A stretch of DNA of 64,000 nt, taken from NCBI GenBank assembly GCA_027451865.1, contig DAIDHW010000001.1, positions 434,353 to 498,352 on the forward strand, in the 5' to 3' direction. The notes below the pieces were generated by a model that saw nothing but the letters and a program-made list of their open reading frames with translations, had not been told where the DNA came from and ran no database searches. Shown one piece after another: positions 1 through 64,000 of this stretch. Position numbers and translations under genes: made by a program. Source of the stretch: Leptolyngbyaceae cyanobacterium clean351 (GTDB lineage Bacteria > Cyanobacteriota > Cyanobacteriia > DAIDHW01). Within the stretch, counting starts at the first letter, position 1. Each line of letters opens with the position of its first letter.

Positions 1-1
1 C

Positions 2-154
2 TCGGGGGCTGTCAACCTCACCCAACCCCTAGCAGTAATCTATATGCCGGTGGTGCGACCGGACCTGGCTGGATCAAACCAAGTCAATTGCCTGCTGCCG
101 GCTACCCCAGAGGGCACAGGGGGGGGGACAAGCACCTCCTGCGCCAGCTACTAA
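2..154 (+). CDS. C-terminal fragment of a pseudopilin-operon protein (HpsB-like position)
   Basis: An open frame runs in from the left edge and ends in Cys-Ala-Ser-Tyr-stop at 152-154; only about 50 residues are visible and no start is in the window. It lies 23 bases upstream of a pseudopilin gene that is followed closely by another, the arrangement of hpsB-hpsC-hpsD in cyanobacterial hormogonium-polysaccharide operons, so the fragment is probably the end of another pseudopilin. This rests on position only. The visible residues (a Val-Ile-Tyr-Met segment, then Gly/Thr/Ser-rich sequence and a late Cys) fit the beta-rich head of a minor pilin but are not diagnostic. Confidence 0.55.
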   Translation, partial: SGAVNLTQPLAVIYMPVVRPDLAGSNQVNCLLPATPEGTGGGTSTSCASY

Positions 155-177
155 CACCTTTCCCCTAGGCGACCCCT

Positions 178-1239
178 ATGCCTCCCCGTCTCCCCTTTAA
201 CCGCCGCCTGAGACCCCGCTGGCTGGGTTTTACCCTCGTAGAACTCCTAGTAGCTGCCTTTATTGGCGCCCTGATGGTGACTGCCCTAGCCGGGTTCGTA
301 GTGGAAATTAACACCACCAATGGCCAGGAGACCGTCCGGGCTGAGACCCAGCAGGCCATGAGCCAGGCCCTAGACTACATTCAGGCGGACATGCGCCAGG
401 CGGTATACATCTACGATGCCAATTGTGTCCTGACCAACGACATTAGCGATTATTGCCCTGGTCTTACCAACGCCATCAGTTTTCCAGCTAACATTACCCC
501 GGTGCTAGCCTTTTGGAAGCTGGAAACTACCCCGGGACTGCCCAGTCCTATTCCTACAGCCACCACGAGTGCCACCTACCAGGAAGCTCAGGACCTTAAC
601 GTTAGCCGCAACCTCTACAGCCTAGTGGTTTACTCCCTAGACTCTACTACTCCCCCTAGCTCCCCCTTCTCGGGCCCCTACCTCATCCGTCGCTACATCC
701 TCAGGCAGTACAACTGGACGGACTTGGCAGCGGGCACCCTGGTGGCTACCCCGGGTTATGTACGGCCCTACAGCGGTGCCGGGGATAACAACATCCTGTT
801 TCGCTCCTGGCCCTGTACCGAAAATACCACCTGTCCCACTAGTAATTACCCAGTTGTAACTGCCCTGAGTGACCATGAGGTCCTGACTGACTTGGTGGAT
901 AACCAAAGCCTGGGGGTCGACTACTGTACCACCCTAGACCCTACCGGCACCACCTATAATCGGGTCATTGCTACGGTCGGCTCCCAAGCCATCGACAGCT
1001 TCTACGCCTGCGTCCGCATCGGTGATGAAACCGCCTCCGCCGGATCGGTCCAGGACGCCTACCTATCCCTACGAGGTAATGCCCTCTACAAGCTCTACGG
1101 CGCCACCACCGCTGCTGGGTTTGAGACCACCAAAAGCACCCAGGATCTAGATACCTACCTGCCCACCCTCACCACCCAGGTTCAGGCTCGCAGCGTCTTT
1201 GAAAGGGTCCCCCCCGCGGTTAACTATAACTCTCCCTAA
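178..1239 (+). CDS. Type IV pilus-like pseudopilin, HpsC-like
   Basis: 353 residues. A class III prepilin signal is clear: a basic leader, then Gly17 followed by FTLVELLVAA, with the conserved Glu at position +5 of the mature protein. Cleavage and N-methylation by a PilD-type peptidase would be expected after Gly17. Residues 18-45 form one hydrophobic helix, and the rest is a large Thr/Ser/Asn-rich head with several cysteines. This is longer than a major pilin and matches the size of HpsC-type pseudopilins, which in filamentous cyanobacteria help export motility polysaccharide. It sits between the fragment at 2-154 and the next pseudopilin, 5 bases downstream, so the three are probably one operon. 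The prepilin assignment is firm; the HpsC label is inference. Confidence 0.72.
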   Translation: MPPRLPFNRRLRPRWLGFTLVELLVAAFIGALMVTALAGFVVEINTTNGQETVRAETQQAMSQALDYIQADMRQAVYIYDANCVLTNDISDYCPGLTNAISFPANITPVLAFWKLETTPGLPSPIPTATTSATYQEAQDLNVSRNLYSLVVYSLDSTTPPSSPFSGPYLIRRYILRQYNWTDLAAGTLVATPGYVRPYSGAGDNNILFRSWPCTENTTCPTSNYPVVTALSDHEVLTDLVDNQSLGVDYCTTLDPTGTTYNRVIATVGSQAIDSFYACVRIGDETASAGSVQDAYLSLRGNALYKLYGATTAAGFETTKSTQDLDTYLPTLTTQVQARSVFERVPPAVNYNSP

Positions 1240-1244
1240 AGACC

Positions 1245-1832
1245 ATGGCCCAAAAACAGCGCAGAAAAAAATACCGAGACCGGTGGTGGCCAGGGTTTAC
1301 CCTGCTTGAGGTGCTAGTAACCGTCGTAATCGTGGGTATCCTAGCTTCCCTGGCTGCCTCCTTGTTCGTCAATCTCAACTACCGCATTGCCCTCAATGGG
1401 GTCCAGGCTGCCGCCCTGCAGTACATCCAGCAGGCTCAGAATAACGCCGAAAAGCAACAGGTAGTCTGGGAGGTAGCCTTTAAGGACACAGGCAGTCAAA
1501 CTGAGTGGGCCATGACCTCCTGTCCAGCCTTCAGCAGCACCAATCCCTGTGCCACCCTCACAGCCTGGAACCCCCTTGGCAGCAACCCGTCCCTGTTTGC
1601 GATCAAGACGGGGGCTCCCTACACCACCCTAGTCAGCAACGCCAACGGTTACTACACCCTCACCTTTGACAGCGACGGCACCGTTGACAGCAGTAACACT
1701 ATTCCGGCCCAGATCACCTTTGTGTTGCGCAGCTCCACCGTCAACCCCAAACGGTGCGTGATCGTGGAAACTATTCTCGGAGAAACAACTACCGCCGGCG
1801 AAGACAGTACCGCAGACACCGGTTGTGGGTAA
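1245..1832 (+). CDS. GspH/FimT-like pseudopilin (HpsD-position)
   Basis: 195 residues. The leader is strongly basic (residues 4-13), then Gly17 and FTLLEVLVTVVIVGILASL, a type III signal followed by the single N-terminal helix of type IV pilins and type II secretion pseudopilins. The head contains paired cysteines and ends in Thr-Gly-Cys-Gly. It starts 5 bases after the upstream pseudopilin stop, so translation is likely coupled. It is probably a minor subunit of the same pseudopilus as its neighbour. Position suggests the HpsD role, but head domains of this class diverge quickly, so the exact subunit is uncertain. Confidence 0.7.
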   Translation: MAQKQRRKKYRDRWWPGFTLLEVLVTVVIVGILASLAASLFVNLNYRIALNGVQAAALQYIQQAQNNAEKQQVVWEVAFKDTGSQTEWAMTSCPAFSSTNPCATLTAWNPLGSNPSLFAIKTGAPYTTLVSNANGYYTLTFDSDGTVDSSNTIPAQITFVLRSSTVNPKRCVIVETILGETTTAGEDSTADTGCG

Positions 1833-1853
1833 TTTCCGGCTGAGCCTCAGTTT

Positions 1854-1904
1854 GAGGAACTAATCCTCCAAAACTCATCAAATTATGCGGGATTTATGAT
1901 CCCG
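1854..1904 (+). other. Two small inverted repeats between the pseudopilin operon and sat
   Basis: Two short dyads sit in the 126-base gap: GAGGA (1854-1858) with TCCTC (1864-1868), and CGGGAT (1888-1893) with ATCCCG (1899-1904). Neither has a following T-run, so they are not classical terminators. They could slow 3' decay of the pseudopilin message or belong to the sat leader. Only the base pairing is observed. Confidence 0.35.
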
Positions 1905-1958
1905 AGACCCAGGCTCGTGATAAGTTAGGAGGGTTACTATTCAGGAATTCTTCCCCTC

Positions 1959-3122
1959 TTGAATCCTCCTAGTCTCCCCGCCCACGGCGGCCAGTTGATC
2001 AATCGAATCGCCTCTGCGGAGCAAAAACAAGCCTTCCTCGCCCAGGCTGACCACTTGCCTCGACTCGCCCTAGATGAGCGAGCGATTTCTGACCTAGAAA
2101 TGATTGCCATTGGCGGCTTTAGCCCCCTGACGGGTTTCATGAGCCAGGCAGACTACCTCGGGGTGGTTGCGCATATGCGCTTAGCTAACGGTTTAGCCTG
2201 GTCAATTCCCATTACCCTGGCAATCGAGGAGGCTCAAGCTGCCTCTCTTGCCCCCGGAGACCTGATCAGACTAGACAACCCCCAGGGTAAGTTTGTGGGT
2301 ACCCTCGAGCTGACAGAGAAATACACCTACGATCCTCGGCGGGAAGCTGCCCAGGTATATCGCACGGAAGACCCTGCCCATCCGGGTGTCCAGGTGCTCT
2401 ACCAGCAGCCCCCAGTCTATCTAGCCGGGCCTGTGTGGCTGCTAGAGCGCTCCTCCCACCCCCTCTTCCCTAGCTATCAAATTGACCCGCTCCAGGCTCG
2501 GGAGCAATTCCAGGCTAGGGGCTGGCGGACCGTGGTGGGCTTTCAAACCCGCAATCCCATCCACCGTGCCCACGAATATATCCAGAAGTGTGCCCTAGAG
2601 GTGGTCGACGGTCTATTTCTCCATCCCCTCGTAGGAGTCACCAAGGGAGACGATATCTCCGCTGAAGTGCGCATGCGCTGTTACGAAATTATGATGGAGC
2701 ACTACTTCCCAACCGAGCGGGTCATCCTAGCAATCAACCCCGCCGCCATGCGCTATGCCGGCCCGCGGGAAGCGATCTTCCATGCCCTAGTGCGCAAAAA
2801 CTACGGTTGCTCCCACTTCATTGTTGGCCGGGACCACGCCGGAGTAGGTGACTACTACGGCACCTACGATGCTCAACACATCTTTGATGAATTTGCCCCG
2901 GAGGAATTGGGGATAATCCCTCTCAAGTTTGAGCATGCCTTCTACTGCAAGCGTACCCAGGGGATGGCGACCACGAAAACTAGCCCTAGTCGGCCTGAGG
3001 AACGGATTCACTTGTCCGGCACTAAGGTGAGAGAAATGCTCCGTCGGGGAGAGGTTCCCCCGCCGGAATTTTCCCGGCCGGAGGTGGCGGCAGAGCTAGT
3101 GCGGGCCCTGCGACAGACTTAG
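1959..3122 (+). CDS. sat: Sulfate adenylyltransferase (ATP sulfurylase)
   Basis: 387 residues, the usual length for the bacterial and plastid-type monofunctional enzyme. It makes adenosine 5'-phosphosulfate and pyrophosphate from ATP and sulfate, the first step of assimilatory sulfate reduction in the cytosol. The nucleotide-binding motif [12 protein letters not shown] starts near residue 196, GRDHAG near 290, and a Ser-Gly-Thr-Lys-Val-Arg segment near the C terminus. The assigned start is TTG at 1959; there is no in-frame ATG before the conserved N-terminal domain. No APS kinase domain is fused and no cysC, cysH or sir is nearby, so it stands alone here. Confidence 0.95.
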
Positions 3123-3221
3123 GTAAAGATTTGTGTCCATGATCTAATCCGGAAAAAAGCCAGGGGGTAGTGGCATCTAAACTGGGATCAGAAACTAGTC
3201 CCGGACAGGGGTTGAGCAATC

Positions 3222-5339
3222 ATGGGACTGAAGCGGCGGTCTTTTATGCAGGTGATGGGCTTGGCCTTTGCCGCCCTCGGTGTTAGCCAAACCAGTCTCT
3301 TCACCCTTACCCAAACCTACAACAGCGCCTTAGCAGGGGAGACTGGCCGCAAACTGGCTTTGTTGGTAGGCATTGACCATTACGGCTCCGACCTGGGGCC
3401 ACCCCTCACGGGATGCGTCACTGATGTCCAGCTCCAACGTCAATTGTTAGTGCATCGCTATGGTTTTGACCCCAAGGATGTGCTTACCTTGACGGACCAG
3501 GCGGCCACCTGGGAGGGGATCGTAAGTGCTGTTCAGACCCACCTTATAGACCAGGCCGCGGCCAATGACCTGGTGACCTTTCACTTCAGCGGTTACGGCA
3601 GTCGGGTGCGTAAGGGGGAGGTCTTGGTGAAAAGCTTAGTGCCAGTAGATAGCACCCTGCCTACTGCTACGGCTCCTCAGGTACGAGACCTCCTGGAGGA
3701 AACTCTTTGGTCGCTCCTCAGCCTACTGCCTACCCGGCAGGTGTTGGTAGTGCTAGATACAAGCTACTCAGACCCAGGAACGGGAACTCAACTGCGCAGT
3801 CGTACCCGAGCCAATCCCGACCTAGGAGTAATCCATCCCCAAGAGCTGGAATTCCAGAAGACTCTGCCTGCCCACCCGCAGTCCCAGCCCTTAGTCCTCC
3901 AAGCCTCCACCTTGACTGGTGGCCCACGGGCCTACGAGCTCCAAGGTCATGGCTTTAGTGCTGGCCTATTTACCTACGCTCTTACCCAAGGCTGGTGGCA
4001 AGGCCTAGAGCCCGACCAATGGTGGTCCCAGGTACAAGCCCAGGTCTACGAGTGGGCAGGCCCTAGCCAACAACCGAGCCTATCCTTGCCACCTTTTGAC
4101 CCGTGGTTCCGAAATTACCCGGGTGCCGATGGGGTTGTGTTAGCGATTGAGGAGCCTCCCCAGAGTGCCAAAGTCTGGTTAGGGGGGCTGCCTCTGCCAG
4201 TACTCGAAACCTATGCCCCTGGTTCAGTGCTTTCCACCCTGCCGGGGAATAGCCAGCCTGCTATTCCAGTGCAAGTGCGCTCCCGGGAGGGTCTAGTAGC
4301 TAAGGTCAAGGTCCTCAACTCCACCGATGCTATCTATGGTGGAGATCCTCTGCAGGAATTGGTCCGAGCTATCCCCCGCAAGCTAGGCCTAAGCATTGCT
4401 CTAGACAATAGCTTGGACCGGATTGAGCGAGTAGACGCCACTAGCGCCTTTGCCTCTATCCCCTACGTTAGCAGTGTGGTAGCTGAGGACCAACCCGCCG
4501 ATTACCGGTTCGGCCGGGCTCAAGCCCCCACAGCCGTACAGCTGCAAGTAGCTTCCCTGCCCGTCAACGCCATTGCCAGTACAGTCTTGGGGGATTTGTC
4601 TCTACCTCCCCAGGGTTATGGCTTGTACTCCTTGCACGGCGGCCTGATGTCCCAGACTGTGGGTGACCGCGGCGAGGTAGTTAAAGCTGCCGTCCATCGT
4701 CTCACCCCCCATCTTCAGGAGCTTTTAGCCCACAAACTCCTGTACCTAGTCTGCAACAGCAATGCCTCCCGGGTCGGCATCCAGGCCACCCTCCAGCAGG
4801 CGGGCTCCCCGCCCCAAACCCTAAGTACCCAAGTTACAACCCGGTCCCCAGACTCACCGTCTCTCCCCCCAACCCCCCCGACCAACCTCATCCTGCCCAA
4901 GGCTAAAGGAAATCTCCAAGTCCAAGTTCATAACTTCAGCAGTGGGCCGATTTACCCCCTCTTAATCGGGACTACTGACCGGGGCGTCCGGGTCTATCCC
5001 GCACGGGGAGAGTGGCGTCAGCTGCCAGAGGTGCCCCCCGATCAAGCGCTCACCCTACCCCTGGTGCCCAATAGTCCTGACTGGGTGTCCTCCCAAGGTT
5101 GGACTGAGCTGCAGTTGGTGTGCAGTTGCGCCCCCATGACGAAAATTCAGGCCTTGCTCGCTGCCCCCCCTCGGGGTTTCAATCCCCTAGAGTTGGTTCA
5201 AGCTCTGCTAGAAGACCTACACCAGAGCAGCCTTATGGCCTTGGAAACTAGCGGCCTTAGGGATTTGATCCCTCCTGAGAACTTCGCCCTGGCCTTAAAC
5301 GGTTGGGCTAGTTTTAGATTTCTGTACCAGGTGAGTTAA
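3222..5339 (+). CDS. Tat-exported caspase-fold protein (orthocaspase/metacaspase family) with Tyr/Ser in place of His/Cys
   Basis: 705 residues. The N terminus carries a twin-arginine motif (RRSFMQ) and a hydrophobic stretch, suggesting export in folded form. Residues about 44-300 are a peptidase C14 (caspase p20-like) domain beginning LALLVGIDHYG. The His-loop reads HFSGYG with Tyr125 where the catalytic histidine of SGHG is expected, and the Cys-loop reads LDTSYSDPG with Ser181 where cysteine is expected. Both catalytic residues are therefore replaced, as in the YS class of cyanobacterial orthocaspases described in the literature. The C-terminal ~400 residues are beta-rich without a domain I recognise. 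It is probably not a cysteine protease but a pseudo-enzyme with binding or regulatory function. The RNase P RNA gene begins about 10 bases after its stop. Confidence 0.88.
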   Translation: MGLKRRSFMQVMGLAFAALGVSQTSLFTLTQTYNSALAGETGRKLALLVGIDHYGSDLGPPLTGCVTDVQLQRQLLVHRYGFDPKDVLTLTDQAATWEGIVSAVQTHLIDQAAANDLVTFHFSGYGSRVRKGEVLVKSLVPVDSTLPTATAPQVRDLLEETLWSLLSLLPTRQVLVVLDTSYSDPGTGTQLRSRTRANPDLGVIHPQELEFQKTLPAHPQSQPLVLQASTLTGGPRAYELQGHGFSAGLFTYALTQGWWQGLEPDQWWSQVQAQVYEWAGPSQQPSLSLPPFDPWFRNYPGADGVVLAIEEPPQSAKVWLGGLPLPVLETYAPGSVLSTLPGNSQPAIPVQVRSREGLVAKVKVLNSTDAIYGGDPLQELVRAIPRKLGLSIALDNSLDRIERVDATSAFASIPYVSSVVAEDQPADYRFGRAQAPTAVQLQVASLPVNAIASTVLGDLSLPPQGYGLYSLHGGLMSQTVGDRGEVVKAAVHRLTPHLQELLAHKLLYLVCNSNASRVGIQATLQQAGSPPQTLSTQVTTRSPDSPSLPPTPPTNLILPKAKGNLQVQVHNFSSGPIYPLLIGTTDRGVRVYPARGEWRQLPEVPPDQALTLPLVPNSPDWVSSQGWTELQLVCSCAPMTKIQALLAAPPRGFNPLELVQALLEDLHQSSLMALETSGLRDLIPPENFALALNGWASFRFLYQVS

Positions 5340-5348
5340 ATTGGATCT

Positions 5349-5722
5349 GGGAAGGAAGTCAGCGAGGGAGTTGCAAGGGGTAATAACCTTGAGGAAAGTC
5401 CGGGCTCCCAAAAGACCACACTTGCTGGGTAACTCCCAGTGCGGGTGACCGTGAGGATAGTGCCACAGAAATATACCGCCGTACAAGCACTTGTGCGGTA
5501 AGGGTGCAAGGGTGCGGTAAGAGCGCACCAGCAGGATCGTGAGGTCCTGGCTAGGTAAACCCCGGTGGGGAGCAAGGTCGATGGAACTACGGGTTGGTCT
5601 GTTTCCCCGTTCCGTTATCGGAGCCGCTAGAGGTGCTTGGCAACAAGCATCCCAGATAGATAACTCCCCCCTTAACGCTTAGTTAGGGGAACAGAACCCG
5701 GCTTATGTCTGACTTACTTCCC
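5349..5722 (+). ncRNA. rnpB: RNase P RNA, bacterial type A
   Basis: This is the catalytic RNA of ribonuclease P, which removes 5' leaders from precursor tRNAs. The conserved 5' core GAGGAAAGTCCGGGC begins at 5391, an AGAGCGCACCAGCA block lies at about 5520-5533, and the 3' core ACAGAACCCGGCTTAT lies at 5691-5706. The P1 helix is visible: 5349-5362 (GGGAAGGAAGTCAG) pairs with 5709-5722 (CTGACTTACTTCCC) with one mismatch, and this sets the ends. The ~374-nt length fits the cyanobacterial gene. It is squeezed between the caspase-like gene and menE, so it may be cotranscribed or have a promoter inside the upstream ORF. Confidence 0.96.
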
Positions 5723-5736
5723 TCTCCCGTGTAGGC

Positions 5737-7092
5737 GTGCTGATGGATCCCTCCCAGCCTAAATGTGGTGCTTGGCCCCGAGTGCTGTTGGCCGAGGCAG
5801 ACCCCTGGGCCTTCCTCGCCCGGTTTGAAGCTGTCTGGCAAGCCCAACAGCCGGTTTTCCTAGCCAATCCTGCTTGGTCGGCGGGGGAATGGGTCCAAGT
5901 GGCGGCCATGGTGCAGCCTCACGAGCTATCGGGGTCAGCCCCCCTGGAATTTAACTCTCCCGGTCTGAGTCCTAATCCTGAGGAGGTGGGTTTGGTCTGC
6001 GTTCCCACCGGTGGTTCGGGAGGCAAGGTCCGATTTGCTACCCATACCCAAGCGAGCCTCCTAGCGGCCGCCCGGGGTTTTAGTCAGCATTGCGGTCCCG
6101 GACCAGTCAATTGCCTCTGCTTGCTGCCCCTGTACCACGTGAGTGGGCTGATGCAGGTGTTGCGCACCTGGACCACGGCTGGTCAGATAGTGTTCCACAG
6201 CTGGCCCCAGGTACTCCGCGGGGACCTGCCCTCCCTCAACCCCGAGCAGTTTTTTGTCTCCCTGGTACCTACCCAGCTGCAGCGGATCCTGCAAAACCGC
6301 AGCCTCATCCCCTGGCTGCAAAGGTTCGCCACCGTCTGGCTAGGGGGTGCCCCCCCCTGGCCAGACCTACTAGAGCAGGCCCGCGCCCAGCGCATCCCTC
6401 TGGCGCTCACCTACGGGATGACTGAGACTGCAGCTCTGGTGTGCGCTCTGCGGCCAGAGGCCTTCCTAGCAGGCGCTAACCACTGCGGTCAAGCCCTACC
6501 CCACGCCCAGGTAACAATTCACGGCCCGGGGGGGGAGGTGCTAGGGCCCCATTGCCCCGGACGGGTGCATGTCAAAACCTCAGCCCTAGCCCGGGGTTAC
6601 TACGGTTACTACCCGGAACCTTTCCCCCAGGTTTGCCCCTGGCCCACCGATGACCTGGGTTATCTAGACGAGGCAGGCAACCTGACGATCCTAGGCCGCT
6701 ATAGCCAACGCATCTTTACCGGGGGGGAGAAAGTAGACCCCCTCGAGGTGGAGACAGCCCTGTGGTCTACGGGCTTGGTGCAGGATGTGGGGGTGACTGG
6801 GTTACCAGACCAGGAGTGGGGGGAACTAGTGGCAGCGGCTTGCGTACCCAGTCCTGGGGTCACCCTAGGACAGATCCAGGCCGCCCTAACCGGTCGCCTG
6901 AGTCGTTTTAAGCTCCCCAAGCGCTGGCTACTGTGTCGTCAACTACCCCGGACTCCCCAGGGAAAGCTATCTAGGGTGCAGCTGCAGGGGATGTTTGGTG
7001 CGGTTCTCCCCACCGGGCTAACCAATCCAGAAGCGCCGGCGGCAGGTCTTGACGCTGGCGGGAACCCGGGTCAATACACACGTGGCGGGTAA
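5737..7092 (+). CDS. menE: o-Succinylbenzoate-CoA ligase (AMP-binding enzyme)
   Basis: 451 residues. It activates o-succinylbenzoate to its CoA thioester in phylloquinone (vitamin K1) synthesis, needed for photosystem I. ANL-superfamily motifs are in order: the P-loop-like PTGGSGGKV (about residue 90), LTYGMTETAAL (about 225), TDDLGYLDEAG and LGRYSQRI in the hinge, and TPQGKLSR with the catalytic lysine near the end. The frame opens with GTG at 5737, two codons before an ATG at 5743; either may be used. Its 3' end overlaps the convergent thioesterase gene, which probably serves the same pathway, by about 122 bases. Substrate is inferred from size and this pairing. Confidence 0.85.
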   Translation: MLMDPSQPKCGAWPRVLLAEADPWAFLARFEAVWQAQQPVFLANPAWSAGEWVQVAAMVQPHELSGSAPLEFNSPGLSPNPEEVGLVCVPTGGSGGKVRFATHTQASLLAAARGFSQHCGPGPVNCLCLLPLYHVSGLMQVLRTWTTAGQIVFHSWPQVLRGDLPSLNPEQFFVSLVPTQLQRILQNRSLIPWLQRFATVWLGGAPPWPDLLEQARAQRIPLALTYGMTETAALVCALRPEAFLAGANHCGQALPHAQVTIHGPGGEVLGPHCPGRVHVKTSALARGYYGYYPEPFPQVCPWPTDDLGYLDEAGNLTILGRYSQRIFTGGEKVDPLEVETALWSTGLVQDVGVTGLPDQEWGELVAAACVPSPGVTLGQIQAALTGRLSRFKLPKRWLLCRQLPRTPQGKLSRVQLQGMFGAVLPTGLTNPEAPAAGLDAGGNPGQYTRGG

Positions 7093-7411
7093 GTGCCCGA
7101 CTAACCACCGGCTCAGCCCCCTGACGCCGGACCGTATAAACTAGTTCGTATTCGGTGCTGCTGACGGCGCGCGGCAGAGCCGTCACCTCGAGGTGATCAC
7201 CGCAAAACAAGGGGCGGCGGAAGTCTGCTTGGGTGTAGACTACCGGCATCACCACCCCTCGAGAACCCGGCAGCACTTCCAGGGGCACCCCTGCCGCCGC
7301 TAGGGACTCTTCGTAGGCTTCATGGCAGATAGCCAGAAAGTTAAGGAAGTATACTACCCCTGCCCCATCCGTGTCCCGCAGATACACGGTGCGATGATAG
7401 ACAAATGCCAA
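6971..7411 (-). CDS. 1,4-Dihydroxy-2-naphthoyl-CoA thioesterase (hotdog fold)
   Basis: 146 residues, one hotdog domain of the 4-hydroxybenzoyl-CoA thioesterase family. The active-site signature RDTDGAGVVYF near residue 12 contains the catalytic Asp. In cyanobacteria close relatives (slr0204 type) hydrolyse DHNA-CoA, the step after MenB in phylloquinone synthesis, and the neighbouring convergent menE supports that role. The last ~40 codons lie antisense to the end of menE. The proline/alanine-rich C terminus is not needed for the fold. A general acyl-CoA thioesterase is the alternative. Confidence 0.85.
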   Translation of the reverse strand: MAFVYHRTVYLRDTDGAGVVYFLNFLAICHEAYEESLAAAGVPLEVLPGSRGVVMPVVYTQADFRRPLFCGDHLEVTALPRAVSSTEYELVYTVRRQGAEPVVSRALTRHVCIDPGSRQRQDLPPALLDWLARWGEPHQTSPAAAP

Positions 7412-7438
7412 GGCTATAACCTAACTTTTATCGACGGC

Positions 7439-8377
7439 CTACTCTTCGTACTCGGGCACTCGGTTCTTCTCGGGGATGTTTAACTTTTGGGGCTGGTAGG
7501 CGGAGCGAGTCTCTCCCTCATCCCAGTAGTCCTCCGGTTCCTCCTCTTGGCTGGCTACGGACTCGCGCTGGGGAGGAGGAGTTACTTCGTACTCATCGTG
7601 GCCTGTGGCCTCACTCCAGTTATCCACCTCCCGGTATTCAGGAATCGGCACCTGTCTCGGGCGGGCCGGGGGAGGGGCTGGTTCCTCTTCCCAGGTATCC
7701 TCATCCCAGTTCTCCCGCACCGGCATCCGCAAGTTCTGGGGGGCGCGCAGGGGCACCCCAGGTCCGAGGCGATTTTCCGGCCGCGCCACGGGGGTGTAGT
7801 AGGTGTCCTCCTCGTCGCGCTCCCAAGGGGCTCGACCAATCCCTAGGCGCTCAAGTAACCCGACAGTTAGTTGATTCAAACGCTCTTCGCACCCTTCGAA
7901 TACCACTAGACGCTCAGGGCCACTACTAACCACCTCCTCCATTTGCAGTTCGTAGGTGCTGATCAGCTGGTCGGGGATCTGGGGCAGGCCGAAGGAGGAG
8001 ATGATCAAGTCCGCCACCTTGCCATTTTCTAGGTCAAAGCGGAAATTGTGCACCCGCCCTAGGAGGTCACCAGTCTCGGTTACTACCTCACTGCGGATCA
8101 GGGGACTGAGGCCATCCGTCTCTAGATCAATGATTGCATCCTCCGTATCTACCAGGATCACATCTCCCACCTGACGAATGCTATTGAGCAGGATTTGGCG
8201 GGGGAGAGCCGAGGTAAAACCAGCGATCAGACTGTCTCGTAGCCCCATTGCCACCACCTCCCGGCGGTCAACATCAACCCAGATTTGGCTGACCACCCCT
8301 AGGCGCTTACCCGTATCCCGGGTGATTACTTGGGTCCCGACGAGGTCAGATCGATAACGAATCGGTTCAGGGGTCAT
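7439..8377 (-). CDS. PRC-barrel domain protein
   Basis: 312 residues. Residues about 5-80 and 90-165 look like two PRC-barrel-type beta modules (repeated pattern of hydrophobic strands around 'IGVVSQIWVDVDRREVVAM' and 'LGRVHNFRFDLENGKVADL'). The C-terminal half is low-complexity, rich in Pro, Glu, Asp and Arg and probably disordered. Proteins of this form are conserved in cyanobacteria, often annotated as photosystem-related PRC-barrel proteins, but the function is not established. It stands 28 bases downstream of the thioesterase start on the same strand, so the two may be cotranscribed. No catalytic residues are evident. Confidence 0.75.
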   Translation of the reverse strand: MTPEPIRYRSDLVGTQVITRDTGKRLGVVSQIWVDVDRREVVAMGLRDSLIAGFTSALPRQILLNSIRQVGDVILVDTEDAIIDLETDGLSPLIRSEVVTETGDLLGRVHNFRFDLENGKVADLIISSFGLPQIPDQLISTYELQMEEVVSSGPERLVVFEGCEERLNQLTVGLLERLGIGRAPWERDEEDTYYTPVARPENRLGPGVPLRAPQNLRMPVRENWDEDTWEEEPAPPPARPRQVPIPEYREVDNWSEATGHDEYEVTPPPQRESVASQEEEPEDYWDEGETRSAYQPQKLNIPEKNRVPEYEE

Positions 8378-8471
8378 GGTTACATCCCGGTCCTACCGTC
8401 TATTAGATCTAGCATAGATCCTCCACCAGGAAAAGGAAGGCAATCCCCAGGGGGTTGAGCCTCAGTCCAAG

Positions 8472-11051
8472 CTAGACCTTGCGGCGGCCAGGACGCTGGG
8501 CTTTTCCCTTAGCCTTCGCCGCGAGCATATCTAGGGCCCCCTCCAAAGACAAAGACTCTAGGGTCTGGTCGGCCGGGAGGGAAGCATTGACCTTGCCGTG
8601 GCGGACATACAAGCCGTAGGGCCCCTTGTATACACCAACCGGTTCATTATCTTCAGGGTGTAAACCAAGCTGGCGCAGGGGTTGACTGGCTCGACCGCGG
8701 ACGGGCTTGGGTTCTGCCAACAGCTCTAGGGCTCGCTCTAGAGTAATTGTCAGCACGTCGTCCCCGGCTTTAAGGGAGCGATACTCCCGCTCCTTGGCCC
8801 CTAGCTCATGGACTACGTAGGGACCAAACCGCCCCAAGGCTGCCCGCACCGGCTTACCAGACCCAGGATGGGGACCGAGGGTGCGCGGTAGCGCCAGTAA
8901 GCCTAGGGCGATGGGCACTGTAACCTGTTCAGGGGTCAGGCCCTTAGGCAGGGAAGAGCGCTTGGGTTTGGGGTTTTCACTACTTTCATCACCTAGCTGG
9001 ATGTAAGGCCCGTAGTTACCGTTTTTCAGGTAAATTGGCTCGCCAGTCTCCGGGTGATCACCTAACTTATCGGGCCCTTCAGTTTTTTGCCGCAGAATCA
9101 ATTCCACCTGTTCACTGTGCAGATCGGCGGGGTAAATCTCCTTGGGGATCGAGGCAGTTACCACTTCTCCGGCCTTTTCTACCTCTAGGTAGGGGCCAAA
9201 CCGGCCAATACGCACCTTCAAGGGAGGACTCCCCTCCTGGGCTAGTTCTACAGTCCGGGCGGCTGTGGGGTCAATCTTGGCTTCCCGCTCCTGGGTCTGC
9301 TGCCTGAGGCCCTCGGCTCCGAGGTAAAACCGGCGCAGGTAGGGGAGCCACTCCACCTCACCGGCTGCTATGTCATCTAGGGTCTGCTCCATGCGGGCAG
9401 TAAAGCTGTTATCCACTAGATCGGGGAAATTATTTTCTAGCAGCGCTGTGACTGCAAAAGCCGTAAAGGTGGGTACCAGACTGGTGTTAGCCATGTGGGC
9501 ATAACCCCGGTCCAAAATCGTGCTGAGAATACTGGCGTAGGTACTAGGGCGGCCAATCCCTTCGCTCTCAAGAGTCTTAACCAGGGTAGCCTCGGTGTAG
9601 CGGGGGGGTGGCTGGGTTTGGTGACCAACCGCCTCCAGCCACTGACAGGTAGGGTAGTCTCCCAGGCGTAAACTGGGCAAGAGCACTTCCTGGTCCTCTA
9701 GGGCCATTTCAGGGTCGTCGGAACCTTCCACGTAGGCACGAAAAAAACCAGGAAAGTCGATCCGCTTGCCGCTAGAGCGAAACTGGGCATCTTCTACCTG
9801 CAGGAGCACGGTAATTTGCGTCTGGCGCGCCTCAGCCATCTGGCTGGCCACCGTCCGCTTCCAGATCAAGTCATAGACCTGGAGTTCCCGGCCCCCTAAG
9901 CCGGTTTCCTGGGGGGTACGAAACTGCTCGCCGGCGGGGCGGATGGCCTCGTGGGCCTCCTGGGCACCCTTACTCTTAGTAGTGTACTGGCGAGGGCGGG
10001 GGCTGAGGTACTCTTGGCCATAGAGCTGAGCCACACAGGCGCGAGCGGCAGTCAGGGCCTGATCAGACAAATGCACGGAGTCGGTGCGCATGTAGGTAAT
10101 GTACCCTTGCTCGTAAAGGTTTTGGGCCGTGCGCATGGTGTCCCGGGCGGACAGGCGCAGCTTACGGTTGGCCTCCTGCTGGAGAGTTGAAGTGGTAAAA
10201 GGGGGGGCGGGGCTGCGCTTGACTGGGCGCTCCTCCACCTGAGTAACGCTCCAGGGCTGGTCGTGCAAGCGCCGGGACAGTTGCTGCGCTTGGACTTGGT
10301 TTAGTAAGATAACGGACCGCCGCCCTAGAAGCTGGCCCGTAGTTTGGTCGAAATCCGCTCCAGTAGCCAGACGCACCCCTGCCAAGTTGACCAGGCGCGC
10401 TTCAAAGGCTCCTGCACCCTGGGTCAAGGTGGCCTTCAGGTCCCAGTAGCTGCCCTGGCGAAAGGCCCGGCGCTCCCTTTCCCTTTGCACTAGTAGACGC
10501 ACAGCCACCGACTGTACTCGGCCAGCGGAAAGGCCCCAGGCAATCTTTTTCCACAGGAGGGGGGAGAGGGTATACCCGACCAAGCGGTCTAGGATCCGGC
10601 GTGTCTCCTGGGCATGCACCATGGGCTCATCAATGGAGCGGCAATCCTGGAGAGCAGAGCGAATGGCGCTTTCCGTGATCTCATGAAAAACCATCCGCTT
10701 AACTGGGACACGCGGCTGTAGCAGTTGTACTAAATGCCAGCTAATACTCTCCCCTTCCCGGTCTTCATCCGTAGCCAGGATCACCTCTTGAGCTTTTTTG
10801 AGGGCGTCCTGCAGGGACTTAACCACCTTCTTTTTTTCCTTGGGGACCACGTACAGAGGTTGAAAATCCGCCTCTACATTTACCCCTAGGTTGGCCCATT
10901 TTTCCCCCTTGACCGCCTCAGGAATTTCACTGGCGGACTGGGGCAGGTCACGCACATGGCCCATGGAGGCTTCTACCTGATACCCAGGGGGGAGGAAATT
11001 CCGAATAGTCCGAGCTTTAGTGGGAGATTCGACGATGACAAGAGTAGTCAT
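8472..11051 (-). CDS. topA: DNA topoisomerase I (type IA)
   Basis: 859 residues from the ATG at 11051, whose protein begins [13 protein letters not shown]. The open frame extends 34 codons further upstream, but that part is unrelated to the family, so I reject the longer start. It relaxes negative supercoils by a transient 5'-phosphotyrosine break. The Toprim domain shows VESPTKA and DEDREGE; the active-site Tyr is in [10 protein letters not shown]. The C terminus has no four-Cys zinc fingers but carries four copies of the short topoisomerase repeat containing Phe/Tyr-Gly-Pro-Tyr, typical of cyanobacterial TopA. It is divergent from ndhB. Confidence 0.96.
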
Positions 11052-11377
11052 GGGAAGACGGTTCTGGAGGACCAAAAATGTTGCTGACGGTAGGACGGCC
11101 CGGGGCGAGATAACTTCCCCTCTTGATCTACCAATCCTAAGGCACCTGGCCACTAAGTGGCTGGGAACTGAGCATCCCTCCTCCGCATGGCCGGCGCGAG
11201 AAATTGGCTGCCGACCCTCAACTACTAGGCAAACTACCGGGAGCTGACCAATGCCTAGCCTAGGAATTGCTTATCGATTAGGGGGGGGTGAAGCATAGTC
11301 CTTAACCCTTGAAGATAAAGTCGATCGGCTAAAATGGTGCAGATATTTCTTCTCATGTCCTCACTAACTTTCCCGCC
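11052..11377. other. 326-bp divergent intergenic region between topA and ndhB
   Basis: No convincing gene. It contains an inverted repeat GCCAC-TAA-GTGGC near 11147 and, at the ndhB side, a candidate promoter (listed separately). A G-run of eight bases lies near 11281. Promoters for topA must lie here too, but I cannot place one with confidence. Confidence 0.6.
11309..11335 (+). promoter_or_regulatory. Candidate sigma-70 promoter of ndhB
   Basis: TTGAAG at 11309-11314 and TAAAAT at 11330-11335 are separated by 15 bases, slightly short of the ideal 17. The predicted start site is about 35 bases before the ndhB ATG at 11378. Sequence resemblance only. Confidence 0.4.
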
Positions 11378-12913
11378 ATGGACTTTGCCAGTCTCGCTGC
11401 TCAACTCAATGCCGGCGCAATCCTCCCGGAAGTCCTTGTGACGGTAACGCTCCTCGGGGTGCTCACCATCGACCTAGTCGGCGGTCGCAGTACTTCCCGG
11501 TGGACTCCCTACCTCGGCATAGCTGGGCTTCTCGGTGCCTTGGGTGCCCTCTACTACCAGTGGGGACAAGCTAACCCTACGGCCTTTTTGGGTGAATTTA
11601 ACGCTGACCCCCTCAGTATTGTCTTCCGGGGGTTGGTAGTTATTGCTGCCGCGGTCACCATCGCCATGTCTATCCGTTACGTAGAACAGACTGGGACCTC
11701 CCTCGGGGAGTTTATACCCATTCTGCTCACCGCCACTCTAGGAGGCATGTTCCTCTCCGGTGCCGATGAACTAGTATCCCTATACGTAGCTCTGGAGACT
11801 CTAAGTATTGCCTCCTACCTCCTGACCGGGTACATGAAGGGAGACCCTCGCTCCAATGAAGCGGCCTTGAAGTACCTCTTGATCGGAGCCGCTAGTTCAG
11901 CGGTATTTCTCTACGGAGCCTCCCTGCTCTACGGTCTGTCCGGGGGTGAAACTCGTCTGGCCGCCATTGGGGCTGCCCTGAGCACCCTCACTCCCCAGAC
12001 TGCCTCTGGCGCCGTCATTGCTCTGGTGTTTGTCGCGGCAGGAATTGCCTTTAAGATCTCGGCAGTTCCCTTCCACCAGTGGACCCCTGACGTTTACGAG
12101 GGGTCGCCTACCCCGATCACCGCTTTTTTGTCGGTCGGATCGAAGGCGGCGGGCTTTGCCTTGGCAACCAGAGTGTTGGTGGTGGTGTTCCCTAGTGTCC
12201 TGGAGCAGTGGCACTTCTTATTTGCAGCCCTAGCAGTCCTGAGCATGGTCCTAGGGAACGTGGTGGCCCTCACCCAAACCAGCATGAAAAGACTGTTGGC
12301 CTACTCTTCCATCGGTCAAGCCGGGTTTGTAATCCTGGGGCTGGTGGCAGGCACGGCGGAGGGATACGCCAGTATGGTCTTTTATCTGATCGTTTACCTA
12401 TTTATGAACCTGGGGGCCTTTACCGCTGTGGTATTGTTCTCCCTGCGCACAGGCACAGACCAGATCAGTGAGTACGCCGGCCTATACCAAAAGGATCCAC
12501 TGCTCACCCTGGGTCTAAGCTTGTGCCTCCTGTCCCTGGGAGGTATTCCGCCCATGGCTGGCTTCTTCGGCAAGCTCTACCTGTTCTGGGCTGGCTGGCA
12601 GGCTGGGCTATACGGGCTGGTACTGCTAGGACTGGTCACCAGCGTAGTCTCCATTTACTACTACGTGCGAGTAGTCAAGATGATGGTAGTTAAGGAACCC
12701 CAAGAGATGTCGGAGGCGGTGAAAAACTACCCGCCAGTCACCTGGTCCCTGCCTGGTCTGCGGGCTCTCCAGGTCGGTCTGGTGGTGATGGTTTTGGTGA
12801 CTTCTCTAGGAGGCATCCTCTCCAATCCCCTGTTCAGGTTAGCCAATAGCTCCATCACCCAAACTCCCCTCTTCCAAGCAGTTCCGCCTAGCATCGCTAA
12901 TAGCCGACTCTGA
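11378..12913 (+). CDS. ndhB: NAD(P)H-quinone oxidoreductase subunit 2 (NDH-1, NdhB)
   Basis: 511 residues and about 14 hydrophobic helices, the expected length. NdhB is an antiporter-like proton-translocating subunit of the thylakoid NDH-1 complexes, which take electrons from ferredoxin for cyclic flow, respiration and CO2 uptake. The conserved core is obvious: a Glu in [13 protein letters not shown], Lys in '[15 protein letters not shown]', and [12 protein letters not shown] with the channel His/Asp/Glu. It is monocistronic here, divergent from topA, with a hairpin just past its stop. The assignment to NdhB rather than NdhD or NdhF follows from length and the N-terminal half. Confidence 0.97.
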
Positions 12914-12938
12914 CTCGGCCTCCTCTGATAAAGCCACC

Positions 12939-12967
12939 GCCTAGGGAATCCCCGGGACTCCCTAGGC
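12939..12967 (+). terminator. Hairpin after ndhB, probable 3' end structure
   Basis: GCCTAGGGA (12939-12947) pairs perfectly with TCCCTAGGC (12959-12967) around an 11-base loop, 26 bases after the ndhB stop. There is no T-tract, so it may be a processing or stability hairpin and not an intrinsic terminator. Confidence 0.5.
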
Positions 12968-13026
12968 CTGAGCTAGTGGAGGCGCTTGTTAGAGGCATCC
13001 TGTTCCAGACAAACCTCAAGAAACTT

Positions 13027-13059
13027 CACCCTATAGACAAACCAAAATTGTCTAGGGTG
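13027..13059. other. Strong inverted repeat in the ndhB-maf gap
   Basis: CACCCTATAGACAA (13027-13040) pairs with TTGTCTAGGGTG (13048-13059) over 12 base pairs with a two-base bulge and a loop ACCAAAA. No T-run follows on the plus strand and no minus-strand gene is near. It could be part of a small RNA or the maf leader. Confidence 0.5.
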
Positions 13060-13312
13060 CAAGATCAAGGGGGAGTCGGCCTTAAAAATGGGTTGGCTAA
13101 GGTACTTCCAGAGCGGGAAAAAAGAAGACATAGGAGGGGGAGGGCTAAGCGGAGAATGTCTCAGGAGCTACTTTCATCCTACCCCTTGGTCCCTGGGCTA
13201 ATATCCCCAAAGGACCCAGATTCACAGAGTTTTACACGCCAGCTTTGAATAGATTTACAATGGGGGCGGCCAAAACCCCAGGTCCCCTTCTCTGATTTTT
13301 GCTGGCTGCCCA

Positions 13313-13909
13313 ATGTCCCTACCATCCCTAATTCTTGCCTCTGCCTCCCCCAGCCGGGCTCGACTCCTGCGCTCGGTGGGTCTTGACCCCTTAGTTATCC
13401 CAAGCCACTACGACGAGACCCTAATTGACGACCCAGAGCCGGCGCGCCTAGTCAGCCGCCTAGCTCTAGCCAAGGCGGAGACCGTAGCGGCCAGTTTGCC
13501 TAGCCCGTCTGACCCCCAGCTAGTTCTAGGCTGCGATTCAGTATTGGAGTTGAGCGGAGAAATCTACGGCAAGCCGGCCAATCCCCAGGAAGCAATCGGG
13601 CGCTGGCAAGCCATGGGAGGCCAGGTGGGTTACTTACATACGGGCCATGCGCTCCTAGAGCTAGGACCCACAGGCAGCCGGCAACAGGTCAAGCCCCAAG
13701 TCACCGCTGTGCGGTTTGCCTGCCTGAGTGACCGGGAAATTGAGGCCTACGTGGCTACCGGAGAGCCGCTGCAGTGCGCCGGCGGGTTTGCCCTCGAGGG
13801 GAGGGCAGGATGGTTTATCGAGTCCCTCACCGGGTGCTACAGTAACGTCCTTGGCCTCAGCTTACCCTTAGTGCGCCAGATGTTGATTGCCTGGGGCTAC
13901 GAATTTTAA
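13313..13909 (+). CDS. maf: Maf-family nucleoside triphosphate pyrophosphatase
   Basis: 198 residues, full length for the family. Maf proteins hydrolyse non-canonical or methylated nucleoside triphosphates (dTTP/UTP or m7GTP subtypes) to monophosphates, a house-cleaning role. Motifs seen: [14 protein letters not shown] at the N terminus, LGCDSVLEL near residue 70, GKPANPQEA, and the C-terminal [12 protein letters not shown]. It ends 4 bases inside the convergent leuB. Which Maf subtype it is cannot be decided by eye. Confidence 0.93.
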
Positions 13910-14991
13910 GCCTCCAGAGCCGCCAGTAGGGCTTCACCCATCCGACGGCAGCCCACCAGGGTTAGGCCGGGAGCCATTATATCCCCCGTGCGCAGTCCCT
14001 GGTCTAGCACCTTTTGGACTGCCCCCTCAATTCGTTCCGCCCCCCGGGGGTGTCCGAGGCCGTAGCGGAGCAGAAGGGCGGCGCTGAGGACTTGGGCAAT
14101 GGGATTGGCCTTGTCCTGACCAGCGATATCAGGGGCGGAGCCATGGACCGGCTCGAATACACCTGGGCCGGTAGCCCCGAGGCTAGCAGAGGGCAACATA
14201 CCGATACTCCCCGTCAGCATGGCGGCGATGTCGGAGAGAATGTCCCCAAACAGATTACCCGTCACAATGGTGTCAAATTGGCGAGGGTAGCGGACTAGCT
14301 GCATGGCCGCGTTGTCTACGTACATGTGGGTCAGCTCTACCCCGGGGTAGGCCTTAGCTAACTCCGTTACTCGTTCCCGCCACAGCTGCGAGACCTCCAA
14401 GACATTGGCCTTATCAACGGAGCACAGCCGGCCGTTGCGCTTCTGGGCTGTTTCCAAGGCCACGCGGGCAATGCGGTCAATTTCCGCCTCGGTGTAGGCC
14501 ATGGTATTGACCCCTCGTCGGTGGCCAGCTTCATCGGCAAAAACCCCCTTGGGCTGACCAAAGTAAACTCCCCCAGTCAGCTCGCGCACCACCATAATGT
14601 CTACCCCTGTCACTACCTCCGGCCGCAGGGAGGAAGCTGCCACTAGCTGGGGCAGAACCCGGGCTGGCCGGAGATTGGCAAACAATCCTAACCCGGAGCG
14701 CAGACCCAACAGACCAGTTTCCGGTCGCAGGGGACGCGGGAGATTATCCCACTCGTAGCCCCCAATGGCTGCGAGTAACACCCCGTCACTTTGGCGACAC
14801 AGGTCGAGGGTAGCTGCGGGTAGGGGTTCTCCCACTGCATTGATTGCTGCCCCGCCGATTAAGCCCTGGTGAAAGGTGAGACTGAAGCCTTCAAGGGCTG
14901 CCACTTTTTCGAGGACCTCCACGGCCACCGTGATGATTTCCGGGCCGATCCCATCACCGGGCAGGAGGGTAATCCGATAGTTCTTAGGCAT
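13906..14991 (-). CDS. leuB: 3-Isopropylmalate dehydrogenase
   Basis: 361 residues. It oxidises and decarboxylates 3-isopropylmalate with NAD in leucine synthesis. Seen: [11 protein letters not shown] at the start, the substrate/metal region with [20 protein letters not shown], and [12 protein letters not shown]; the NAD-binding segment with [17 protein letters not shown] lies near residue 280. It starts 11 bases past the stop of the next minus-strand gene and could be cotranscribed with it. No other leu genes are in view. Confidence 0.96.
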
Positions 14992-15002
14992 ACTACTAAT
15001 AG

Positions 15003-15347
15003 CTAGGGGAGGTCTAGGTACTGCTCTAGGTCAGCCTTGAGTTGGCTAAGGTCAGCCTCTGTGGCCACAGACAGGTGTTGGTCCCGGACGGTAATTAGCA
15101 CCTTAGCCGCAAAGGGGGTTGGCCAGATGTTCGGGTTACAGAACACCTCAAGAAACACTTCCCCCCGGTGACGATACTCAAGAGCCGGTTGAGGTGCAGG
15201 TCGCGGGCCTCGGCTTCCCGGCGGCTGGGCCACCGCCCTTAACCGCTGCAGGAGCTGCTCTAGGGCCTGCTGCAGATCCTGGGCAGCTGCCGGGGTAAAC
15301 TCGAAGGTCACAGCTCCCCCCCCTAGGTGCAGGGTGAAATTTGCCAT
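15003..15347 (-). CDS. Conserved hypothetical protein, 114 residues
   Basis: I do not recognise a named family. Residues 1-20 look like beta strands ([12 protein letters not shown]), 20-45 a Gln/Leu-rich helix, then a Pro/Arg linker and a second beta-alpha unit ending YLDLP. The start ATG at 15347 is clean, and coding density and CTAG use match the neighbours, so it is probably a real gene in an operon with leuB. No catalytic motif or signal peptide is evident. Confidence 0.6.
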
Positions 15348-15544
15348 GTCTAAGCAAGCCTGGGCTGAAAGAGGATGAATTTATAGGATATCAAGGTTCG
15401 GGCAAGATCACGGTGGAGAATTTACCGCCGGCACTGAGGCGTCTCTAGCGCCTCAAGACCGAGACCAGGATTAGGTTTCTTCGTACTAAAATAGTCTAGT
15501 AGTCCTGAGGGGTCCTCAGGGGTGGGGTTGCTAGGAGTCTTGCG

Positions 15545-18500
15545 GTGGTCAGTAATCAGGCTTCCCTCTGGGGGCAAGTGTTTGAGGTAGCGGTCCAGCG
15601 AGGGGTCCTAGCCTACCTGATCCATCAAGGCTGGCTGACTGAGACCGACCCAGCCCTCAAAACCTGGCAGGGAGTGAAGGTAGACCAAGTTTTGGCTGCT
15701 CTGGGGACTGGTCTTAACTTACGTGACGAATACGCCCAGACTTGGGCTAAATCCACCTGTCATCACCTGCTGGTGCTCGGCTACGGCTTGGGCTGGACAG
15801 TGGCCCGAGAATCCGGGATCTACCGCAGCTTCTCCCTCAAGGCGCTTTGGTGCCCCCTGACCCTACCCGGACAACCGGAACCCCAGCTAGCGCTTGCCCA
15901 AGCATTTAGCACAGCCTTCGCTCTCCCCGGTGCTCCCGAGGCCAGGTTATTAGGACGGGGTCAACCCGCTAGGGCAGATTTCTTGGCTTGGTTTACCGAG
16001 GACGGGCGCGCGGGAGTGCACCATCATCTCCTGTGTCTTGAGTTTTCCTATAACAGCGAGGTGGGCTTGGCAGATTTCAATGCCCCGGCTACCCATCAGC
16101 GGGAAATCAGCCGCTACGCCCAGTACCAGGAGCGCAGGGGGGTGTTCTCGCGGATCCGAGCGGAGGTAGAGGGTGATGAATTTCTCCTGAGCGCTAACCT
16201 GCCCGACCACTTGAGTGTCTTCAGTAGTATAGATAAACCTCTATTTAAGCTTGCTCAGGCATCCTCCTACCTAGAGAGCCTGGTGAGTATTTTGCGGGGT
16301 TGCCACCGTCTTGATGGTCTTTGCACTGCCAAGGCGGTGGCCGTGACGGCCAACGGTTGTGAAAGTATTGCGGCTCGCTTTGATCCAGGCTGTCCTGACC
16401 CCCGAGCTGACTTGATGGCTAGTCTTGGTAAAGCCTACCGCACTCTCCACCGGACCCGGGAGTACGTACCGGCAGAGTTAGACCAGGAGATTCGCCTAGT
16501 ATTTCGCAAGCTAGTCCAGTCCTTACCGACCCAGTTGCGCAGCCAAATCCAAGGCCTCTTGGACCTGAGGCAGCTAGACCAACCCCTAGAGTTTCGAGTT
16601 AGCGAGGAGGTAACCGACTTTTACAATTCCATGGCCCCCCTAGACCGCCACCAGGTGATCGCCAGGGTGGCTGGTGAAACCTGGGGAGAAGACTTTACCG
16701 GCCGCTTTGTCCAAGCCCTTGGACCTGCCCCCTGCCCCCCCCTGCGCCAGGTCCACAGGGCGGCGGTGGTCGCTGCCCTCCAGGCAGCGGTGGCGGGGCG
16801 GTTGAACCTGATTGCCCTAGAGGGAAACCCCGGTATCGGTAAGACTACGGCGGTGATGGATTTTCTGCGGGAAGACCCAAACGGCTACCTGTTTGTGTAC
16901 TTCAGTCCCCGGGTAGCCATTAATGAGGAGGTCAGGGCCAAAATGGCCGCCGACCCTAGCCGGGGTATCCTCACTTTGACCACCAGTGCCAACTTGATTC
17001 GTTCGGCTGCCAACTACTACCATCAAGGCCCAGCTGGCAAGCGTGAGAGTGCCGTAGAGGTAGCGGGGGTGGAGGGTTTGAACTTGCCTGCCAGTGTGGT
17101 TGCCTTCTTGACCCCTGAACAGGCCGCAGCCCTGCAAAGACCGGGCACTTCTAAACGACAGAAGTGTTCTCTCAATGAACGGGACGATGCCTTGACTGTC
17201 GAGCGGTTACCCGGGGTAGTCCGGACCCTAGCCCTAGCTGCCCGTGATCTCCTCGGGGCTAACCCCGCCCTACAGCGGGTGGTGGTCACGGCTGCCATCC
17301 AAGGCTACCGCTCCCTGGCCCACACCACCACCATTGCAGCCCTCAGCCAATTATTTCGTCATCGAGCCACCAGCCCTCGAGGCCAGCAGGAGCGCCAAGA
17401 GTTTGCCCGGCGCTTGCCGACGGTTATCGTCATGGTTGATGAACTAGCAGGGGACAGCGCCGGGGCCCCCCTGACCCGGGACTTAGCCGACTGGCTGAAG
17501 GGGCAATTCCTAGACCCTTTTGACACCTCCCCCTTCCGAGTAATTTTGCTTCTCTCCGATGCTTCCCTGAGCAACGAGGTAGCCCTTAACAGTTACCTGA
17601 GAGCCGGTACCTACGCTCCTGACAAGGTGCTTATCAGTAAACGCTCTAGTCCCTACCCCTTTCAAGTCACCACTACCCATACCAAGGTCGGCGAACGTAG
17701 ACACCCCCTGCTGCACATTCTTGCCTACAGTTACCCTGCCGCCACCCTACAAATCGACTACAGCCTGCGGCTGATACCCCTGCCCCTAGACCATCAGCGA
17801 CCAGCCCTGCGCCAGGCAATCTATAACCAGACTGATGAAACCCTCAGTCACGCCCGCACTGAAATCACCCAAGCCCTAGACCAAGGGTCAACGCAAATTA
17901 TCTTCTTTGCCCAGGACCGGGCCTTCCTGCGCAAACTCCGCCTGGAGTTAACAAAGGAAATCTTACCCCCTGACCAGGTAGCTATCCTTGATCAAAATAC
18001 CTCCCCTCAAGACCGCCATGAAATGCTCTTGACCGAGCGCCGGGATCTAATACGGGTATTTTTAATCACCTCCTCAGGAACCCGGGGTATCTCCTTCCCC
18101 AAAACTGACCGGATTATCATCTTAATGCCCCGCTTCCAGGTGGAATCATCCCTGATGGAATTAGCCCAGCTCATCTACCGCGGCCGCGGTCTATACCGTG
18201 ACCCAGCCACGGGACAGGAGAAATCGGGAGACGATGTCAACCGCCGTGTGGTGATCTTGATTAATGATTACGTGGCAGTGGATGAACAGCAACAGGTGAG
18301 TTTCTTGCGCCAATGGCTGCGCCTGGCAACGGACCTGGTGACCCTGCTAATGATGCTGCGGGCCACTATTTACACCCGGATTAAGGGGGATGCGGGTCTG
18401 CGTCGGCAGCGCCTCGGGTTTGTGCCGGTCGGCTCAATTGCCGCCCAAGACTTTTTTGACCCCATGTCCGCAGATGTACAAGGTTTTCTACGGGAAGCTC

Positions 18501-19267
18501 GCGTGGCTAGTTACGAGTCTGCGGGTAATGCGGGCCTCCTGCAGCGGACAATTACCCTCACAGAAACTCTGTTTTCCGGGTTGCAATTGACTGGACACTC
18601 CCCCTATTTGCACTCTCGTTCCTACGCTGACCCAGCCACTTTACAAGTCCTCACCGAGGCTCTCACCCAAGATGAGGGGCCCCTATTAATTTACCCCCGT
18701 CGCCAGGCGGATCCTTTAGAGATTCCTGAGTGTATTAGTTGCACGGGACCGCTATGGCTAGAGGACTGGGAGGACCGCCACGTTCAAGAGCAATTTATCT
18801 TCCCGACCTGGAATAGCAGCGTGGCTGAAGCCTGGAAAACTTTGGCCGGTTGCCTGCGAGAAATCTCCACCCACCCCCAGCTGCCGCTGCAGTTGCAACA
18901 ACGAGCTCGGGAAGTACATAGGCTAGTCGGCCACTGGGTGGACGGTAGGCGTGAGCATTCGGTGATTCAGATCCTGGAAAACAGCCGAATGACAATTCTT
19001 TTGCCCGTAGACTACCCACGTTTTTATCCTCCCCATTCACCAAGTTTCTGTCTGGAGAACCAGAACTCCTGGCGCGAATCATTAGCGAGTGTGATACCCT
19101 ACCAGGGGTTAGTATTACCAGTAGTTGCTAGGTATCATTCTTTCCCCTGGGCAGCCCTGAGAATCCCTCGGGGACAGGGAATTCAAGACAGCCTAAAAGA
19201 TGATCAATATTTCATGGCATCTGGTGAGCTGAATATGCTGAATATGGTCCTTTTAGAGGAGGAGTGA
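15545..19267 (+). CDS. Large SF2 helicase-like ATPase of unknown function
   Basis: 1240 residues, GTG start at 15545 with a good AGGAG ribosome site at 15532-15536. The centre is a superfamily 2 motor: Walker A GNPGIGKTT (427-435), Walker B-like VDELAG (631-636), LLLSDAS (about 670, motif III-like), motif V TSSGTRGISFP (842 on) and motif VI QLIYRGRG (875-882). The N-terminal ~420 residues contain a region with Asp then LLCLEFSYN (about residues 140-170) that faintly recalls a PD-(D/E)xK nuclease core with the Lys missing. The C-terminal ~340 residues are unassigned. No methylase, nuclease or cas gene is adjacent; cyAbrB follows 105 bases on. It could be a defence or DNA-maintenance enzyme, but I cannot name its role. 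Confidence 0.8.
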   Translation: MVSNQASLWGQVFEVAVQRGVLAYLIHQGWLTETDPALKTWQGVKVDQVLAALGTGLNLRDEYAQTWAKSTCHHLLVLGYGLGWTVARESGIYRSFSLKALWCPLTLPGQPEPQLALAQAFSTAFALPGAPEARLLGRGQPARADFLAWFTEDGRAGVHHHLLCLEFSYNSEVGLADFNAPATHQREISRYAQYQERRGVFSRIRAEVEGDEFLLSANLPDHLSVFSSIDKPLFKLAQASSYLESLVSILRGCHRLDGLCTAKAVAVTANGCESIAARFDPGCPDPRADLMASLGKAYRTLHRTREYVPAELDQEIRLVFRKLVQSLPTQLRSQIQGLLDLRQLDQPLEFRVSEEVTDFYNSMAPLDRHQVIARVAGETWGEDFTGRFVQALGPAPCPPLRQVHRAAVVAALQAAVAGRLNLIALEGNPGIGKTTAVMDFLREDPNGYLFVYFSPRVAINEEVRAKMAADPSRGILTLTTSANLIRSAANYYHQGPAGKRESAVEVAGVEGLNLPASVVAFLTPEQAAALQRPGTSKRQKCSLNERDDALTVERLPGVVRTLALAARDLLGANPALQRVVVTAAIQGYRSLAHTTTIAALSQLFRHRATSPRGQQERQEFARRLPTVIVMVDELAGDSAGAPLTRDLADWLKGQFLDPFDTSPFRVILLLSDASLSNEVALNSYLRAGTYAPDKVLISKRSSPYPFQVTTTHTKVGERRHPLLHILAYSYPAATLQIDYSLRLIPLPLDHQRPALRQAIYNQTDETLSHARTEITQALDQGSTQIIFFAQDRAFLRKLRLELTKEILPPDQVAILDQNTSPQDRHEMLLTERRDLIRVFLITSSGTRGISFPKTDRIIILMPRFQVESSLMELAQLIYRGRGLYRDPATGQEKSGDDVNRRVVILINDYVAVDEQQQVSFLRQWLRLATDLVTLLMMLRATIYTRIKGDAGLRRQRLGFVPVGSIAAQDFFDPMSADVQGFLREARVASYESAGNAGLLQRTITLTETLFSGLQLTGHSPYLHSRSYADPATLQVLTEALTQDEGPLLIYPRRQADPLEIPECISCTGPLWLEDWEDRHVQEQFIFPTWNSSVAEAWKTLAGCLREISTHPQLPLQLQQRAREVHRLVGHWVDGRREHSVIQILENSRMTILLPVDYPRFYPPHSPSFCLENQNSWRESLASVIPYQGLVLPVVARYHSFPWAALRIPRGQGIQDSLKDDQYFMASGELNMLNMVLLEEE

Positions 19268-19340
19268 GAGCAAAGTTTCGGGAGGGGAGAAGTGAAGCTG
19301 GGTTTGTAAACTTTACTCCCGAGAACTTAGAGTAGTCTGT

Positions 19341-19346
19341 TATGAT
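19341..19346 (+). promoter_or_regulatory. Candidate -10 box of cyAbrB
   Basis: TATGAT lies 27 bases before the cyAbrB ATG, in AT-rich DNA, and no clear -35 is present. It suggests that cyAbrB has its own promoter and is not only read through from the helicase gene. Confidence 0.4.
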
Positions 19347-19372
19347 ATAAGACTGTAGATTTATTTCCCCTT

Positions 19373-19783
19373 ATGGCCTCAGCTTCTAGCCAACCTTTGA
19401 CCGGTAAAGCCCTGCTCCAAAAACTCAAGGAACTTCCTCACCTATCCCGGCGTGAGATAGCAAAAGCCTGCGGGTACTATACTGAAGGCAGAGGTGGTCG
19501 GGCAAGGGTCAACCTAACTGAATTTTATGACGCCATCCTGGCCGCCAAGGGAATTCCCATCAATCCTGATGCCCATAAAGACAGTCGGGGTAGAGAACCT
19601 ACCTACCGTATCACTGTGCACAAAAATGGTCAAATTGTCATCGGCTCGGCCTACACGGAAGGTATGGGTCTCAAACCCGGAGACGAGTTTGAAATCAAAC
19701 TCGGTTACAAGCATATTCGTCTGATCCAAACCGGGCACCAGGGGGAGGCTAATGGATTTGAGGTAGGGCCAGGCCGACTTTAG
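19373..19783 (+). CDS. Cyanobacterial AbrB-type transcriptional regulator (cyAbrB)
   Basis: 136 residues. The N-terminal region (LTGKALLQKLKELPHLSRR, about residues 8-27) and the mid-section with GYYTEGRGGRARVNL are hallmarks of the cyAbrB family; the C-terminal ~50 residues form the swapped-hairpin DNA-binding domain ending KLGYKHIRLIQ. CyAbrBs are abundant global regulators linked to nitrogen and carbon metabolism and development in cyanobacteria. The domain order is inverted compared with Bacillus AbrB, as is normal for this group. Which paralogue (cyAbrB1 or cyAbrB2) is not decided here. Confidence 0.93.
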   Translation: MASASSQPLTGKALLQKLKELPHLSRREIAKACGYYTEGRGGRARVNLTEFYDAILAAKGIPINPDAHKDSRGREPTYRITVHKNGQIVIGSAYTEGMGLKPGDEFEIKLGYKHIRLIQTGHQGEANGFEVGPGRL

Positions 19784-20034
19784 CTTTTACTTTGTCTGCT
19801 TCCCTAGCTTCATCCCCCAGTCCCGGTAACCTCCCTCAGCTGTGGTCACGGTATTGACTCCCCCCAGAGGATGCTAAACGTGCTATGCTGAGATAGCCTG
19901 ATAGGCGTGAGTCTTGGACTTTACGGTTGGCCCGCTGCGGCACCCAAGCAACTCCTCAGCTGGCTGTAAATTGCTTAAAGTCTCCGGCTTGGGGTCGTGA
20001 TGTGCTCAGCCGGCCATTCCCCTAACTAGTTCCC
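19784..20034 (+). other. trpE upstream region with a hairpin
   Basis: The 251-base gap has a TATGCT at 19884-19889 that could be a -10 box giving a long leader. CCGGCT (19984-19989) pairs with AGCCGG (20008-20013) just before the TTG start of trpE. I found no Trp-codon-rich leader peptide and no T-tract, so classical attenuation is not supported. Confidence 0.4.
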
Positions 20035-21558
20035 TTGCTGTCCCCTGACTTCCCCCAGTTTCTCTCCTTGGCCACCCAAGGTAACTTTATTCCGGTCTAC
20101 CAAGAGTGGGTGGCCGACCTTGATACTCCAGTATCAGCTTGGTATCGCGTCTGTGCTGACCGCTCCTACAACTTCCTACTTGAGTCAGTGGAAGGGGGGG
20201 CAAACCTGGGCCGCTATAGTATTTTGGGCTGCGACCCCCTTTGGATCCTGGAAACCCGGGGTGCAATCACTACCCAGACCCATCGTGATGGTCAAGTAGA
20301 AGTATTTAACGGTGACCCCTTTGGGGTTCTGAAGCATTGCCTACAGCCCTACCAGCCGGTTAAACTTCCCCAGCTACCGCCAGGCATTGGGGGGCTGTTT
20401 GGTTACTGGGGCTACGAACTGATCTCCTGGATTGAGCCGCGGGTTCCTACGCACCCTCTCCAGGCTCAGGATCTGCCAGATGGTCTGTGGATGCAGGTAG
20501 ACCACCTCCTAATCTTCGACCAGGTGCAGCGCAAGATTTGGGTGGTGGCCTACGCCGATCTGCGCAGTGGCGACCCAGGACAAGCTTACCAAACTGCCTG
20601 TGACCGGGTGCGAGACCTAGTGGCACGACTAAGTGCACCCCTGCCAGCAGCCTCTAGCCTTTTGAGCTGGAGAGCACCGGATCACTCCCAGCCTCAGCTT
20701 GCATACCAGAGCCCCATTTCCCCCAGCCAATTTTGTCAGGGAGTAGAGCGGGCCAGAAAGCTGATCTACGCTGGAGACATTTTCCAGGTCACCCTATCTC
20801 AACCCCTAGAGGCGGTCTACTCTGGTCATCCCTTTGACCTATATCGCTCCCTGCGCTTGATCAACCCTTCTCCCTACATGGCCTACTTCCAATGGGGAGA
20901 CTGGCAAATGATTGGTTCTAGTCCAGAGGTAATGGTAAAGGCCGAGCGGGATGGGAGTGGCAAAATGACCGCCACCCTCCGGCCCATCGCCGGCACCCGG
21001 CCCCGCGGTGCTGACCCAACTGCTGATGATGCCCTAGCCCAGGAACTGCGTCAAGACCCCAAGGAAGTGGCTGAACACATTATGTTGGTGGACTTGGGGC
21101 GCAACGACTTAGGACGGGTCTGTCGCCAAGGCACCGTGCGTGTGGAAGACCTGATGGTAGTGGAGCGCTATTCCCACGTCATGCATCTAGTCAGTCAGGT
21201 GACAGGGGAGCTCGATTCAGACAAAGGGGCGTGGGAATTAATGAAAGCCTGCTTCCCAGCCGGTACTGTCAGTGGCGCCCCCAAAATCCGGGCCATGGAA
21301 ATCATTTATGAACTGGAGGGGGCCCGCCGGGGTCTGTACGCAGGGGCCTACGGCTACTACGACTTTGAGGGTCAGTTGAACACGGCGATCACCATTCGTA
21401 CCATGGTTGTAACCCCCAGGAATGGAGCTGACCACCTAGTGAGAGTGCAGGCCGGGGCCGGGTTAGTAGCGGACTCCCAACCCGAACGAGAGTATCAAGA
21501 AACCCTGAATAAGGCTCGGGGAATGTTGGAGGCGATCCGTTGCTTAGCTAAACCTTAA
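20035..21558 (+). CDS. trpE: Anthranilate synthase component I
   Basis: 507 residues. It converts chorismate and ammonia (from TrpG) to anthranilate, the first step of tryptophan synthesis. The chorismate-binding domain is clear: YAGDIFQVTLSQ, SPEVMVKAERDG, PIAGTRPRG, HIMLVDLGRNDLGRV, and FPAGTVSGAPKIRAMEII. The N-terminal regulatory region has LLESVEGG, in which the Ser of the LLES element is the usual tryptophan feedback site. A TTG start is used at 20035. TrpG is not fused and not in the window. Confidence 0.96.
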   Translation: MLSPDFPQFLSLATQGNFIPVYQEWVADLDTPVSAWYRVCADRSYNFLLESVEGGANLGRYSILGCDPLWILETRGAITTQTHRDGQVEVFNGDPFGVLKHCLQPYQPVKLPQLPPGIGGLFGYWGYELISWIEPRVPTHPLQAQDLPDGLWMQVDHLLIFDQVQRKIWVVAYADLRSGDPGQAYQTACDRVRDLVARLSAPLPAASSLLSWRAPDHSQPQLAYQSPISPSQFCQGVERARKLIYAGDIFQVTLSQPLEAVYSGHPFDLYRSLRLINPSPYMAYFQWGDWQMIGSSPEVMVKAERDGSGKMTATLRPIAGTRPRGADPTADDALAQELRQDPKEVAEHIMLVDLGRNDLGRVCRQGTVRVEDLMVVERYSHVMHLVSQVTGELDSDKGAWELMKACFPAGTVSGAPKIRAMEIIYELEGARRGLYAGAYGYYDFEGQLNTAITIRTMVVTPRNGADHLVRVQAGAGLVADSQPEREYQETLNKARGMLEAIRCLAKP

Positions 21559-21587
21559 CCTAAGGGCAACCTAGAGCTTACCTAAAC

Positions 21588-21617
21588 TTTAGATAAGTAT
21601 CCTAAGATACATCTAAA
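21588..21617 (+). promoter_or_regulatory. NtcA-type palindrome (GTA-N8-TAC) upstream of the CRP/FNR-family gene
   Basis: GTA at 21597-21599 and TAC at 21608-21610 are separated by exactly eight bases, the NtcA consensus. The dyad is extended: GTATC pairs with GATAC, and flanking TTTAGAT (21588-21594) mirrors ATCTAAA (21611-21617) with a two-base offset. It ends about 20 bases before the ATG at 21638, closer than a class II activator site usually lies, so it may be repressive or autoregulatory. Confidence 0.65.
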
Positions 21618-21637
21618 TTTTCTGAGCCTCAGTTCCC

Positions 21638-22255
21638 ATGATCCAACCGCAAGTGCTTCTTCCCAGTCCTGACCTGCGTCAGTTGCTAGAGAGCCTTTAC
21701 CTGGACCAGCCGCTCCATCCCTTCCGGGGTGGGGAGGAAATCCCCCTTGGCCCAGGGGATATATGGGTGGTTTGTCGGGGGGTAGTGCTCCTGACAACTC
21801 TTCATGACAGTGGAGATGAAGCCCTAGTAGGACTAGTAGGCCCCGCTATGCCCTTTGGGTTGCCTTTGACCTGGGTTAACCCCTATCAGGCTAAGGCTCT
21901 TGGCCCCGTAGATTTAATGGGTTTGAGTGTCAAGGAGGTGGAAAATTCCCCAGCTCTCACCCAGGGGCTTTTTCAGCATTTGACCCGGCGGCTACGGCAA
22001 ACCGAGGCTATTCTGGCCTTAGCTGGCTGTCGGCGGGTAGAGGACCGACTGCGCCAGTTATTGCTGTTGCTCAAGGCCGAGTTTGGCCAGCCCATCCCGG
22101 GCGGCACCCGTTTGAATATCCGCCTTACCCATCAACACCTAGCCAATACCCTTGGTACTACCCGGGTGACGATCACTCGACTGCTTGGCCAGCTGCGGGA
22201 TGAAAAATGGCTGACCGTAGATACCAATCGTCACATAGTGTTGCGCCAGGGTTAA
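21638..22255 (+). CDS. CRP/FNR-family transcriptional regulator, NtcA-like
   Basis: 205 residues. The N-terminal ~110 residues are a small cyclic-nucleotide-binding-like beta barrel, and the C terminus is a winged helix with THQHLANTLGTTRVTITRLL, very close to the NtcA recognition helix. It is shorter than NtcA (about 222 residues) and its effector pocket looks different, so I treat it as a paralogue rather than NtcA itself. An NtcA-type palindrome lies directly upstream. It ends 3 bases before the convergent FAD oxidoreductase gene. The ligand is unknown. Confidence 0.85.
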   Translation: MIQPQVLLPSPDLRQLLESLYLDQPLHPFRGGEEIPLGPGDIWVVCRGVVLLTTLHDSGDEALVGLVGPAMPFGLPLTWVNPYQAKALGPVDLMGLSVKEVENSPALTQGLFQHLTRRLRQTEAILALAGCRRVEDRLRQLLLLLKAEFGQPIPGGTRLNIRLTHQHLANTLGTTRVTITRLLGQLRDEKWLTVDTNRHIVLRQG

Positions 22256-22258
22256 GGG

Positions 22259-24046
22259 TCAGGCTAAGGCGGTGACCAACAGCCAGTTTCCCGACCGATT
22301 TATCCTCCCCCACCCGGCCATGGTCTCCCCATCCCCATAGGTAAGTAGGGCCTGGTGCACCGCCGGATCTAGGGTTACCAGCTTAAGGGTTTGCCCTGGG
22401 CTTACCAAAGCGTAGTCTTGCTCTCCCCGGCGGCAAAATTGTCCCTTGAAACTGAGGCCGCCTCCCTGGGGCAGTGAGGGGGCACAGGGGGCATTGCCAT
22501 CCCCAGGGTAGACCTCAGGATGGTCTAGGTAGTACATCTGCCAAGTTGACCAGTCTGGGTGCTGGGGTGGACAGTTGAAGAGGGGCACTAGAGCTGCCGG
22601 GGCAGTGGGTTCCTGTACCAGTGCTAACTGTAACTGCCGCACCGATAGTTGGCGCGGCTGGCAGCGGTTCTCCACACACAGGGCAGCGGCCATACCCGCT
22701 GCCTGGCCAATTCCTAGGACTACCGGTTGTAGCCGGGTAGCGCCGTTAGCTATGTGGGTGACTGAAATATTTTTCTCGCAGACCAGCAAACCATCAACCG
22801 CAGCAGGCACTAGACAGTAATAGGGGACCGTAAAGGGGGTGCCAGTCGCTCGTCCTCCCCAGCGCAGGGTCTTAGAGGCTAGTGGCCAAGTGAGGCCAGG
22901 GTAGTGGTGGTCATTGACGTAGTTGCCAAGACCGATTGTTGCCGCCGCTAGGGGCGCCGCTTGGTGCCCGGGCCCAGGTAGTAGGTCCTGCTCAGTTAGG
23001 GTGGATAACCCCTGGAGGCGCCGACTCTCCCGGTAGTAGGGATGCAATCCGTAGGCGCCCCCTCCTAGACCAGGGCGCGAGGACGGGAAGGAATTTTCCG
23101 CCAAACCGTAGCGTCTGCCCAGTTGGCTTTGGATCCAGTGGGCAAAGTTTTGGCTGTGCCAGAGACACTCCTGTAGGAAAGTGTGCCGGTCAGCACTCAC
23201 CAGACGGTCTAAACCGGTGCCGTAGTCGTTACCACAGATGGGCCAATTGATCATGAATTGCCCCCCGGGTAGGCGACCGTAATTGAGAAAAGCTTCAGCC
23301 CCATGACCCGCCCAAGCTCCCTGAAAGAGGGCTTCATCAAATCCAGGGGCAGGGGGGATGGCCGCCGCCATTTCCCGGGCTCCCCAGTCCCGCAGCACTA
23401 CTACCCAGGTGGGGGCCTGAACCGGGTATAGGGGGGGGGTCTGGGCTGGTCCGAGGGGAGCGCTAGGCTCCTGGAACTCTCCCTGGTCCTCCCAGCCCCA
23501 GCGGTAGGGCACATTCCCAAGGGCTAACAGGTCGCCAAGCTCAGTTCCATCGAGGGTGACCCAGGCGTGCACTGTCACCCGGTCAAACTCTACCCCCATC
23601 ACCTGCTCTCCCTGACGGATCAGGGCCCGGGGGGTTTGGCCCCAGATCCAGTGAAGATTGGGTAGCTGGGCGACCCACTCCCGAAATATCTGGGCGCCTA
23701 GGGCTGGTTCATAAGTAAAAAAACTCACCCAGCCGTGGTCCAGCCCCCCTGGTTGTTGCCGGGACAGGGCGGTGAGGAAGGCTGCCCAGATCCCACTTTG
23801 AAAGGCGATTAACTCGTTACCGTCCGGGGCACTGACGCCGGCACTGGTGAGCATTCCCCCCAGCCAGGCAAATTCACTTACCAGGACGGTTTTAGCTCCC
23901 CGCCTGGCAGCTTGAAGGGCAGCAGCAGTACCCCCGGTGCCACCCCCTACCACTAGGACTTCGGCTTGAATTTTCTCCCTCATGGGTGGTTTTGCCTTCT
24001 CGTCTGGTGTACCGACAGCATCGGCCCGTCTTTTCTCCTGGGCCAT
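22259..24046 (-). CDS. FAD-dependent oxidoreductase (FAD_oxidored family)
   Basis: 595 residues from the ATG at 24046; a second start at 23983 (MREKIQAEVLVV) would remove a charged 21-residue extension and is also plausible. A Rossmann FAD motif VVGGGTGGTAAALQAARRG follows at residues about 31-50. Further on are WVTLDGTELGDLLAL and a C-terminal FAD segment GIGQAAGMAAALCVE typical of this family. Enzymes of this group are widely predicted but rarely characterised, and the substrate is unknown. No partner electron-transfer gene is adjacent; prmA lies upstream on the same strand. Confidence 0.82.
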   Translation of the reverse strand: MAQEKRRADAVGTPDEKAKPPMREKIQAEVLVVGGGTGGTAAALQAARRGAKTVLVSEFAWLGGMLTSAGVSAPDGNELIAFQSGIWAAFLTALSRQQPGGLDHGWVSFFTYEPALGAQIFREWVAQLPNLHWIWGQTPRALIRQGEQVMGVEFDRVTVHAWVTLDGTELGDLLALGNVPYRWGWEDQGEFQEPSAPLGPAQTPPLYPVQAPTWVVVLRDWGAREMAAAIPPAPGFDEALFQGAWAGHGAEAFLNYGRLPGGQFMINWPICGNDYGTGLDRLVSADRHTFLQECLWHSQNFAHWIQSQLGRRYGLAENSFPSSRPGLGGGAYGLHPYYRESRRLQGLSTLTEQDLLPGPGHQAAPLAAATIGLGNYVNDHHYPGLTWPLASKTLRWGGRATGTPFTVPYYCLVPAAVDGLLVCEKNISVTHIANGATRLQPVVLGIGQAAGMAAALCVENRCQPRQLSVRQLQLALVQEPTAPAALVPLFNCPPQHPDWSTWQMYYLDHPEVYPGDGNAPCAPSLPQGGGLSFKGQFCRRGEQDYALVSPGQTLKLVTLDPAVHQALLTYGDGETMAGWGRINRSGNWLLVTALA

Positions 24047-24092
24047 TACTGACTTTAGTCAGCCACGGGTTGTTGGGTCAGGACCATCCAAC

Positions 24093-24977
24093 TTAGCTGG
24101 GGTGACGACGGATGTGCATACAGCACCAATCCTGCCGCCGCCACAGAGCCGCCAGGGTCCAGCCCTCGCGGTCCACCGCCGCCACTACCTCCTGGGTTTG
24201 CTCAATGAGGAAGCCACTGAGGATTCCCCAGGCGATGGGCTTGGTAATCCGACAGAAATCGGGCATTAACTGAATCACAGTTTCCGCCAAGATATTGCAG
24301 ACAAACCCGTCTGCTGGTTCCCGACCGAGGAGCTGCTCGATACTGCCGGTCCCTAGCACCAAACCTTCAGGACTAAGCCCATTGAGGGTCCAGTTGCTGC
24401 GGGTGGCAGCCACGGCCAAGGGGTCATTATCCACTGCGTAGACTAAAGGTGCTCCGAGCAAAGCCGCCCCTAACGCTAGGATGCCTGACCCACAGCCAAT
24501 GTCTGCCACCACCCCAGGCTTTGCTCCCAGGCGCATTTCCAGTCCTTCCAGACACAATTGGGTAGTGGCATGGGCCCCGGTACCAAAGGCAATCCCCGGG
24601 TCAAGGCGCAGCACTAGACGTTCTGTGGGGGTTGGTGGATCAAGCCAAGCTGGCACCACCACCAGGCGAGTGCCCACTTCCTCGGGGTGCCAGTGCTGCT
24701 TCCAACTACTTGCCCAATCCTCCTCCTGAATCATTCCCCAAGAAACCCGGGGCGGGGGGAAATCAAGACAGACAGCATCCTGGTCCAAAAAAAAGCTCAA
24801 AGCTGCCAAGTCCAAGACGTGGGCATGGCCCTCGGGCAAATAAGCCCGCACCAAGAGATCGTCTCCCGCGGCTTCACTGGCAGTGCCACGACAACCAAAC
24901 TTTTCCAGGCGCCAGGTAATGCTGTCCTCAAGGGAAAGATGACCTTCAACGCGGATTTCCCACCAGTTGCTAGCCAT
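24093..24977 (-). CDS. prmA: Ribosomal protein L11 methyltransferase
   Basis: 294 residues, typical length. It trimethylates ribosomal protein L11 using S-adenosylmethionine. The N-terminal substrate-recognition domain is followed by DPGIAFGTGAHATTQLCLE, the SAM-binding VADIGCGSGILALGA, AVDNDPLAV and CNILAETV. It is 46 bases upstream of the FAD oxidoreductase on the same strand and divergent from the small gene at 25056. No abnormal residue was seen. Confidence 0.95.
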   Translation of the reverse strand: MASNWWEIRVEGHLSLEDSITWRLEKFGCRGTASEAAGDDLLVRAYLPEGHAHVLDLAALSFFLDQDAVCLDFPPPRVSWGMIQEEDWASSWKQHWHPEEVGTRLVVVPAWLDPPTPTERLVLRLDPGIAFGTGAHATTQLCLEGLEMRLGAKPGVVADIGCGSGILALGAALLGAPLVYAVDNDPLAVAATRSNWTLNGLSPEGLVLGTGSIEQLLGREPADGFVCNILAETVIQLMPDFCRITKPIAWGILSGFLIEQTQEVVAAVDREGWTLAALWRRQDWCCMHIRRHPS

Positions 24978-25055
24978 GGCCTAACTCTGTAAAAGATTCT
25001 GTATCATACTCAGATTATGCTATCGACGATCCCTCAGCTCTTAACTTGACCTCCC

Positions 25056-25433
25056 ATGGCAGTTCCTTTTCATATCCTGGTGGCCGGTAACCCGGCAATA
25101 GTGTTTGCCAGCCGGGGGGGCACCCCCAATCGGGTGCTGCCTATTTTGGAGCCATTCCTGGAGAAGTTTTGGCAGGAGCGCCTTAGTGAAGGGGCATTCA
25201 CAGACACTCCCGAGTGTCTTTTAGCGCAGATTATTGTCCGCTTCGGCTTTGAAATTTGTGAGGATGACTTCTCCAATTTGCGGGTAGGGGTGCGCTTCTA
25301 CACCGAAGCAGAATATATGTATTATATTACCCAGGAGCATTCTGTGGAAGTTTGGGTACCCCAAGCTGCCTACCGGAGCCACCCCGAGCTCGGGCTAGCG
25401 GGGTGCCAACTTTGGCAAGTGATAGACCCCTGA
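25056..25433 (+). CDS. Conserved hypothetical protein, 125 residues
   Basis: No named family is recognised. It starts at an ATG after a short divergent spacer, is well balanced in composition, and holds a run of acidic/aromatic residues (FEICEDDFSNLRV, then YTEAEYMYYI). It looks like a compact soluble alpha/beta protein without a signal peptide. The following LCP gene has a long open frame overlapping its end, but the real LCP start lies 162 bases downstream. A cyanobacterium-restricted protein is likely. Confidence 0.6.
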   Translation: MAVPFHILVAGNPAIVFASRGGTPNRVLPILEPFLEKFWQERLSEGAFTDTPECLLAQIIVRFGFEICEDDFSNLRVGVRFYTEAEYMYYITQEHSVEVWVPQAAYRSHPELGLAGCQLWQVIDP

Positions 25434-25594
25434 CAGCCAAAGATCAAAAGGCTGTCGTCACCCCCCCCAACCCCTCACAGATTATAAAAATCTGTTTAAG
25501 ATATGGCAATGACAAGTCTTTGTGGTCCGAGATTGGGGAGGTTCCCAGATTTAGGACTCAGGACCGCCTACCCGTCAGCATCTATGCACTTCAT

Positions 25595-26929
25595 ATGGGT
25601 AAAAAACCACAGTCTGTTCGTTCCCGGTCTCCCTACCGCCTGCTTTGGGGTGGGGTAATCATCGCTGCTGCCTCTGCCACCGCTGGGGCTGCCCTGGGGA
25701 TGTTGTTTGCCTTTGCCCCTCTCAAACCAGCGCAAAGTTCTGCCGGCAACGGGGTGCTAGACCCCACAGCCCCCATGACTATCCTACCCGCCACCCTAGC
25801 CCGGCCTGTGAATATCCTGGTTCTGGGGATCGATAACTCCGGTCATCCCCACCAAGCCAATTTCACTCCGGCTCAAGCCATGGCAGGCAACAGCGATACC
25901 ATGCTGCTGGTGCGAATCTACCCTGACGGTCGCATCCACGTCCTCTCGATCCCCCGCGACACCCAGGTCCAGATCCCCGGCCTAGGGGTAGCTAAGGTAA
26001 ACGCAGCCAACGGCGCCGGTGGACCGCGCCTGGCCGCCCAGACCGTGAGCCAGCTATTAGATGGGGTGCAAATTGACCGCTATCTCCGGATCGATACCCA
26101 GGGGCTGATCCAAATGGTGGATGCCCTAGGGAGCGTGCAAGTAGATGTACCGGAGGCGATGCACTACACGGACAACATCCAGCACCTGTACATAGACTTC
26201 GAACCTGGAGTGCAGTCTATGGATGGTCAGCGGCTGGAGGAGTATATTAGATTCCGCCATGACCCCCTTGGAGACATTGGTCGGGTCCAACGCCAAGAGG
26301 AAGTCATGAGGGCCCTGTTGGCTAAGATGCTCCAACCCCAGACCCTCGAGCGCCTCCCGGCTCTGCTGCAGGTGGTTAAGCAGAATGTCGATACGGATTT
26401 GTCTGTGGGGGAAATGCTGGCAGTGTTGCAGGTGGCCATTCACACCCACCTACACAATCTCGAGTTGACCATGCTCCCGGGCCGCTTCAGCAGTTATCGG
26501 GTGTCCCCCATCAGCTACTGGCTGTGCAATTATAAGGCCACTGCCGGAGTGATGCAGCGCTTCTTCGATCTTCCCCTGGGAGTAGCACCCGTCTCCCTTA
26601 CCCCCTCCCAGGTGACCGTGGGGGTTGAAAATGGCGCTAACCAACCGGGATTAGCAGAGAAAACTGTCCAGTGGCTGCGCAGCCAGGGGTTTACCCAAGC
26701 CTACCGTTCTGACCATGATGTAGACAACCTTACCAATGGGCACACTACGGTGATCGGCGCCAAGGCCAACCCAGCCCAAGCAAACCTGGTACGCCAAACC
26801 CTCGGGGTCGGTCGAGTGCAAATCGCCTCTACCGGCGACCTGTCGGCAGACGTGACCGTAGTTGCCGGCCCTGACCTAACCGCACTCCTAGACCGCCCTA
26901 CGCCAACTGGTAGTCCCACCCATCCCTAG
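25595..26929 (+). CDS. LytR-CpsA-Psr (LCP) family phosphotransferase
   Basis: 444 residues from ATG 25595; the open frame reaches back to 25352, but that extension overlaps the upstream gene and precedes the normal cytoplasmic tail, so I reject it. One membrane helix (residues about 15-38) anchors an extracytoplasmic LCP domain containing VLGIDNSG, GNSDTMLLVRIYP, SIPRDTQV and FRHDPLGDIGRVQRQ, with the Arg and Asp residues that hold the lipid pyrophosphate. LCP enzymes attach glycopolymers to the cell envelope. The last ~110 residues match a LytR_C-type domain. Confidence 0.93.
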   Translation: MGKKPQSVRSRSPYRLLWGGVIIAAASATAGAALGMLFAFAPLKPAQSSAGNGVLDPTAPMTILPATLARPVNILVLGIDNSGHPHQANFTPAQAMAGNSDTMLLVRIYPDGRIHVLSIPRDTQVQIPGLGVAKVNAANGAGGPRLAAQTVSQLLDGVQIDRYLRIDTQGLIQMVDALGSVQVDVPEAMHYTDNIQHLYIDFEPGVQSMDGQRLEEYIRFRHDPLGDIGRVQRQEEVMRALLAKMLQPQTLERLPALLQVVKQNVDTDLSVGEMLAVLQVAIHTHLHNLELTMLPGRFSSYRVSPISYWLCNYKATAGVMQRFFDLPLGVAPVSLTPSQVTVGVENGANQPGLAEKTVQWLRSQGFTQAYRSDHDVDNLTNGHTTVIGAKANPAQANLVRQTLGVGRVQIASTGDLSADVTVVAGPDLTALLDRPTPTGSPTHP

Positions 26930-27624
26930 GGACGAACGGGGACCGCTGGCAGTTCGAGCTGAACTCGCTGGTCATCACTGACTAGGGAGAGGCCTAGGAC
27001 TTTAGAACGGTCTACTAAGGCTAAGGGGATCCTGACTAGGTAGGGGTAGGGAGAACTGTGGGGAGGAAGATTGGCCGGCAACCCCTGGGAGCGGGCACTA
27101 AGCTCCTCCCCTTGGTCGTTGGTGACCACCAGCCCCAGATTACTAAATTGCGCCTCTTGGTTACCTTGGTTCCTGAGGGTTAACTGGAGCTGCAGGTACC
27201 CTGACTGCTGTTGAATACTATTCACCTGCAAGCTTACTCCCCCACTGTAGGTAATCAGGGCGGGACTAGCTGGGGAAGGAGAGATAATGGAAACGGGGGC
27301 AGGGCTAGTCGGGGGAGCAGACGGGGAAGGAGAGAGAACAGGGTTAGCTGGGGAAGGGGGGCGCGAAGGCCGCGCAGCAGGGGGAGAATTGCTGAGAGAA
27401 ACGTTCACCTGCTGCATCCTCGCCTTCATCAGGGCAATAATATCGGACTCGCGCAGGAGTACAAGGGTGCCCGCCTGCCCAGTCCACTCGTTGCCGTTAG
27501 TGGTGGGATCGGTGGCGGGTTGGCTAACCTCCTGGAGGGCTTCCCGTCCCAGGTGGTAGGTGACCAGGCAGCTGGCCACACCAGCCCCGACAATCAGTAG
27601 CCCTAGGGCAAATCGAGGTCTCAT
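26926..27624 (-). CDS. Membrane-anchored protein with a Pro/Ser linker, function unknown
   Basis: 232 residues from ATG 27624 (MRPRFALGLLIVGAGV). An upstream ATG at 27681 falls inside the tRNA-Ile gene (its anticodon), so it cannot be the true start. One N-terminal helix, then residues about 75-120 of alternating Pro and Ser, then a beta-rich C-terminal domain with LQLQLTLRNQGNQEAQFSN, which resembles a small immunoglobulin-like module. It overlaps the LCP gene stop by 4 bases in convergent orientation. It is probably exported to the periplasm or outer face; the role is unknown. Confidence 0.65.
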   Translation of the reverse strand: MRPRFALGLLIVGAGVASCLVTYHLGREALQEVSQPATDPTTNGNEWTGQAGTLVLLRESDIIALMKARMQQVNVSLSNSPPAARPSRPPSPANPVLSPSPSAPPTSPAPVSIISPSPASPALITYSGGVSLQVNSIQQQSGYLQLQLTLRNQGNQEAQFSNLGLVVTNDQGEELSARSQGLPANLPPHSSPYPYLVRIPLALVDRSKVLGLSLVSDDQRVQLELPAVPVRP

Positions 27625-27645
27625 AGGGTAAAATGAGAATCGTAA

Positions 27646-27718
27646 CCAGGATTGGCCGAGCGGATTAGGCTCAGAACTCATAATTCTGCTTAGGCAGGTT
27701 CAACTCCTGCATCCTGGA
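27646..27718 (+). tRNA. tRNA-Ile with CAU anticodon (lysidine-modified type)
   Basis: A complete cloverleaf: acceptor CCAGGAT (27646-27652) with ATCCTGG (27711-27717), all seven pairs perfect; D stem GCC/GGC (27655-27657, 27668-27670); anticodon stem CAGAA/TTCTG (27672-27676, 27684-27688) with loop CTCATAA, anticodon CAT at 27679-27681; five-base variable loop; T arm GCAGG/CCTGC around TTCAACT; discriminator A at 27718. The loop and D arm match plastid trnI-CAU, not initiator or elongator Met tRNA. TilS would convert C34 to lysidine so that it reads AUA. Confidence 0.93.
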
Positions 27719-27734
27719 TTGGTTAGATTCCCGA

Positions 27735-28190
27735 CTACCAGGGTACCCCCGCCGGTCGTTGGCGGCCATCGGGAGCCAAGCCCGGCCCACAGAGGCCCCC
27801 GCCGTTGAGGGTGGTGCAGTAGGGGTCGGGCAGATCCGTCACGCGCAGGGGGGGGGTGAAACCCTCCTGCTGGGCTAGGACGTCGTGGTAAATAGCATTC
27901 ATGACCTGGCCGTCTTCTGAGATCTCACTTTCGGGGGTGTGGAGGTTGAAAAACAGGACCGCTTGCCGGGCAACAGTCTGGTTTTCAAAGAAGTTAGGAT
28001 CGTAGCGGAAATACCCTTGGTTAAAGGCCTGGGGAATAGTGGCAGAGTTGAGAATTGCTTGGTCTGGGTTAACCACTGGCGAGGTGGAGGCGTTGTCGGG
28101 ATAAACAGCTTCCGCCCGGGCCGCCGGCAGGAAGACTAGTCCAGCCATGAGGGCAGCGGCACCGAGCCAAGGATTGAGAGGGCGTTGCAT
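27735..28190 (-). CDS. Small secreted protein, function unknown
   Basis: 151 residues from ATG 28190; the frame extends upstream to 28343, but the extension has no family character while residue 1 onward forms a textbook signal peptide (MQRPLNPWLGAAALMAGL, then Ala-Arg-Ala). The mature part has NPDQAILNSATIPQAFN and two late cysteines (PYCTTLNGGGLCG) that may form a disulfide. I recognise no family. It is divergent from the WG-repeat gene at 28389 and lies next to other exported proteins. Confidence 0.65.
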   Translation of the reverse strand: MQRPLNPWLGAAALMAGLVFLPAARAEAVYPDNASTSPVVNPDQAILNSATIPQAFNQGYFRYDPNFFENQTVARQAVLFFNLHTPESEISEDGQVMNAIYHDVLAQQEGFTPPLRVTDLPDPYCTTLNGGGLCGPGLAPDGRQRPAGVPW

Positions 28191-28388
28191 GGGCGATCTG
28201 GCTCCTTTGGTAAGAATAAGGGGGGCCGCTCCACGGGGCACCAAGACTATTCTAAAACTATCTTGCGGGTGATCTGAAAATTGTGCTTCGGTCAAGATCA
28301 AATTGGCATAGAATTGGCCCTGACTGAGATACCATCGTGGCAACTCCCCAGGAGATAGTTTGACAGTAAGGGACCAGCCACAGAAACC

Positions 28389-29573
28389 ATGAATAAAACC
28401 CAGGGACTCACACTCGGTCTAGTTGTAGTAGCAGGCCTTCTAGGACCGGTCGCGGTCCGAGCTCAGGATTTGCCTATCCCTCCCCCGGTCCAGTTAGTGC
28501 CCGTTGCCCCCCCTCCCACAGGCATTGCCCAAGAGAAGATCTCCTCCCTAAGTGCAGCCCGCGTAGAGGTGGCTGGACGCTACGGCTACGTGGATAATCG
28601 GGGGAACGTGATTATATCGCCACGCTACCTGACCGCCGCCCCCTTTCAGGAGGGGTTGGCAGCCGTCCAGGAAGGGTCTTTTTACGGTTACGTCAACCTC
28701 CAAGGGCAGGTGGCAATTGCCCCCCAGTTTGACCAGGCAGAGGCCTTTGCCGATGACCTAGCGGCGGTGGAAGTGGGGGGACGATGGGGTTATGTTGACA
28801 AAACCGGTGCCCTGCGTATTCATCCTCAATTTGACCAAGCTGAACCATTCTACCAAGGCTTAGCTCGGGTGCGCATCGCCGACCGCTGGGGATACATTGA
28901 CCCCCAGGGCCACTTCGTGATCAATCCCCAATTTGAGCAAGTTTCCAACTTCCATGGCGGTTTGGCAGCGGCCCGGCAGGGGGGCAGGTGGGGATATCTC
29001 AACCCCAACGGCGACTTTGTCATCCCCCCCCAGTTTCAGGCCGCCGGTCGCTTTGTCGGAGGAGTGGCCGCCGTGGAGCTCGGTGGCCAGTGGGGCTACA
29101 TATCGGCATCTGGACAGTTTGTAGTTAAACCCCAATTCGACCAGGCGGAGAACTTTGCTGGGGGTCTGGGCCGGGTAAGACTAGGCAGCCACTACGGATT
29201 TGTCAACCAGGCAGGCCAGGTGGTGATTCAGCCAGAGTTTGATCGGGCCGGGGATTTCGCAGCTGGCCTGGCCCGGGTGATGGTGGGCGGCCGCTGGGGT
29301 TACATTAATACCCAGGGCCAGTACGTGATTCCTCCTCAGTTTGACCAGGCAGCAAACTTTTCTGAGGGACTAGCCCTAGTAGCCATCGGCAACCGCTGGG
29401 GTTATGTAAACCCCCACGGTCACTACGTGATCAATCCTCAGTTTGACCAGGCCACCTCTTTTCACGATGGTCTGGCAGGGGTGGAATTGCATAACCAGTG
29501 GGGATACATTGACCAGACTGGTAGTTTCGTTATTACCCCCCAGTACGCCGCGGTAGCGGACTTTTCCCAGTAG
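28389..29573 (+). CDS. Secreted WG (Trp-Gly) repeat protein
   Basis: 394 residues. A signal peptide (residues 1-25, ending Val-Arg-Ala-Gln) is followed by about ten tandem ~34-residue WG repeats. The units carry variants of RWGYVDKTG followed by VINPQFDQAEPF, with the central Trp replaced by Tyr in a few copies. WG repeats build beta-propeller- or beta-rod-like surfaces and occur in exported and cell-surface proteins. The role here is unknown. Its gene is divergent from a small secreted-protein gene, and 250 bases of non-coding DNA follow. Confidence 0.88.
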   Translation: MNKTQGLTLGLVVVAGLLGPVAVRAQDLPIPPPVQLVPVAPPPTGIAQEKISSLSAARVEVAGRYGYVDNRGNVIISPRYLTAAPFQEGLAAVQEGSFYGYVNLQGQVAIAPQFDQAEAFADDLAAVEVGGRWGYVDKTGALRIHPQFDQAEPFYQGLARVRIADRWGYIDPQGHFVINPQFEQVSNFHGGLAAARQGGRWGYLNPNGDFVIPPQFQAAGRFVGGVAAVELGGQWGYISASGQFVVKPQFDQAENFAGGLGRVRLGSHYGFVNQAGQVVIQPEFDRAGDFAAGLARVMVGGRWGYINTQGQYVIPPQFDQAANFSEGLALVAIGNRWGYVNPHGHYVINPQFDQATSFHDGLAGVELHNQWGYIDQTGSFVITPQYAAVADFSQ

Positions 29574-29827
29574 ATGCGCCCCGTAGTGGGGATGTGATGG
29601 CTTCCCTATCATAAGTCTGCCAGGGCGCCACACCTGGCAAGCTTCCTCCCGGCCAGTTCACCTACTCGGGGGAAGTCAATGTCAATGTTTGTCAGGTGTA
29701 ATGGGAGGGTGAGCTCAAAACCCGATGGATCTCTGCGCCCTGACGAGTTACGCGTGCGAAATAAATCTAGCTAGGCAAGCCCCGAGACCCTACCCGAGAC
29801 CCTAGTAGCAAAGAGCAATCAACCACC
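29574..29827. other. Intergenic region with hairpin and short direct repeats
   Basis: CCCC-GTAG-TGGGG near 29580 is a short hairpin just after the WG-repeat gene. Further on GTCAATGTCAATGTTTGTCA and two copies of CCCGAGACCCT (near 29782 and 29793) are short direct repeats. A promoter for the HlyD/MFS genes should lie here, but I cannot place it. Confidence 0.35.
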
Positions 29828-31138
29828 ATGCAGTCCTCCTCCCTCAAGGTTACCCACCCTACCGAAACCACAGACGCACCCCACGAGGAACTTAATGCTC
29901 CTAAACCCCGAGGACGGAGGCCCTGGGCAGCCATCCTACTTTTGGGGGGCCTGGCAGCTGCCGGAACTTTTGCCTACCGGTGGTGGGCCTATAACAGTGT
30001 CCATCAGGAAACCGACGACGCCTACGTGGTCCGCCACTTACATCCCATTAGTTCTCGCATCTCCGGCACCGTGATCCAGGTCCTGATCCATGAAAACCAG
30101 CACGTCACCCAAGGACAACCGCTAGTCCGCCTAGACCCCACCGACCTCCAACTGCAGCTTAAACAGGCTCTAGCTAACCTGAGGGTGGCGGAAGACCAAG
30201 CCGCCGCCGCCCACACTACCACCTTCCAAGCCATAGATAATGCCCGGGCCGGCAATACCCAAGCCCAGGCTGGCATCAATGCGGCTCAAGCTGCCATCGC
30301 TACCGCCCAGGCCCAGGTTCAATCCGCCCGGGCCGGGGTTAGCCAAGCCCAGGCCCAGCTCGCCCAAGCCCAGGCAAACCTGTACAAATACCACGTAGAC
30401 TACCTGCGCTACCAGCGCCTCTACGGTGCCGGAGCTGTCACCCAGGAAGACCTAGACACGGCGCGCCAGGCTTATCAGGTAGCCTTGGCCCAACAGGGAG
30501 CTCAGATCCAGGCAGTCCACGAAGCCCAAGCCAACCTGGCCGCTGCTCTCCAGGGAGTCAAAAATGCCCAAGCTCAGTTCAAAAATGCCCAAGGGGCAAT
30601 TCAGCAGGCCCAGGGTCAACAGGTGCAAACCCAGATAGATAAAAACAATTATACTACTGATCTGGCCACCGTGGCCCAAGACGAAGTGGCAGTCCGCAAT
30701 GCCCGGCAGCAACTATCCTACACTAGCATTCTGGCCCCCACTTCTGGGGTGGTGGGGGACCGGACCGTAGAAGTGGGCGAACAAGTCACCCCCGGCCTAC
30801 CCCTGTTGTCAGTGGTGGGAGACCAGGTATGGGTGGTCGCTAACTTCAAAGAAACGCAGCTGGAGCGTATGCGTCCCGGCCAAAGCGTGACAATTGACCT
30901 GGACACCTTTCCCAATCATCCCTTCCAAGGAAGAGTCGAGAGCATCTCTCCGGCTTCCGGGGCTGACTTTGCCCTTCTACCCCCCGATAATGCCACTGGC
31001 AACTTCACCAAGATCGTCCAGCGGATACCCGTGAAAATTCTCTTCGACCCAGCCAGTATTCGAGGTTACGAGTCCCTAGTGCGCTCCGGGATGTCCGCTA
31101 CAGTTTCTGTAGATGTCGGCAGTTCTGGGCACCCCTAA
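29828..31138 (+). CDS. HlyD/EmrA-type membrane fusion protein
   Basis: 436 residues. A short basic cytoplasmic tail and one membrane helix (residues about 38-56) are followed by a biotinyl-lipoyl half (SSRISGTVIQVLIHENQHV), a long Ala/Gln-rich coiled-coil hairpin (residues about 100-290, with repeated AQAQ units), and the second half with APTSGVVGDRTVEVGEQV and a beta barrel. It links an inner-membrane pump to the outer envelope. The MFS gene starts within or just after its end, so the two probably form one drug or metabolite efflux system. Confidence 0.92.
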   Translation: MQSSSLKVTHPTETTDAPHEELNAPKPRGRRPWAAILLLGGLAAAGTFAYRWWAYNSVHQETDDAYVVRHLHPISSRISGTVIQVLIHENQHVTQGQPLVRLDPTDLQLQLKQALANLRVAEDQAAAAHTTTFQAIDNARAGNTQAQAGINAAQAAIATAQAQVQSARAGVSQAQAQLAQAQANLYKYHVDYLRYQRLYGAGAVTQEDLDTARQAYQVALAQQGAQIQAVHEAQANLAAALQGVKNAQAQFKNAQGAIQQAQGQQVQTQIDKNNYTTDLATVAQDEVAVRNARQQLSYTSILAPTSGVVGDRTVEVGEQVTPGLPLLSVVGDQVWVVANFKETQLERMRPGQSVTIDLDTFPNHPFQGRVESISPASGADFALLPPDNATGNFTKIVQRIPVKILFDPASIRGYESLVRSGMSATVSVDVGSSGHP

Positions 31139-31187
31139 ACTGAGGATACGGCCCGGCTACCCTCCGTCAAACCTCTCTGTACCTTTG

Positions 31188-32465
31188 ATGCGCCCCTTCG
31201 GCAACACTTTCCGTTCTTTAGAATCCCGTAACTACCAACTTTTCTTCTGGGGGCAGGGGTTTTCCCTGATTGGCACCTGGATCACCCAGACCGCCAGTAT
31301 CTGGCTGACGTACGAGTTGACCCAGACCGGTTTTTGGCTCGGCATGGTAGGCTTTGCCAGCCGCGCCCCGATATTTTTCCTGACCCCCTTTGTCGGGGTA
31401 CTAGCGGACCGTTGGGACCGGCGGCGGGTATTAGTGGTTACCCAGACCCTCTCCATGGCCCAGTCCTTTGCCCTGGCCTGCCTGGCCCTCACCCACACGA
31501 TCAACGTCTGGCATCTGCTCTTCCTAAGCGCTTTTCAAGGGCTCGTAAACGCTGTAGACATTACTACCCGTCAGGCCTTTGTCGCCGATCTCGTGGAGAG
31601 CCGAGAAAGGTTAGCCAATGCCATTGCCTTGAATGCCTCAATGTTCAGCGCCGCTCGCCTCCTAGGTCCCGCGGCGGCCGGTTTGCTTATTGTCGTCACT
31701 GGGGGGGTGGGAATTTGTTTTCTGATCGACGGCATTAGTTACCTGGGGGTGGTTCTAGGACTACTGGCAATGCGTTTCCCTCGGCGCGCTTGCCAAAATA
31801 AACCGGATCAACCCTTTTGGCCCAACCTCCGGGCTGGTTTTCAGTACGTGTCTAACAACGCCCCCATCGCCAATATTCTGCTGCTCATTGCCCTGGTGAG
31901 TTTCGTCGGCCGGCCAGTCATGGTCCTGACACCAATTTTTGCCGATCAAATTCTCCAGGGAGGAGCCCAGACCATGGGTATCTTGATGTCTGCCTCGGGA
32001 TTGGGGGCCCTAGGGGGGGCGCTTTATTTAAGTTCGCGACCGAGCGTAGTCGGTTTGGGCAAGGTAATGGCCTGGGCTTCAGGAGTGTTTGCCCTAGCCT
32101 TGATCACCTTTGCCCGTTCCACTAACCTGGCCCTATCCCTAGGAGCCATGTTTGTTTTAGGCCTGACCTTAGTACTTCAATCCGCTTCTGGTAACTCTAT
32201 CCTCCAGACCCTAGCCCCTCCGGACAAGCGGGGGCGGGTGATGAGTTTTTATACCCTAGCCTTCATCAGCACCGTTACCTTTGGCAACCTGGCAGCGGGC
32301 TTACTAGTGGGCCCCTTGGGAGCTCCCAACACCCTTACCTTAGGGGGCCTCATGTGTCTGGTGGGTTGCGCCCTATTTACCCTCCAGGTCCCTAGCCTCA
32401 ACCAGCTGTTACACCAAAACTGGCCCAAGGCTCTAGGGGACACCGTCGACATCAAAGACGGCTAG
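31188..32465 (+). CDS. MFS transporter, enterobactin-exporter-like (EntS/MFS_3 group)
   Basis: About 425 residues from ATG 31188 (MRPFGNTFRSLESRNYQLFF); an earlier ATG at 31113 overlaps the HlyD gene by 26 bases and would add 25 unlikely residues. About 10-12 helices. Motifs include FFWGQGFSLIGTWITQTAS near the N terminus, the loop VLADRWDRRRVLVVTQ (MFS motif A equivalent) and a C-terminal half with APPDKRGRVMSFYTLAF. This group exports siderophores or drugs. Pairing with HlyD is typical of tripartite-like cyanobacterial exporters. Substrate unknown. Confidence 0.88.
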   Translation: MRPFGNTFRSLESRNYQLFFWGQGFSLIGTWITQTASIWLTYELTQTGFWLGMVGFASRAPIFFLTPFVGVLADRWDRRRVLVVTQTLSMAQSFALACLALTHTINVWHLLFLSAFQGLVNAVDITTRQAFVADLVESRERLANAIALNASMFSAARLLGPAAAGLLIVVTGGVGICFLIDGISYLGVVLGLLAMRFPRRACQNKPDQPFWPNLRAGFQYVSNNAPIANILLLIALVSFVGRPVMVLTPIFADQILQGGAQTMGILMSASGLGALGGALYLSSRPSVVGLGKVMAWASGVFALALITFARSTNLALSLGAMFVLGLTLVLQSASGNSILQTLAPPDKRGRVMSFYTLAFISTVTFGNLAAGLLVGPLGAPNTLTLGGLMCLVGCALFTLQVPSLNQLLHQNWPKALGDTVDIKDG

Positions 32466-32474
32466 CCTTTAGGT

Positions 32475-33527
32475 TTAAGGCAAAATTAGCATCGCATCCC
32501 CAAAGGAGTAAAACCGATAGCCATCCTCCCTAGCCTGGTTGTAGAGCTCCAGCAGCCGTTCCCGGCCAATTAAGGAGCTCACCAACAACATTAGGCTAGA
32601 GCGCGGCAGGTGAAAATTTGTCATCAGACCCTGGACTACGCGCCACCGGTAGCCAGGCTGGATCAACAAATCGGTCTTACCGGTCAGGGGCCTAAGCTCT
32701 CCCCCTTGAGCCGCCGCCTCTAGGGCGCGGGCGGTGGTGGTGCCTACGGCGATGACTCGGCCCCCGCCCACCTGGGTACTCTGGATTTGTTCTACTGTGG
32801 CAGCACTGACTTGGCACCACTCCTGATGCAGCCGTTGCTTAGCTAGATCGGCGGCGGTCACCGGTCGGAAAGTGCCCAACCCCACGTGGAGGGTAATAAA
32901 GGCTACCCCCACCCCGGCTTGAGAGAGCCGCCGCAGTAAATCCTCGGTGAAGTGAAGCCCAGCTGTGGGGGCAGCGACGGCCCCAGGAACTGCAGCGTAG
33001 ATGGTTTGGTATTGGTCTGGCCGGGCCTGGGAGTGGGTGATATAGGGGGGCAAAGGGACCTGACCCAACTCCTCCAGGGCTTGAGTTAGGCTTTCCCCAC
33101 GGATTAACTCAAACTCTAAGACCCGTCCGCCTGTGGCTTGATCAACCCGGGTCACCGTCGCCTTCACCTGGGAGCGTCCCCCGGTGAAGAAAACCACGGC
33201 ACCGACCGCGAACTGCCGCCCCGGCTTTACTAGGGCTAACCACTCCCGGGGCCCAAGGACCTCCAATAAGAGGATTTCTACAGGTTTGCCGCCAGGCCGC
33301 TGACCGAACAGACGCGCCGGGATGACCCGGGTATCGTTGAACACCAGCAGGTCCCCAGGCCCCAGTATTTGTGGCAGGTCAGTACACCGACCGTGCCAGG
33401 TCTGGTGGGGAGAGACCACCAACAACCGAGCCTGGTCCCGGGGCTCCAGGGGATTTTGGGCGATGGCAGCCTCGGGTAGGTAGTAGTCATAGGCCGCCAG
33501 ATCCTCTAGGAGAGGTTCAGAAGGCAT
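32475..33527 (-). CDS. queA: S-adenosylmethionine:tRNA ribosyltransferase-isomerase
   Basis: 350 residues. QueA transfers the ribosyl part of SAM to preQ1-modified tRNA to make epoxyqueuosine at the wobble base. Recognisable: LAAYDYYLPEAAIAQ, DLLVFNDTRVIPARLFG, APTAGLHFTEDLL, HVGLGTFRPV, and the C-terminal TNFHLPRSSLMLLVSSLIG. Its start overlaps the end of glcF by 11 bases on the same strand, suggesting cotranscription although the functions differ. Confidence 0.96.
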   Translation of the reverse strand: MPSEPLLEDLAAYDYYLPEAAIAQNPLEPRDQARLLVVSPHQTWHGRCTDLPQILGPGDLLVFNDTRVIPARLFGQRPGGKPVEILLLEVLGPREWLALVKPGRQFAVGAVVFFTGGRSQVKATVTRVDQATGGRVLEFELIRGESLTQALEELGQVPLPPYITHSQARPDQYQTIYAAVPGAVAAPTAGLHFTEDLLRRLSQAGVGVAFITLHVGLGTFRPVTAADLAKQRLHQEWCQVSAATVEQIQSTQVGGGRVIAVGTTTARALEAAAQGGELRPLTGKTDLLIQPGYRWRVVQGLMTNFHLPRSSLMLLVSSLIGRERLLELYNQAREDGYRFYSFGDAMLILP

Positions 33528-34818
33528 CTAAGCGGACCCCCCGCAGGGACAAATCTAAAAGCTGCATTGGGTGCAGCACCGGCACCGAGCGGCCGGCCTG
33601 CCGCAGATGGTAACTGATCTGGGTAAAGCAACCAATGTTGGCCGAAGCAATCACCTGGGCACCAGTATCGAGGAGATGGCCCACCTTCTGCCGGCCTAAT
33701 TCTTGGGCTGTCTCCGGCTGCAAGATGTTGTACACCCCTGCACTGCCACAGCACAGGGCAGCGTCCCGGGGCTCGCGCAACTGCACCCCGGGAATTTGCC
33801 TCAGGAGCTGGCGGGGCTGATGACTAATTTTTTGGCCGTGCAACAAGTGGCAGGCATCCTGGTAGACCACCACTAGGGGCTCGGTCTGGAGAGGGGCCAG
33901 AGGAGCCGTTAATCCCACCGTAGCTAAGAACTCCTGTACATCCCGGATGCGGGCAGCAAACTCTCGGGCAGCCTGGCCATAAACCGGATCGGCGGCCAAA
34001 ACCTGACCGTACTCCTTGAGGGTATGACCACAACCGGAGGCGTTAACGAGAATGGCGTCTACCTGAGCATCCCGAAAGCTATCGATCAGTTGGCGGGCCA
34101 AGGCTTGGGCTTGTTCCTCCTGGCCCTGGTGATGGGGGAGAGCCCCACAACAGCCCTGGGTAGGGGGAATCACCACATCACAACCATTGGCGGCCAGGAC
34201 CCGGATGGTGGCGTGGTTTACCTCCGGGTTAAATAACCGCTGCACACACCCGAGGAGGAGACCAACCCGATAACGCCGCTGCCCCTGGGCAGGTACTAGC
34301 ACTGGGAAGTCATCCTCCCAGGCTGCCCCAGCCAAGGGCGGCAAAATAGCTGCCATGGCCCCCAGGGGGGGAGAGAGGCGGGGCAGCCAGCGCTGGGCTA
34401 ACCCTGCCAGGCCTAGACCTTGGTATAACTGCAGAAGAGCCCGCAATCGGCGCAGGCGCTGGGGATAGGGAAACAACCCAAAAATTAGGGCCCGCAGGAG
34501 TTGTTGGGGGAGAGAACGGACCTGAGCAGCTTCGATCGCAGGCCGTGTGGTAGCGATCAACTGGTCGTACTTGACTCCGGAGGGACAGGCACTGACACAA
34601 GCTAGACAGCCTAGACAGGAGTCGAAGTGGGCCACAGCAGCTGGGGAAAGGTCGACTGTCTGGGCCTGCAGCGCCCCCATCAGGTAAATCCGGCCCCGGG
34701 GAGAGTCATTTTCCTTGCCGATCACCCGGTAGCTAGGACAGGTAGCCAAGCAAAAACCACAGTGGACACAGGCATCCAGGAGTTGGGCGGTAGAAGCGGG
34801 GGGTTTTACCTGATTCAA
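33517..34818 (-). CDS. glcF: Glycolate dehydrogenase iron-sulfur subunit
   Basis: 433 residues. Two 4Fe-4S motifs are visible near residues 16-27 (CVHCGFCLATCP) and 68-79 (CLGCLACVSACP), followed by two CCG-type domains with CCGALPHHQG and CCGSAGVYN. With GlcD and GlcE it oxidises glycolate to glyoxylate in photorespiration, passing electrons to the membrane quinone pool. It ends inside queA and starts two bases past the glcE stop, so glcE-glcF-queA are probably one transcript. GlcD is not in the window. Confidence 0.94.
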   Translation of the reverse strand: MNQVKPPASTAQLLDACVHCGFCLATCPSYRVIGKENDSPRGRIYLMGALQAQTVDLSPAAVAHFDSCLGCLACVSACPSGVKYDQLIATTRPAIEAAQVRSLPQQLLRALIFGLFPYPQRLRRLRALLQLYQGLGLAGLAQRWLPRLSPPLGAMAAILPPLAGAAWEDDFPVLVPAQGQRRYRVGLLLGCVQRLFNPEVNHATIRVLAANGCDVVIPPTQGCCGALPHHQGQEEQAQALARQLIDSFRDAQVDAILVNASGCGHTLKEYGQVLAADPVYGQAAREFAARIRDVQEFLATVGLTAPLAPLQTEPLVVVYQDACHLLHGQKISHQPRQLLRQIPGVQLREPRDAALCCGSAGVYNILQPETAQELGRQKVGHLLDTGAQVIASANIGCFTQISYHLRQAGRSVPVLHPMQLLDLSLRGVRLDAF

Positions 34819-34820
34819 AG

Positions 34821-36089
34821 TTACAAACCACTAAAGGAACGCCCAGGACTGAGCAGATTTTGGGGGTCAAACCGCTGTTTCAAACCAACCATCAAGGCTA
34901 GGGCGTCACCGGTATAGCCCCAAGCTTCCAGAGACATCTTTAAGGCTGCAGGGGCGCGCAGGAGAGTTAGGAAACCGTTAAGCGTCTGACTGAGGGCACG
35001 GGCCTGCTCCAGAAAAACAACCGGCAGCCAAAGATAACCCACCCCCCGCCCCCGCTGGATGTGCCCCCACCAGGGGAGAGGGCCCAGAAGAGTCTGTAGG
35101 GCAGCTAGGAACTGATCAACACTACTCGAGCTGACCCCTATTTTAACCAAGGCCTGTCCCGCCCCCGGTCCAAGCTCCATGACTTTTCCTAAGGCCTGCC
35201 ATAGATCCTGGTCTTGTCTATAGACCTGCACCTGCAGTCCTAGGACTTGGGCCAGGGACTTTAGAGTATTCACCTGGCCTGCTACTCCTGGCCCCAGGCC
35301 CTGGCAACGGATCATCAAGGCCATCTCTGGCGACCACCCCAGCTGCTGCCCGAGGTGGGGGGAAACCAGCTCGACTGCTACAGGAGCAAGGGCAGCTGCC
35401 AGGACTTGGCGACTAAACTCGGGCATCTGCTCGCCCATAACTACTAGGGTCTCGGAGGCCTCCGGGAGAGCGTAGACCCGGAAGGTTAACTCCTGCAGTA
35501 CCCCCAGAGTGCCAAAGGAGCCAGTAAATAACTTCATCAAGTCATACCCAGCCACATTCTTGACCACTTTGCCCCCAGCCTTGACCACTTGAGCATCAGC
35601 CCTAACCAGTTTCAACCCGAGTAACAAGTCTCGGCCCCCTCCGTAGCGGTGACTGAGGGGTCCCGATCTCCCGGTAGCAATAATTCCCCCCAGGGTGGCT
35701 GCGGCCGGAGCTTCAAGGGGAAGAAACTGGCCTTCGGCTGCCAGAGCTTCCCCCAAGGCTCCCAGGGACATACCCGCCTCAACAGTGACAGTCAAGTCCT
35801 CACGGCGGTAATCTACTAACCGAGCCATGGCTTGGGTACTAACTATCAGATCAACTGACCGCACTAGGGGCCCCCAATCAAGAGCTGTAGCTGCCCCCGA
35901 CACTAGGATCTTTTGCTGGTACCGATTTACACAGGCCAGCACCTCGGCGGTTTCTTGAATGGTAGCCGGGTAGACTACCCCCGCCGGCTCCCCCCCCGGT
36001 TCAAGGGCACAGGCGAGTAGGCCTTGCTGATCAGGAGTCAGGGTTGACCAGGGGGAGAAAGCCGCTGAGGCAGACCAAGACAAACTCAT
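34821..36089 (-). CDS. glcE: Glycolate dehydrogenase FAD-binding subunit
   Basis: 422 residues. It has the FAD-binding type 4 (PCMH) fold: VYPATIQETAEVLACVN, ATLGGIIATGRSGPLSHRYGG, KAGGKVVKNVAGYDLMKLF and GSFGTLGVLQELTFRVY. The C-terminal half is shorter than in GlcD, as expected for the GlcE paralogue. Cyanobacterial glycolate dehydrogenase serves photorespiratory carbon recovery. It overlaps the upstream lipoprotein gene by 4 bases. Confidence 0.92.
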   Translation of the reverse strand: MSLSWSASAAFSPWSTLTPDQQGLLACALEPGGEPAGVVYPATIQETAEVLACVNRYQQKILVSGAATALDWGPLVRSVDLIVSTQAMARLVDYRREDLTVTVEAGMSLGALGEALAAEGQFLPLEAPAAATLGGIIATGRSGPLSHRYGGGRDLLLGLKLVRADAQVVKAGGKVVKNVAGYDLMKLFTGSFGTLGVLQELTFRVYALPEASETLVVMGEQMPEFSRQVLAAALAPVAVELVSPHLGQQLGWSPEMALMIRCQGLGPGVAGQVNTLKSLAQVLGLQVQVYRQDQDLWQALGKVMELGPGAGQALVKIGVSSSSVDQFLAALQTLLGPLPWWGHIQRGRGVGYLWLPVVFLEQARALSQTLNGFLTLLRAPAALKMSLEAWGYTGDALALMVGLKQRFDPQNLLSPGRSFSGL

Positions 36090-36811
36090 GTAGGAGGAGT
36101 CACAGGTTGATGCCGCCCTTTGAGGTAGGTTCCTCCGCCCACGAGGAGCAGGATACCCAAGGTTCCCAGGCCGAAGGGGCTCGGTGACCAGAAAGCCGCT
36201 TCTAGGTGGTTGACTTCCCCGGGTTTAAGCTGCCAGACCCGGTCTGAACCCTGGGCTAGGGCCGTTGCGGCTTGGGCTCCCCAGGAGGTATGGAGATGAA
36301 ACTCAAGCTGGGTAAAAGCAGCTGGGCTAGCTAAGAGCTGCCCTTCGGGAGTAGAGATGCCCCAAGACCGTAGGTCTAAATCCCAGACTAGGCGATGGCG
36401 CACCAGCAGCAGAAAGTTCTGCTCACTCAGGTGAAACTGAGACAAAACCGGTGGGAATAGGTCATCCCCAGCTAAGCTGCCTAAGACCTGCTGCAAGCGC
36501 TGCTCAAGGTCAGCAGTAGTGAAGGGAATCTCCAAGAGCCATTCTTGATCAGCCACTCGTTGGCCGTTTCCCCCAAGAGCCCGGGCTTGGCGCACCTGGG
36601 CAGCCAGCCATCGGTCAACCTCAACCCTCTCAGTCAATTGCTCTGGGAGCCTGAGGTGTTGGATTACTTGACCTTGACTGGCATTATCAAACCGGACGTC
36701 TAGCCGGTATTGGACACACCCGGTCAGCACCAGGACCGCCAGCAGGACGAAGATAAGCAAGGGGAGATGCAGAGGAAGGGATTTAGCCAAGGAAGTCCCC
36801 GGGGGCAGCAT
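36086..36811 (-). CDS. DUF3153-like lipoprotein with C-terminal membrane helix
   Basis: 241 residues. An N-terminal hydrophobic segment ends in the lipobox LVLTGC, so Cys32 is a likely lipidation site. The extracytoplasmic part contains YRLDVRFDNASQGQVIQHLRL and WLLEIPFTTADLEQRL, and residues about 213-228 form a second hydrophobic helix before a short tail. It resembles the cyanobacterial DUF3153 family, whose function is unknown. It overlaps glcE by 4 bases, which may be simple packing rather than shared function. Confidence 0.75.
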   Translation of the reverse strand: MLPPGTSLAKSLPLHLPLLIFVLLAVLVLTGCVQYRLDVRFDNASQGQVIQHLRLPEQLTERVEVDRWLAAQVRQARALGGNGQRVADQEWLLEIPFTTADLEQRLQQVLGSLAGDDLFPPVLSQFHLSEQNFLLLVRHRLVWDLDLRSWGISTPEGQLLASPAAFTQLEFHLHTSWGAQAATALAQGSDRVWQLKPGEVNHLEAAFWSPSPFGLGTLGILLLVGGGTYLKGRHQPVTPPT

Positions 36812-36901
36812 CTCAAATAGTAGCGCTCAGGGATATCCCTGGGCAACCACAGTCCCCATCAGCCAAGCCCAAAACTATCTAGCAGGCAGTCAGTGCGGTA
36901 A

Positions 36902-36931
36902 TTGTCTGGGGAGACAAGGGGTATATATAAT
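36902..36931 (+). promoter_or_regulatory. Sigma-70 type promoter of the nitrilase-family gene
   Basis: TATAAT (36926-36931) is a perfect -10 box, with TTGTCT (36902-36907) 18 bases upstream as a partial -35. The ATG at 36967 is 35 bases after the -10 box. Confidence 0.65.
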
Positions 36932-36966
36932 AGTCTAACTCTTTCCCCCTTCATAAAAAATCGCCG

Positions 36967-37779
36967 ATGAAGCCCTACCTAGCTGCGGCCGTCCAGATGA
37001 CCAGCATCCCTGACCTGAAGCACAATCTCGCCCAGGCAGAAGAACTGATTGCCCGAGCGGCGAGGCAGGGGGCTAAGCTTGTGGGGCTGCCAGAGAATTT
37101 TTCCTTCCTGGGGGATGAGGAAGCCAAAATCACCCAAGCCGAAGCAATTGCCGAGGCTAGTGAGAAGTTCCTGCGCCTGAGCGCCCAAAAGTTTCAGGTC
37201 ACTCTCCTCGGCGGGGGCTTTCCGGTGCCGGTGGGCAATGGCAAGGTTTACAATACCGCCCTACTGATTGACCCCCAAGGTCGCGAATGTGCCCGCTACG
37301 AAAAGATGCACCTGTTCGACGTCAATCTCCCTGATGGCAATACCTACCGAGAGTCTAGCACTGTCCTAGCCGGCACGTTCACACCACCGGTTTACACGAG
37401 CACAGACCTGGGCAGTCTAGGGCTCTCCGTGTGCTACGACGTGCGCTTCCCCGAGCTGTACCGTCATCTAGCCCGTCTTGGGGCGGACGTGTTATTTGTC
37501 CCCGCAGCCTTTACCGCCTATACGGGCAAGGATCATTGGCAGGTCCTGCTGCAAGCGCGGGCAATTGAAAATACGGCCTACGTGATTGCTCCAGCCCAGG
37601 TGGGGCGCCACAATAGTCAGCGCCAATCCCACGGGCACGCCCTAGTTATTGACCCTTGGGGAGGAGTGTTAGCAGATGCAGGGGATAGCCCTGGCCTCGC
37701 TCTAGCTGCAATCGACCCGGTCCGGCTAGAGCAGGTGCGGCGGCAAATGCCCTCCCTGCAGCATCGAGTCCTGGTATAG
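36967..37779 (+). CDS. Carbon-nitrogen hydrolase (nitrilase superfamily, Nit1/deaminated-glutathione amidase type)
   Basis: 270 residues. The Glu-Lys-Cys triad is present: Glu in GLPENFSFLG, Lys in YEKMHLFDV, Cys in LSVCYDVRFPE. Best match by motif is the Nit1/NitFhit branch, which repairs deaminated glutathione, as in YbeM. It has a strong predicted promoter and stands alone. Other omega-amidase-like activities cannot be excluded by eye. Confidence 0.9.
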   Translation: MKPYLAAAVQMTSIPDLKHNLAQAEELIARAARQGAKLVGLPENFSFLGDEEAKITQAEAIAEASEKFLRLSAQKFQVTLLGGGFPVPVGNGKVYNTALLIDPQGRECARYEKMHLFDVNLPDGNTYRESSTVLAGTFTPPVYTSTDLGSLGLSVCYDVRFPELYRHLARLGADVLFVPAAFTAYTGKDHWQVLLQARAIENTAYVIAPAQVGRHNSQRQSHGHALVIDPWGGVLADAGDSPGLALAAIDPVRLEQVRRQMPSLQHRVLV

Positions 37780-37800
37780 CACAGAGTTTCTGAGGTATAG

Positions 37801-37839
37801 CCCCCCTGACCAAGACTGATTGCTGATACCGTAGGGGGG
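37801..37839 (+). terminator. Weak hairpin between nitrilase and cyclophilin genes
   Basis: CCCCCCT (37801-37807) can pair with AGGGGGG (37833-37839) around a 25-base loop, 21 bases after the nitrilase stop. No T-run follows, so termination is only possible. Confidence 0.3.
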
Positions 37840-37876
37840 TCACCAAACCCTCAGTTAGTCATCAACTTCAGGTACC

Positions 37877-38590
37877 ATGGCAATCCTTCAGTTCCTAGGT
37901 TCAGTTCTTGCTTTCCTGGCCCTAGGGGTTCTCACCCTGGCCGCCCCAGTCTACGCCGATACCCCCAATTCCCCCACCGCGTCCATGTTCAACCTTCCCC
38001 AACTCCAGGGTCAAGCCACAGTGACTATGACCGTCAAAGGTAAACCAATTCTGATTGAGCTAGACGGCAACGATGCCCCCATCACCAGCGGCAACTTTGC
38101 CGATCTAGTCCAGCGGGGAGTTTATGATGGACTGATGTTCCATCGGGTCATCCGTACGCCTCAACCCTTTGTGGTCCAAGGGGGTGACCCCCAGAGTAAG
38201 AACCCCCAGATTCCCGCTAGTCAGTTAGGTACGGGCGGCTTTGTCGACCCCAGCACTGGGGAAGTCAGATATATTCCCCTAGAAATCAAGCCCCTCGGAG
38301 CAGCCGCTCCCCTATATAACCAGACCTTTGAGCAGGCGGGCATCACGGTTCCCCCCGTACTGCGCAATACCCGCGGGGCAATCGCCATGGCCCGCTCAGC
38401 TGCCCCTGATTCTGCCTCGTCCCAGTTCTATATCGCCTTAGCTGATCTGCCTTTCCTAGACGGTAACTACGCGGTGTTCGGCCATGTGAGCGCCGGCATG
38501 GAGGTGGTAGACGAAATTCAGCAAGGAGACCGGATCGATACGGCCCGCCTCAGTGCCGGCAGCGCGAATCTCCACGAGCCCAACTCCTAG
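37877..38590 (+). CDS. Exported cyclophilin-type peptidyl-prolyl isomerase
   Basis: 237 residues. A signal peptide (residues 1-27, ending Val-Tyr-Ala) directs it to the periplasm or thylakoid lumen. The cyclophilin domain shows NFADLVQRGVYDGLMFHRVI, VVQGGDPQ, RGAIAMARS and SQFYIALADLPFLDGNYAVFG in the right order. It is longer than E. coli PpiB because of an insertion around residues 115-160, as in the lumenal cyclophilins of cyanobacteria. The ketoacyl synthase gene starts 7 bases after its stop. Confidence 0.92.
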   Translation: MAILQFLGSVLAFLALGVLTLAAPVYADTPNSPTASMFNLPQLQGQATVTMTVKGKPILIELDGNDAPITSGNFADLVQRGVYDGLMFHRVIRTPQPFVVQGGDPQSKNPQIPASQLGTGGFVDPSTGEVRYIPLEIKPLGAAAPLYNQTFEQAGITVPPVLRNTRGAIAMARSAAPDSASSQFYIALADLPFLDGNYAVFGHVSAGMEVVDEIQQGDRIDTARLSAGSANLHEPNS

Positions 38591-38597
38591 GCCTGCC

Positions 38598-39680
38598 ATG
38601 AGGGTGGTGGTGACAGGCCGGGGCCTAGTTTGTGGCCTAGGCAACCTGCAGCAGACCTGGGAGCAGCTGTTAGCCGGGAAGTCAGCGGTCAAACTGCAGC
38701 AGCCCTTCCCGACATTCCCCCCTCTACCCCTGGCCCTAGTCAAGGACCAGCCCAGCAGCCTAGACCCCCTGATCAGGACCCTGGTGGGCGCCACCCTCCA
38801 GGAAGCCGGGCTGACTCCTCCCTTAAAAAACTGTGGGGTAGTGGTAGGCTCTAGCCGTCACCATCAAAGCCAGTGGGAAGCCGGTGCTCCAGATTGGTAT
38901 GCCAGTCTCCCCCAAACCACTGCCCTTCAGGTAGCCAGGCAGATCGGCAGCGAAGGACCAGTTCTTTCCCCCATGGCAGCCTGCGCTACGGGGATGTGGG
39001 CGGTTTTCCAGGGTCTAGAACTCCTGCGTTCCCGGACCTGTGAGCAGGTCTTAGTGGGGGCTGTGGAGGCTCCCATTACCCCCCTTACCTTAGCTGGCTT
39101 TTCGCGCTTAGGGGTTTTGGCCCCCGAGGGGTCCTACCCCTTTGACCGCCAGCGTCAGGGCCTAGTACTCGGGGAGGGGGGCGGGATGCTGCTGCTGGAA
39201 ATAGCCACCCCTGGCCGGCAGCACCACGGAGCCATCCTGGGGGTGGGTCTTACCAATGATGCCTACCACCCTAGTTCCCCTGACCCTACCGGTCAGGGAG
39301 CCCAGAGAGCCCTCCAAGCTTGTCTCCACTACAGTCACCTGCGGCCAGTCGATATCGGCCACGTCCACTGTCACGGTACAGGCACGCGCCTCAATGACCA
39401 AGCCGAAGCCTCCCTAATCCAACGACACCTCCCCCAGGCAGCCATCAGTGCTAGCAAGGGTGCTACAGGCCACACCTTGGGGGCCTCTGCCCTCCTAGGA
39501 GTCCTGTTCGCCCTCCTAGCCCTAGAAGACCAGGTCATGCCCCCCTGTGTCGGCCTGAGAGACCCGGCCTTTGAGCTTAACTTTGTCCGCAGCCCCCGGC
39601 CGGCGATCATCGAGTATGCCCTAGGCCTAAGTTTCGGGTTTGGTGGCCAAAATGGGGTCCTGGCTGTGGCCCGGGGATAG
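38598..39680 (+). CDS. Beta-ketoacyl-ACP synthase, KAS II-like (divergent)
   Basis: 360 residues from ATG 38598 ([15 protein letters not shown]); an upstream ATG at 38553 lies in the cyclophilin gene and is rejected. The thiolase-fold triad is present: Cys in AACATGM, His in [10 protein letters not shown], His in [12 protein letters not shown]. It is about 50 residues shorter than FabF, with gaps in the N-terminal half, so it is a divergent paralogue that could act in a secondary or specialised acyl pathway. Its end overlaps the histidine kinase gene on the other strand by 54 bases. Confidence 0.85.
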
Positions 39681-42600
39681 GAGTTGATAACAACGCTGCA
39701 GGGCCTGCTGAAGCTGCTCCCGGTCTATAGGCTTAGTCAGGTAATCATTCATCCCGGCAGTCAGGCAAGCCTCGTAACTCTCCCGTAGGGCATCGGCGGT
39801 CATAGCAATGATCCACAGGTGCCGGTATTTTGCCTGCTGGCGGATTTGAGCAGTCGCGCTCAAGCCATCCATTTCGGGCATCTGCAAGTCCATTAAGACT
39901 AAATCGTAGGGTTTTTGCTCTAAGGCGGTTAGGGCTTCACGGCCGTTCTGGACCACATCCGCCTGATAGCCGAGCCGCTTGAGCAACAATAACTCGACCT
40001 TTTGATTGACCAGATTGTCCTCGGCCAAGAGAATCCGCAGGGGCATCTGACCGGCCATGACCCCACTGGTAGAAGGCAGACTAGGGCAGGGGGCAAGCCC
40101 TGGAGTTGGCTGGAGTACTTCTACTAGCAGGTCGTGGAGGCGGGACTGCTTAACCGGCTTAGTTAAATGGGCCGCCAGGCGCAGCCTTTCAATCCCCTGC
40201 GGCAAATGGTACTGACCAATGGAACTGAGCATGATCAGGGGCAGGCCAGCACCCCGGGGTAACTCCCGGATCGCCGCCGCCAAATCGAAGCCTTCCATGT
40301 TAGGCATACACCGGTCCAGAACCACCACATCACAGGCTCCCCCGTGGCGCAGGTATTGTAGAGCAGCCTGGCCAGACTCCAAAGCCACCACCTGCATGCC
40401 CCAAGCTTCCCCCTGATGGGTCAAAATGCTGCGGTTGGTGGCATTGTCATCCACCGCTAGGAGATGCTTGCCCGCAAGGACCCTGGCCACGGACTGGATC
40501 GGGGTGATCAATGAGACGGCAGTGGCTTTGATGGTGAAGTGGAAGGTTGAACCCTGACCCAGGCAGCTTTCCACCCACATTTTCCCCCCCATCAACTCGC
40601 ACAACCGGCGACTAATCGCCAGGCCTAGTCCCGTTCCCCCGTACTGACGGGTGATGGAAGAGTCCACCTGGCTGAAGGGTTTGAACAGGCGGTCTAGGCG
40701 TTGGGGATCAATACCGGGGCCGGTATCCCGGACGGAAAACTGAATCTCGTAGTGCTCTGACTCCACGGAGGAGGCCCGCACCTGCAAGACTACTTCCCCC
40801 TCCTTAGTAAACTTAATCGCATTACCGAGGAGGTTCACCAGAATCTGCCGCAGCCGCGTAATGTCGCCGCGAATTGCCGGTGGCACCTCAGGTTCGATCA
40901 GGCAAGCTAACTCGAGATTCTTCTCCCCCACCTTCGAGGCCACCATGTCTAGGGCCTCATCGATGCACTCGTTGAGCATCAGGGGGCATTCTTCTAGGTC
41001 CAGGGAGTTGGACTCGATCTTAGAGAAGTCGAGAATGTCGTTGACAATGCTGAGTAGGGCATTGCCGCTGCTGTGAATGGTGCGCACAAAGTCTTCCTGC
41101 TGGGGAGTGAGACTGGTGCGCGAATCGAGCAGCAGCTCCGTCATGCCAATCACTGCATTCATGGGCGTGCGGATCTCGTGGCTCATCATAGCCAGGAAGT
41201 CTCGCTTCGCTCGATTAGCCGCTTCAGCCCCCTGGCGGGCCATCTCCAGGGCTTGGTTTTGCAGGGTCAACAACTCCCGTTGCTGTTGTTCTTGCTCAAG
41301 AAGACGGGCCTGGGCCACAGCTATGGCCAGTTGGCTGGCCAGCTTCCGTAGCAGGTTAACTTCCCGGGGCTGCCACTCCCGGGGTCCGCCGCACTCATGG
41401 ACAAGGAGCAACCCCCACAGTCTCTCTCCGAGGAGAATGGGCGCTGCCAACATAGCCCGTACCTGGAAGCTGGCTAACAGTTGGACGTGACAGGGCTCTA
41501 GGTTGCAATCCTCAATGTCATTAACTTGGCGCACCCAGCCGGCCCGGTAAGCTTGACTTGAGGGCTGGCTCAGGCAATCGTCCGTGATGGCTCGACCGAT
41601 GATCGAGAATCGGGGGTGGCGGATGGACTCTACGGTGACTTGACCCCTCAGGTCCTCATGAAGCTGGTAGACTACCACTCGGTCCGCCTGCAGGACCGCC
41701 CGTACCTCCTGGACACAAACCTGGAGCACCTCCTGTAAGCTGAGGGTCTGCCGGATGCTCAGGGTGATCTCGTGCAGTAACCTATCCTGGTCAGCCTGGT
41801 CTCGCAGGGCCAGTTCAGCAGCCCGACGATCCATTTCCATCCCTACCCACTGGGCCATGATCTGCACCAGATCTTGTTCGGAACTTTTGAAGGGACGGAT
41901 CCGGGGGGTGCGACTAAAAAAACAAAGGGTCCCGTAGGGCTGACCAGCCACTAGGATCCGGCTGCCAATGTAGGTCTGAATGCCGTTGCCCCGACTAATG
42001 GCCTGGAAAGCTGACTCGGGGGCCTGAGCGGCCTCGCGAATAGCTAGGGGTTCTTCCATGGCCACCGCAAAGGAACAGAAAGTCTGGACAGCATCCATGG
42101 TCATCCCCGGGTGCAGGTCCTCGGCCCGCACCGCCACTAGGGTGAGGATCTGGTTGCGAATCTGGGTCAAGGCTCCCATATCCAAGCCTAGACTCTCACA
42201 GCCTACCTGAATGAACCTGTCAACGCGCTCCTCAAAGGTCAGGTTAGCACTGGCCATGGCGGCACAGAGGGAGCGCAGCTGGGCTTCACTGCGCCGCAGG
42301 GCCGCCTCCGTCTCCTTGCGGTGGGTAATCTCCTCCACCATACCTTCATAGTACAAGACTTGCCCCTGCTCGTCCCGCACTGCCCAGGCGTGCTCACATA
42401 TCCAGATCACCGTCCCGTCCCGGCGATAGACCTGGGATTCAAAGTTAGTTAGAGTCCCCTGAATCCCGATCGCCTCGAGGAACTCCCGGCGCCGTCCGGG
42501 CTGGACGTAGAGTTGATGCTCAATATCCTCCAAGGTATTTACTAATTCTTGGGGAGATGAGTAGCCGTAGGTGCGAGCCAAACTAGGGTTAACGCACAGG

Positions 42601-42710
42601 TAGTGGCCTTCAGGAGTGGTGCGGAAAAGGCCTTGGACGGCATTTTCGAACAGGCTGTGGTACTGTTGCACGTCGGACTCGCTTTCTGTGAACACGGGCA
42701 ACCCTCCCAC
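39627..42710 (-). CDS. Hybrid sensor histidine kinase (PAS-GAF-GAF-HisKA-HATPase-REC-REC)
   Basis: 1027 residues. Order: PAS/PAC (about 10-135), GAF (about 155-295), a second GAF (about 310-460), a short coiled coil, HisKA with [15 protein letters not shown] (phospho-His), HATPase_c with [10 protein letters not shown] and GTGLGLAIS, then two receiver domains with [12 protein letters not shown] and [13 protein letters not shown]. The second GAF has DDCLSQPS and [11 protein letters not shown], close to phytochrome-type GAFs but without the conserved chromophore Cys-His pair that I could see. The start is probably GTG at 42710. No separate response regulator gene is adjacent; it is divergent from hslO. 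Confidence 0.92.
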
Positions 42711-42766
42711 CCCAGGGATGTGGTTAAATCGCTACTCTTAGAATACTGCATTTACTCCTGACGCCT

Positions 42767-43660
42767 ATGATTGACCAACTAATTCGGGGCACCGCAGCGG
42801 GCGGAGGCATCCGCTTGGTAGGCGCGATCACCACCAGCCTCACCGCTGAAGCTCGGGCACGCCACCACCTCTCCTACGTGGCCACTGCCGCCCTCGGCCG
42901 AGCCATGACCGCCGGCTTGCTTCTGGCAGCAGGCATGAAACGCCCTGGGGCGCGAGTAAACATCCGGGTCCGCGGTGACGGACCCCTAGGGGGGATTTTT
43001 GTTGATGCCGGCCTAGACGGCACGGTCCGGGGTTACGTGGACCACCCCGAGATAGAGCTCCCTCCCAATCCCCACGACCAATTAGATGTGGGGAGGGCCG
43101 TGGGTAAGGTGGGTTATCTCTACGTGCTGCGGGATGTGGGCTACGGCTACCCCTACTCGGGGACCGTAGAGCTGGTATCAGGGGAAATTGGTGATGACGT
43201 TGCCCACTACCTAGCCCACTCAGAACAGATCCCCTCGGTCATCGCTCTAGGATCGGTCTTAAAAACCGAGCAGGTAATGGGGGCCGGGGGACTCCTAGTT
43301 CAGGTTTTACCGAAGGCGGCAGGCGACCCAGAGCTCCTTGACACCCTCGAGAGCCGCTTTAGTCAACTGACGGGCTTCACCCCCCTCCTGCAGGCAGGGC
43401 TAAGTTTGAAGGAGGTGTTCGGGCAGTTGTTTGGGGATCTGGACTTAGAAGTATTTCCAGAAGTGCAACTGCTGCGGTTTTACTGCCCCTGTTCCTTTGA
43501 CCGGATGTTGGGGGCTTTAAAGCTGCTAGGGTTAGCTGAGCTGCAGGATATGGTCGAGAAGGACCACGGGGCGGAAGCAGTCTGCCATTTTTGCAATCAA
43601 GTCTACCAGGCAACTGAGGCTGACCTGACTCGCCTCATCCAGTCCGAATCCTCATGGTAG
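42767..43660 (+). CDS. hslO: Hsp33 redox-regulated chaperone
   Basis: 297 residues. The N-terminal domain starts MIDQLIRGTAAGG, and the C-terminal zinc motifs are YCPCSFDR and VCHFCNQVY, giving the CxC...CxxC zinc centre that opens under oxidative stress. This cytosolic holdase protects proteins from oxidative unfolding, useful in a phototroph. Ferredoxin follows 34 bases downstream. Confidence 0.96.
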   Translation: MIDQLIRGTAAGGGIRLVGAITTSLTAEARARHHLSYVATAALGRAMTAGLLLAAGMKRPGARVNIRVRGDGPLGGIFVDAGLDGTVRGYVDHPEIELPPNPHDQLDVGRAVGKVGYLYVLRDVGYGYPYSGTVELVSGEIGDDVAHYLAHSEQIPSVIALGSVLKTEQVMGAGGLLVQVLPKAAGDPELLDTLESRFSQLTGFTPLLQAGLSLKEVFGQLFGDLDLEVFPEVQLLRFYCPCSFDRMLGALKLLGLAELQDMVEKDHGAEAVCHFCNQVYQATEADLTRLIQSESSW

Positions 43661-43694
43661 GATCCGGTAAATTCTTGATTATCCCCTAAATCCT

Positions 43695-44018
43695 ATGTCT
43701 GCCCTTTACCAAGTGGAAATTAACCATCAGGGCCAGTCCTACTCCCTCGAGGTTCCCGAGAATAAAACCATCCTCGAGGTGGCCCTAGCAGCTGGGGTAC
43801 CCCTACCTAGTTCCTGCTGCGCTGGAGTTTGTACTACCTGTGCTGCCCAAATCCTGAGTGGGGAGGTAGACCAAAGTGAAGGCCTAGGCATTAGCCCCGA
43901 TGCGCAAACCCAAGGTTATGCTCTCCTGTGCGTCGCCTATCCTCGCTCAGACCTCAGCATCGTCTCGGAGAAAGAGGAGGTGGTTTATCAGCTACAATTT
44001 GGCCAACACCAAAAGTAG
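43695..44018 (+). CDS. Plant-type [2Fe-2S] ferredoxin
   Basis: 107 residues. The cluster ligands are in SSCCAGVCTTCAA plus a later Cys in YALLCVAYP, the C-x4-C-x2-C...C plant pattern. The loop reads Cys-Cys-Ala-Gly-Val rather than the usual Cys-Arg-Ala-Gly-Ala, and there is a short C-terminal extension. That suggests a minor FdC-type isoform and not the main photosynthetic PetF. Partners are unknown. Confidence 0.9.
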   Translation: MSALYQVEINHQGQSYSLEVPENKTILEVALAAGVPLPSSCCAGVCTTCAAQILSGEVDQSEGLGISPDAQTQGYALLCVAYPRSDLSIVSEKEEVVYQLQFGQHQK

Positions 44019-44082
44019 GCCTCCCATCCGTTGGCCAGACTTGTTGTCCCCTAACCGACGATTTCTCCTAGGTTCTTTCCCC

Positions 44083-44256
44083 ATGACTATTCACTTCATC
44101 GAAGCAGAAATAGACCTGCACAGCGCTCCTCTCTCCCTCAACCAAAAGGTCGAAGAGGTGTTAGCTGACCACGGGGAACCCTTGCGCTGGGCCCTCACTC
44201 GGGTGGACTCCCAAACCCAGACAGTCCACCTAGAGGCGGTGGTGACCACCCCCTAG
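44083..44256 (+). CDS. Small conserved protein, 57 residues
   Basis: ATG at 44083 (MTIHFIEAEIDLHS); a longer frame from 43900 overlaps ferredoxin out of frame and is rejected. The protein is one small alpha/beta unit ending VHLEAVVTTP. The gene is spaced like its neighbours and has similar composition, and I take it as a small cyanobacterial protein. No family is recognised. Confidence 0.55.
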   Translation: MTIHFIEAEIDLHSAPLSLNQKVEEVLADHGEPLRWALTRVDSQTQTVHLEAVVTTP

Positions 44257-44301
44257 AGGCACCCGGCTAGTCCGGGTCTTAGTCCCAAACATATCCCCCC
44301 C

Positions 44302-45351
44302 ATGGATCAGACTGCCCATCCCTTCACGGTCTTGCTCCTGATACCCACTGGTATTGGGGCGGCCATCGGGGGCTATGCCGGAGATGGGTTGCCTGTAGCC
44401 CGGGCTATGGCTCAGGTGGCTGAGTGTCTGATCACCCATCCCAATGTCCTTAACGGCGCCCAACTCTACTGGCCACTTGCCAATGCTCTCTACGTGGAGG
44501 GGTACGGTCTGGACCAGTTTGCGGCGGGGCAGTGGAGTTTGCGGCCGCGCCGCCACAATCGCCTAGGACTACTTTTGGACCAGGGTATAGAAACGGAATT
44601 GATGTGGCGGCAGTTGCAGGCCGCCTCCGCCTGTCAGGCTACCCTTGGTTTGACGATTAGCGCCCACGAGGTCACGGACGCCCCAGTCGAAGTCCAGCTA
44701 CAGATGGCCACTTCCGGGGCAACCTGGGGCCGGGTTGTTAACCCTGATACCCTGCTGCGGGGGGCAGAGAAATTGCTCAGGCGGGGAGACGTAGATGCCC
44801 TGGCAGTGGTGACTCGCTTCCCTGACCTGAGTTGTGGTGCAGCTCTGACAGCCTACCGCCATGGTCATGGGGTTGATCCAGTGGCGGGGGCCGAAGCAGT
44901 AATAAGTCATCTGATCGTGCGGGAGTTTCAGATCCCCTGCGCCCACGCTCCAGCCCTCTCTCCCCTCCCCCTTGACCCCCAAATTTCAGCCCGGGCGGCG
45001 GCGGAGGAGTTGGGCTACACCTTCCTACCCTCAGTTCTAGTGGGCCTGAGTCGTGCTCCCCAATTCGTCTCTGGCCCTCCCCAATCAGGGGATATAACCG
45101 CCGCCCACGTGGATGCGGTGGTAGTGCCAGCGGGAGCCTGCGGGGGGCCCGCGGTCATCCATCTGAGCCAGAGCACCCCCATCCTGAGCGTCCGGGACAA
45201 TGTTACCCGGATGGAAGCCTCGGCCCCAGCCCTGGGTATTCCTACTCTGGAGGTGGGTTCCTACCTAGAGGCCCTAGGAGTCCTGGCGGCCTGGCGTGCG
45301 GGGGTAAACCCATTGACCTTGGGGAGTGGCGTTCCCTCCCTGGGGCGATGA
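44302..45351 (+). CDS. DUF3326 family protein
   Basis: 349 residues. Features: LLLIPTGIGAAIGGYAGD at the start, HPNVLNGAQLYWPL, and a conserved end GACGGPAVIHLSQSTPILSVRDN. These match the DUF3326 family found in cyanobacteria and plastids; its function is unknown to me. It contains no membrane helix. It overlaps the glycosyltransferase gene by 4 bases, which hints at coupled translation. Confidence 0.75.
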   Translation: MDQTAHPFTVLLLIPTGIGAAIGGYAGDGLPVARAMAQVAECLITHPNVLNGAQLYWPLANALYVEGYGLDQFAAGQWSLRPRRHNRLGLLLDQGIETELMWRQLQAASACQATLGLTISAHEVTDAPVEVQLQMATSGATWGRVVNPDTLLRGAEKLLRRGDVDALAVVTRFPDLSCGAALTAYRHGHGVDPVAGAEAVISHLIVREFQIPCAHAPALSPLPLDPQISARAAAEELGYTFLPSVLVGLSRAPQFVSGPPQSGDITAAHVDAVVVPAGACGGPAVIHLSQSTPILSVRDNVTRMEASAPALGIPTLEVGSYLEALGVLAAWRAGVNPLTLGSGVPSLGR

Positions 45352-46919
45352 AATTCGATCGCCTCGACTGGCTGTGGCTAGGAGTGCTGCTGGGGGCTGC
45401 ACTGGTGCTTTACACCCTTGACCTTGGCAATGTGGCCCTGCGGGACTGGGACGAGGGCACCGTAGCCCAGGTTGCCCTTGATCTGGCCCGCCATCCCCAA
45501 GATTGGCTATACCCAAGCTTAGGCGGCAAGCCCTACCTGAATAAACCCCCCCTGATTCATCTGCTGATCGCCTGGACTTACCATCTAGGGGGAGTCAACG
45601 AGTGGACTACCCGGCTTCCTAGTGCTCTCCTGTCTGCTCTAGCAGTTCCTTGGCTATACATTTTGGGGCGGGAACTATTACCCCAGCGGCCCCAAGCCTT
45701 GTTCAGTGCCCTCACCTACCTGACTCTCCTGCCAGTAGTACGCCATGGGCGCCTGGCTATGCTGGATGGGCCGGCCCTGGGTTTTGCTCTGGTGATGACC
45801 TGGTGTTTGCTGCGGGCTCGCCGCGATCAGCGCTGGTTTTTGGGAGCTGGAGTGGGGTTGGGACTGGTAATGGCCACCAAGGGAATCTTGGGGTTACTCT
45901 TAGTGAGTCTGGGCCTAATTTTTCTCGCCCTGGATACTCCCCGGCTTCTCGGCAGTCCCACCCTTTGGGGAGGCTTACTAGTGGGGTCTAGCCCAATCCT
46001 GGCCTGGTATGCAGCCCAGATCTGGCACTACGGCCCGGGGTTTCTACAGGGGGCCCTCCTTAACCAGGCTTTTGGCCGAGTTTGGACTAGCATCGACCAC
46101 AACACAGGTCCCCCCTGGTACTACCTTGGCCAAATTGGCGAGATGGCCTGGCCCTGGTTAATCTTTTGGCCGGCTGGCCTACGCCGCGCTTGGGAACACC
46201 GCAACCTGAGTTGGGGGGTGTTTATTCTGGTCTGGTGTGGGGTATACCTAGGGGCTGTATCCCTAATGCAAACCAAACTCCCTTGGTACGTGCTGCCGAT
46301 ATATCCGGGCTTAGCCTTGGCTGGTGGCGTGCAAATGAATCATATGTGGCGCCAAGAACCTTGGCTAGGGCTTACCCCTCGTCAACCTTACCATTGGGGT
46401 TGGACCGCCAGCCTAGTGCTGCTGAGCGCAGTGGCAGGGGGAGGATGGGTATACTTTGGGTTTTTCGCCCACCAGGATTGGTTGGGGACAGTTTTCCTTT
46501 GCCTAGCCGGCGCCTGCGTCGTGAGTGTAGTCCTGGTCAACAGAGGTAATCCCCAATTTCTGCCGGTGATGGTATGGGGAACCTACCTAGCCTTGGTATG
46601 CCTGGTGAGCTCAAACCAATGGCTGTGGGAATTGGCAGAAGCTTACCCCGTCAAACCCGTCGCTGCCCTGGTGCGGCAGCATGTCCCCGCTGGCCTGCCA
46701 GTCTACACCTCCTTTAGCTACAGCCGACCCTCCCTGGACTTTTATAGTGACCACTCGGTCACGCCTGCCCCCCTAAGCCAGTTGGCTGACCACCTTCACC
46801 GGGACCCCCACCCCTACCTGCTAGTCGACCCTGACACCCTCAAGCAACTGAACTATCTTGGCCTAAAGGTTATAGGTAGTTCGGAGAACTGGTTCCTTAT
46901 CACTCACCGGGAGCCCTAG
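45348..46919 (+). CDS. GT39-type membrane glycosyltransferase (ArnT/PMT-like)
   Basis: 523 residues with about 11-12 hydrophobic helices. The first extracytoplasmic loop carries RDWDEGTVAQVALDLAR, the acidic catalytic pair of the GT-C superfamily, and PYLNKPPLIHLLIAWTY follows. It probably transfers a sugar from a polyprenyl phosphate donor to lipid or protein at the periplasmic side. A short soluble C-terminal domain follows. It lies upstream of an orphan sugar permease. Confidence 0.85.
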   Translation: MKFDRLDWLWLGVLLGAALVLYTLDLGNVALRDWDEGTVAQVALDLARHPQDWLYPSLGGKPYLNKPPLIHLLIAWTYHLGGVNEWTTRLPSALLSALAVPWLYILGRELLPQRPQALFSALTYLTLLPVVRHGRLAMLDGPALGFALVMTWCLLRARRDQRWFLGAGVGLGLVMATKGILGLLLVSLGLIFLALDTPRLLGSPTLWGGLLVGSSPILAWYAAQIWHYGPGFLQGALLNQAFGRVWTSIDHNTGPPWYYLGQIGEMAWPWLIFWPAGLRRAWEHRNLSWGVFILVWCGVYLGAVSLMQTKLPWYVLPIYPGLALAGGVQMNHMWRQEPWLGLTPRQPYHWGWTASLVLLSAVAGGGWVYFGFFAHQDWLGTVFLCLAGACVVSVVLVNRGNPQFLPVMVWGTYLALVCLVSSNQWLWELAEAYPVKPVAALVRQHVPAGLPVYTSFSYSRPSLDFYSDHSVTPAPLSQLADHLHRDPHPYLLVDPDTLKQLNYLGLKVIGSSENWFLITHREP

Positions 46920-46924
46920 AACCC

Positions 46925-47806
46925 TTGCGCAAGTCCCTTGTACCCTACCTATTTCTCCTGCCTGCTCTAACAGTCCTGAGCCTAACTGTCTTCTGGCCAG
47001 GAATGCAGGCATTTTATCTAAGCTTCACCCACTACGGATATGTCCTGAATATTCCTCCCCGCTGGGTAGGTTTGGCCAACTTTCACCGTCTACTGCACGA
47101 CCAAAGGTTTTGGCATACCCTAGGCAACACCCTCCTATACCTGGTGGGGGTTGTCCCTCTGTTGGTGACCTTGCCCCTAGGTTTAGCAATTCTGGTTAAT
47201 CGCCCCCTCCTAGGTATCCAATGGTTTCGGGCGGCCTACTACACCCCAGTAGTAATTTCCATGGTTGTGGCGGGGATTGCCTGGCGGTGGTTGTACGCCG
47301 AGGACGGGCTTTTTAATGAGCTACTACAGCTATTACCAGGACTAAAAACCCTGGCGGTGCCCTGGTTGACTAGCCCTCACCTGGCCTTGTTTAGCGTCAT
47401 GGCAGTGACGGTCTGGAAGGGCTTGGGATATTACATGGTAATTTATCTAGCAGGCTTACAGGCTATCCCTAAGGACCTCTACGAGGCTGCTGCCCTAGAT
47501 GGAGCGGACGGTTTTGGCCGTCACTGGTGTATTACCCTACCCCTGATGCGGCCTTACCTATTACTAGTAGCGATCATCTCTGCGATCTCAGCTACGAAGG
47601 TGTTTGAGGAAGTCTACATCATGACTCAGGGCGGGCCCCTAGACAGTTCCAAGACCGTAGTCTACTACCTATACGAACAGGCCTTCGACAACCTGGAGAT
47701 TAGTTACGCCTGCACTATCGGCCTGGTGTTTTTCCTAGTGATCCTGGGTTTGTCGCTGCTGTACATCGCCCTGACCCAGACCAGACAAGATATTAAGATT
47801 CCCTAA
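46925..47806 (+). CDS. ABC transporter permease, MalF/UgpA type
   Basis: 293 residues from TTG 46925 with six helices. The EAA loop reads EAAALDGADGFGRHWCITLP, the coupling site for the ATPase. It belongs to the carbohydrate uptake CUT1 permeases. Its partner permease, ATPase and binding protein are not nearby, so it is either scattered (as is common in cyanobacteria) or an orphan. The substrate, perhaps a glucosylglycerol- or maltose-like compound, cannot be told. Confidence 0.88.
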   Translation: MRKSLVPYLFLLPALTVLSLTVFWPGMQAFYLSFTHYGYVLNIPPRWVGLANFHRLLHDQRFWHTLGNTLLYLVGVVPLLVTLPLGLAILVNRPLLGIQWFRAAYYTPVVISMVVAGIAWRWLYAEDGLFNELLQLLPGLKTLAVPWLTSPHLALFSVMAVTVWKGLGYYMVIYLAGLQAIPKDLYEAAALDGADGFGRHWCITLPLMRPYLLLVAIISAISATKVFEEVYIMTQGGPLDSSKTVVYYLYEQAFDNLEISYACTIGLVFFLVILGLSLLYIALTQTRQDIKIP

Positions 47807-48100
47807 GACTCTCGGTCAAAGGAAAAGGGAGGGGGCTGGCGAATGTTTACAAGGGACATAGCCTTAATAGGCCGATAATTGGGGTTAGGCAACTCACCCC
47901 CAGACCAAGATTAGGGCGCCAAACTTTGTTATTACCGGCCTAGGGGGATGGGTATGCTAGAGGCGAGTTCCCTGCAGAAGGTCTCCGGCACACCGATGTG
48001 TCCCCGAGTAAACCACTAGGTAAGTTGACCAGGAGCCTGAGTCCCTCGGTGGTCTGAGCAAAACCGTACACGTGTCATCGGCAGAATTCCCCTAACTCCT
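47807..48100 (+). other. 294-bp intergenic region with probable leader of the pentapeptide gene
   Basis: A TATGCT at about 47953-47958 may be a -10 box, which would give an untranslated leader of about 140 bases. ACAC-CGAT-GTGT near 47991 and a GACCA/TGGTC pair (near 48028 and 48050) could fold into hairpins. No ORF or known RNA family is recognised. Confidence 0.35.
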
Positions 48101-48814
48101 ATGTTCAGCAACAACTCTTTTAACCCAGTCAAGGACCCAGGCGAATTGCTGCAGCGCTATGCCATGGGTGAGCGGAACTTCTTTATCGCTATACTCAACG
48201 GGGCAGAACTGAGGGGAGCAGACCTAGGGGAAGCAGACCTGGAGCGCGCTAGTCTGGTCGGAGCTGATCTGCGGGTGGCTAGCCTCAACAAGAGTCGCCT
48301 CGGCTTTGCCAATCTTCAGGGCGCTAACCTCAGTGGTAGCGACCTGACCATGGCCCATTTGGTAAGAGCTAACTTGGAGAAAAGTATCCTCGAGGGGGCA
48401 GTCCTAGTGGGAGCCAACCTGATGAAGGTGAATCTTAACGATGCTAACCTCAGTGGTGCTGATATGAAGGGGGCTGATCTACGGGAGGCAGTGCTTAAGG
48501 GGGCTAACTTAAGCTCGGTGGATTTGGGGTATGCCCACGGTTTTAAAGCCGACTTTGAGGGGGCTAACCTCCAGCAAGCCACTGCCTACCGAGCCGATTT
48601 CAGTTTCACCAGTTTTTGTCATGCCAACCTGCGGGGAGCGGTGCTGACTGGGGTTAACTTCAGTGGTGCTCAATTGAAAGGGACTAATTTTGAGTCGGCT
48701 AACCTAGCTCAAGTCAATTTCACTGGTTGCAAACTGATAGGGGCAGTCTACGACCGGCAAACCACCTTTCCTCCGGGCTTTGACCCCCAGGAACGGGGCA
48801 TGCGCAGCTTCTAG
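48101..48814 (+). CDS. Pentapeptide-repeat protein, 237 residues
   Basis: After a 25-residue helical start (DPGELLQRYAMGERNFF), residues about 32-220 are tandem A(D/N)LXX units (for example LRGADLGEADLERASL). They would form a right-handed quadrilateral beta-helix of about nine coils. Such proteins are numerous in cyanobacteria; few roles are known. It ends 5 bases before a convergent second pentapeptide-repeat gene. Confidence 0.92.
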   Translation: MFSNNSFNPVKDPGELLQRYAMGERNFFIAILNGAELRGADLGEADLERASLVGADLRVASLNKSRLGFANLQGANLSGSDLTMAHLVRANLEKSILEGAVLVGANLMKVNLNDANLSGADMKGADLREAVLKGANLSSVDLGYAHGFKADFEGANLQQATAYRADFSFTSFCHANLRGAVLTGVNFSGAQLKGTNFESANLAQVNFTGCKLIGAVYDRQTTFPPGFDPQERGMRSF

Positions 48815-48819
48815 ACCCC

Positions 48820-49332
48820 TCAATCCCAGACTACCCCTTCGAGATCGGCACCAGTAAAGTCCGCCTGGGCCAGGCGGGCTCCCCGGAGTAGAGTCCGGCG
48901 GAGGACCGCCCTTTGAAACTGGGCTTTTTCTAAGTTGCTCCAACGCAAGTCCGCCCCCGACCAATCGGCTTGTTGACCCCGCAGCCCAAAGCCATTCACA
49001 CCAGTTAGGTGAGCGCCGATCAACCGCGCCCCCACCAAACCCGTCCAGACCAAACAAGCCCCCGTCAGGTCAGCGTCCTCAAGGTCCGCCTGCTGCAGGT
49101 TAGCTTGCCCGAGTTGGGCGGCACGCAGGTCAGCTCCTGCAAGCTGAGCCCGCCACAGCTGGGCAGTACTCAAATCTGCTCCCCGGAGAATTGTCCCCCG
49201 CAGATCGGCGGCAATCAGGTGGGCACCGCTCAGGTCAGCCTCGGTGAGATCAAGACCCCGCAGGTCTGCTCTCACTAAGTACAGTCCCTGGAGGTGAGCT
49301 CCCGGCGCTAGGTGTGGCCAGGTCCTACTCAT
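48820..49332 (-). CDS. Pentapeptide-repeat protein, 170 residues
   Basis: Almost the whole length is A(D/N)LXX repeats (LYLVRADLRGLDLTEADL and so on), about seven coils, with no added domain. It overlaps the CCB2/CCB4 gene by 8 bases on the same strand, suggesting cotranscription. The opposite-facing neighbour of the same class may be an old duplicate, but the two proteins differ in length and flanks. Confidence 0.9.
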   Translation of the reverse strand: MSRTWPHLAPGAHLQGLYLVRADLRGLDLTEADLSGAHLIAADLRGTILRGADLSTAQLWRAQLAGADLRAAQLGQANLQQADLEDADLTGACLVWTGLVGARLIGAHLTGVNGFGLRGQQADWSGADLRWSNLEKAQFQRAVLRRTLLRGARLAQADFTGADLEGVVWD

Positions 49333-49957
49333 TGTGGGGGAGCAGGGTGAGGAAACTGTCCAGCAACTTATCCGCTAGGGCTGCTACCCAGGCTTCCTCC
49401 TGGCGAGTGTAGCTGCGGGGGGTGTGGGCACCAAGAACTAGGGCCCCCCGGGCCCCAAGGGGCTGACAGATTACCCCTTGGGTATTGGGAGGGAGGTAGG
49501 AGAATTCACTGCGGCCAGGATAAAGAGCCAAATCCACTAGGTAAACTGGCTGCTGACGCTCCAGAACCCGCTGCAGAATAGGTCCGGGGATGACTGCGGC
49601 TTGAGGACCGAGGACCCCACGGCGCAGATAGACTTGCTGGTCGTACCACACCACAATGGAGCCGGTGGCAGTAGTGGTTAAGAGCAGGCTGGAGACCCAG
49701 GCCAACTCCTTGCCAAGGCCTTCCGGTAAACCAGACGCAAGTTCAAAGCCTGCCGGGCCCTCCAAGCCCACAGGTTGGGCTGGCCGGGGCTGAATTTGCT
49801 GCCACAGGAGGCCTACTAGCACCAAAAGGGCACTGAGCATCACTCCAACCACGTCCCCTCGGGCCTGGGCTGGGGTTAGTTCAGGGGTAGTTAACCGATT
49901 TAGGCCTAGGAGCAGGCCTCCGATTATCCCTAGGGTGAGGACAAGACGATGGGACAC
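49325..49957 (-). CDS. Cytochrome b6 heme cn assembly factor, CCB2/CCB4 type
   Basis: 210 residues. Two N-terminal membrane helices (about residues 6-20 and 36-52) precede a soluble GAF-like domain with LAWVSSLLLTTTATGSIVVWY and a C-terminal GALVLGAHTPRSYTRQEEAW. This is the pattern of plastid CCB2/CCB4 proteins (formerly DUF2930), which help attach heme cn to cytochrome b6. A CCB1-type gene lies about 2.3 kb upstream, supporting the assignment. Precise partner roles in cyanobacteria are inferred from plastids. Confidence 0.8.
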   Translation of the reverse strand: MSHRLVLTLGIIGGLLLGLNRLTTPELTPAQARGDVVGVMLSALLVLVGLLWQQIQPRPAQPVGLEGPAGFELASGLPEGLGKELAWVSSLLLTTTATGSIVVWYDQQVYLRRGVLGPQAAVIPGPILQRVLERQQPVYLVDLALYPGRSEFSYLPPNTQGVICQPLGARGALVLGAHTPRSYTRQEEAWVAALADKLLDSFLTLLPHNE

Positions 49958-50143
49958 CTAGGATCCGGTCTGAAACACCTGTTGTAGACAGTAGGCACCA
50001 AAAAGCAGGAAGGGCCAGCCGGGCACTAGGGGTACCGGCACTAGCACAGCTCCCACTACCAGACTAATTACCCCTACGGTAACCAAAACCACGTTTTTCA
50101 TCTGCGTGAAGGTTTGGCTCAGCTCATCGACCCAAGCACTCAT
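49958..50143 (-). CDS. Small membrane protein, 61 residues
   Basis: From ATG 50143 with a GGTGGAG ribosome site 8 bases upstream; the upstream ATG at 50194 lacks such a site. One hydrophobic hairpin: VVLVTVGVISLVVGAVLV, then VPLVPGWPFLLFGAYCLQQ with a Pro-Gly-Trp turn typical of small PGPGW-like membrane proteins. It stops directly before the CCB2/CCB4 start. No function is known to me; coupling to its neighbour suggests a role in the same membrane process. Confidence 0.65.
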   Translation of the reverse strand: MSAWVDELSQTFTQMKNVVLVTVGVISLVVGAVLVPVPLVPGWPFLLFGAYCLQQVFQTGS

Positions 50144-50321
50144 TAATGATTCTCCACCCTTTGAATTTTGCCTACCGGTGAGTGATCCTAGCACGATTTG
50201 TCCAGGTGGGGATTAGCGACCCCCGATCCAGGCAAGGTCTAACATCAATGCCCCCAACCCTGGTGTCAGGTTGACCCGGTGCGCGGCAAGCCCCGTCCTT
50301 CGATGTCAATAACCCCGACCC

Positions 50322-51143
50322 CTAGTTATGACCAACAACTCCCTGCAGGGGTGAGCTCGCCTGGGCCGCCTCCCGTTTGGGAATCCGGCCCGCCCAGTAG
50401 GCTAACCGGCCTGCCCGGGTAGCTAGGGCCATGGCCTCGGCCATCAAGGCTGGGTGGCTTGCCTGGGCAATGGCAGTATTCACCAACACCGCTGCTGCCC
50501 CCATTTCCATCGCCTGGGCGGCTTCACTCGGGGTACCTATACCCGCATCAACCACCACGGGCACCCGGCTGTTTTCGATGATAATTTGGATGTTGGCGGC
50601 ATTGAGCAGCCCCTGGCCTGAGCCGATGGGGGACCCCAAGGGCATGACCGTGGCACAACCACACTCCTCTAGGCGTTTGGCCAGCAGGGGATCGGCGTTG
50701 ATGTAGGGCAGAACCGTAAACCCTTCCCGGACTAGGACTTCTGCTGCCTCCAGGGTGCCAAGGGGGTCTGGCAGCAGATACTTAGGGTCAGGAATCACCT
50801 CTAGCTTGACAAAGCGGTTCTCCTGTTGCCCCACCAGGCAAGCTAGCTCCCGGCCCAGGCGGGCCACCCGCACCGCCTCCTCTGCGGTTTGGCAGCCGGC
50901 AGTGTTGGGTAGCATCCAGAGCTTCCCCCAGTCCAAGGCTTCTACTAAACCCTCGTGACCAGGTGCTCCCAACTGCACCCGCCGCACGGCCACGGTCACC
51001 ATGGCGCAGCCACTCGCCTGGATACTTTCCCGCATCTGGGTATGATCGCGGTACTTGCCTGAGCCGGTAATTAGGCGGGATGAGAACTGGCGGCCAGCAA
51101 TTTCTAGGGGTTGGTCAGCGGAAAGGAGTGTAGAACTAACCAT
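50322..51143 (-). CDS. thiG: Thiazole synthase
   Basis: 273 residues. ThiG makes the thiazole phosphate of thiamine from 1-deoxyxylulose 5-phosphate, dehydroglycine and ThiS thiocarboxylate. The TIM barrel shows [12 protein letters not shown], the catalytic Lys in [28 protein letters not shown] and [18 protein letters not shown]. It is not fused to ThiO and ThiS is not adjacent. The EAL gene is 6 bases upstream on the same strand. Confidence 0.96.
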
Positions 51144-51149
51144 AGCGGC

Positions 51150-52250
51150 TTAACTAAGGGGGTGGATATTGGGCAGACCACAGACTAGATAGGGGCCGGG
51201 CCGGGCAACGAAGTACCCCTGGATGTAGGTGACACCGTGGTCCCGGGCCCAGACCCATTCCTCGGGGGATTCGATCCCTTCGGCTACGGTTTCGATGGCC
51301 AGGCTTTGGGCAATTTCCAGAATTTTCTCGGTGATCAGGGCCTTGTAGCTGTCCTGATGGACATTGCGGATCAGCTCCATATCCAACTTGATCAAGTCGG
51401 GGTGCAGTTGGTGGAGGAGGTTCAGGCCCGAGTAGCCCGCGCCAAAGTCATCCATCGCCACCTGGAAGCCAGCATTTCGATAGTATTTAAGTATTTTATG
51501 TAGGTGCTCCAGGTCCTTAGGCTGGTCTGACTCCACCACCTCAAAGACTACCCGGTCGTGGTCAATACCTGCTTCGTCGATCTCTCGGACTGTCTCCCGA
51601 AGACAGGCGGTGGGTTCGTAGAGGGCCGTGGGGGAAAAATTGATGAAAACATGGGCCCCTAGCTGGGGCAAGTTCACCCGTTGGGCACTGTGAATCGCAC
51701 TCTGACGAGCGATCCGGTCTAGCACCGGCAGCAGCCCGGCTTCAGTCGCCACATCTACCATCGGTCCGGGGGAAACTACCCGCCCAGAGTCGTCTATCCC
51801 CCGCAACAAGGCCTCGTAGCCGTAGACCTCCTGGAGGTTATCTGCCTTGACGATGGGCTGAAAGTAGCTCACTACCTTGCCCTGCGTCAGCATTTCTAGG
51901 AGCCAATCGGATTGCTTGAGGCTCACTAGTTGAGCAAGGGAAACCGCCTGGCCAAATTCCCAAGGCTGGATCGGGGCTTGGCTCAGTAGAAACAGCGCCC
52001 TAGTGGTTTCTAGTTCCTGGCTGTTGAGGTCTTGTTTGGCGGTCTGCAGCAGCAGTTCCAGGGCCATGGGCGGACAAAAGACCTTGAGGCTCGCCCCCCC
52101 CGGCATGATTTCACTCGCTAGACCCTGGGCCCGGCAGGAGCTAAAGATCTTCTGAAAGATGTGTCGGGCGGAAAACCACAGGTAGAGAGTTCCGGTAGGG
52201 GGGAGAGGTGCAGGAACCTGGTCACAACGCAGGCAAGGGGAGTTAGTCAC
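51150..52250 (-). CDS. EAL-domain cyclic-di-GMP phosphodiesterase
   Basis: 366 residues. The N-terminal ~120 residues are unassigned and contain two early Cys (CLRC) in a spacing that might bind metal. The EAL domain (about 125-355) keeps the catalytic signature YGYEALLRG, EVVESD, DDFGAGYSGLNLL and VAEGIES, so it is predicted to be active in c-di-GMP hydrolysis. No GGDEF domain is present. It overlaps the CCB1 gene by 8 bases, probably one transcript with it and thiG. The input signal is unknown. Confidence 0.9.
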   Translation of the reverse strand: MTNSPCLRCDQVPAPLPPTGTLYLWFSARHIFQKIFSSCRAQGLASEIMPGGASLKVFCPPMALELLLQTAKQDLNSQELETTRALFLLSQAPIQPWEFGQAVSLAQLVSLKQSDWLLEMLTQGKVVSYFQPIVKADNLQEVYGYEALLRGIDDSGRVVSPGPMVDVATEAGLLPVLDRIARQSAIHSAQRVNLPQLGAHVFINFSPTALYEPTACLRETVREIDEAGIDHDRVVFEVVESDQPKDLEHLHKILKYYRNAGFQVAMDDFGAGYSGLNLLHQLHPDLIKLDMELIRNVHQDSYKALITEKILEIAQSLAIETVAEGIESPEEWVWARDHGVTYIQGYFVARPGPYLVCGLPNIHPLS

Positions 52251-52758
52251 TAGTTGCCCCCCCCAGGGTAGCGCCCAGAACGGCTAACTCGTCCCGGTGG
52301 CCAGTAACCACTAGCCGGCATTGGTCCTGATGGGGAGCCTCAAACCTCACCAGGACCTCCTCGTAGCGTCCCGCCCGCTGCCAGTAAAACCAGCCGGCTA
52401 GGGGAGCCCCTAGGACCAGTAGGGGAGTGAAGGGACCGAGGGGGGGCCAGAGGGTAGTCAGCATCAAAGCCAGACACAGGCAGCCACAGCCGGCTAGGAG
52501 CGACAAAAACACTGCCATAAATCGACTAGGAGCCACAAAACCCCGCAGGGTGACCCGGTTTTCCTGGGGGTCTACCCCTACGACTTGGTAAGCTCGGCTA
52601 AGGAAGTGGGCCTCAACAGCGGCAGCACAGTCCAGTTCAGACTGGTTGACCTGCCAAGCTTGGGTTTCAAGGCGCTCCTTAACCGAGGCCCGGACAAAAA
52701 ACAGCAGCCCCACGGTCATCAGCAGGGTCAGGAGTAGGGTTGAAGAGATAATTGGCAT
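52243..52758 (-). CDS. Cytochrome b6 heme cn assembly factor, CCB1 type
   Basis: 171 residues. One helix at residues about 5-23 and a pair at about 80-120, with a short soluble middle (VVGVDPQENRVTLRGFVAPSR) and a C-terminal strand region. This arrangement is that of plastid CCB1 (formerly DUF3529), part of complex C that covalently attaches the cn heme to cytochrome b6 of the b6f complex. A CCB2/CCB4-like gene lies further along the same strand. Confidence 0.78.
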   Translation of the reverse strand: MPIISSTLLLTLLMTVGLLFFVRASVKERLETQAWQVNQSELDCAAAVEAHFLSRAYQVVGVDPQENRVTLRGFVAPSRFMAVFLSLLAGCGCLCLALMLTTLWPPLGPFTPLLVLGAPLAGWFYWQRAGRYEEVLVRFEAPHQDQCRLVVTGHRDELAVLGATLGGATSD

Positions 52759-52829
52759 GGGCGATCGACGGGATCGGTAACAAGGGGGGCTAATTTCAAT
52801 TGTGCCACTCTTGTCAGTGGGGGGACCTC

Positions 52830-53219
52830 TTAGCCGGCCAAGTCACCGGGTAGACGACGGGCATGGCCCCAGAAGGCCTCTAGATTGTAGAACTGGCGCT
52901 GTTCAGGCATGAATACATGGACGATCACATCCCCGTAGTCCAGTAAAACCCAAGTACTATCACGCTCCCCCTCTAGGTGCCGCGGTAGACGCTGGCACTT
53001 CTCGGCTACCTGGTCCCGGATGGCCAGGGCGATTGCCCGCACTTGTACCCGGGAAAACCCCGTCACTAGGACAAAGTAGTCAGCGAGAAAAGAAACTTCC
53101 GTCACCTGGAGCACCACGATGTCATCCCCTTTCCGGTCAGCTGCCGCTTCGACAATTGCCGCTAGGTAGGGGTGGTGATAGGGGTCAGTGATGATGAGGT
53201 TGGGAGTGGTTTCACCCAT
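52830..53219 (-). CDS. rsfS: Ribosome silencing factor RsfS
   Basis: 129 residues, the full Iojap domain: [20 protein letters not shown] near residue 38, then [27 protein letters not shown]. RsfS binds ribosomal protein L14 and blocks subunit joining under starvation. The gene overlaps yqeK by 8 bases, a linkage conserved in many bacteria. Confidence 0.96.
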
Positions 53220-53814
53220 GGGATTTTGCCATCTGCATTGACCAGTTACGGGTTTGAATTGTTCGGGGGTGAATCAAGCGGTAGGTACCAAACAGGTGGT
53301 GTAGGGAAGCCTCGCTAGTCAGCCACACCCCATGGTAAAGGTTCTCGCGGCTGACTTGGCGTAACTTCTTGAGGGTAGGGTCATCTCCCCGCCCCGGTTC
53401 TAGGCTGTCTGCTAGGTAAAGAACACAACTTAAAGGGCCCATCCCAGGGGACCCTAGGGTGTGGTTGGCTATGGCTGCTAAGACCTCTGGGTTTTCAATC
53501 CCAAATTCCTTCGCTGCCACTAGGGCTCCTACCTCGGCGTGCAGTAGCTGGGGAGAGGCTTGGTAGATGGGATCGATGGTGATACCCGCCCCTTGGGCCA
53601 TGGTCAGTAACCGGTCTGGGGGAAAGTATTTTGCTAGGTCATGTAGCAGCCCCGCCAAGGCGGCCTGATGGGGGTCAAGGTGGTGGACCTCGGCTAACTG
53701 GGCGGCCATGGTCTCTACCCGCTGGACGTGGGCGAGGCGTGAGGGAGTCACCTGGGGAGCAAGCCAGTCTAGGACTTTGGTCCGGAAGCTGTCGGAGAGC
53801 AGGGGGGTCGGCAT
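53212..53814 (-). CDS. yqeK: YqeK-type HD-domain hydrolase (diadenosine tetraphosphatase)
   Basis: About 200 residues from ATG 53814; a GTG at 53850 is an alternative. HD residues are seen in [12 protein letters not shown] and the later [21 protein letters not shown]. Bacterial YqeK hydrolyses Ap4A to ADP. It is a usual neighbour of rsfS. It is the last core gene before the accessory island. Confidence 0.9.
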
Positions 53815-54041
53815 GGAGAGGAATGGACAGGGGGCGCCCCTAGGAGGCACTTGACTCCAGTGTAAACCAAGGCCAGACTGAATCAGCTAGACAATGGCTG
53901 ACCTCCCGCGCCGGTTTCCGGGATGGTGTTCCTGCGCTTCTTCTGCTTCGGTCCTCTTTAGGTCCCCATAGTTCTATAATCGCAATGTTATCTCCTGGCT
54001 GCTTTACCAATGATGAAGGCTGGGAGGGAAAATTAGAATGT

Positions 54042-54085
54042 ATTGACGTTCTCCCCAACCTGAAGGCTAAAGATTTCCACAGCGC
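54042..54085. mobile_element. Possible relic of an IS200/IS605-family end
   Basis: ATTGACGTTCTCCCC-AACCTGAAGG-CTAAAGATTTCC resembles the terminal hairpins of IS605/IS1341 elements, but the inverted repeat is broken. Similarity by eye only. Confidence 0.3.
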
Positions 54086-54272
54086 TCACCGCTGCGATCA
54101 GTCGCTAAAGAATATATTTCGTCGTATTAACTAATGACAAGACTCCAATATTTATTGTTAGCAACAGTACATCCGCGACGGGGACAGCAACCCGCCCCAA
54201 AGCTAGTGGATTCGTTGAACCCCTCGAAACGGCCTCTGGTAAGAGTTCTGGCCTCTCGACCGCCGAAATTTC

Positions 54273-54294
54273 CCCCAGCGCTGGGGTCGTTTTT
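54273..54294 (+). terminator. Palindrome plus T-run upstream of repeat 1
   Basis: CCCCAGCGCTGGGG (54273-54286) is a perfect dyad followed by TCG and five T. GGGTCG (54284-54289) can instead pair with CGACCC (54296-54301), so two exclusive folds are possible. It would stop incoming transcription before the array. Confidence 0.5.
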
Positions 54295-54353
54295 CCGACC
54301 CGTCGCAAATGGGGCTTGTAATCCGCTCTGGGTGGTGCTTTAATCAGGGGTGG

Positions 54354-55368
54354 GTCCCCACTCGCTGGGGACATCAATTGAATGGAAACGAGCGGCAGTG
54401 CGTCAATAACGAGTAGGGGTAGCTTCGAGAGTCCCCACTCGCTGGGGACATCAATTGAATGGAAACTCCCTTTCTCCCAGGGGAGAGCGAGGTGTGCCCA
54501 GTACAGGTCCCCACTCGCTGGGGACATCAATTGAATGGAAACACAAGGGAGATTTCTCTCCTGAGTAAGGCCTTTCGCCACAGTCCCCACTCGCTGGGGA
54601 CATCAATTGAATGGAAACTGCGATATGCAGAGCAGAGCGGCAGTGAGTCAGCAAGGAGTCCCCACTCGCTGGGGACATCAATTGAATGGAAACTCAATTG
54701 TAGGAATAATCGCCATTTTGAAATCCCTTGCCGCCTGTCCCCACTCGCTGGGGACATCAATTGAATGGAAACCCGCACAGGCAAGCGGGATGTAAATTTT
54801 TTGCCCTGGTCCGTCCCCACTCGCTGGGGACATCAATTGAATGGAAACGAATTTACAGTAACCGCCAACCACCCCCTTCCTCTTGAGTCCCCACTCGCTG
54901 GGGACATCAATTGAATGGAAACTTGGGTATTTGGGAAAGTGGGGGGTGTTTGCCCACTCTTGTCCCCACTCGCTGGGGACATCAATTGAATGGAAACTGC
55001 TGGGAATTTGATAGCGACCAATAAAGAAGAATAAAGTCCCCACTCGCTGGGGACATCAATTGAATGGAAACCCGGCTCAATTGAGATAAACATCGTTTGT
55101 TCTTTTTTAAATAAGTCCCCACTCGCTGGGGACATCAATTGAATGGAAACGCGCGTTCCCGACGGACCCGGATGGGAATCCCCTCTAGAGTCCCCACTCG
55201 CTGGGGACATCAATTGAATGGAAACACGGTTAGAGAGGGAGCGCTCCAGTCGACCGCTATTATATGTCCCCACTCGCTGGGGACATCAATTGAATGGAAA
55301 CTAGATGACCGGGAAGCTCCCGGTGAGGCCGTGAATTGAGGGTCCCCACTCGCTGGGGACATCAATTG
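54354..55368 (+). CRISPR. CRISPR array, 14 repeats (last truncated), 13 spacers, no adjacent cas genes
   Basis: The 36-base repeat starts GTCCCCACTCGCTGGGGACA and ends TCAATTGAATGGAAAC; GTCCCC and GGGGAC form a hairpin. Repeats start at 54354, 54431, 54507, 54583, 54658, 54737, 54813, 54887, 54962, 55036, 55115, 55190, 55266 and 55342. Repeats 1-13 appear identical. The 14th stops after 27 bases (55368) and runs into unrelated sequence. Spacers are 38-43 bases. The ATGGAAAC ending acts as the usual 8-base 5' handle in type I and III systems, so transcription is plus-strand with the leader on the left. No cas gene is within the window; interference must be supplied from elsewhere or the array is inactive. 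Subtype is not assigned. Confidence 0.97.
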
Positions 55369-55644
55369 GGGCCCCCACCCCCCTATCCCCTCCCCCGGAA
55401 GAGGGGTGTTTCTGGGGATGAGAGATGCTGACTGAATAATGGAATAATGGACACTGGACCAGTCTTATACACGGGCCACTCCGGTGCCAAGCCTCCACTC
55501 GCTTGGGAACTTGACTGAATGGAAATCCACCCCTCATCCCCTAGCCCCTTCTCCCACCCGGGGAGAAGGGGGACAGGAGTTTAGAAGCCCCTCTCCCATG
55601 GGAGAGAGATTTAGGGTGAGGGCCAAAACCATCTCCCATTCCCA
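55369..55644. repeat. Direct-duplication block A with decayed CRISPR-like repeat and REP-like hairpin
   Basis: This block is closely similar to 56773-57060, with identical runs such as GACTGAATAATGGAAT, GACTGGACCAGTCTT and ACTCCGGTGCCAAGCCT, and the 3' run TTTAGGGTGAGGGCCAA. At 55545-55571 CCCCTTCTCCC and GGGAGAAGGGG make an 11-bp perfect stem. A 36-base CRISPR-like unit lies at 55491-55526 (27 of 36 positions match). It follows directly on the truncated 14th repeat. Confidence 0.75.
55491..55526 (+). repeat. Decayed CRISPR repeat in block A
   Basis: 36 bases from GCCTCCACTCGCTTGGG to GAATGGAAAT. It matches the active repeat at 27 of 36 positions, in register and with the same length. It is too decayed to be a functional repeat. 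Confidence 0.65.
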
Positions 55645-55679
55645 GCCCCCCTCCCTGGGGACATCAATTGAATCGAAAC
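55645..55679 (+). repeat. Decayed CRISPR repeat at the end of block A
   Basis: GCCCCCCTCCCTGGGGACAT then CAATTGAATCGAAAC; it keeps GGGGACATCAATTGAAT exactly and differs in the 5' arm by a one-base gap and a few changes. Confidence 0.8.
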
Positions 55680-55866
55680 CTCGATGGCGTCCTGGCAAGC
55701 GCACTATCGTGCCATGAGGCGTCGCTGAAAAGCGTTGCCCTGACCGGCTTCGATGAGCGGCGGCCTGTGGCGTCCATGGGGACCGTCGATCTGCTGCAAA
55801 AGCGCCTGCAATCACAACAAGCCACAGAGTGACGCTATCCAAAACAAACTTGTCTGGAGTCAAACA

Positions 55867-56658
55867 ATGCCTTTTTCGCTTTCTCGCCGTCGTGTACTTC
55901 AGTCGACTCTCCTCGCCGGTTTCGGCTTCGCCGCTATAGGGCGGTCTGCAATTGCTCAGGGAAAATCATCTGCCATTCTCCCGAGTGATGCGAATTCCCT
56001 CGCTGCGTTGAGCCAAAAGCTCACCACTGCACCACGCCGCCGGGACTTCAAGACTACGCAGATGATTTTGCAACACCCCGATGAGTGGGACAGTGAAGCG
56101 CTCGATCTGGTACTGGCCTATTCCGCCGGTCCGCGTCAAGTCTGGGATAACACTAACCTAGAAGGCCCGTGGTTGAACCTGATGCGCAACGCTCTAAACG
56201 CACAAATCTGGTCGTTCAAACACCCGGATTTTCTCGCCGTTTCGGCTACTCACGGCCCGGCCCATTTGGCACTTCTTGACGACTACATCTGGACCAAGTA
56301 TGACCTCGGCAATAATTTGCTCAATGGCAAGTACCAAGGCAACAACTGGGTGAAAACCCCGACCGCCGCCCAGGCTGACCCGGCGCAAATTGAAGATGCG
56401 AACGGCGTGTTTTCACCTGCGGATAACAGCATCTCCGTTTTGCAAGAGCGTGGTGTTGTGTTTCTTGCTTGCCACAATGCGATCTGGGAGATCACAGGCC
56501 ATTTGCTTGCCAAAGGTATCAACCCGGACAAAAAGACGCAAGGCGAGGTAGCCTCCGAATTAACGAACCATCTTATTCCCGGTGCTGTGCTGACTCCTGG
56601 GGTCGTCGGAGCGATAGTCGAGCTTGAAAACGCAGGTTTTCGTTATACCTCGTCCTGA
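55867..56658 (+). CDS. Tat-exported protein with DsrE/DsrF-like C-terminal domain
   Basis: 263 residues from ATG 55867, which has GGAG 8 bases upstream; an earlier in-frame ATG at 55753 lacks a site and is rejected. The N terminus is a twin-arginine signal (SRRRVLQSTLLAGFGFAA, then Ala-Ile-Ala-Gln). The C-terminal part, with GVVFLACHNAIWEITGHLLA and a late LIPGAVLTPGVVGAIVELE, resembles DsrE/DsrF-like sulfur-handling proteins, with a Cys at the usual place. The middle (HPDEWDSEALDLVLAYSAGPRQ) is rich in polar residues. Codon use and near absence of CTAG (one copy) differ from the chromosome. The gene is flanked by decayed CRISPR-repeat copies and two similar ~290-bp blocks, so it was probably acquired. 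Function not established. Confidence 0.75.
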   Translation: MPFSLSRRRVLQSTLLAGFGFAAIGRSAIAQGKSSAILPSDANSLAALSQKLTTAPRRRDFKTTQMILQHPDEWDSEALDLVLAYSAGPRQVWDNTNLEGPWLNLMRNALNAQIWSFKHPDFLAVSATHGPAHLALLDDYIWTKYDLGNNLLNGKYQGNNWVKTPTAAQADPAQIEDANGVFSPADNSISVLQERGVVFLACHNAIWEITGHLLAKGINPDKKTQGEVASELTNHLIPGAVLTPGVVGAIVELENAGFRYTSS

Positions 56659-56736
56659 GAAATCTTGCCCCGCGCCAGTGATCTTGTCATTTGGCACAGA
56701 TAGCCAGAGCATGTCTCTCCCATGAGTAATTTCACA

Positions 56737-56772
56737 TCCCCCCTCCCTGGGGACATCAATACGAATGGAAAC
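56737..56772 (+). repeat. Decayed CRISPR repeat before block B
   Basis: TCCCCCCCTCCCTGGGGACA then TCAATACGAATGGAAAC. The 3' half is almost identical to the active repeat except for a two-base change and insertion; the 5' arm is degenerate like the copy at 55645. Confidence 0.8.
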
Positions 56773-57060
56773 TAAGGACCCTCACCCCCGTCTCCCGGGG
56801 GAGTGGGGTGTTCCTGAGAGACAGGGATATTGACTGAATAATGGAATAGTGAAGACTGGACCAGTCTTAATACACGGGTCACTCCGGTGCCAAGCCTACA
56901 TTTATTTGGCAACTTAACTAAATGGAAATCCACCCCTCATCCCCTAGCCCCTTCTCCCACCCGGGGAGAAGGGGGACAGAAGTTTAAAAGTTCCTCTCCT
57001 TAGGGAGAGAGATTTAGGGTGAGGGCCAAGATCATCCCTCATTCCTAGTCTCCCCTCACT
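56773..57060. repeat. Direct-duplication block B
   Basis: Homologous to block A over roughly 290 bases, including the same 11-bp hairpin (56948-56958 with 56964-56974) and the same internal decayed repeat at 56894-56929. It lies after the Tat gene, so the Tat gene is bracketed by the two blocks in direct orientation. The end diverges from block A near 57040. Confidence 0.75.
56894..56929 (+). repeat. Decayed CRISPR repeat inside block B
   Basis: 36 bases from GCCTACATTTATTTGGC to AATGGAAAT, the counterpart of 55491-55526 but more diverged from the active repeat. Recognition rests mainly on its match to block A. Confidence 0.5.
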
Positions 57061-57248
57061 TGCTAAGGATAATTTTTTAGATCCTTGAGTTCGGTAAATG
57101 CCCGATGTGAAGTGCCTTATGGTGTCGGTCCTACTTTACCCGATGCGCCGTAATGCCCCGCCCTGAACGGCGGGGATGTAAGGCGCGAACGGCGAGGGGA
57201 TTTTGCCATTAGTTGCCGTCACTCATAGTACAAAAGTATAATTAGAGT

Positions 57249-58513
57249 ATGCAGCTACTCCAAGCCTTCAAATACAAGTTAATGCCGACCGGCGAACAGC
57301 AGCGCCAGATGCGCCGCTTCGCGGGGTCGTGCCGCCTCGTATTTAACAAGGCGCTGGCACTCCAGAAGGAGCGCTACGAGCGCGGCGAGAAGAAGCTGGG
57401 GTACGCGGGACTATGTAAGGAACTCACTGGCTGGCGAACGGCGCAGAGACACCCTGGCTCTCTGATGCGCCTGCCCAGCCGTTGCAACAAACGCTCAAGG
57501 ACCTGGAGCGTGCATACAAAAACTTCTTTGCAAAGCGTGCCGACTTCCCGCGATTCAAGAAGAAGGGCCGGTCAGATAGCTTCTGCTTTCCCCAGGGGTT
57601 CAAGCTGGACCAGGCCAACGGGCGACTGTTCCTACCCAAGCTCGGCTGGCTGCGCTACCACAACAGCCGGGACGTGCTGGGCACGGTGAAGAACATCACC
57701 GTCAGCCTGTCGGGCGGGAAATGGTATGCCTCGATTCAGACTGGACGTGAAGTCGAACAGCCCATCCCGCAAGGGGGTGAAGTCGGTATCGACATGGGCG
57801 TGGCAAGGTTTGCCACTCTGTCGGATGGTACGTATTACGCGCCACTCAACAGCTTCCAGCCAAACGAGCCAGCCTTGCGTAGGGCGCAGCGGTCCATGGG
57901 CCGCAAGGTGAAGTTCAGTAACAACTGGAAGAAGGCGAAGGCCCGCGTCCAGCGGATTCATTCCCGCATCGGCAATGCCCGCCGCGACTTCCTGCACAAG
58001 ACCACGACTACCATCAGCAAAAACCACGCGATGGTGTGCATCGAGGATTTGCAGGTGCGGAACATGTCCAAGTCAGCGGCCGGTACAGTTGAGCAGCCAG
58101 GGAAAAACGTCCGGGCCAAGTCCGGCTTGAACAAGTCCATCCTGGACCAGGGCTGGTCCGAGTTCCGTCGCCAGCTGGACTACAAGTTGGAGGGGAATGG
58201 TGGCTGGCTTGTTGCCATGCCGCCGCAGTACACCAGCCAAACATGTCCGTGCTGCGGCCATATCTTGTCGGAGAACCACCAGACACAAGCGCAGTTCCTG
58301 TGCGTCAAGTGCGGATTCAAGGACAATGCCGATGTGGTCGGTGCGACTAACATCCTAAGGGCGGGCCACGCCCGGTTGACTGGAGACCACAAAATGGCCA
58401 CAAATACCGTGGGACACACGGAAATTAACACCTGTGGAGATACGAGCAGCGGTTGCGCGCTCGGCCCAGGAACCCACCGAAGCGACTTAGTAGCGGCTCA
58501 ATGCTGTGTCTAA
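57249..58513 (+). pseudogene. tnpB: tnpB, RuvC-type RNA-guided nuclease of an IS element, frameshifted
   Basis: The start codes MQLLQAFKYKLMPTGEQQ, a normal TnpB N terminus, and continues to about LTGWR near 57436; there the frame must shift by one base (frame of 57249 to frame of 57482) to continue as WLSDAPAQPLQQTLKDLERA. The rest is intact: the RuvC Asp in GIDMGVARFATLSDG, Glu in CIEDLQVRNMSK, zinc finger CPCC and CVKCG, and the last Asp in DNADVVGATNIL. One missing base near 57436 thus separates it from a full ~420-residue protein. It may be a recent pseudogene, a sequencing error, or (less likely) programmed frameshifting. CTAG does not occur in it. Confidence 0.85.
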
Positions 58514-58554
58514 GCGCCGTAGGAGTCTCTGGCCTTCAAGCCGGGGAGGATGTC
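58440..58554 (+). ncRNA. Putative omega RNA overlapping the tnpB 3' end
   Basis: TnpB proteins use an RNA derived from the 3' end of their gene and the right end of the element. The segment from the last tnpB codons to the right end (GGCCTTCAAGCCGGGGAGG at about 58530-58548) is where it would lie; GGCCTTCAAGCC can form a small hairpin. Position and family knowledge only. Confidence 0.35.
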
Positions 58555-58684
58555 AATTTTAGGGGCACTCCCATGGCGGTCCCGGGATTTTATCGCCAAA
58601 ATCAAGTAAGCCCATGGGGTCTCAGACCCGGTTTGGGGGTCATCCCCATACCCCAAAACTTTCCCTACTTTCCCTCCCTCAGCC

Positions 58685-59296
58685 ATGGCCAACCATTTCC
58701 CACCTCCCTGTTCCCCCACCACCCTCGACCTGGCCAGCCTGCGGGCCCACCTGCTGGACCTATTGTGTACTGACGCCTACCAAGAGGGAGATTTCCAGCT
58801 CAGCTCTGGGCAGCGGAGCACCTACTACCTCAACAGTAAGCCGGTAACCCTCCATCCCTGGGGAGCTGTAGCCGTGGCTCGGTTACTTTTACCCCTAATC
58901 GGAAGTACAGCGGCGGGGGTAGCTGGCTTGACCTTAGGAGCGGATCCCCTGGTTAGCGCCGTGAGTGTGGTAGGCACCTACGAGGGCCGCTCCCTGGCGG
59001 CTTTGATCGTGCGCAAGGAACCCAAGGGCCACGGTACCCAAGCCTATATCGAAGGGCCTTCTCTACCCCCCGGGAGCTCCCTGGTGGTCTTAGAAGATGT
59101 AGTCACCACCGGCAAGTCAGCCCTGCAGGCGGTCGAACGGCTCCGGGCAGCCGGGTACCAAGTAACCGCCATCCTCGCCCTAGTCGACCGGGATCAAGGG
59201 GGCCCACAGCTCTATCATCAGTCCGGGCTGGGCTTTCAGGCTCTGTTCCAAATTCTGGAAATTCAATCCCGTTGGCAAGAGTTAAAGAAACTATAA
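58685..59296 (+). CDS. pyrE: Orotate phosphoribosyltransferase
   Basis: 203 residues. It makes orotidine 5'-monophosphate from orotate and PRPP. The PRPP-binding loop is VVLEDVVTTGKSALQAVE and the N-terminal segment YQEGDFQLSSGQRSTYYLNSK is diagnostic. It follows the IS element by about 130 bases, so the element did not break it. An ATG at 58685 gives a normal length. Confidence 0.95.
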   Translation: MANHFPPPCSPTTLDLASLRAHLLDLLCTDAYQEGDFQLSSGQRSTYYLNSKPVTLHPWGAVAVARLLLPLIGSTAAGVAGLTLGADPLVSAVSVVGTYEGRSLAALIVRKEPKGHGTQAYIEGPSLPPGSSLVVLEDVVTTGKSALQAVERLRAAGYQVTAILALVDRDQGGPQLYHQSGLGFQALFQILEIQSRWQELKKL

Positions 59297-59380
59297 GGGA
59301 ATTTTAAGAATTGAGTCCAAAATGATAGGGCAGTGAAGGGGAGAGGCAAGCTGATTCATAGAGGTCCCGATCGCAACTGG

Positions 59381-59860
59381 ATGATGACTATGGATTACTT
59401 GAATTCTGCAGTGGCAAATCAACTCCGGCGCTCCGATGGCCGCTACTTGAGTCTTGGCGAGCTGGGGGTCTTTGAACAGTATCTGCAAAGCTATCAACTC
59501 CGGCTACAGGCCTACGGTATCCTGCGTACTCAGGGTGAAGCGCTGGTGATGCAATCTCTCAGGCGAATGGCGCAAACCTACCCGGAGCTGATCCAAGCCC
59601 ACGGGCCCCGGTGTAAATACGACATGACTGAGGTCCTGCGTTATATTGCGCTCGCAGTCCTCCGGGATGACGTGGAAATGTTTAAAGAACAAATGTTTAG
59701 CTGGCTAGACACGGTGCTGGTAGCCTACAAACGTAACCTCCAGTGTTCTACGGCCTACCGCTACCTGCAGGAGGCAATCGGCGCCCAGGTGCCAGAAATT
59801 GCCTCCTTAACCAGACCTTACCTGGAGATCCTGATCGAGTCTTTGCAAAGTCATGCTTGA
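59381..59860 (+). CDS. Phycobiliprotein-like (allophycocyanin superfamily) protein
   Basis: About 160 residues; starts at 59381, 59384 or 59390 are all ATG. It shows the globin-like phycobiliprotein fold: NSAVANQLRRSDGRYLSLGEL near the N terminus and a region TYPELIQAHGPRCKYDMTEV in which Cys sits where the chromophore-binding Cys-84 does. The usual C-x-R-D reads C-K-Y-D here, so the Arg is missing. The following part, LRYIALAVLRDDVEMFKEQMF, replaces the usual YYLRLVTYGIVAGD stretch. It is not one of the standard ApcA, ApcB, ApcD or ApcF subunits by eye. The linker gene 66 bases downstream suggests a phycobilisome-related role. Confidence 0.8.
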   Translation: MMTMDYLNSAVANQLRRSDGRYLSLGELGVFEQYLQSYQLRLQAYGILRTQGEALVMQSLRRMAQTYPELIQAHGPRCKYDMTEVLRYIALAVLRDDVEMFKEQMFSWLDTVLVAYKRNLQCSTAYRYLQEAIGAQVPEIASLTRPYLEILIESLQSHA

Positions 59861-59926
59861 TTAGTCTTATCAATCAACTGCCCACCCCAGCCCTTGCGAC
59901 AACCCCAATAGCGGAGTTATAAGATC

Positions 59927-60661
59927 ATGATTACTCGTAAACCTTTTACCCCTAACTCCAACATCCCAGACCGGCAGGTAGCTTTGGCCCAGATCTATCA
60001 ACAAGTTCTGGAGCGACAGCCCTCAGCTTGGGAGCATCGTCAGCTTGGTACCGCCGAGCAGGATTTTCTAACTGGCAAAATTGGGGTGCGGCGCTTTCTG
60101 AAGCAGTTTGCCTGCTCGCCAGTCTACCTGAGAGCCTTTTACGAGCAAGTCTCTAACCTCAAGTTTATTGAGCTAGGCTGCAAGCATTTTCTCGGCCGGG
60201 CGCCTAGGGACCAGGCAGAAATTAAGGAGTTGTGTGAGGTACTAATGAACAAAGGGGTGGTGGGGCTAGTCAATCTTTTGCTGGACTCGGAGGAGTACCG
60301 CAAGGCCTTTGGCTGCTTTGAGGTCCCCCATGCCCGCCTAGCTCAGCGCTACTACTCTTCTCCCCAGGCCTACCTGGAATCAGAACTAGTGAACCATGAG
60401 CACCCAGGACAACGGGGCTGGGGAGTGCCAGCAATCTATCGCCAGCCAGCCCTGAGCGAACCTGGTCCGACCCTGGACAACTTGGGCAATCCTGATCTAG
60501 ACCACTTGGAAGCCGAGTTTCTGAACCTGTTACAAATTCTCGGTTCAGCCCGGGAGCACTTAGGTACCTCCATGAGTGAACCGCGCAGTTCCGTGAAGCG
60601 GGTAATTGGCAGCTTATCTCCTACCCAGAAGGAAGCCCTGCGGCAGGCCATCCATCACTAG
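59927..60661 (+). CDS. Phycobilisome linker (PBS_linker_poly domain) protein
   Basis: 244 residues, one PBS linker domain (about residues 15-165): QVALAQIYQQVLERQPSAWEH, GVRRFLKQFACSPVYLRAFYE, FIELGCKHFLGRAP. This is the domain of rod-core linkers CpcG and of ApcE repeats, but a CpcG C-terminal tail is not recognised; the ~60-residue end is polar and helical (SVKRVIGSLSPTQKEALRQA). It is preceded by the phycobiliprotein-like gene, a likely partner. The gene end overlaps the SDR gene on the other strand by 41 bases. Confidence 0.85.
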   Translation: MITRKPFTPNSNIPDRQVALAQIYQQVLERQPSAWEHRQLGTAEQDFLTGKIGVRRFLKQFACSPVYLRAFYEQVSNLKFIELGCKHFLGRAPRDQAEIKELCEVLMNKGVVGLVNLLLDSEEYRKAFGCFEVPHARLAQRYYSSPQAYLESELVNHEHPGQRGWGVPAIYRQPALSEPGPTLDNLGNPDLDHLEAEFLNLLQILGSAREHLGTSMSEPRSSVKRVIGSLSPTQKEALRQAIHH

Positions 60662-61580
60662 GGAGGCGCAGCCCCATGGCTGAAGCCAGGTCGGGGTAGC
60701 GATTCTGGAGGCCAAAACTGCTAGGGGTGACTGGTTCTTGGTGGGTGAAGTGGCGGTACTGGAGGGCAAAGTAGCTCCAAGGGTCCATCTGGATCCGGAA
60801 AGCCCAGATCAGCAAATTGATCAACCCGGTGGTTAGGGGAATTTGCCAGTAGCTCCTTTGACCCAAGGCAGCGCAGATCTGCTTGACTGCCTGGTCTACG
60901 GTCAGGGAGGGGTGACCGAGGACTAGGGGGTCTAGTCTGGCCTGGGGATGCTCCACCAAGTACCAAACTACCTGGGCAATGTCCGCGGCATGGATGTAGT
61001 GAAAACTGCCCTCCACCTTCAGGAAGCGCGCCCAGGACGTCCAGGGGAGAATCTGGGGGATACCAGCGGAAAGGTGGGAGGTAGGCTTGGCACCATCACC
61101 ACCGAAAACTAGGGTAGGGAATAAACTCACCACCGGGGGGCTGGATTCTAGGCACCTTATAGCTTCGTAGCACTCGTACTTGCTGCGAATGTAATCTGTC
61201 CCCCACTGGGCGGCTGCCGCTAGGGGTTGATTTTGCCGGTCGAGAATGCTGGCGGTGGAAAAGTAAATGATCTGCTGACACACCTGGGGGTCGAGCAGCC
61301 GGATAAGTTCTAGAGTCTTGTGGTGATTGATGACTTGGGTGTTGCCTCCCCAAGCGGTGGCCACTAGGATTGCCTGGTCCATTTGGGCTAAGAGGGCCTG
61401 CTGTTCACCAATACGGGCCATGTCCCCATTCACCACAGTCACCCCCGGCCGGAGGGTTAGGCGTAACCGGCTAGGGTCCCGGACCAGGAGAAATAATTCG
61501 TGGTCAGTCTGGCTCATCAGGGTGGCGGTCAAGTAGTGACCAATACAACCACTAGCCCCGGTGATGAATATGCGTGCCAA
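60621..61580 (-). CDS. NAD-dependent epimerase/dehydratase (extended SDR)
   Basis: 319 residues. The Rossmann motif ITGASGCIGHYL is at residues 6-17, the Ser/Tyr/Lys set is in IIYFSTASI and YIRSKYECYEA, and HYIHAADIAQVVWYLVE follows. It belongs to the sugar-nucleotide epimerase-like extended SDRs. The C-terminal tail is variable. hemE lies 5 bases upstream on the same strand, so the two may be cotranscribed. Substrate unknown. Confidence 0.88.
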   Translation of the reverse strand: MARIFITGASGCIGHYLTATLMSQTDHELFLLVRDPSRLRLTLRPGVTVVNGDMARIGEQQALLAQMDQAILVATAWGGNTQVINHHKTLELIRLLDPQVCQQIIYFSTASILDRQNQPLAAAAQWGTDYIRSKYECYEAIRCLESSPPVVSLFPTLVFGGDGAKPTSHLSAGIPQILPWTSWARFLKVEGSFHYIHAADIAQVVWYLVEHPQARLDPLVLGHPSLTVDQAVKQICAALGQRSYWQIPLTTGLINLLIWAFRIQMDPWSYFALQYRHFTHQEPVTPSSFGLQNRYPDLASAMGLRLPSDGWPAAGLPSG

Positions 61581-61585
61581 CCGGA

Positions 61586-62644
61586 CTAAAGCCCCAGGGC
61601 AGCGTAGGACATTTCCTTGGCCACGGCGAAAAAGTGGGCGGCGTGAGCTTCGGGGGTGTTTTGGAGGATTCCATGTCCCAGATTCAAGATGTGGCGAGAC
61701 CGGCCAGCCTTAAGCACTGTGTCCTGAATGCGGGCCCTGATAAAGTCGGGCGCGCCAAACAAAACCCCTGGGTCTACATTGCCCTGCACACCAATAGTTC
61801 CTAGGCGCTGCCGAGCCACTGCCATATCTACAGTCCAGTCAACGCTGACAATATCTACCCCCGTAGCGCCCATCAGCTCTAAAATTCCCCCACTCCCATT
61901 GATGTAGAGAATTAGGGGGACGTGGGGATGCTGGGCCTTCACCCGGCGGACGATCTGTTGCTGGTAGGGCAAAGCGAAGGCCTGATAGTCCACTGGACTA
62001 AGCTGACCGGCCCAAGAATCAAAGATTTGCACTACCTGGGCGCCACAGCGGATCTGGTAGTCGACGTAGACAGCAATCGCCTCTGCCAAGTGGGCTAGGA
62101 ATTTGTGGAGCAGGTCAGGCTCCTGAAAGGCCATCGCTTTAATCACCGTGTAGTCTTTGGAGCTTTTACCCTCAATAGCGTAGGCAGCGAGGGTCCAGGG
62201 AGCACCGACAAACCCCAGCACCGTCGCCTGGTCACCAACCTCTTGCCGCAGCGCCCGCAGGATCGAGCCGATGAAGGGTAGACTAGCGTCGGGGTCGAGG
62301 GGCCGCAGCTGGTCTACCTGAGCCCGGGTACGCACCGGGGGGTCAATGACCGGCCCGCGACTTTCGATGATGTCAAAGGGGATGCCTAGGCCGGGCAGGG
62401 GGGTGAGAATATCGGAGAACAAAATCACGCCATCGGGTTTGAAGGCATGGAAGGGCTGGAGGGAAATCTCCACCGCCAGATCGGGGTTTTCCGAACGTTC
62501 ACGAAAGGAGGGGTAATTTTCTCGCAGCCGGCGATAGGCTTCCATGTATCGTCCAGCCTGCCGCATCATCCAGACAGGGGGGCGCTCCACTAACTCACCC
62601 CGAGCTGAGCGCAGCAGGAGGGGGGTTTGGGCTAGTTCAACCAT
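61586..62644 (-). CDS. hemE: Uroporphyrinogen III decarboxylase
   Basis: 352 residues from ATG 62644; an upstream ATG at 62680 adds 12 residues not seen in the family. HemE decarboxylates the four acetate groups of uroporphyrinogen III in the shared heme/chlorophyll/bilin pathway. Diagnostic: [46 protein letters not shown] and a C-terminal [15 protein letters not shown]. It lies about 5 bases upstream of the SDR gene. Confidence 0.97.
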
Positions 62645-62784
62645 AAATTCCGTGCCAAGCTCCAAAAGTCGTGGCCCCAAGCAGAGCTGACAGCCACTCG
62701 GGTCTGCACTCCGCCTTAGGGCGACAGCGCCAAGGCCGATTATACCACGATTTTCGGGACTCCCCCTGAGTCGGTCACCAGCAA

Positions 62785-63312
62785 CTACTTGATCTGGACC
62801 CAGTCCGTAAAGTCCGGGCAGGTCAAACCATCCTGGGGTGGGGCAGCACTAACGGTCCAGGAATCCCCCTGACAAATGATCTGACTATAGTTACCCAGCT
62901 GGGTATTGATCCCACCCACGTAGGGCCGGGTCTGATTAGCCACAGCATTCGGGTCTTGGGCTTCGATTACAGCGAAGGTAGGTGAAGTGCCGAAGGTATA
63001 AGCATAATAGGTACCCATCAAAGATATTCCTAGGAGGTTTTCTACAGTAGTTGTAGCCCCAGCCCCTGAGGCATTGGCAAAGGAGAGGTGTTCAAACTGG
63101 TAAGCTTGCTGGGCATTATTAAAAGTACCTACTGATTCTTTAGCTTCAGTCTCCCTGGCCTTTCCTGCCTGGGTGAGCAGGCTGGGGACAGCAATAGCTG
63201 CCAATACGCCAATGATAATAATTACTACCAATAATTCCAGGAGGGTAAACCCCTGATTATCTCGCCCATCAGCCCAGTAGCCTAAAAGTCTTAGTTCAAA
63301 ATTCTTACTCAC
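62785..63312 (-). CDS. Type IV pilin-like protein (PilA-type major pilin)
   Basis: About 175 residues; GTG starts at 63315 or 63312 follow a GGAG site. The long open frame upstream to 63492 is unlike the family and contains the duplicated DNA described elsewhere. The prepilin motif is [21 protein letters not shown] with the Glu at +5, followed by the standard alpha-helix and a head ending in a Cys pair (CQGDSWTV, then TCPDF). This resembles a cyanobacterial type IV pilin, used for motility, adhesion and DNA uptake. The pilus machinery is not nearby. Confidence 0.87.
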
Positions 63313-63369
63313 CACCTTATTCTCCAGGGCTATGCAGGATATTATGAGCAAAGTTTGTCTGAGCAATAG

Positions 63370-63560
63370 CTTACCCATATCCCCTGAGAAGATTACAGGT
63401 GATTGCCGCAGATTTACCTGAGGGGATGACAACACTAGGACCGCAAGTTGCCAGGGGCAAAATCGCTCTGGAAAGTAACTTACCCGGACCAACCAGGAAA
63501 ATTACAGAGGAACGCCACAGATTTGTCTGAGGGTGTTGACAAAGTCGGGATAGGAAATGG
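63370..63560. repeat. Partial direct duplication of the aroA 3' end
   Basis: Sequence from 63370 (CTTACCC... GATTACAGG... GCCGCAGATTTACCTGAGGGG) matches that from 63479 (CTTACCC... AATTACAGA... GCCACAGATTTGTCTGAGGGT) with a period of about 109 bases. The second copy includes the last codons of aroA; the first copy is non-coding. The copies have diverged, and I estimate three-quarters identity or less. Confidence 0.55.
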
Positions 63561-64000
63561 CTATGGCCTGCGCTCCGAGGATGGTAGTGCAACCCCTAGA
63601 CCTGAGAGCCGCAATCGCCAGGCTCATGGCGACGCGATGGTCGGCGTGACTATCCACCGTCGCCCCTTGCAGGCTCTCCTGTCCGCCTTGAATCACTAGG
63701 CCATCTGGGAGCTCTTCTAACCGCGCTCCAAGACTACTAAGTTCCCTAGCCATAACCTTGAGGCGATCACTCTCCTTTACCCGCAGTTCTGCCGCATCCC
63801 TGATCACCGTCTGACCGGTAGCAAACACCGCCGCCACTGCCAGGATGGGAATTTCGTCGATCAGGCGGGGGATTATCCCCCCGGCAATGGTGCAGCCAAT
63901 CAAGGGAGCATACCTAACCCGCAGGTCAGCGACGGGTTCTCCGGTCACTTGCCGGGGGTTAAGAAGCTCCACCTGGGCTCCCATGGCTTGAAGAACTTCG
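63502..64000 (-). CDS. aroA: 3-Phosphoshikimate 1-carboxyvinyltransferase (EPSP synthase), C-terminal part
   Basis: Partial; the 5' part lies beyond the right edge. About 166 residues are visible and the frame continues upstream of the ATG at 63984 (coding EVLQAMGAQ). Motifs: [40 protein letters not shown], and [19 protein letters not shown] are characteristic of the shikimate pathway enzyme. It is convergent with nothing; the pilin gene lies downstream on the same strand. The last codons are partly duplicated in the adjacent spacer. Confidence 0.95.

What the first reader, a model, noticed from the sequence alone, without database searches (positions are those of the whole stretch)
15545..19783. 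1240-residue SF2 helicase-like protein of unknown role followed by cyAbrB
The complete SF2 core is visible (GNPGIGKTT at 427, DELAG at 632, TSSGTRGISFP at 842, QLIYRGRG at 875) inside long unassigned flanks. The N-terminal region has an Asp and a Glu-Phe-Ser placed like a weak PD-(D/E)xK core. It has none of the usual helicase partners and is followed by a global regulator. Size, flanks and lack of a named family make it a candidate for an undescribed defence or maintenance factor; the pairing with cyAbrB may be chance.
Basis: partly seen in the sequence, partly recalled or inferred. Interest (0 to 1): 0.65.

Follow-up and report, generated by a model that had tools for sequence, protein, structure and literature searches.

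The report
Argonaute-linked nuclease-helicase, split from partner
The orphan-looking helicase is half of a previously unnamed two-gene system: elsewhere it sits directly behind a gene for a hidden, highly divergent Argonaute-like protein, which in this cyanobacterium lies 330 kb away, so it probably belongs to a guide-directed machine that destroys foreign DNA.

Summary
A 1240-aa ORF (15545-19267, +) carries all the named SF2 motifs. Its N-terminal D145 and E166-x-S168 are conserved across 52 homologues, together with an invariant Q238xxxY242. The "no partner" reading is true only inside the window. In 54 of 58 homologous loci the gene follows a ~1000-aa gene, most often overlapping or touching it, with no convincing Pfam, NCBIfam or PADLOC match. 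An AlphaFold2 model of that partner (pLDDT 85.5, pTM 0.87) hits only Argonaute/PIWI structures among its 50 best PDB matches (best E 1.1e-6). Conservation suggests an intact guide-binding MID glutamine and a dead PIWI active site. In the window's genome the partner survives intact, 332 kb away, and branches at the same place as the helicase in congruent trees (r = 0.99). The pair occurs in cyanobacteria (helicase in 53/386 genomes), Pseudomonadota, Chloroflexota and Bacillota; plasmids carry it too. It is analogous to DdmDE, ApsAB and pPIWI-RE, but fails membership tests for each. Best reading: a new Argonaute plus nuclease-helicase interference system. Defence is inferred, not shown: neighbours are not enriched for defence genes, and many Nostocales copies sit among core genes. 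The cyAbrB pairing is chance.

The parts
15545..19267 (+). 1240-aa protein: N-terminal nuclease-like region, central SF2 helicase core, conserved C-terminal region; second component of the two-gene system
   Evidence: 48% identity over full length to G050 and G017 homologues
15545..16810 (+). N-terminal region (aa 1-422), candidate RecB-like PD-(D/E)xK fold
   Evidence: AF2 model pLDDT 84.5; Foldseek not significant, but AddB, MGME1, Dna2, MspJI, HinP1I and PaqCI recur among the weak hits
15977..15979 (+). D145, invariant, just before a predicted beta hairpin (candidate catalytic Asp)
16040..16048 (+). E166-F167-S168: [E/D]-x-S at the end of the hairpin, in place of [D/E]-x-K
16235..16270 (+). 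invariant K231, K235, Q238 and Y242 on one predicted helix (QxxxY; possible migrated Lys)
16823..16849 (+). helicase motif I (Walker A) GNPGIGKTT
17438..17452 (+). helicase motif II DELAG
17555..17566 (+). helicase motif III-like SDAS
18068..18100 (+). helicase motif V TSSGTRGISFP
   Evidence: Pfam Helicase_C aa 779-876
18167..18190 (+). helicase motif VI QLIYRGRG (arginine finger region)
18197..19264 (+). C-terminal region (aa 885-1240), conserved across the family, no known domain
19373..19783 (+). cyAbrB regulator; neighbour by chance, not part of the system
   Evidence: PF14250 110 bits; no cyAbrB among near neighbours of 73 homologous loci

Best explanation
The gene encodes the effector of a two-component, guide-directed interference system against foreign DNA (plasmids, possibly phage). 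Component 1 is a ~1000-aa divergent Argonaute-like protein; in this genome it is at G000:C1:118121-121129, outside the window. It binds a short guide in a MID pocket built around an invariant Gln-Gly, finds complementary DNA, and cannot cut because its PIWI acidic residues are missing. Component 2 is the window protein. It is recruited to the opened target, loads on a strand with its SF2 motor, unwinds, and nicks or degrades the DNA through its N-terminal PD-(D/E)xK-like domain. Shown: gene pairing, congruent evolution, the Argonaute/PIWI fold (by prediction and structure search), the SF2 core, and the conserved residues. Inferred: guide binding, recruitment, nuclease activity and the foreign-DNA target. 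In this genome the two genes have been separated by rearrangement, yet both are intact.
For: Linkage: 54 of 58 loci have the partner upstream, most with a gap of -4 to +30 nt; 49 of 53 helicase-bearing cyanobacterial genomes also hold the partner. The window's genome holds an intact 1007-aa partner, 42% identical to the G050 one. Fold: partner model pLDDT 85.5, pTM 0.87; all 50 listed PDB matches are Argonaute/PIWI, 61 hits at E <= 0.001. MID Gln-Gly in 57/57, R687 in 52/57, K or Q at 708 in 49/57; no conserved Asp at predicted PIWI beta-1 or the end of beta-4. Trees congruent: distance correlation 0.997 overall, 0.991 within clade I, G000 pair in the same place. N-terminal predicted topology and D145, [E/D]166-x-S168, Q238xxxY242. 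Spread: 53/386 cyanobacterial genomes in 34/143 genera, further phyla, plasmids including conjugative ones. Decayed copies and a copy interrupted by an Eco57I-type RM gene. Known precedents with the same division of labour: DdmDE (PMC12409362) and ApsAB (PMC11096173).
Against: Foldseek finds no significant match for the N-terminal region (best E 0.26), and the catalytic Lys of D/E-x-K is Ser; nuclease activity may be absent. Neighbours are not enriched in PADLOC families compared with genes from arbitrary positions of related genomes. Many Nostocales copies sit in a conserved purQ/FUR ... trpE/psaD context, which fits vertical inheritance. TM-scores to solved Argonautes are modest (at most 0.43 by target length). 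No phage or viral-contig copies were found.
Confidence: 0.6

Rival explanations
1. A guide-directed regulator or RNA/DNA-hybrid maintenance machine rather than defence: the Argonaute-like protein and the helicase act on the cell's own R-loops, transcripts or replication intermediates, and the N-terminal domain is structural, not a nuclease.
For: Fixed chromosomal neighbourhood across ten Nostocales-type loci; no defence enrichment among neighbours; retention of both halves after separation in a small 2.48-Mb genome; Lys of the D/E-x-K motif replaced by Ser.
Against: Present in only 53/386 cyanobacterial genomes and so not essential to the phylum; spread over several phyla and on plasmids; many broken copies; DdmDE and ApsAB, with the same division of labour, remove plasmids (PMC12409362, PMC11096173).
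Confidence: 0.2
2. A distant subtype of DdmDE/ApsAB, homologous to them beyond what was detectable here, with the nuclease domain moved to the other end of the helicase.
For: Same two parts: a catalytically inactive Argonaute-like protein and an SF2 helicase with a PD-(D/E)xK-like domain. ApsB also carries a conserved Gln-Gly in its MID-like motif, and ApsAB-like systems are reported in some cyanobacteria (PMC11096173).
Against: Opposite domain order (DdmD/ApsA nuclease is C-terminal) and opposite gene order (the Argonaute-like gene is downstream of apsA). Motif VI is QLIYRGRG against QAVGRVER in ApsA. No chain named DdmD or DdmE among PDB profile hits at E <= 10 and no PADLOC match naming them.
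Confidence: 0.15
3. A rearranged pPIWI-RE triad in which the restriction endonuclease has fused to the helicase.
For: Same three activities predicted for pPIWI-RE: REase fold, SF2 helicase, PIWI (PMC3702460).
Against: No match to the RNaseH_pPIWI_RE family in the partner or in the window's genome; profile comparison with one pPIWI-RE protein not significant; no conserved four-Cys Fe-S cluster typical of DinG; PIWI gene first, not last.
Confidence: 0.05

Closest known systems
DdmDE plasmid-elimination system
   Same: Two genes; inactive Argonaute-like sensor plus SF2 helicase-nuclease effector (PMC12409362)
   Different: Nuclease C-terminal in DdmD, candidate nuclease N-terminal here; no detectable sequence similarity
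ApsAB anti-plasmid system
   Same: Argonaute-like protein with a MID-like Gln-Gly motif plus helicase-nuclease; broad, patchy spread (PMC11096173)
   Different: Domain order and gene order reversed; helicase motifs differ (QAVGRVER, DELH against QLIYRGRG, DELAG); ApsB is reported to lack the RNase H fold of PIWI, whereas the partner modelled here matches Argonaute/PIWI structures
pPIWI-RE triad (REase, DinG, pPIWI-RE)
   Same: Combination of REase fold, SF2 helicase and PIWI (PMC3702460)
   Different: Two genes, PIWI-like gene first; not DinG; no RNaseH_pPIWI_RE match
Canonical prokaryotic Argonautes (long pAgo)
   Same: Argonaute/PIWI fold by structure search
   Different: Not detected by Pfam Piwi; no significant profile similarity to 15 cyanobacterial pAgos (E 0.92); catalytic Asp positions not conserved

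Membership tests
Long pAgo / Piwi (PF02171) | Sequence match to the Piwi profile | tested here: not met
   no match in the window's genome
Long pAgo / Piwi (PF02171) | MID-PIWI fold | tested here: met
   AF2 model with Foldseek: 50 of 50 listed hits are Argonaute/PIWI, probability 0.97-1.00; by prediction, not experiment
Long pAgo / Piwi (PF02171) | Catalytic DEDX tetrad | tested here: not met
   no conserved Asp in predicted PIWI beta-1 or at the end of beta-4 in 57 sequences; positions assigned from secondary structure, not from superposed coordinates; inactive pAgos are known, so this does not exclude the superfamily
Long pAgo / Piwi (PF02171) | MID guide 5'-end pocket (Y/R-K-Q-K) | tested here: inconclusive
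   Gln-Gly 57/57, Arg 52/57, Lys or Gln at 708 in 49/57; 3D geometry not checked
DdmDE / ApsAB | Argonaute-like partner encoded next to a helicase-nuclease | tested here: met
   (nuclease part inferred; not adjacent in the window's own genome)
DdmDE / ApsAB | Sequence similarity to DdmD/DdmE or ApsA/ApsB | tested here: not met
   no such chain named in PDB profile searches at E <= 10 and no such PADLOC hit; ApsA/ApsB and a direct DdmD profile were not available
DdmDE / ApsAB | PD-(D/E)xK nuclease C-terminal to the helicase | tested here: not met
   candidate nuclease residues lie at aa 145-242, before the helicase; the C-terminal region was not modelled
DdmDE / ApsAB | Plasmid elimination | not testable with these tools
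   needs an experiment
pPIWI-RE system | RNaseH_pPIWI_RE domain (PF13032) | tested here: not met
pPIWI-RE system | DinG-type helicase with Fe-S cysteines | tested here: not met
   only one Cys (541) between motifs I and II in the window protein and no conserved four-Cys cluster
PD-(D/E)xK nuclease superfamily (N-terminal region) | D ... [D/E]xK on the beta hairpin of an alpha-beta-beta-beta-alpha-beta core | tested here: inconclusive
   D145 and [E/D]166 conserved and placed at a predicted hairpin, but Lys is Ser; Foldseek not significant
SF2 helicase | Motifs I, II, V, VI and Helicase_C | tested here: met

The most novel reading that the evidence does not exclude
A previously unrecognised lineage of the Argonaute/PIWI superfamily, invisible to sequence profiles and found in the sampled cyanobacteria at least as often as Pfam-recognisable Argonautes, works with a dedicated nuclease-helicase as a guide-directed anti-plasmid or anti-phage system that arose independently of DdmDE, ApsAB and pPIWI-RE.
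Probability: 0.45. Interest if true: 0.85.

Novelty: new variant of a known kind. Interest (0 to 1): 0.72.

Why it matters
It adds a sequence-invisible branch to the Argonaute world. It would be a further helicase-nuclease partnership with an inactive Argonaute-like sensor besides DdmDE/ApsAB and pPIWI-RE, and it suggests that this design evolved more than once. In the cyanobacterial samples searched the helicase was found in 53 of 386 genomes, against 17 of 194 for Pfam Piwi (the samples differ), so a sizeable share of cyanobacterial Argonaute-type systems may have gone unannotated. It may bear on plasmid instability and transformation barriers in cyanobacterial biotechnology.

Tried and rejected
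Lone maintenance helicase: rejected by the near-universal partner gene. Functional pairing with cyAbrB: rejected, no other locus has it. Defence-island argument: tested with 120 neighbours against 120 control genes in PADLOC; no enrichment (the control set matched even more families), so not used as support. Only family totals, not per-gene hits, could be read from that test. Phage origin: no match in 50,697 phage records or in a viral-contig scan. Recent acquisition by composition: helicase GC 0.57 against 0.58 for the window. DinG/pPIWI-RE membership and canonical pAgo membership by sequence: not met. Sequence profiles against the PDB gave only weak generic helicase hits and nothing meaningful for the partner. 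A lookup of DdmE by name in PADLOC failed, so whether that library holds DdmD/DdmE models was not verified. Foldseek against viral structures gave nothing significant.
Full report
Observation. The ORF 15545-19267 (+) encodes 1240 aa from a GTG preceded by AGGAG. All four quoted helicase motifs are present at the quoted residues. Pfam sees only Helicase_C at its threshold and a sub-threshold P-loop; NCBIfam and PADLOC see nothing. cyAbrB follows at 19373-19783, then trpE at 20035-21558.

A partner gene. Besides the window's own genome, three of 96 searched genomes have homologues in the first search, two at 48% identity over the full length. In all three the helicase gene directly follows a gene of 1006-1062 aa with no convincing family match. 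A wider scan found the helicase in 53 of 386 cyanobacterial genomes, 34 of 143 genera (this count includes fragments), and the partner in 49 of those 53. A scan of GTDB genomes gave 73 loci, including Methylomonas, Chromatium, Ramlibacter, Cupriavidus, Thauera, Ktedonobacteria and several Bacillota. Of 58 loci with a helicase ORF of at least 900 aa and enough upstream sequence, 54 have the partner ORF upstream, most overlapping by a few nt or within 30 nt, one 5.7 kb away.

Split in this genome. The window genome has no partner next to the helicase, but one intact copy (1007 aa, TTG start) at G000:C1:118121-121129, 332 kb away on the same contig. Both genes keep the conserved residues of their families. 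Helicase and partner trees are congruent: distance correlation 0.997 over 52 pairs and 0.991 within the window's clade, against permutation maxima of 0.21 and 0.75. The G000 helicase and the G000 partner both branch at the base of the same cyanobacterial clade, both on long branches. The two genes were therefore separated but share one history. G211 is a second case, with the genes on different contigs and at least 5 kb of flank on each.

What the partner is. Sequence profiles fail. The AlphaFold2 model of the partner from Phormidium sp. FACHB-1136 (L092:6786-9977), built on 57 homologues, has pLDDT 85.5 and pTM 0.87. Foldseek against the PDB returns 61 hits at E <= 0.001, and each of the 50 listed is an Argonaute or PIWI protein (Siwi, Mili, human Ago1-4, yeast, Archaeoglobus, Aquifex), best E 1.1e-6, probability 0.97-1.00. 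TM-scores are modest, as expected for a distant relative. In the predicted MID region Gln723-Gly724 are invariant in 57 of 57 and Arg687 is found in 52 of 57. The only stretch that a non-significant profile comparison with canonical pAgos aligned (E 0.92) puts this Gln on the invariant MID Gln of pAgos. At the predicted PIWI beta-1 and the end of beta-4, where catalytic Asp residues should be, none is conserved. Guide binding without cutting is the natural inference.

What the window protein adds. The core is SF2. The N-terminal 422 residues model at pLDDT 84.5: helices, then a mixed alpha/beta domain whose hairpin (146-154, 157-167) is preceded by D145 and ends in E166-F167-S168, followed by a helix carrying K231, K235, Q238 and Y242. 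D145, K231, K235, Q238 and Y242 are invariant in 52 homologues; 166 is Glu or Asp in nearly all; 168 is Ser in over 90%. This resembles a RecB-type PD-(D/E)xK domain with its QxxxY helix but with Ser for Lys; K231 or K235 may substitute (inference). Foldseek gives no significant match, though AddB, MGME1, Dna2 and restriction enzymes recur among the weak hits. The nuclease call is therefore a hypothesis.

Spread and context. Clade I contains cyanobacteria and Pseudomonadota (plus one metagenome bin labelled Actinomycetota); clade II contains cyanobacteria, Chloroflexota and Bacillota. Copies lie on plasmids of Acinetobacter, Acetobacter, Cupriavidus, Trichormus, Nostoc and others, some conjugative. 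One Nostoc plasmid copy lies near a Ser/Thr kinase, a PLD-like protein and a DncV-like nucleotidyltransferase. G050 has type I RM genes downstream, and G257 has an Eco57I-type RM gene between the two halves. Against this, a controlled PADLOC comparison shows no defence enrichment, and ten clade II loci share a purQ/FUR neighbourhood, while five loci have trpE nearby. Decayed copies are common. The picture is of an accessory system that is sometimes mobile and sometimes long settled in a chromosome.

Comparison. The division of labour matches DdmDE (DdmE inactive pAgo, DdmD helicase with C-terminal nuclease; PMC12409362) and ApsAB (PMC11096173), and the ingredients match pPIWI-RE (PMC3702460). 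Domain order, gene order, motifs and lack of sequence similarity keep it out of each by the tests made here. It works like DdmDE (inferred); it is not shown to be a member. No paper found in the searches made here describes this family, although the ApsAB paper mentions ApsAB-like systems in cyanobacteria and its lists could not be compared.

Confidence. The helicase with its conserved partner gene: about 0.97. The partner being Argonaute/PIWI-like: about 0.9. An active N-terminal nuclease: about 0.5. Defence against foreign DNA as the main role: about 0.6.

Noticed in passing
window 20035-21558: trpE lies two genes downstream of the helicase; five other loci (L100, L114, L122, L126, L143) also have trpE within three genes of the system, and G257 has a trpG-like gene beside it. 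Probably coincidence or a shared insertion region.
   Followed up: partly
L192:9679-12843: An Eco57I-type restriction-modification gene is nested between the Argonaute-like and helicase genes (genome G257).
   Followed up: partly
L137:8180-11527: A single 1116-aa ORF joins the N-terminal part of the Argonaute-like protein in frame to the C-terminal part of the helicase; the helicase N-terminal domain and Walker A and the partner's MID-PIWI are lost, so probably a deletion remnant.
   Followed up: partly
L097 and L120: Tandem copies: partner-helicase-partner(-helicase) arrays in Microcoleaceae genomes.
   Followed up: no
L141:4716-14090: Both genes broken into many fragments in Hormoscilla sp. 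GM7CHS1pb, a decayed copy.
   Followed up: no
L148:14931-25683: Downstream of the system on Trichormus variabilis ATCC 29413 plasmid C lie two large hypothetical proteins and an SNF2-type helicase, a possible further defence operon.
   Followed up: no
window 15003-15347 (-): Divergent 114-aa ORF between leuB and the helicase, with no clear family.
   Followed up: no
window 5355-5720: Bacterial class A RNase P RNA (Rfam RF00010, 258.7 bits).
   Followed up: no
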